Assembly (NCBI GenBank): GCA_946631535.1 | Contig: CAMPAF010000035.1 | Span: forward strand, 1-14,695 | Length of the DNA: 14,695 bases | Reading direction: 5' to 3' | DNA from: an uncultured Verrucomicrobiota bacterium | Lineage (GTDB): Bacteria > Verrucomicrobiota > Kiritimatiellia > RFP12 > UBA1067 | In this document: one piece after another, positions 1 to 14,695 of the stretch | How positions within the stretch are numbered: position 1 is the first letter of the stretch | Layout: each line of letters starts with the position of its first letter | Translations under genes and position numbers: made by a program | Notes under the pieces: model-generated | The model's database searches: none | What the model was told of the DNA's origin: nothing | What the model saw: the letters and a program-made list of their open reading frames with translations, nothing else

Positions 1-2
1 GC

Positions 3-551
3 ACGGCGGTGCACGTGCTGCCCGCCGGCGCGCGCACGTTCGGCGCGTGGGACTTCTCGAAGCCGCTCGACGCGCAGGGCTGGCGCGCGGAGAACACGGG
101 CACGGACTACCGGTTCCTTCCGGGGAAGGTCGCGTTCTGGAACAGCGAGTCGTTCCCCGTGCGGCTCGTCTGCGGCGACTACTACGTGATCGCGATGCTG
201 AACGCCGCCGGTGCGTGCCTCGTCTCTCCCGACGACCGCGACACGGGCGTCGCCTTCACGCCGGACCGCGCGAATGCCGTGCGCATCAAGATGATGAACC
301 ACACAGATTCCGGCAAGATGCGCCTCTGGTGGCAGACGGACGGCACGCCGGAGTGGAAGGAGGCAAACTCCGTGGCGTTCGACGTGAAGCCGCAGGACGT
401 GGACGACGCCGTCTACACCGTGCCCATGCCGCGCATCGGGGGCGTGAAGCAGTTCCGCCTTTCGTTCTCCGCCGACGGCTCGCCCGTCACCGGCACGTGC
501 CGCATCGACTACATCTGGGCCGGCCACCTGCCTGCGGCAGAGGAGCGGTGA
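3..551 (+). CDS. C-terminal fragment of a probable secreted protein with a carbohydrate-binding-like beta-sandwich domain
   Basis: The reading frame is open to the left edge of the window, so this is the 3' end of a longer gene; the GTG at 9 is probably internal. About 180 residues are visible. The pattern is a WDFSKP..AQGW opening, a central VRIKMMN strand, an MRLWWQTDG strand and a closing CRIDYIWAG strand. It resembles the jelly-roll, carbohydrate-binding-like domains common at the ends of glycoside hydrolases, sulfatases and other secreted enzymes of Lentisphaerota, Kiritimatiellota and Planctomycetota; this assignment is by eye. No catalytic domain lies inside the window, so the enzymatic role is unknown. 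The stop comes 31 bases before the next gene, which has its own promoter-like sequence. Confidence 0.6.
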   Translation, partial: TAVHVLPAGARTFGAWDFSKPLDAQGWRAENTGTDYRFLPGKVAFWNSESFPVRLVCGDYYVIAMLNAAGACLVSPDDRDTGVAFTPDRANAVRIKMMNHTDSGKMRLWWQTDGTPEWKEANSVAFDVKPQDVDDAVYTVPMPRIGGVKQFRLSFSADGSPVTGTCRIDYIWAGHLPAAEER

Positions 552-566
552 TGCGCGTCAATTTTT

Positions 567-575
567 TGGTAGAAT
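567..575 (+). promoter_or_regulatory. Extended -10 promoter of the sirC-hemA fusion gene, apparently leaderless
   Basis: A TG-N-TAGAAT motif (TG at 567-568, hexamer at 570-575) follows a T-run. Only seven bases separate it from the ATG at 583, so transcription should begin at or next to the start codon. No Shine-Dalgarno sequence precedes the ATG and I see no convincing -35 box, as expected when an extended -10 does the work. Call by eye, with no transcript data. Confidence 0.45.
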
Positions 576-582
576 ATAGAGC

Positions 583-2034
583 ATGCATCGCACGGAAAGA
601 CCTCGGCGGCAGACAGTGCCGATAAACCTGATCCTCGACGGGCGGCCAGCGCTGGTCGTCGGCGGGGGGCAGGTCGGGCGTCGCAAGGTCATGTCCCTGC
701 TTGACGCGGGGGCTGGGGTGGAGCTGGTATGTCCCGAGGCGGTGGAGGAGCTGTCGGAGCTGGCGGCGGCGGGGCGCATCGGCTGGACGCGCCGCGAGTG
801 GCGCGCCGGCGACGCGGCGGGGCACATGCTCGTGTTCGCCTGCACTGACGACAAGCACGTGAACCGCGCGGTCCTCGACGACGCGCGCGCGGCGCATGTG
901 CCGTGTTGCTGTGCCGACCTCAACTGGGCGGACGGCGACTTCACGACGCCCGCGACGGTGCGTGTGGGCGACCTGGCGGTGGCGGTGTCCACAAGCGGGC
1001 AGGACTGCGCGGCGGCGCGCGACGCCAAGAACGAGATAGCGGCGCTGCTGGACGGCAGCGAGGCGTTGGAGCTGATCGTAATGGGCACGAGCGACGCGCT
1101 GCTGCCTTCGCGCAAGCGCGCGCCGTACCATTTGCCGTCTGAAGAGCGGGTGGCCGTCGGCCGGCTTGTCGCGCGCGTGCGCGGCGTACGCGAATTCTTC
1201 ATCTTGAACACTTGCAACCGCGTGGAGTTGGTCGTGCGGGCGGCGCCGGATCCCGACACGCTAGCGCTCCTGCGCCGCCTGGTGGGGTTCGACAGGCTCG
1301 CGGAAGAGGAGCAGTTCGTCTTCCGCGGGTTCGAGGCGTTCCGCCACCTGGTGCGCGTGACGGCGGGGCTGGAGTCGTCGCTGCTTGGCGAGAACCACAT
1401 CGTCTCGCAGATGAAGGACGCGCTGGACGAGGCGGCGGCCAACGGCTGGTCGGGGCCGTCGATACGCCGTGCCGGCGCGGAGATCATGCGCGTGGCTAAG
1501 GCCGTGCGGCACGAGGTGGAGGGGCTCTTGCACGTGGCGGAGATCGACCAGGTGGCGGTGCGCTACCTGAACGTCCACGGGGGACTCGACGCGAAGGCGC
1601 ATGTCCTCGTGATCGGTACGGGCATGGTTGGCACGGGCGCGGTTGAGGCGTTGGCGCGCACGGGCGCGCGGGTGACGTGGGCGTACCACAGGAGGTTGCC
1701 TGACGTCGGCATGTTCGGCGACCGTGCGCCTACGGTAGTTTCCATGGACGGGCTGCCTGCCGCGCTCGCGGCGGCGGACATCGTGCTGAGCGCGGTGGAT
1801 TCCGCGCAGCCAGTGGTCACGGCGGACATGCGTTCGGCGGTGGCGGACCGCAACGTGCTCTTCGTGGACCTTGGTGTGCCGCGCAACATCGATCCGTTCT
1901 ACGACGACTGGGGGCACGGGGTCACGGTGGCGGACCTTGACGCGCTCAAGCTGTGGCATCGCGTCAAGACGGGCACGCTCAACGAGGTGCGGGCGCGGGC
2001 GGACGCCGTGATAGCGGCGGAATGGAAGGAATGA
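583..2034 (+). CDS. hemA: Precorrin-2 dehydrogenase (SirC) / glutamyl-tRNA reductase (HemA) fusion protein
   Basis: This 483-residue protein joins two tetrapyrrole enzymes. Residues about 13-160 match the NAD-binding half of siroheme synthase (SirC/Met8/CysG N-terminus): glycine loop VVGGGQVG at 25-32, FACTDD, and an AVSTSGQ segment. That half oxidises precorrin-2 to sirohydrochlorin. Residues about 163-483 match glutamyl-tRNA reductase, which makes glutamate-1-semialdehyde for 5-aminolevulinate. They show the catalytic cysteine in TCNR (C211), the conserved His (H255), the GLESSLLGE segment at 262-270, and a second Rossmann loop GTGMVG at 345-350. Two oddities: the family's early N-H-x-x-A-P motif is degenerate (SDALLPSRKRA), and the protein stops where the C-terminal dimerisation helices usually begin, about 90 residues short. 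The fusion points to siroheme or cobalamin synthesis. The TolC-like gene overlaps or abuts the 3' end. Domain calls are firm; retained activity of each half is not. Confidence 0.9.
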   Translation: MHRTERPRRQTVPINLILDGRPALVVGGGQVGRRKVMSLLDAGAGVELVCPEAVEELSELAAAGRIGWTRREWRAGDAAGHMLVFACTDDKHVNRAVLDDARAAHVPCCCADLNWADGDFTTPATVRVGDLAVAVSTSGQDCAAARDAKNEIAALLDGSEALELIVMGTSDALLPSRKRAPYHLPSEERVAVGRLVARVRGVREFFILNTCNRVELVVRAAPDPDTLALLRRLVGFDRLAEEEQFVFRGFEAFRHLVRVTAGLESSLLGENHIVSQMKDALDEAAANGWSGPSIRRAGAEIMRVAKAVRHEVEGLLHVAEIDQVAVRYLNVHGGLDAKAHVLVIGTGMVGTGAVEALARTGARVTWAYHRRLPDVGMFGDRAPTVVSMDGLPAALAAADIVLSAVDSAQPVVTADMRSAVADRNVLFVDLGVPRNIDPFYDDWGHGVTVADLDALKLWHRVKTGTLNEVRARADAVIAAEWKE

Positions 2035-2036
2035 GC

Positions 2037-3710
2037 ATGCGCGTGCGCCACATCAGGATTGCGATCGCCGCAGCGCTTCTGGCGCTCTTGCATTCGGGAT
2101 GCCTCACACCCGAGAAGGCCGAGAGGGACGCGGACGAGACGGCCATCGCGCTCGCCACGGCGTGCTGGCGGGAGCAGTCCGGCGCGACGAACGAGTTCAA
2201 CGTGGCGCGTCCGCTCGACGTGCTTACGCTGCGCATCGCGCTCGAGGCGGTTCGCCAGGGCGTAACCAACACCGTGTTCCCTCGCATTGACGGAGTCGCG
2301 CCGCTTGAGCCGTCGAACGGCGTCACGTACCTTTCCCTGGATGACGCGCTGCGCATCGGCGCGCGCAACAACCGCAGGTACCAGACGCTGAAGGAGACGG
2401 TGTACCAGCGCGCGCTCACGCTCGACACGGAGAGCTATGCGTTCGACACGACGTTCAGCGGCTTCCTGCTCGGCACGCTCACCGGAAAGCCGGAGCTCAC
2501 GAAGGACTACGCGCAGGCGGGGGGCGGTGCCAAGCGGAAGTTCGAGCAGGGCACGACGCTCGCTGGGAACATGGCGATAGACGTGACGAAGATGATCCGC
2601 GACGACTGGCACTCTTTCGCCTGGACTGGCGACCTTACCGCGACCATACCGCTGCTGCGCGGCAGCGGACGCGACATCGTGCGCGAGCCGCTCACGCAGG
2701 CGGAGCGCAACCTGGACTATGCCATACTTACGTTCGAGCGCTACAGGCAGACGTACGCGCTCTCCATCGCGAAGTCGTACTACAGCGTGCTCTCCTACGC
2801 GCAGAACAGGCGCAACTCGGAAGGGAACGCCACCCGCCTGGAGCAGAACTGGAAGCGCGCGGAGATGATGTTCAAGGCGGGACGCATGGACCGCATACAG
2901 GTGGACCAGGCGCGTACCGATCTGCTTACGGCGCGGCAGTCCATCATCACGACCAAGAAGAGCTACGAGAACGCGCTCGACAACTTCAAGATATCGCTCG
3001 GACTGCCGCCAGAGGCGCCGATAGCGTTGCGGGACGAGGAGCTGTCCAAGCTCCAGGCGGCAATGGAGGTGAAGGCGCGTACGCAGCCGGACGCGCTCAC
3101 CGACTATCCACTGGAGGAGGAGGCGATGAACATCGCGCTCACGGAAAGGCGCGACCTTGCGGTGACGCGTGGCGACCTGGTAGATGCCGAGCGCGCGGTG
3201 ATGGTATCGGCCGACGCGCTGCGCGCGGACCTCACGGTGGAGGGCGGCGTGTCGTACGACGCCAAGCGAAGGCAGCACAAGGACAGCGTGGACGACGTGG
3301 TTGCCAGCACCGCGAAGCTGCGCTTCACTGCGCCTTGGGACAGGCGCAAGGAGCGCAACGCCTATCGCAAGGCGCTGATTCTGCTCGAGCAGAGCCGCCG
3401 CGCGCTGCAGGAGGAAGAGGACTCGATCAAGAACGAGGTGATGGCGGGGTACCGCGATCTTGTCGCAGCCCGAGCGCTCTACGAGAACAAGGTGGAGGCG
3501 TTCAAGGTGGCGCAGAAGCGCGTGGAGTCGAACGACCTCTTCATGCAGTCGGGCCGCAGCTCGATGCGTGACATCTTGGAGGCCGAGAGCGCGCTCCTTA
3601 CGGCGCAGAACGCTCTCTGCTCGGCAGTTGTCGAGTGGCGCACGAGCGAGCTTTCGCTGCGCTCGGCGATGGGCATTCTCGCCATCAATGATGACGGCAC
3701 CTGGCGCTAG
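2037..3710 (+). CDS. TolC-like outer-membrane efflux lipoprotein
   Basis: 557 residues of the outer membrane efflux protein (OEP/TolC) family, trimeric channels that export drugs, proteins or other substrates with an inner-membrane pump. The N-terminus is a hydrophobic signal ending LLHSGC, with Cys22 as a likely lipid attachment site; His at -3 makes the lipobox non-ideal. Two long helical repeats are visible. One begins YLSLDDALRIGARNN and the second EEEAMNIALTERRDLAV, each followed by alternating strands, and a coiled-coil-rich C-terminus reads RVESNDLFMQSGRSSMRDILEAESALL. I chose the ATG at 2037 because AAGGA at 2026-2030 sits six bases upstream. The ATG at 2031, which overlaps the hemA stop as ATGA, has no spacing to that site. 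No pump or adaptor gene is adjacent, so the substrate is unknown. Co-transcription with hemA is likely from the overlap. Confidence 0.85.
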   Translation: MRVRHIRIAIAAALLALLHSGCLTPEKAERDADETAIALATACWREQSGATNEFNVARPLDVLTLRIALEAVRQGVTNTVFPRIDGVAPLEPSNGVTYLSLDDALRIGARNNRRYQTLKETVYQRALTLDTESYAFDTTFSGFLLGTLTGKPELTKDYAQAGGGAKRKFEQGTTLAGNMAIDVTKMIRDDWHSFAWTGDLTATIPLLRGSGRDIVREPLTQAERNLDYAILTFERYRQTYALSIAKSYYSVLSYAQNRRNSEGNATRLEQNWKRAEMMFKAGRMDRIQVDQARTDLLTARQSIITTKKSYENALDNFKISLGLPPEAPIALRDEELSKLQAAMEVKARTQPDALTDYPLEEEAMNIALTERRDLAVTRGDLVDAERAVMVSADALRADLTVEGGVSYDAKRRQHKDSVDDVVASTAKLRFTAPWDRRKERNAYRKALILLEQSRRALQEEEDSIKNEVMAGYRDLVAARALYENKVEAFKVAQKRVESNDLFMQSGRSSMRDILEAESALLTAQNALCSAVVEWRTSELSLRSAMGILAINDDGTWR

Positions 3711-3731
3711 CGCCGCCAAGATGGCGGCGCT
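3709..3731. terminator. GC-rich hairpin 1 between convergent tolC-like gene and tilS
   Basis: Perfect 9-bp inverted repeat AGCGCCGCC / GGCGGCGCT with a five-base loop AAGAT. It starts within the stop codon of the upstream gene. There is no U-tract on either strand, so it is not a classical intrinsic terminator, but its position between convergent genes suits a bidirectional stop or an mRNA-stabilising structure. It could also be half of a REP-like element together with the next hairpin. Confidence 0.5.
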
Positions 3732-3737
3732 CCATAC

Positions 3738-3757
3738 GGTCGCAGCAAGCTGCGACC
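3738..3757. terminator. GC-rich hairpin 2 between convergent tolC-like gene and tilS
   Basis: Second perfect 9-bp inverted repeat, GGTCGCAGC / GCTGCGACC, separated by AA (in practice an 8-bp stem with a four-base loop). It lies six bases after hairpin 1 and 22 bases before the end of tilS on the other strand. It has no U-tract. Two adjacent unrelated stems in a 69-base gap look like a palindromic repeat unit as much as a terminator. Confidence 0.5.
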
Positions 3758-3779
3758 CTCCCGCGTTGCAGCACGCGTG

Positions 3780-4877
3780 TCAGCTTGTGGCAAGGGTGAA
3801 GCGCCAGGAGGGGGCGATGGAGGAGGCTACGGCGGCCGAGGCGGCCACGCGGTAGCCGGGGATCCAGAGGACTTCGCCGGTGACGGCGTCCGCGAGGATG
3901 GGGAGCGAGGCGCGGACTGCGGGCGGCACCTTTGCGGTGACGAAGACGTCTTGAAGCTTGCGGCTGTGTCCTGCGAGGCCCACGGGGGCGATGCGGTCTC
4001 CAGGTCTCCAGGTGCGCAGCTCGAGCGTGCGGCCCGCGAGGGCCTTGCGATCCAGCTCGCAGACCGCCGGAAGCTGTCCGATTGCCTCCGGCCTGCGCAC
4101 AAAGCCAATGGCCTCGCCAATTGCCAGTCTCCACTCCGGTTTTTCCCGGCGGTCCCGGTGGTCTCGGTGGTCCCGGCCCCCCTCGCAGTCCCGGCCCTCG
4201 CGTTCCCGATGCAGGTCGCCGCGGAGGATGGCGGCGGACTTGCAGATGTGTTCGGTGATGCGCGGATCAAGGCGTTCGCGGAGGAATGGCAGGATAACGT
4301 GGCGCACGTTGTTGCGGGGGATTGAGGTGTCTGCGTTCGTGGAATCCTCGCGCCAGGCGATGCCGCGCTCTGAGAGGAAGCGGCGGAGATCGGCGTCGCG
4401 CACGTTTAGAAGTGGGCGGATGAAGGTGACACCGTCAACGTGCGAGACGGACTTGAGGCCGGCGAGGCCTTCGGGACCGGATCCTCGCGCGAGGCGCAGG
4501 AGGAACGTCTCGGCTACGTCGTCGGCATGGTGGCCGGTTGCGATGGCGTCGAGGCCGAGGATCGTTGTCATGCGGGCGAAGAAGGCGAGGCGTACGCGCC
4601 TGGCCGCCATCTCCAAGGACTCGCCGCGCCGCCGCCGCACGCGCGTGCTCAAGGCGTGGAATGGCAGGCCGTGGCTTGCGGCGAGGGACTCGACGAAGCG
4701 GGCATCGTCGGCAGAGTCTGGGCGCAGGCCGTGGTCCACGTGCAGGACAACGGCGTCGAAGCCGTGCGAGGCCTGCAGACCTGCCATCAGCGCGAGCAGG
4801 GCCACGGAATCGGCCCCGCCCGAGACGGCAAGTCCGATCCGCCGGCGCGGTGCGCCGTTATGCCTAATGGTGTCCAT
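3780..4877 (-). CDS. tilS: tRNA(Ile)-lysidine synthetase TilS
   Basis: This 365-residue enzyme attaches lysine to C34 of the CAU-anticodon tRNA-Ile with ATP, so that it reads AUA codons. The PP-loop ATPase motif SGGADS is at residues 19-24. It is followed by VVLHVDHGLRPDSADDARFV, the ATGHHADDVAETFLLRLARG segment, RPLL and REDSTNADTSIPRNNVRH, all characteristic of TilS. The C-terminal TilS domain is present (ELRTWRPGDRIAPVG, HSRKLQDVF, GYRVA). Between the domains, about residues 224-249, lies a charged low-complexity insert (RDHRDHRDR) encoded by a 9-bp repeat. I chose the ATG at 4877: upstream codons would overlap the divergent gene and its promoter. No Shine-Dalgarno is visible, and a promoter ending just before the ATG suggests a leaderless message. 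The protein is shorter than E. coli TilS (432 residues), as in many bacteria. Confidence 0.95.
   Translation of the reverse strand: MDTIRHNGAPRRRIGLAVSGGADSVALLALMAGLQASHGFDAVVLHVDHGLRPDSADDARFVESLAASHGLPFHALSTRVRRRRGESLEMAARRVRLAFFARMTTILGLDAIATGHHADDVAETFLLRLARGSGPEGLAGLKSVSHVDGVTFIRPLLNVRDADLRRFLSERGIAWREDSTNADTSIPRNNVRHVILPFLRERLDPRITEHICKSAAILRGDLHREREGRDCEGGRDHRDHRDRREKPEWRLAIGEAIGFVRRPEAIGQLPAVCELDRKALAGRTLELRTWRPGDRIAPVGLAGHSRKLQDVFVTAKVPPAVRASLPILADAVTGEVLWIPGYRVAASAAVASSIAPSWRFTLATS
4148..4174. repeat. 9-bp tandem repeat, three copies, inside tilS
   Basis: On the plus strand the copies are GGCGGTCCC, GGTGGTCTC and GGTGGTCCC. On the coding strand they give Arg-Asp-His, Arg-Asp-His and Arg-Asp-Arg in frame. 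Degenerate relatives continue to about 4207. The repeat sits between the ATPase and C-terminal domains, where extra residues are tolerable. Confidence 0.8.
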
Positions 4878-4883
4878 GCGGAA

Positions 4884-4912
4884 ATGATACGCGCTCTCAC
4901 GTATTTGCGCAA
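4884..4912 (-). promoter_or_regulatory. tilS promoter sharing its -35 box with the divergent gene
   Basis: On the minus strand: TTGCGC (complement of 4907-4912), a 17-base spacer, then TATCAT (complement of 4884-4889), then six bases to the tilS ATG at 4877. The expected transcription start falls on or beside the start codon. The -35 box is one half of the palindrome TTGCGCAA at 4905-4912. By eye, without transcript data. Confidence 0.5.
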
Positions 4913-4932
4913 GGGGTAAAATATGATATACT
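4905..4932 (+). promoter_or_regulatory. gtrA-family gene promoter, divergent from tilS
   Basis: TTGCGC at 4905-4910, a 16-base spacer, then an extended -10 TGA-TATACT (TG at 4924-4925, hexamer 4927-4932). The 10-mer ATGATATACT here is identical to the one just upstream of the sigma-factor gene (complement of 11037-11046). If this is the active promoter, the ATG at 4923 is part of the promoter and translation would begin at the GTG at 4941. Confidence 0.45.
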
Positions 4933-5447
4933 TGCCGCTCGTGAAACTGGACCGACATATTCTCTCTAACGAGGCTGGGCCGCTAGCCCAGTTCATAAAG
5001 TACGGCATTGTGGGCGTGATGGCCACATGCGTGCAGACGGGAATCTTCTATATCCTGGCGACGACATGCCTCAAGTGCCTTACTGCGGACGACTGGGCGG
5101 TGAAGCTGCTGGGACTGCCGTCGGTCGCGTTCACGGGCGATGAGGCGTGGTACGCCTCGCGCGGGATGCTCGCGGCGGCTGCCACGGCAATCGGATTCAT
5201 CGCGGCGAACATCTTTTGTTGGCTGATGAACCGCTGGTTCGTGTTCAAGCCGGGGAAGTTCCGCTGGTATGTGGAGCTTGGGATGTTCTTTGGCGCATCT
5301 ACGCTAGCGACCGTCATAGCGCTCGGCGTCATGAAGTTCCTGATAGACCAGTTCGGTATGATGACGACGCTGGCGGTAGTTGTCGAGGTGATCGTTTCGT
5401 TCTTCGTCAACTTCTTCATCCGCAAGTTCGTGATCTTCAAGGGGTGA
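4923..5447 (+). CDS. GtrA-family small membrane protein
   Basis: 174 residues with about four transmembrane segments. These are FIKYGIVGVMATCVQTGIFYIL, a stretch around AAAATAIGFIAANIFCWLMNR, MFFGASTLATVIALGVMKFLI, and TTLAVVVEVIVSFFVNFFI. The WLMNRWFVFKPGK motif after helix two and the ending FFIRKFVIFKG are typical of the GtrA family (PF04138). Members are linked to lipid-linked sugar transfer across the inner membrane, for example flipping undecaprenyl-phosphate-glucose for O-antigen or wall decoration. No glycosyltransferase is adjacent, so the sugar is unknown. Start choice is open. The ATG at 4923 has AAGGGG six bases upstream, but it overlaps a good extended -10 box. The GTG at 4941 would give a nearly leaderless start and a protein six residues shorter. 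Confidence 0.85.
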   Translation: MIYLPLVKLDRHILSNEAGPLAQFIKYGIVGVMATCVQTGIFYILATTCLKCLTADDWAVKLLGLPSVAFTGDEAWYASRGMLAAAATAIGFIAANIFCWLMNRWFVFKPGKFRWYVELGMFFGASTLATVIALGVMKFLIDQFGMMTTLAVVVEVIVSFFVNFFIRKFVIFKG

Positions 5448-5470
5448 AAGATGAAAGCCGATATCCAGTT

Positions 5471-5567
5471 CCTTTTCCTCAGTCGTCCGTCCTTCGTCCT
5501 ATGTCCTGCCTGGGGACGAGGATAAAGGGCAGAGGACGAATGACAGAAGGCAAAGGATGACCGACAG
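5471..5567. repeat. Heptad tandem repeats arranged as a long imperfect inverted repeat
   Basis: The left part (5482-5509) is four 7-base units built on GTCC, such as GTCCTTC and GTCCTAT. The right part (5519-5567) is about seven 7-base units built on AGGA, such as AGGATAA and AGGACGA. The two parts are near reverse complements: arms about 5471-5508 and 5526-5556 pair with some mismatches and one bulge, including GTCCTTCGTCC against GTCATTCGTCC (10 of 11). It fills the gap between the GtrA gene and the aldose epimerase. It might act as a terminator or RNA structure, or be a selfish repeat. Confidence 0.7.
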
Positions 5568-5605
5568 CATTTGACAAGCAATGGACAAACAGAAAGGAAA
5601 GACCG

Positions 5606-6874
5606 ATGAAAAGAATCATGACAACAGTGTTGGCTGCAGCGTGCGGAATCGCCTGCCTGGCGCAGGATGCGTCGGCACCGGCCCAGAAGGCAGACATGCC
5701 CAAAGTTGACGCCCAGAGAGCGGAGAGGATTCAGCGGTTGCGCATGGAGCGCCGTTCGCAAATGATGCGCGGGATGCGCGGTGGCATCGAGGCGAAACCC
5801 TTCGGCAAGCTTGCGGACGGCAAGGAGGCGACGATCTACCGCCTCAGGGGCCTTGGCGGAATCATCCTCGACATCACGGACTACGGCGGCCGCCTCGTGC
5901 GCTGCTACGCGCCGGACAAGTACGGCAACCTCGCCGATGTGACGCTCGGCTGGAACACGCCTGGCGAGTACGAGACGCTCGGTTTCTCCATGGGAACGCT
6001 CATCGGGCGCTACGGCAACCGCATCAAGGACGGCAAGTTCAAGCTTGACGGACAGGAATACCAGCTGCCGATCAACGAGGACAAGAAGACCGAGACCACG
6101 CAGCGCCACTGCAACCTCCATGGCGGTCCCGAGGGCTGGGACAAGAAGGTGTGGAAGGCTCGTCCCCTGCGCATGGGGCCGATCCAGGGCCTCGAGCTCA
6201 CCTACGTCTCCAAGGACGGCGAGATGGGATTCCCCGGCACCGTGACTTGCAAGGTCACGTACAAGGTGCTGCCGAACAACGTGTGGACGATCGACTACGA
6301 GGCCACGACAGACAAGACCACGGTCATCAACCCGACGCACCACTCCTACTGGAACCTCGCGGGCGAGTCGAGCGGCAACGTGCTGAATCAGGAGCTCCAG
6401 ATCTTTGCCGACGAGTACACGCAGACGGACTCCGGCCTGATCCCCACGAAGAACGCGCCCGTCAAGGGCACGGGCATGGATTTCACCGAGCTTCGCCCGA
6501 TCGGCGCCAAGATGGATCTCATGAAGGCGGAGAAGGCGTTTGCGGCCATGGACAACTGGTATGACCACAACTTCGTGCTGCGCGGCGAGGCCGGCAAGCT
6601 CAAGCAGGCCGTCAAGATGCGCGATCCGGCTTCGGGCCGCACGATGGAGATCTGGACCACAGAGCCATGCATGCAGATGTACGGCGCCCAGAACATGACC
6701 GATGCCGTTCCCGCGAAGGCGGCGGGCAGGCACCTCTGCCAGTTCGCTGGCGTGGCACTCGAGACGCAGCATGCGCCCGACTCGCCGAACCATCCCGATT
6801 TCCCGTCCACCGTGCTGAAGCCGGGGGATACGTTCAAGTCGCACACCGAATACCGTTTCGGCGTGGAGAAGTAG
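5606..6874 (+). CDS. Secreted aldose 1-epimerase (mutarotase, GalM family)
   Basis: 422 residues. It interconverts alpha and beta anomers of aldoses such as galactose or glucose. An N-terminal signal peptide (MKRIMTTVLAAACGIACLAQ, likely cut near the DASA segment) sends it to the periplasm or outside. A charged Arg-rich stretch (about 38-60) precedes the enzyme domain. Active-site landmarks are present: GRYGNR at 134-139, NLHGG with H172, NPTHHSYWNL with the catalytic acid H246, YDHNF with D320, and GVALETQ with the catalytic base E386. AAAGGA lies about seven bases before the ATG at 5606, an ordinary Shine-Dalgarno. It is the first gene of a tight run: etfB begins three bases after its stop. 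A secreted mutarotase fits an organism that takes up sugars released from polysaccharides. Its link to the Etf genes is unexplained. Confidence 0.92.
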   Translation: MKRIMTTVLAAACGIACLAQDASAPAQKADMPKVDAQRAERIQRLRMERRSQMMRGMRGGIEAKPFGKLADGKEATIYRLRGLGGIILDITDYGGRLVRCYAPDKYGNLADVTLGWNTPGEYETLGFSMGTLIGRYGNRIKDGKFKLDGQEYQLPINEDKKTETTQRHCNLHGGPEGWDKKVWKARPLRMGPIQGLELTYVSKDGEMGFPGTVTCKVTYKVLPNNVWTIDYEATTDKTTVINPTHHSYWNLAGESSGNVLNQELQIFADEYTQTDSGLIPTKNAPVKGTGMDFTELRPIGAKMDLMKAEKAFAAMDNWYDHNFVLRGEAGKLKQAVKMRDPASGRTMEIWTTEPCMQMYGAQNMTDAVPAKAAGRHLCQFAGVALETQHAPDSPNHPDFPSTVLKPGDTFKSHTEYRFGVEK

Positions 6875-6877
6875 GCA

Positions 6878-7702
6878 ATGCGCATCGTCGTCTGCGTAAA
6901 GCAAGTGCCGGACACCACGAACGTCCGGATAAACCCGAAGACCAACACGCTCATGCGTGAGGGCGTGGAGTCCATCGTCAACCCGTTCGACGAGTACGCC
7001 CTGGAGGAGGCCCTCCGCCTGAAGGACCAGGCGGGGGCGCACGTGACGGTGGTGTCGATGGGTCCGCCCCAGGCGATGGCGGTGCTGCGCGAGGCGCTCG
7101 CCCGCGGCGCGGACGACGCGTTCCTCGTGTCGTCCCGCGCCTTCGGCGGCGCAGATACCCTGGCCACGTCATACACGCTAGCGATGGCGATAAAGAAGGC
7201 CTGCGGCGGCGAGACGCCGGACCTCGTGCTCTTCGGAAAGCAGGCGATTGACGGCGACACTGCCCAGGTGGGTCCCGGCGTGAGCGAGTTCCTCGGGGTG
7301 CCGCTGGTGACGTACGTGAAGTCAATATCCTTATCGAAGGGGAGCGGGGAAACCGGGGTTTCCCCGTCGTTTGCCGTCACCACCATCATGGATGACGGCG
7401 AGCACATGATCGAGGGGAAGTTCCCGGCCGTGATGACCGTGCTGAAGGAGGCGTCGGTGCCGCGCTTCGCGCCGCTCGCGGGGGCGATGCGCGCGGCGAA
7501 GTCCGAGATCACGGTGCTGGACGAGAAGTCCATTGCCGCAGACCCTATCCGCATAGGGCTGAAAGGCTCGCCGACGAAGGTGGTGACGATCTTCCCTCCG
7601 CCGGTGAAGGGCGGGGGAGAGAAGGTAGACGCGCGCGGCGACGCGGCCGCGGGCGCGAAGGCGATCGCGAAGTTCCTCGCGGAGAAAGGCTTGGTGAAGT
7701 GA
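6878..7702 (+). CDS. etfB: Electron transfer flavoprotein beta subunit
   Basis: 274 residues of the EtfB family, which with EtfA binds FAD and moves electrons between dehydrogenases and other carriers. Family motifs: MRIVVCVKQVPDT at the N-terminus, VNPFDEYALEEALRLK, GADDAFLV, FGKQAIDGDTAQVGP (nucleotide-contacting region) and EGKFPAVMTVLKE. The ATG is three bases after the epimerase stop, with GGAGAAG inside the end of that gene as a possible ribosome site. Around residues 152-165 the usual short turn is replaced by KGSGETGVSPSF, encoded over a 22-base perfect palindrome. A second, imperfect palindrome near 7591-7624 encodes PPPVKGGGE close to the C-terminus. Both look like inserted or drifted low-complexity sequence in loops. 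etfA follows after one base. Confidence 0.95.
   Translation: MRIVVCVKQVPDTTNVRINPKTNTLMREGVESIVNPFDEYALEEALRLKDQAGAHVTVVSMGPPQAMAVLREALARGADDAFLVSSRAFGGADTLATSYTLAMAIKKACGGETPDLVLFGKQAIDGDTAQVGPGVSEFLGVPLVTYVKSISLSKGSGETGVSPSFAVTTIMDDGEHMIEGKFPAVMTVLKEASVPRFAPLAGAMRAAKSEITVLDEKSIAADPIRIGLKGSPTKVVTIFPPPVKGGGEKVDARGDAAAGAKAIAKFLAEKGLVK
7345..7366. repeat. Perfect 22-base palindrome inside etfB
   Basis: Arms CGGGGAAACC and GGTTTCCCCG separated by GG, in frame within the coding sequence. The encoded residues fall in a loop of EtfB that has no conserved motif. It may be a small palindromic element inserted in a tolerant site. A chance origin is unlikely for ten paired bases but not excluded. Confidence 0.7.
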
Positions 7703-7703
7703 C

Positions 7704-8963
7704 ATGGCCGACGCACCTATTTTCATCGATCCCGCGAAGTGCAAGGGCTGCACGAAGTGCGTGAAGGGCTGCGGCTTCGGAGCGCTCAAGATGGTTGACG
7801 CGCCCGGCGCGAACAAGGCCGGGAAGCTTGCAGAGGTAGATCCCGCCGCATGCAAGGCGTGCTTCGCCTGCATACCTGCGTGCCCGTTCAAGGCGATCAG
7901 CGAGGTGAAGCAGGAGATCTACGGAACGGCGGACCTTGATTCCTACAGGAACATCTGGGTGTTCGCCGAGCAGACGGGCGGTGTCATCGCCGAGGTGGCG
8001 TTCGAGCTGCTCGCGAAGGCGCTGGAGCTGAAGGCGCAGCGCGGCGGCGACGCGCAGGTGGCCGCCATCCTCCTCGGGCACGGTCTCAAGCCGGAGCTGG
8101 AGCAGAGCCTAATCGCGGCTGGCGCGGACGTCGTGTACAAGGTGGACGATCCTGCGCTCGCCGACTACGAGGCGAACGTGTACGTGGACGCCGTGGCGCA
8201 GCTTGTCGAGAAGCATAAGCCAGAGGTGATCCTCGCGGGTGCCACCGCGGTGGGGCGCGCCTTCTTCGCGCGCGTGGCGGTGAAGGTACGCACTGGCCTC
8301 ACGGCCGACTGTACGATGCTCAAGGTGGAGGAGACGAAGAACAAGGACACGGGCGCCATGCAGATGCTGCTGCACCAGACGCGTCCCGCGTTCGGCGGCA
8401 ACATCATGGCCACCATCATGACCCCGAACCACCGTCCGCAGATGGCCACGGTGCGCCCGAAGGTCTTCAAGAAGGCTCCGCCGGATCCGACGCGGAAGGG
8501 TCAGGTGCTGCTGGAGGCGCTGAAGCTCATCGCGCCGCAGACGAGGCTCGTGAAGACGGCGCGCGATCCGGACGCGATCGACATCGCGGCGCACGACATC
8601 CTCGTCTCGGGCGGGCGAGGGCTCAAGAGCGCCGACAACTTTAAGCTGCTCTTCCGCCTGGCCGAGCTGCTTGGCGGCGAGGTGTCCTGTTCGCGCGCAT
8701 GCGTGGACGCCGGTTGGGCGCCGGTCGCGCGCCAGGTTGGGCAGACGGGCAAGACCGTCGCGCCGAAGCTCTACCTTTGCTTCGGCATCTCGGGCGCCAT
8801 CCAGCATCTGGAAGGCATCCGCGGCGCCGACACCATAATCGCCGTCAACTCCGACCCGAACGCGCCGATCTTCGGCGTGGCCGATCTCGGGATCGTAGGC
8901 GACCTCTTCGAGATACTGCCCGCCCTCGTCAAGGAACTCGAACATGGGGGACGCGGCGGTTGA
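7704..8963 (+). CDS. etfA: Electron transfer flavoprotein alpha subunit with N-terminal 2[4Fe-4S] ferredoxin domain
   Basis: 419 residues. The first 70 or so form a bacterial ferredoxin-like domain with two C-x2-C-x2-C-x3-C sets (C13, C16, C19, C23 and C50, C53, C56, C60), enough for two [4Fe-4S] clusters. A normal EtfA follows: NIWVFAEQTGGVIAEVAFELLAKA, the VGRAFFARVAVKVRTGLTADC region, QTRPAFGGNIMATI, and the FAD-binding C-terminus with VSGGRGL, CFGISGAIQHLEGI and AVNSDPNAPIFGVADLGIVGD. This architecture is known from CarE and LctC of Acetobacterium woodii, where Etf takes part in flavin-based electron bifurcation with caffeyl-CoA reductase or lactate dehydrogenase. No dehydrogenase gene is in this window, so the partner is unknown. 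The kinase gene starts inside the last 20 bases. Confidence 0.95.
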   Translation: MADAPIFIDPAKCKGCTKCVKGCGFGALKMVDAPGANKAGKLAEVDPAACKACFACIPACPFKAISEVKQEIYGTADLDSYRNIWVFAEQTGGVIAEVAFELLAKALELKAQRGGDAQVAAILLGHGLKPELEQSLIAAGADVVYKVDDPALADYEANVYVDAVAQLVEKHKPEVILAGATAVGRAFFARVAVKVRTGLTADCTMLKVEETKNKDTGAMQMLLHQTRPAFGGNIMATIMTPNHRPQMATVRPKVFKKAPPDPTRKGQVLLEALKLIAPQTRLVKTARDPDAIDIAAHDILVSGGRGLKSADNFKLLFRLAELLGGEVSCSRACVDAGWAPVARQVGQTGKTVAPKLYLCFGISGAIQHLEGIRGADTIIAVNSDPNAPIFGVADLGIVGDLFEILPALVKELEHGGRGG

Positions 8964-10455
8964 GAGATGGCTGGCCTCGCGCACGCCCGAGCATGGCGTG
9001 CGCGGACGGCTGGCGCGTGGCGCCGTCGTTGGGGAATGGCGCGTGGGGGTCTTCCTTGGGGCGGGGCTTTCCGCCGAGGTCTATCGCGTACAGAACGTCC
9101 GATTCGGGCACGAGGGCGCGCTCAAGTTGCTTGTTGACGCCTCGCGCGGCCTGAAGGAGCGCTTCCTCGCGGAGGAGGACGCTATACGCTACCTGTCCTT
9201 GCCGGCGCTGCCGCAGTTTCTCGGCTCGGGAACCGTCAACGGATCGCCGTACTACGTGATGGAGTATCTGCAGCCGTTGCCAGACCCGATGCCGCGCGCG
9301 GAGGTCCCTCGTTTCATGAGCAAGGTCGCCAAGGCGGTGCACATGCTGCACGACGCCGGGTACGTGCATCGCGACCTCAAGCCAGGCAACATCCTGAGAC
9401 GGATGAACGGCGACCCGGTTCTGATCGACCTGGGGCTCATAAAGCGGCGCGGCAACGGACCTGATCCGATAGGACGGCATGCGAAGGGGATTTCGGTCGT
9501 TGACGGAAAGCCCGTGGGCGTGGGTACGCTGGACTTCGCTGCGCCGGAGCAGCTGCTGAAGGGCGAGTGGTCGGTCCAGAGCGACATCTTCGCGCTCGGT
9601 AAGCTTTTGAGCTTCTTCTACGAGGGCATGCCGCCGTACCAAGTCAAGTCGATCATACGGCGTGCGACGCGTGCGCAGCCAGGAGACAGGTATGCGACCG
9701 CTAACGATTTCGCGGCGGCGATCAGCCATCGGCACCATCCGCTGATAATGTGCGTGGCGTGCGTGCTGCTCGCAGCCGTCGGCGTGGCGTTCGCGGTCTC
9801 ACGCAGCCCTCAGACCGTGCCGGATGGGACGGACCCGCAGCATGGCGCGGGTGAGAATCGCGGAACGCCGGGCAAGGCGGACGAGCAGCCGACGAAACCC
9901 GAGACCGAAGAAGTCGAATATGGGAAGCTACCAGATGAGAGAGACGACGACTACCTAGCTCGGATGATGCCGTTGGCGGAGGCCGGCGACGCAATTGCGC
10001 AGACTGCGGTGGCGGAGGCGTACTTCTACGGACGCGGCACGGAGACGAACCGCGAGGTGGCCGTATCGTGGTATCGCCTGGCGGCTGATGCCGGCCATGC
10101 TGACGCGCAGGCGTCGCTCGGGCTGTGCCTTTTCCGGGGATGGGGATGCGAGAAGAATCTCGAGGAGGCGGCGGACTTGTACGGCAAGGCTGCAGAGCAG
10201 GGGAACCTTGGCGCGATGACCGATCTCGCGTTCTGCTGCCTGAACGGCTTTGGCGTGGAGAAGGACCTCGCGAAAGGTTTCGATTTCGCGATGAAGGCGG
10301 CGTTGCGCGGGCATGCTCCGGCGCAGACGCTCGTAGGCGAATGCTACCTTGAGGGACTTGGCGTCGAGGCTGACGAGGAGCGTGGCGAGATGTGGCTATA
10401 CCGAGCGGCACGCCAGGACAACAAGCGCGCACAGATGCTGCTTCGCTACCGCTAG
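8944..10455 (+). CDS. Transmembrane Ser/Thr protein kinase with C-terminal Sel1 repeats
   Basis: 503 residues in three parts. Residues about 28-258 are a Hanks-type kinase: glycine loop GAGLSAEVY (39-47), ATP-site Lys in GALKLL (K61), catalytic HRDLKPGN (142-149, Asp144), and DLG at 162-164 in place of DFG, a common bacterial variant, then GTLDFAAPEQ. A single transmembrane helix follows at about 266-286 (PLIMCVACVLLAAVGVAFAV) with a Pro/Glu-rich linker. Residues about 337-503 are four or more Sel1-type repeats of about 36 residues (AEAYFYGRGTETN, LGLCLFRGWGCEKN, LAFCCLNGFGVEKD, VGECYLEGLGVEAD). They would lie outside the membrane and bind a partner. The start at 8944 has AAGGA eight bases upstream and overlaps etfA by 20 bases. 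The next gene, on the opposite strand, is an ECF sigma factor and a possible target. Confidence 0.93.
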   Translation: MGDAAVERWLASRTPEHGVRGRLARGAVVGEWRVGVFLGAGLSAEVYRVQNVRFGHEGALKLLVDASRGLKERFLAEEDAIRYLSLPALPQFLGSGTVNGSPYYVMEYLQPLPDPMPRAEVPRFMSKVAKAVHMLHDAGYVHRDLKPGNILRRMNGDPVLIDLGLIKRRGNGPDPIGRHAKGISVVDGKPVGVGTLDFAAPEQLLKGEWSVQSDIFALGKLLSFFYEGMPPYQVKSIIRRATRAQPGDRYATANDFAAAISHRHHPLIMCVACVLLAAVGVAFAVSRSPQTVPDGTDPQHGAGENRGTPGKADEQPTKPETEEVEYGKLPDERDDDYLARMMPLAEAGDAIAQTAVAEAYFYGRGTETNREVAVSWYRLAADAGHADAQASLGLCLFRGWGCEKNLEEAADLYGKAAEQGNLGAMTDLAFCCLNGFGVEKDLAKGFDFAMKAALRGHAPAQTLVGECYLEGLGVEADEERGEMWLYRAARQDNKRAQMLLRYR

Positions 10456-11030
10456 GCGGTCATTGACGAGACGAGCGCGGAGAGCTTGCCTATCATCCTG
10501 CTCTTGATCTGGTCGACGTTGTTGCGGGTGATGCCGAACTGCCGAGCCACGTCGTCCGGCGGCTCGCTCATCAGCGCCACGTGGCGGAATACTTCGCGCG
10601 TGCTGGCAGCGATGGAGCCGTCAGACATCAACTGTTCCATCGCGGCCTCCATGGCGGCCATCTTCCAGGAGTCGTCCTCCTCGGTGACGACGGTGCGCAG
10701 GCCTTCCTCCTGCGCGATGTCCGACCGAAGGCTGGAAAACGACGCGTTGCGCCGGATGGCGTCGAGGGCCTTGTGCTTCACGATCCCCATGAGGTAGTTG
10801 TGGAAGTGTCCCTTGCTGTCTGGCGTGTAGTGGTATTCCGGCATGGCCTTCATGAGAGCCAGCAGCGTCTCTTGGATTACGTCGTCCGCCTCCACGGAAG
10901 GGAACCGCTCGTGCAGGAAGCCGCGCATGGCGGGCTCGTACCGCCTGTAGAACTCGGTCCAACGCACCGACGCGGTGCCGTCGGAGATGTCCTTCAGCAG
11001 GGAAACGGATGTCTTTGGAACTGGTGTCAT
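10452..11030 (-). CDS. ECF-type RNA polymerase sigma factor
   Basis: 192 residues of the sigma-70 family, ECF group. Region 2 spans roughly 25-95: WTEFYRRYEPAMRGFLHERF, SVEADDVIQETLLALMKAM, then FHNYLMGIVKHKALDAIRR. Region 4 is near the C-terminus: STREVFRHVALMSEPPDDVARQFGITRNNVDQIKSRMIGKL, a helix-turn-helix. The linker is acidic and Met/Glu-rich. Acidic residues of region 2.2 that contact RNA polymerase are present (EADD, QE). No anti-sigma gene is adjacent; the convergent neighbour is a transmembrane kinase, and the two genes overlap by four bases. The ATG at 11030 has no Shine-Dalgarno. A promoter-like TGA-TATACT ends six bases upstream, so the message may be leaderless. Targets are unknown. 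Confidence 0.92.
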   Translation of the reverse strand: MTPVPKTSVSLLKDISDGTASVRWTEFYRRYEPAMRGFLHERFPSVEADDVIQETLLALMKAMPEYHYTPDSKGHFHNYLMGIVKHKALDAIRRNASFSSLRSDIAQEEGLRTVVTEEDDSWKMAAMEAAMEQLMSDGSIAASTREVFRHVALMSEPPDDVARQFGITRNNVDQIKSRMIGKLSALVSSMTA

Positions 11031-11036
11031 GGGGGC

Positions 11037-11064
11037 AGTATATCATTTATTGCAGTTTTTTGAA
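11037..11064 (-). promoter_or_regulatory. Sigma-factor gene promoter, apparently leaderless
   Basis: Minus strand: TTCAAA (complement of 11059-11064), 16-base spacer, extended -10 TGA-TATACT (hexamer complement of 11037-11042), then GCCCCC and the ATG. A start seven bases past the -10 falls on the A of the ATG. The 10-mer ATGATATACT matches the one upstream of the GtrA gene exactly. Confidence 0.5.
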
Positions 11065-11071
11065 AAGCCAC

Positions 11072-11100
11072 TTGCGCGTCGGGCGCGGATGTGAGATAAT
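11072..11100 (+). promoter_or_regulatory. Pseudopilin-priA promoter
   Basis: TTGCGC at 11072-11077, 17-base spacer, GATAAT at 11095-11100 with TG at 11092-11093 (extended -10). Expected start near 11107 gives a leader of about 28 bases carrying AAGGAGA at 11121-11127. It is divergent from, and eight bases clear of, the sigma-factor promoter. The -35 box matches those at tilS and the GtrA gene. Confidence 0.55.
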
Positions 11101-11134
11101 AGTTGCGTCAAACGTTCCACAAGGAGACATCAAA

Positions 11135-11857
11135 ATGAAAAAGAAAGCAAATGGTTTCACACTCGTCGAGCTGCTGGTGGTCATCGGCATTCTCGGTATT
11201 CTCATGGGCGCGCTCTTCCCGGCCATCTCGTCGGCGATGCTGAACGCGAACACATCCGCTATGGCCATGCGAGGACGCAATCTCTTTGTGGGCATCACCC
11301 AGACGAACACGGAGCGCGAAGGCGCCGGCCTCGCGAAGGTGTGGCCCCAGACCGACACCGAAGGACTGGACGATGACGACAAGAAGCTGATCGGTGCCAC
11401 GACAACCACCGACTTCTTCAAGTATCTGTTCGACATGGAGCACTACGGAAGCAACGAGTGGCAGCCTTACGTGAAAGCTGACATTGGTGTATTGTCCGGT
11501 GCCGGCGTACCTGGCCTGTCCGGAAAAGACCTCAAGGCGGCTAACATTGCGTGGGTCATCGCGCAAAACGTCCAGGACGAGGTGGAGGACGTGATTCCCG
11601 TCCTCGTTTCCCGCAACGTCGACTACACGACGCTGAGCGGAAGCCTCACGACGTACGACGGCCAGGCCACGACGCCGATCGAGGTCGGCAAGGGCACCTA
11701 TCCTCAGCCGTTCGGCAACAAGGCTTGGGTGCTGGTCCGCAAGGGCGGCGCCTCGCAGGTGATTCAGGCCAAGTATTCGAAGCTCAACGTCATCTTCAAC
11801 CGCCAGGGCTTTGACAACTCGAACCTGAAGAACCAGATGAAGTTCATGGATCTCTAG
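11135..11857 (+). CDS. Type II pseudopilin (N-terminal methylation domain protein)
   Basis: 240 residues. The N-terminus MKKKANG-FTLVELLVVIGIL is a class III prepilin signal, with prepilin peptidase cutting after Gly7, methylation of the new Phe, and Glu5 of the mature chain conserved. The hydrophobic helix runs to about residue 30. The rest is a globular domain with no motif I recognise; it has an acidic stretch (GLDDDDKK) and Gly/Thr-rich segments. Such proteins build type II secretion pseudopili or type IV pilus-like structures, and free-standing copies are very numerous in Lentisphaerota and Kiritimatiellota. The start is clear: AAGGAGA is seven bases upstream of the ATG at 11135. priA begins directly after the stop codon. 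No other secretion gene is in the window. Confidence 0.9.
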   Translation: MKKKANGFTLVELLVVIGILGILMGALFPAISSAMLNANTSAMAMRGRNLFVGITQTNTEREGAGLAKVWPQTDTEGLDDDDKKLIGATTTTDFFKYLFDMEHYGSNEWQPYVKADIGVLSGAGVPGLSGKDLKAANIAWVIAQNVQDEVEDVIPVLVSRNVDYTTLSGSLTTYDGQATTPIEVGKGTYPQPFGNKAWVLVRKGGASQVIQAKYSKLNVIFNRQGFDNSNLKNQMKFMDL

Positions 11858-14098
11858 TTGTTGTACGTTTCGGTAGCCATCGACCTGGCACTCGACCGGC
11901 TCTTCACCTATTCGGTGCCGGTCGGACTCGCGGAGAAGCTGCTCGTGGGGCAGCTTCTCCGCGTTCCATTCGGGGGACGCGTCGCGCGTGGCTTCGCGCT
12001 CGCTACGACGGACGAGGCGCCAGAGTTCAAGACGAAGCCGATCCTCGCGATAGAGGACGAGTCGCCGTTCTTCTCGCCGGCTCTCCTGAAGCTGGTGCGG
12101 TGGATTGCCGACTACACGGCCTCGCCGATCGAGACGACTCTCCGCGCCGCGCTCCCGGCCGCGGTGCTGAAGCCAGGCGCTCGCGCCAAGGAACTGCTGT
12201 ACGTGGAGGTGGCGCAAGGGACGGAGCAACTGACGCAGAGGCAGCGTCAACTCGTTTCCGAAATCGCGCGCGTGGGCGGCGGATGGATGCAGCAGCTGGT
12301 GCGCGAGTTCAAGACTACGCCCGCGACCTTGCGCGGACTCGCGGCGAAGGGCGCGCTATCCATCGGGCCGCGAATGGCGCGGCGCGACCCGCTCGCCGGC
12401 CGCAACGTCCTCCCGACGAAGCCGTTGCCGCTGAACGACCTGCAGTCTTCTGCGCTAGCCTCCATCCTTGACGCCAGCGGCGATAATGCCCCCGTTCTGC
12501 TGCATGGAGTCACTGGCAGCGGCAAGACGGAGATATACCTGCAGGCCATCGCGCAGATGCTAGACGAAGGGAAGGGCGCCATCGTGCTTGTGCCGGAGAT
12601 ATCCCTCACGCCGCAGACCGTGCGCCGGTTCGCAGGGCGTTTCGGCGAACGCGTGGCCGTGCTGCACTCGGCGCTGTCCGATGGCGAACGCTACGACGAG
12701 TGGCATCGCATCCGCACCGGCGCCGCGCGCGTCGTGGTGGGGCCGCGCAGCGCCGTGTTCGCGCCCGTCAGGAACCTTGGGCTTATCGTCGTGGACGAGG
12801 AGCACGACCCGTCATACAAGCAGGAGGAGACGCCGCGCTACCATGCGCGCGATGTCGCCGTGGTGCGTGCGCGCCTGGAAAGGGCGCGCGTGGTGCTGGG
12901 GAGCGCCACGCCTTCGCTCGAGTCGTGGCGCAACGCTCAGACAGGCAAGTACGTTCTTGCATCGGTGCCGTCGCGCGTGGCCGGGCGCGCGCTGCCTGCG
13001 GTCCATCTCGTGAACATGGAGGACGAGATGGCGCGCATCGGCCACCTGCCGATCTTCTCGATGCAGCTTCTTGATGCGATCCATTCTCGCCTCGCGAACG
13101 GCGAGCAGACTATCCTCTTCCTCAACAGGCGCGGCTATTCGCGCGTGCTGGAGTGTCCCGCATGCAGCTGGGTGGCGGAGTGCCCCGACTGCTCCGTGCC
13201 GTACACCTACCACCGCGCCGACAACTGCCTTCGCTGCCACGTGTGCGGCGGCTGGATGCATGTGCCGACGAGCTGCCCCGAATGCCACGGCACGGACTTC
13301 AGCTACACCGGCATAGGCACGCAGCGCGCAGAGGCTGCGCTGCTGCGCTGCTTCCCTCACGCGCATGTCCTGCGCATGGACGCAGATTCGACGTCGCGCA
13401 AGATGTCGCACGACGACATCCTCTCCGCATTCCGCGCCGGGAAGGCGGACGTACTTCTGGGCACGCAGATGATCGCGAAGGGGCTCGACTTCCCCAACGT
13501 GACGCTCGTCGGCGTGCTGAACGCCGACGTGTCGCTGCACAGGCCGGACCCGCGGGCGAGCGAGCGCACATATCAGCTGCTCGCCCAGGTGAGCGGGCGT
13601 GCCGGGCGCGCCGAGAAGCCGGGGGAGGTCTATATCCAGACATTCTCGCCGGAAGCGCCGGCGATCGCGGCCGCGGCGTCGGACAAGGGATTCGCGGCCT
13701 TTGCGGAGGCGGAGCTGCGCGACCGGAAGGCCGCATACCTGCCGCCGTTCTGCCGGATGGCGACTCTCGTGCTCCGCGCGAAGGAAGAGGAGTTGGCCCG
13801 TTCATGGGCGGAGCTTTACGCCAGGTCGCTCGCGGACTGGGCAGAGAAGTTTAACCTTAAGGTATTTAAGGCATTTAAGGTCGATAGGGCAGATAAGGTC
13901 GATAGTGGCGTGTTCAGGGTGTCGGAGGCGGCGGAGGCGCCGCTTGCCAAGGCAGAAGGATGGTTCCGCTACCAGATCGTGGTGCGGGCACCGTCGGCGA
14001 GGGACATCGTGTCCGCCGTCAGGTGGATCGAATCCGCCAGGCCTGTCCCGAAGGACGTCCGCCTAGCCTTTGACGTCGACGCGCAGAACCTGTCGTGA
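11858..14098 (+). CDS. priA: Primosomal protein N' (replication restart helicase PriA)
   Basis: 746 residues, close to the family's usual 730-800. PriA reloads the replisome at stalled forks as a 3'-to-5' helicase. Order: DNA-binding N-terminus (YVSVAIDLALDRLFTYSVP, LLRVPFGGR), Walker A GVTGSGKTEIY (GSGKT 220-224), Walker B DEEH at 313-316 followed by the aromatic-rich loop DPSYKQEETPRYHARDVA, LGSATPSLES, then the zinc-binding insert. That insert has paired cysteines 433/436, 442/445, 460/463 and 473/476, plus an extra Cys457. Helicase motifs GIGTQRAE, LLGTQMIAKGLDFPNVTLV and QVSGRAGRAEKPGEV follow, then the C-terminal domain. A 9-bp repeat inserts K-x-F/K-x-D triplets at 668-682. The likely start is TTG at 11858, touching the pseudopilin stop; TTG at 11861 is an alternative. 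No clear Shine-Dalgarno is seen, so translational coupling is likely. Confidence 0.95.
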   Translation: MLYVSVAIDLALDRLFTYSVPVGLAEKLLVGQLLRVPFGGRVARGFALATTDEAPEFKTKPILAIEDESPFFSPALLKLVRWIADYTASPIETTLRAALPAAVLKPGARAKELLYVEVAQGTEQLTQRQRQLVSEIARVGGGWMQQLVREFKTTPATLRGLAAKGALSIGPRMARRDPLAGRNVLPTKPLPLNDLQSSALASILDASGDNAPVLLHGVTGSGKTEIYLQAIAQMLDEGKGAIVLVPEISLTPQTVRRFAGRFGERVAVLHSALSDGERYDEWHRIRTGAARVVVGPRSAVFAPVRNLGLIVVDEEHDPSYKQEETPRYHARDVAVVRARLERARVVLGSATPSLESWRNAQTGKYVLASVPSRVAGRALPAVHLVNMEDEMARIGHLPIFSMQLLDAIHSRLANGEQTILFLNRRGYSRVLECPACSWVAECPDCSVPYTYHRADNCLRCHVCGGWMHVPTSCPECHGTDFSYTGIGTQRAEAALLRCFPHAHVLRMDADSTSRKMSHDDILSAFRAGKADVLLGTQMIAKGLDFPNVTLVGVLNADVSLHRPDPRASERTYQLLAQVSGRAGRAEKPGEVYIQTFSPEAPAIAAAASDKGFAAFAEAELRDRKAAYLPPFCRMATLVLRAKEEELARSWAELYARSLADWAEKFNLKVFKAFKVDRADKVDSGVFRVSEAAEAPLAKAEGWFRYQIVVRAPSARDIVSAVRWIESARPVPKDVRLAFDVDAQNLS
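13859..13903. repeat. 9-bp tandem repeat, five copies, inside priA
   Basis: Units AAGGTATTT, AAGGCATTT, AAGGTCGAT, AGGGCAGAT and AAGGTCGAT follow one another without gaps and in frame. They encode KVF, KAF, KVD, RAD and KVD (residues 668-682). The stretch is AT-richer than its surroundings and lies in the C-terminal part, away from the helicase motifs. Its core GGTC is shared with the tilS repeat. Confidence 0.85.
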
Positions 14099-14495
14099 GA
14101 CTACCGATTTTATGCTATAAAACACAAAAGCCCGTAAACAAAAGGGCGCGGCGGGCGGCGTTGGTTATTGGTGGTATTTGTGCGCGGCGAAATATACCAC
14201 GGGGCGCGGCACGGGCAAACACGGGCGCGGACGGGAAAGCGGCGGACGGCGTAAAAATCCCTTCCCGCCGGAAGGTGAGAATAGCCGAGAAAAGGCGGGA
14301 AAAGGCGGGAATTACGCGGGATTAAACGGGACTTGTCGCGGAAATTGCGGGCTTGCATACAGGATAAAGCGAGACGGGCGGCGCGGCGTTTCCGTTGCCG
14401 CAATAAACGCAACGGGCGAACGGCGGACGGCTTGCCGCCACGGGCGGACGGTCGAAAAGAAAAGCGCGGCGCAAAGTTTGATAGGGCTTTATGAG

Positions 14496-14525
14496 CCTTG
14501 AATATCCTTGAATCGCCTTGAATTT
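14496..14525. repeat. 10-bp direct repeat, three copies
   Basis: CCTTGAATAT, CCTTGAATCG and CCTTGAATTT are contiguous; the first eight bases are identical in all three. A ten-base period equals about one DNA turn, so each copy presents the same face to a protein. No function can be assigned. Confidence 0.85.
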
Positions 14526-14569
14526 TCCACGGCGGCGAACCGCTGACAGGCCGGACGCTTCCGGCGGCG

Positions 14570-14674
14570 CACGGTCGCCGGAATCCTTGCCCGCTGACAT
14601 TGGCCGCACGGTCGAACGGTTGCCCGCGTTCGATGTTCGCCACGGTCGAACGGTTGCCCGCTTCCGATGGTGGC
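14570..14674. repeat. 34- to 37-bp direct repeat, three copies
   Basis: Copies begin at 14570, 14607 and 14641. The second and third share an exact 21-base core beginning CACGGTCGAACGG and ending TTGCCCGC; the first keeps CACGGTCG and TTGCCCGC around a longer middle. The tail (TGACATTGGCCG, GTTCGATGTTCGC, TTCCGATGGTGGC) varies. The 34-base period is not a multiple of three, which argues against a coding repeat. The array may continue past the window end. Confidence 0.75.
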
Positions 14675-14695
14675 GGCGCGTTCGCTTCCGGCGGC

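Follow-up and report, generated by a model that had tools for sequence, protein, structure and literature searches.

A single open reading frame in the window, the 14,695-nucleotide stretch of DNA analysed here, very probably encodes a bifunctional enzyme that joins an active precorrin-2 dehydrogenase (SirC) to an active glutamyl-tRNA reductase (GluTR; HemA). As judged from sequence and gene content, the two would most likely be the only enzymes of their kind in the cell and would both serve the trunk route that leads from glutamyl-tRNA to heme. Where tetrapyrroles are made by the C5 pathway, GluTR is among the chief points of control, and textbooks show the enzyme as a V-shaped dimer. The window derives from Kiritimatiellia, which are poorly known anaerobic bacteria. 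In our search of the open-licence literature, we found no account of such a fusion.

The domain order, a predicted precorrin-2 dehydrogenase of the Met8p/CysG-B type followed by a predicted glutamyl-tRNA reductase, was confirmed by several searches (Table 1). Pfam placed NAD_binding_7 at residues 15-124 (102.9 bits), GlutR_N at residues 191-311 (86.9 bits, entering the profile at position 26) and Shikimate_DH at residues 338-456 (63.9 bits); GlutR_dimer (PF00745) was not among the 13 Pfam families matched by the protein at E ≤ 1. With the NCBIfam models, the SirC half scored 99.1 bits against cysG_Nterm (TIGR01470), above the cut-off of 62.3, and the HemA half scored 121.1 bits against hemA (TIGR01035), below the cut-off of 209.55 and with a match that stops at profile position 327 of 416. 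A sequence search of the PDB aligned residues 12-158 with the precorrin-2 dehydrogenase 3dfz and residues 199-457 with the M. kandleri GluTR 1gpj. The AF2 model reached a pTM of 0.52, at which the orientation of the domains is unsure. Together with relatives of the same architecture, these matches bear out the fusion proposed by the initial annotation.

Table 1 Positions of the SirC-HemA fusion gene, its domains and key residues, and the following gene in the window.
Feature	Positions	Strand	Basis
SirC-HemA fusion gene, 483 aa	583..2034	+	Pfam, NCBIfam and PDB matches; relatives
SirC half with Rossmann fold (NAD binding) and CysG-type dimerisation element, residues 12-160	616..1062	+	
D112, aligned to CysG D104	916..918	+	
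GluTR catalytic domain, residues 161-312	1063..1518	+	
TCNR motif T210-R213, presumed nucleophile C211 (codon 1213-1215)	1210..1221	+	
H255, conserved His of GluTR	1345..1347	+	
NADP-binding domain, residues 338-456; GTGMVG at 345-350	1594..1950	+	
C-terminal stub in place of the dimerisation domain	1951..2031	+	
Following gene, for an outer membrane efflux protein (TolC-like)	2031..3710	+	

Compared with canonical HemA (TIGR01035; 1gpj, 5yjl), the fusion carries SirC in front, scores under the family cut-off and lacks both the dimerisation domain and the N-H-x-x-A-P motif. At the place where this motif is expected, the protein of the window reads G-T-S-D-A-L-L-P, and the GxVSxS stretch that follows the catalytic domain in canonical GluTR differs as well. 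The chain continues for 48 residues after N435 in the window and for 39-88 residues in 29 fusions, the window being one of these, as opposed to 133-164 residues in 12 canonical HemAs. That an error of sequencing, a concern raised by the initial annotation, or of assembly removed the domain is a negligible possibility: all 29 of the 29 fusions end alike, and the stop codon at 2032-2034 is overlapped by a possible ATG start of the TolC-like gene at 2031 (an ATGA overlap), which leaves no space for a frameshifted dimerisation domain. The linkage to the TolC-like gene recurs in the two closest relatives (L064 and L001). We do not regard it as meaningful, as TolC is the next gene in only 2 of 20 loci, many loci having a flank of only ~1.5 kb. 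Further downstream, the window holds an EtfB-like and an EtfA-like gene (6878-8963), the latter with an N-terminal ferredoxin-type 4Fe-4S domain. These are followed by a gene with a protein kinase domain and then four Sel1 repeats (8944-10455, Pfam) and, on the strand opposite to it, by an ECF-like sigma factor (10452-11030).

The trimmed GluTR had been presented as a trait of the fusion. The dimerisation domain is indeed missing, but its absence is not special to the fusion, since short stand-alone HemAs exist in Opitutales-type Verrucomicrobia and in Omnitrophota. Like the fusion, these proteins consist of the catalytic and NADP domains without the dimerisation domain, with 48-83 residues after the N435 position in 20 of them (e.g. 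L115:5977-6999 and L131:6435-7424). Unlike the fusion, they are unfused and lie outside the fusion clade in the HemA tree, in which 16 of them group as a Verrucomicrobia clade and the Omnitrophota proteins as two pairs. Their placement in separate groups of this tree, midpoint-rooted and in part unresolved, suggests that the dimerisation domain was lost more than once. One NCBIfam model for HemA, NF001909, spans 338 positions.

To survey the class beyond the window, we used a panel of 72 hand-chosen related genomes, each with a completeness of 90% or more and a contamination of 5% or less. The presence or absence of another hemA was assessed in these relatives of the window, mostly MAGs, and the search results were sorted manually to count fusions and further HemAs. 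A fusion with both halves occurs in 55 of the 72 genomes. No other HemA exceeds the TIGR01035 cut-off in 49 of them, including G147 and G082, each a single contig; further non-fusion matches in these 49 reach at most 27.2 bits, and those of 18 to 27 bits, which cover the nucleotide-domain part only, were excluded from the HemA counts. The other six fusion genomes (G160, G040, G092, G115, G178 and G208) have a second HemA above the cut-off. In the family of the window (f1), 17 of 18 fusion genomes are without another HemA above the cut-off. SirC was found once in each of the 55 genomes, within the fusion, except in G097, which has two fusions. Thus, a separate hemA or sirC, for which the initial annotation had proposed to look, is lacking in most fusion-bearing relatives at these thresholds. 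The refutation named there, which included a separate complete hemA, was not borne out by these counts.

In thirteen panel genomes, SirC is not joined to a complete HemA half, and 12 of these have a separate HemA match. Nine of the matches lie above the cut-off; those of G012 (122.8 bits) and G013 (121.7 bits) fall below it and are no weaker than the HemA halves of the fusions, and that of G074 is a fragment at a contig edge (65.7 bits). The thirteenth genome, G089, yielded neither a HemA match nor HemL; it encodes a SirC-HemC-CobA-HemD protein of 894 residues (L147:6098-8779). Four further genomes were left out of both groups, because G001 has only part of the fusion and G015, G005 and G019 gave no SirC match. 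A separate HemA match of any strength was therefore seen in 6 of 55 fusion genomes as compared with 12 of the 13 whose SirC lacks a complete HemA half (Fisher p = 3e-8, kinship ignored and hence descriptive), and one above the cut-off in 6 of 55 as compared with 9 of 13 (p = 5e-5, likewise descriptive).

A closer inspection of the HemA half indicates that its catalytic residues are retained. Both C211 of the TCNR motif and H255 are present in the window, as had been noted initially, together with an NADP-binding domain with its GxGxxG motif. Across the 76 fusions of set A2, which includes the window, T210, C211, R213, E215, H255, G269, E270 and Q276 are invariant. In the panel, where one of the two copies was read for G097, all 55 fusions have Cys211, Thr210, Arg213, Glu215, Gly269, Glu270, Gln276 and the glycines of GxGxxG. 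Asn212 is found in 53 of them (S in G079, D in G191) and His255 in 52, being replaced by Tyr in G026 and by Arg in both G053 and G042. The fusions of family f10 and of G053, G042 and G268 match TIGR01035 only in parts of 29-82 bits apiece. In G053 and G042 (f17; L156:8897-10258 and L169), which combine the intact Cys motif with Arg at the conserved His, the panel searches found neither siroheme decarboxylase nor ferrochelatase.

These data bear on whether the HemA half might be a structural or regulatory remnant, with the fusion acting only as precorrin-2 dehydrogenase and 5-aminolevulinate coming from another source. Such a reading, which we consider improbable, would fit the score below the TIGR01035 cut-off and the replacement of the conserved His in 3 of 55 fusions. 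It would also fit the decayed HemA halves of G045 and G074, both of them cut short and devoid of the TCNR motif, and that of G105, which has TCTR in place of TCNR and ends before the NADP domain; SirC with a dead rump is thus viable. However, each of the three genomes also has a HemA match elsewhere (the contig-edge fragment in the case of G074), and the Cys is kept in every one of the 55 fusions, 49 of which are the sole HemA above the cut-off in genomes where HemL and HemB are nearly always present. SirC with a decaying HemA rump was seen at L053:11064-12017, L143:4927-5997 and L144:2257-3267, in genomes with another HemA match. Since the catalytic residues are kept, another HemA is absent from most fusion genomes and a separate HemA is found where the half is missing, we conclude that the fusion is most likely the working, and usually the only, GluTR of these bacteria.

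The SirC half is trimmed as well, which the initial annotation had not remarked on, its TIGR01470 match stopping at position 147 of 205 and its CysG match at residue 150. Relative to the CysG-B/Met8p dehydrogenase-chelatase module (TIGR01470, 1pjq), it covers only CysG residues 1-150 and lacks the all-helical domain; HemA follows directly, and GluTR replaces CysG-A as the partner domain. The AF2 model shows the dimerisation element as two strands (residues 124-128 and 131-135) and a helix (142-157). G27 and G29 are invariant in the 76 A2 fusions, and D112 is kept in all 76 of these and in 55 of 55 panel fusions. By the alignment and the CysG numbering, C142 sits at the position of CysG P133. 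We discarded C142 as a metal site specific to the fusion, since the stand-alone SirC proteins of G071 and G055 have the identical Cys; the CCC run that precedes D112 is only partly kept, both in these two proteins and in other fusions.

Passages of a study on CysG (PMC7018833) describe the role of D104, the equivalent of D112, as well as a strand-strand-helix element that forms the dimer and an all-helical domain that lies over the tetrapyrrole site of the partner chain. Because the D104 equivalent is kept, the N-terminal half is possibly also a siroheme ferrochelatase. As the initial annotation had suggested of the SirC half, its retained dimerisation element may hold the GluTR half as a dimer. 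Going further, the two enzymes may have exchanged domains: GluTR would sit on the dimer element of SirC, and its catalytic domain would take the place of the helical cap and close the precorrin-2/sirohydrochlorin pocket of the other chain, the occupancy of which would set GluTR activity in the manner of a feedback sensor linking the first committed step with an intermediate of the trunk. We put this forward tentatively and regard it as rather unlikely.

Which end product the fusion serves can be approached from the gene content of the panel. HemL (E ≤ 1e-60) was found in 70 of 72 genomes (missing from G089 and G208), HemB in all 72 and HemC in 70 (missing from G251 and G268); G208 is thus a fusion genome without HemL, and G251 and G268 are fusion genomes without HemC. 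In G195, HemL lies within an open frame of 891 residues (L151:6998-9670), of which Pfam recognises the aminotransferase part only, the first ~460 residues being perhaps non-coding or an uncharacterised domain; G274 is similar. In the family of the window, ferrochelatase was found in 0 of 20 genomes, siroheme decarboxylase (PF17805) and radical SAM proteins of the AhbD family (E ≤ 1e-40) in 19 each, and siroheme-type sulfite/nitrite reductase domains in 14. With siroheme decarboxylase present and ferrochelatase absent, f1 most likely makes heme from siroheme, which would place SirC on the trunk of the pathway. The Pontiellaceae-like family f31 presents the reverse, with ferrochelatase in 12 of 12 genomes and siroheme decarboxylase in 0 of 12. 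The fusion thus serves both cells that most likely make heme via siroheme, including the family of the window, and cells with a ferrochelatase.

The initial annotation had suggested that the fusion biases 5-aminolevulinate towards siroheme or B12 instead of heme, and this did not hold up. CbiD, the sole B12 marker used, was found in 3 of 72 panel genomes and in 1 of 20 in f1, which speaks against B12 as the usual end product. In f1, heme would most likely itself derive from siroheme. Moreover, the two half-reactions are separated by five enzymes (HemL, HemB, HemC, HemD and CobA), making direct channelling implausible. Siroheme and heme most likely do branch in f31, given its ferrochelatase and lack of siroheme decarboxylase, which speaks for such a bias; overall we hold it to be highly improbable.

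The gene neighbourhoods are consistent with a common trunk for both activities. In G007, genes for AhbC-like, AhbD-like, AhbAB, SirC-HemA, HemC-CobA-HemD, HemB and HemL proteins follow one another on a single strand, and neighbours from AhbAB through HemL overlap (with starts chosen by script). G159 and G097 show the same order in an operon-like run, as read from match coordinates. In both G254 and G007, the AhbB model NF040707 scores above its cut-off and the AhbA model NF040708 falls short of its own. For the AhbC-like (561.7 versus 650 bits) and AhbD-like (424.5 versus 500 bits) proteins of G007, the AhbC and AhbD models are the best matches, below their cut-offs; AhbC, AhbD and AhbA all rank as best or second NCBIfam matches in this genome, each below the cut-off. 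No AhbD-like match in the panel search reached the 500-bit cut-off of TIGR04545. Compared with the siroheme-dependent AhbA-D pathway of archaea and sulfate reducers, the family of the window is alike in its AhbAB, AhbC-like and AhbD-like proteins and in the lack of a ferrochelatase. It differs in that GluTR and SirC are one protein, AhbA and AhbB share one frame and HemC, CobA and HemD are one protein.

Of an initial 20 neighbourhoods, 14 share a cluster of HemC-CobA-HemD frames of ~720 residues, which in 11 of these stand beside a fusion or SirC frame. With tblastn, a gene of this type was located in 17 of the 20 and, within the set with 1.5-kb flanks, at seven loci of f1. In this class, HemC is usually joined to CobA and HemD and stops short of its C-terminal domain (profile positions 1 to ~212 of 293; e.g. 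L036:6892-9051), which makes it a second trimmed enzyme in the same operon; the lost part is presumably the one that carries the cofactor cysteine. In the genus of the window the operon is dispersed and the fusion is retained.

The fusion is by no means peculiar to the window, and its architecture is found throughout the class. Among the 120 matches listed, of 505 in a protein search with the fusion, 119 have both NAD_binding_7 (PF13241) and GlutR_N (PF05201), and none has PF00745. The few named matches are Kiritimatiellia or Kiritimatiellae MAG proteins with the titles NAD(P)-dependent oxidoreductase, hypothetical protein or glutamyl-tRNA reductase. Among the matches listed from named records, full-span fusions in a single frame come at least from Kiritimatiellae and from MAGs labelled Verrucomicrobia, Lentisphaerae, Spirochaetia and Planctomycetota, labels taken from record titles, not from GTDB. 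Within the class of the nearest genome, 175 of 288 genomes match the query, many over the full length and some in one half only. The panel genome G001 is 97.3% identical to the window over 1,656 bp and keeps just the last 52 codons of the fusion gene, at a contig edge. Both halves of the fusion are under purifying selection, with dN/dS of 0.07-0.40 in 12 comparisons by half, some of them with saturated dS. In a midpoint-rooted and partly unresolved tree of 61 HemA parts, all 29 fusions fall into one clade (support 100/99), set apart by a long branch from the 32 other HemAs. A form of the fusion with ~430 residues, shortened loops and a very long branch occurs in f10 and its kin (L051, L052, L103 and L106) and retains the Cys motif.

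Neighbouring operon genes may also have fused neutrally, with no coupling and with both enzymes working as if apart, and we give this close to, though somewhat less than, an even chance. CysG-B and GluTR have their own separate active sites, and the gene order of the fusion exists as two genes elsewhere: Lactobacillales have adjoining sirC and hemA (L110, L111 and L113; the SirC-to-HemA spans that looked like a fusion there are two separate genes), their HemA being full length, unlike that of the fusion, and the Omnitrophota record L131 has sirC next to a short hemA. By match positions, sirC and hemA are also neighbours in G012 and G013. As the two genes are neighbours when separate in Lactobacillales and the Omnitrophota record, co-expression alone is a fair explanation of the fusion. 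Against a purely neutral event, the fusion forms one clade that spans many families and is kept where the operon has dispersed, which suggests a benefit in co-expression, assembly or coupling. A neutral origin is compatible with a bifunctional enzyme on the trunk and bears only on why the two parts are fused.

Taken together, the gene content and residue conservation point to a C-terminal half that would act as an active NADPH-dependent glutamyl-tRNA reductase and supply glutamate-1-semialdehyde to HemL. The N-terminal half would oxidise precorrin-2, delivered by HemC-CobA-HemD, to sirohydrochlorin, and in the family of the window siroheme would most likely be converted to heme by AhbA/B, AhbC and AhbD. 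Both activities of the fusion would thereby belong to a single linear trunk that begins with glutamyl-tRNA and ends in heme, assuming that flux in vivo follows this order.

Kiritimatiellaeota are counted among the heme auxotrophs in a passage of PMC11139205 that cites another paper, auxotrophy being defined there as a heme pathway less than 50% complete. The family of the window appears to have the gene content for heme synthesis by the siroheme route, a gene content that searches aimed at the classical pathway may overlook, and this suggests that at least one Kiritimatiellia family may make heme via siroheme. A lineage that most likely relies on a GluTR without the dimerisation domain raises the question of whether this domain is needed at all, and the fusion raises that of whether a late intermediate may feed back on the first step inside one protein.
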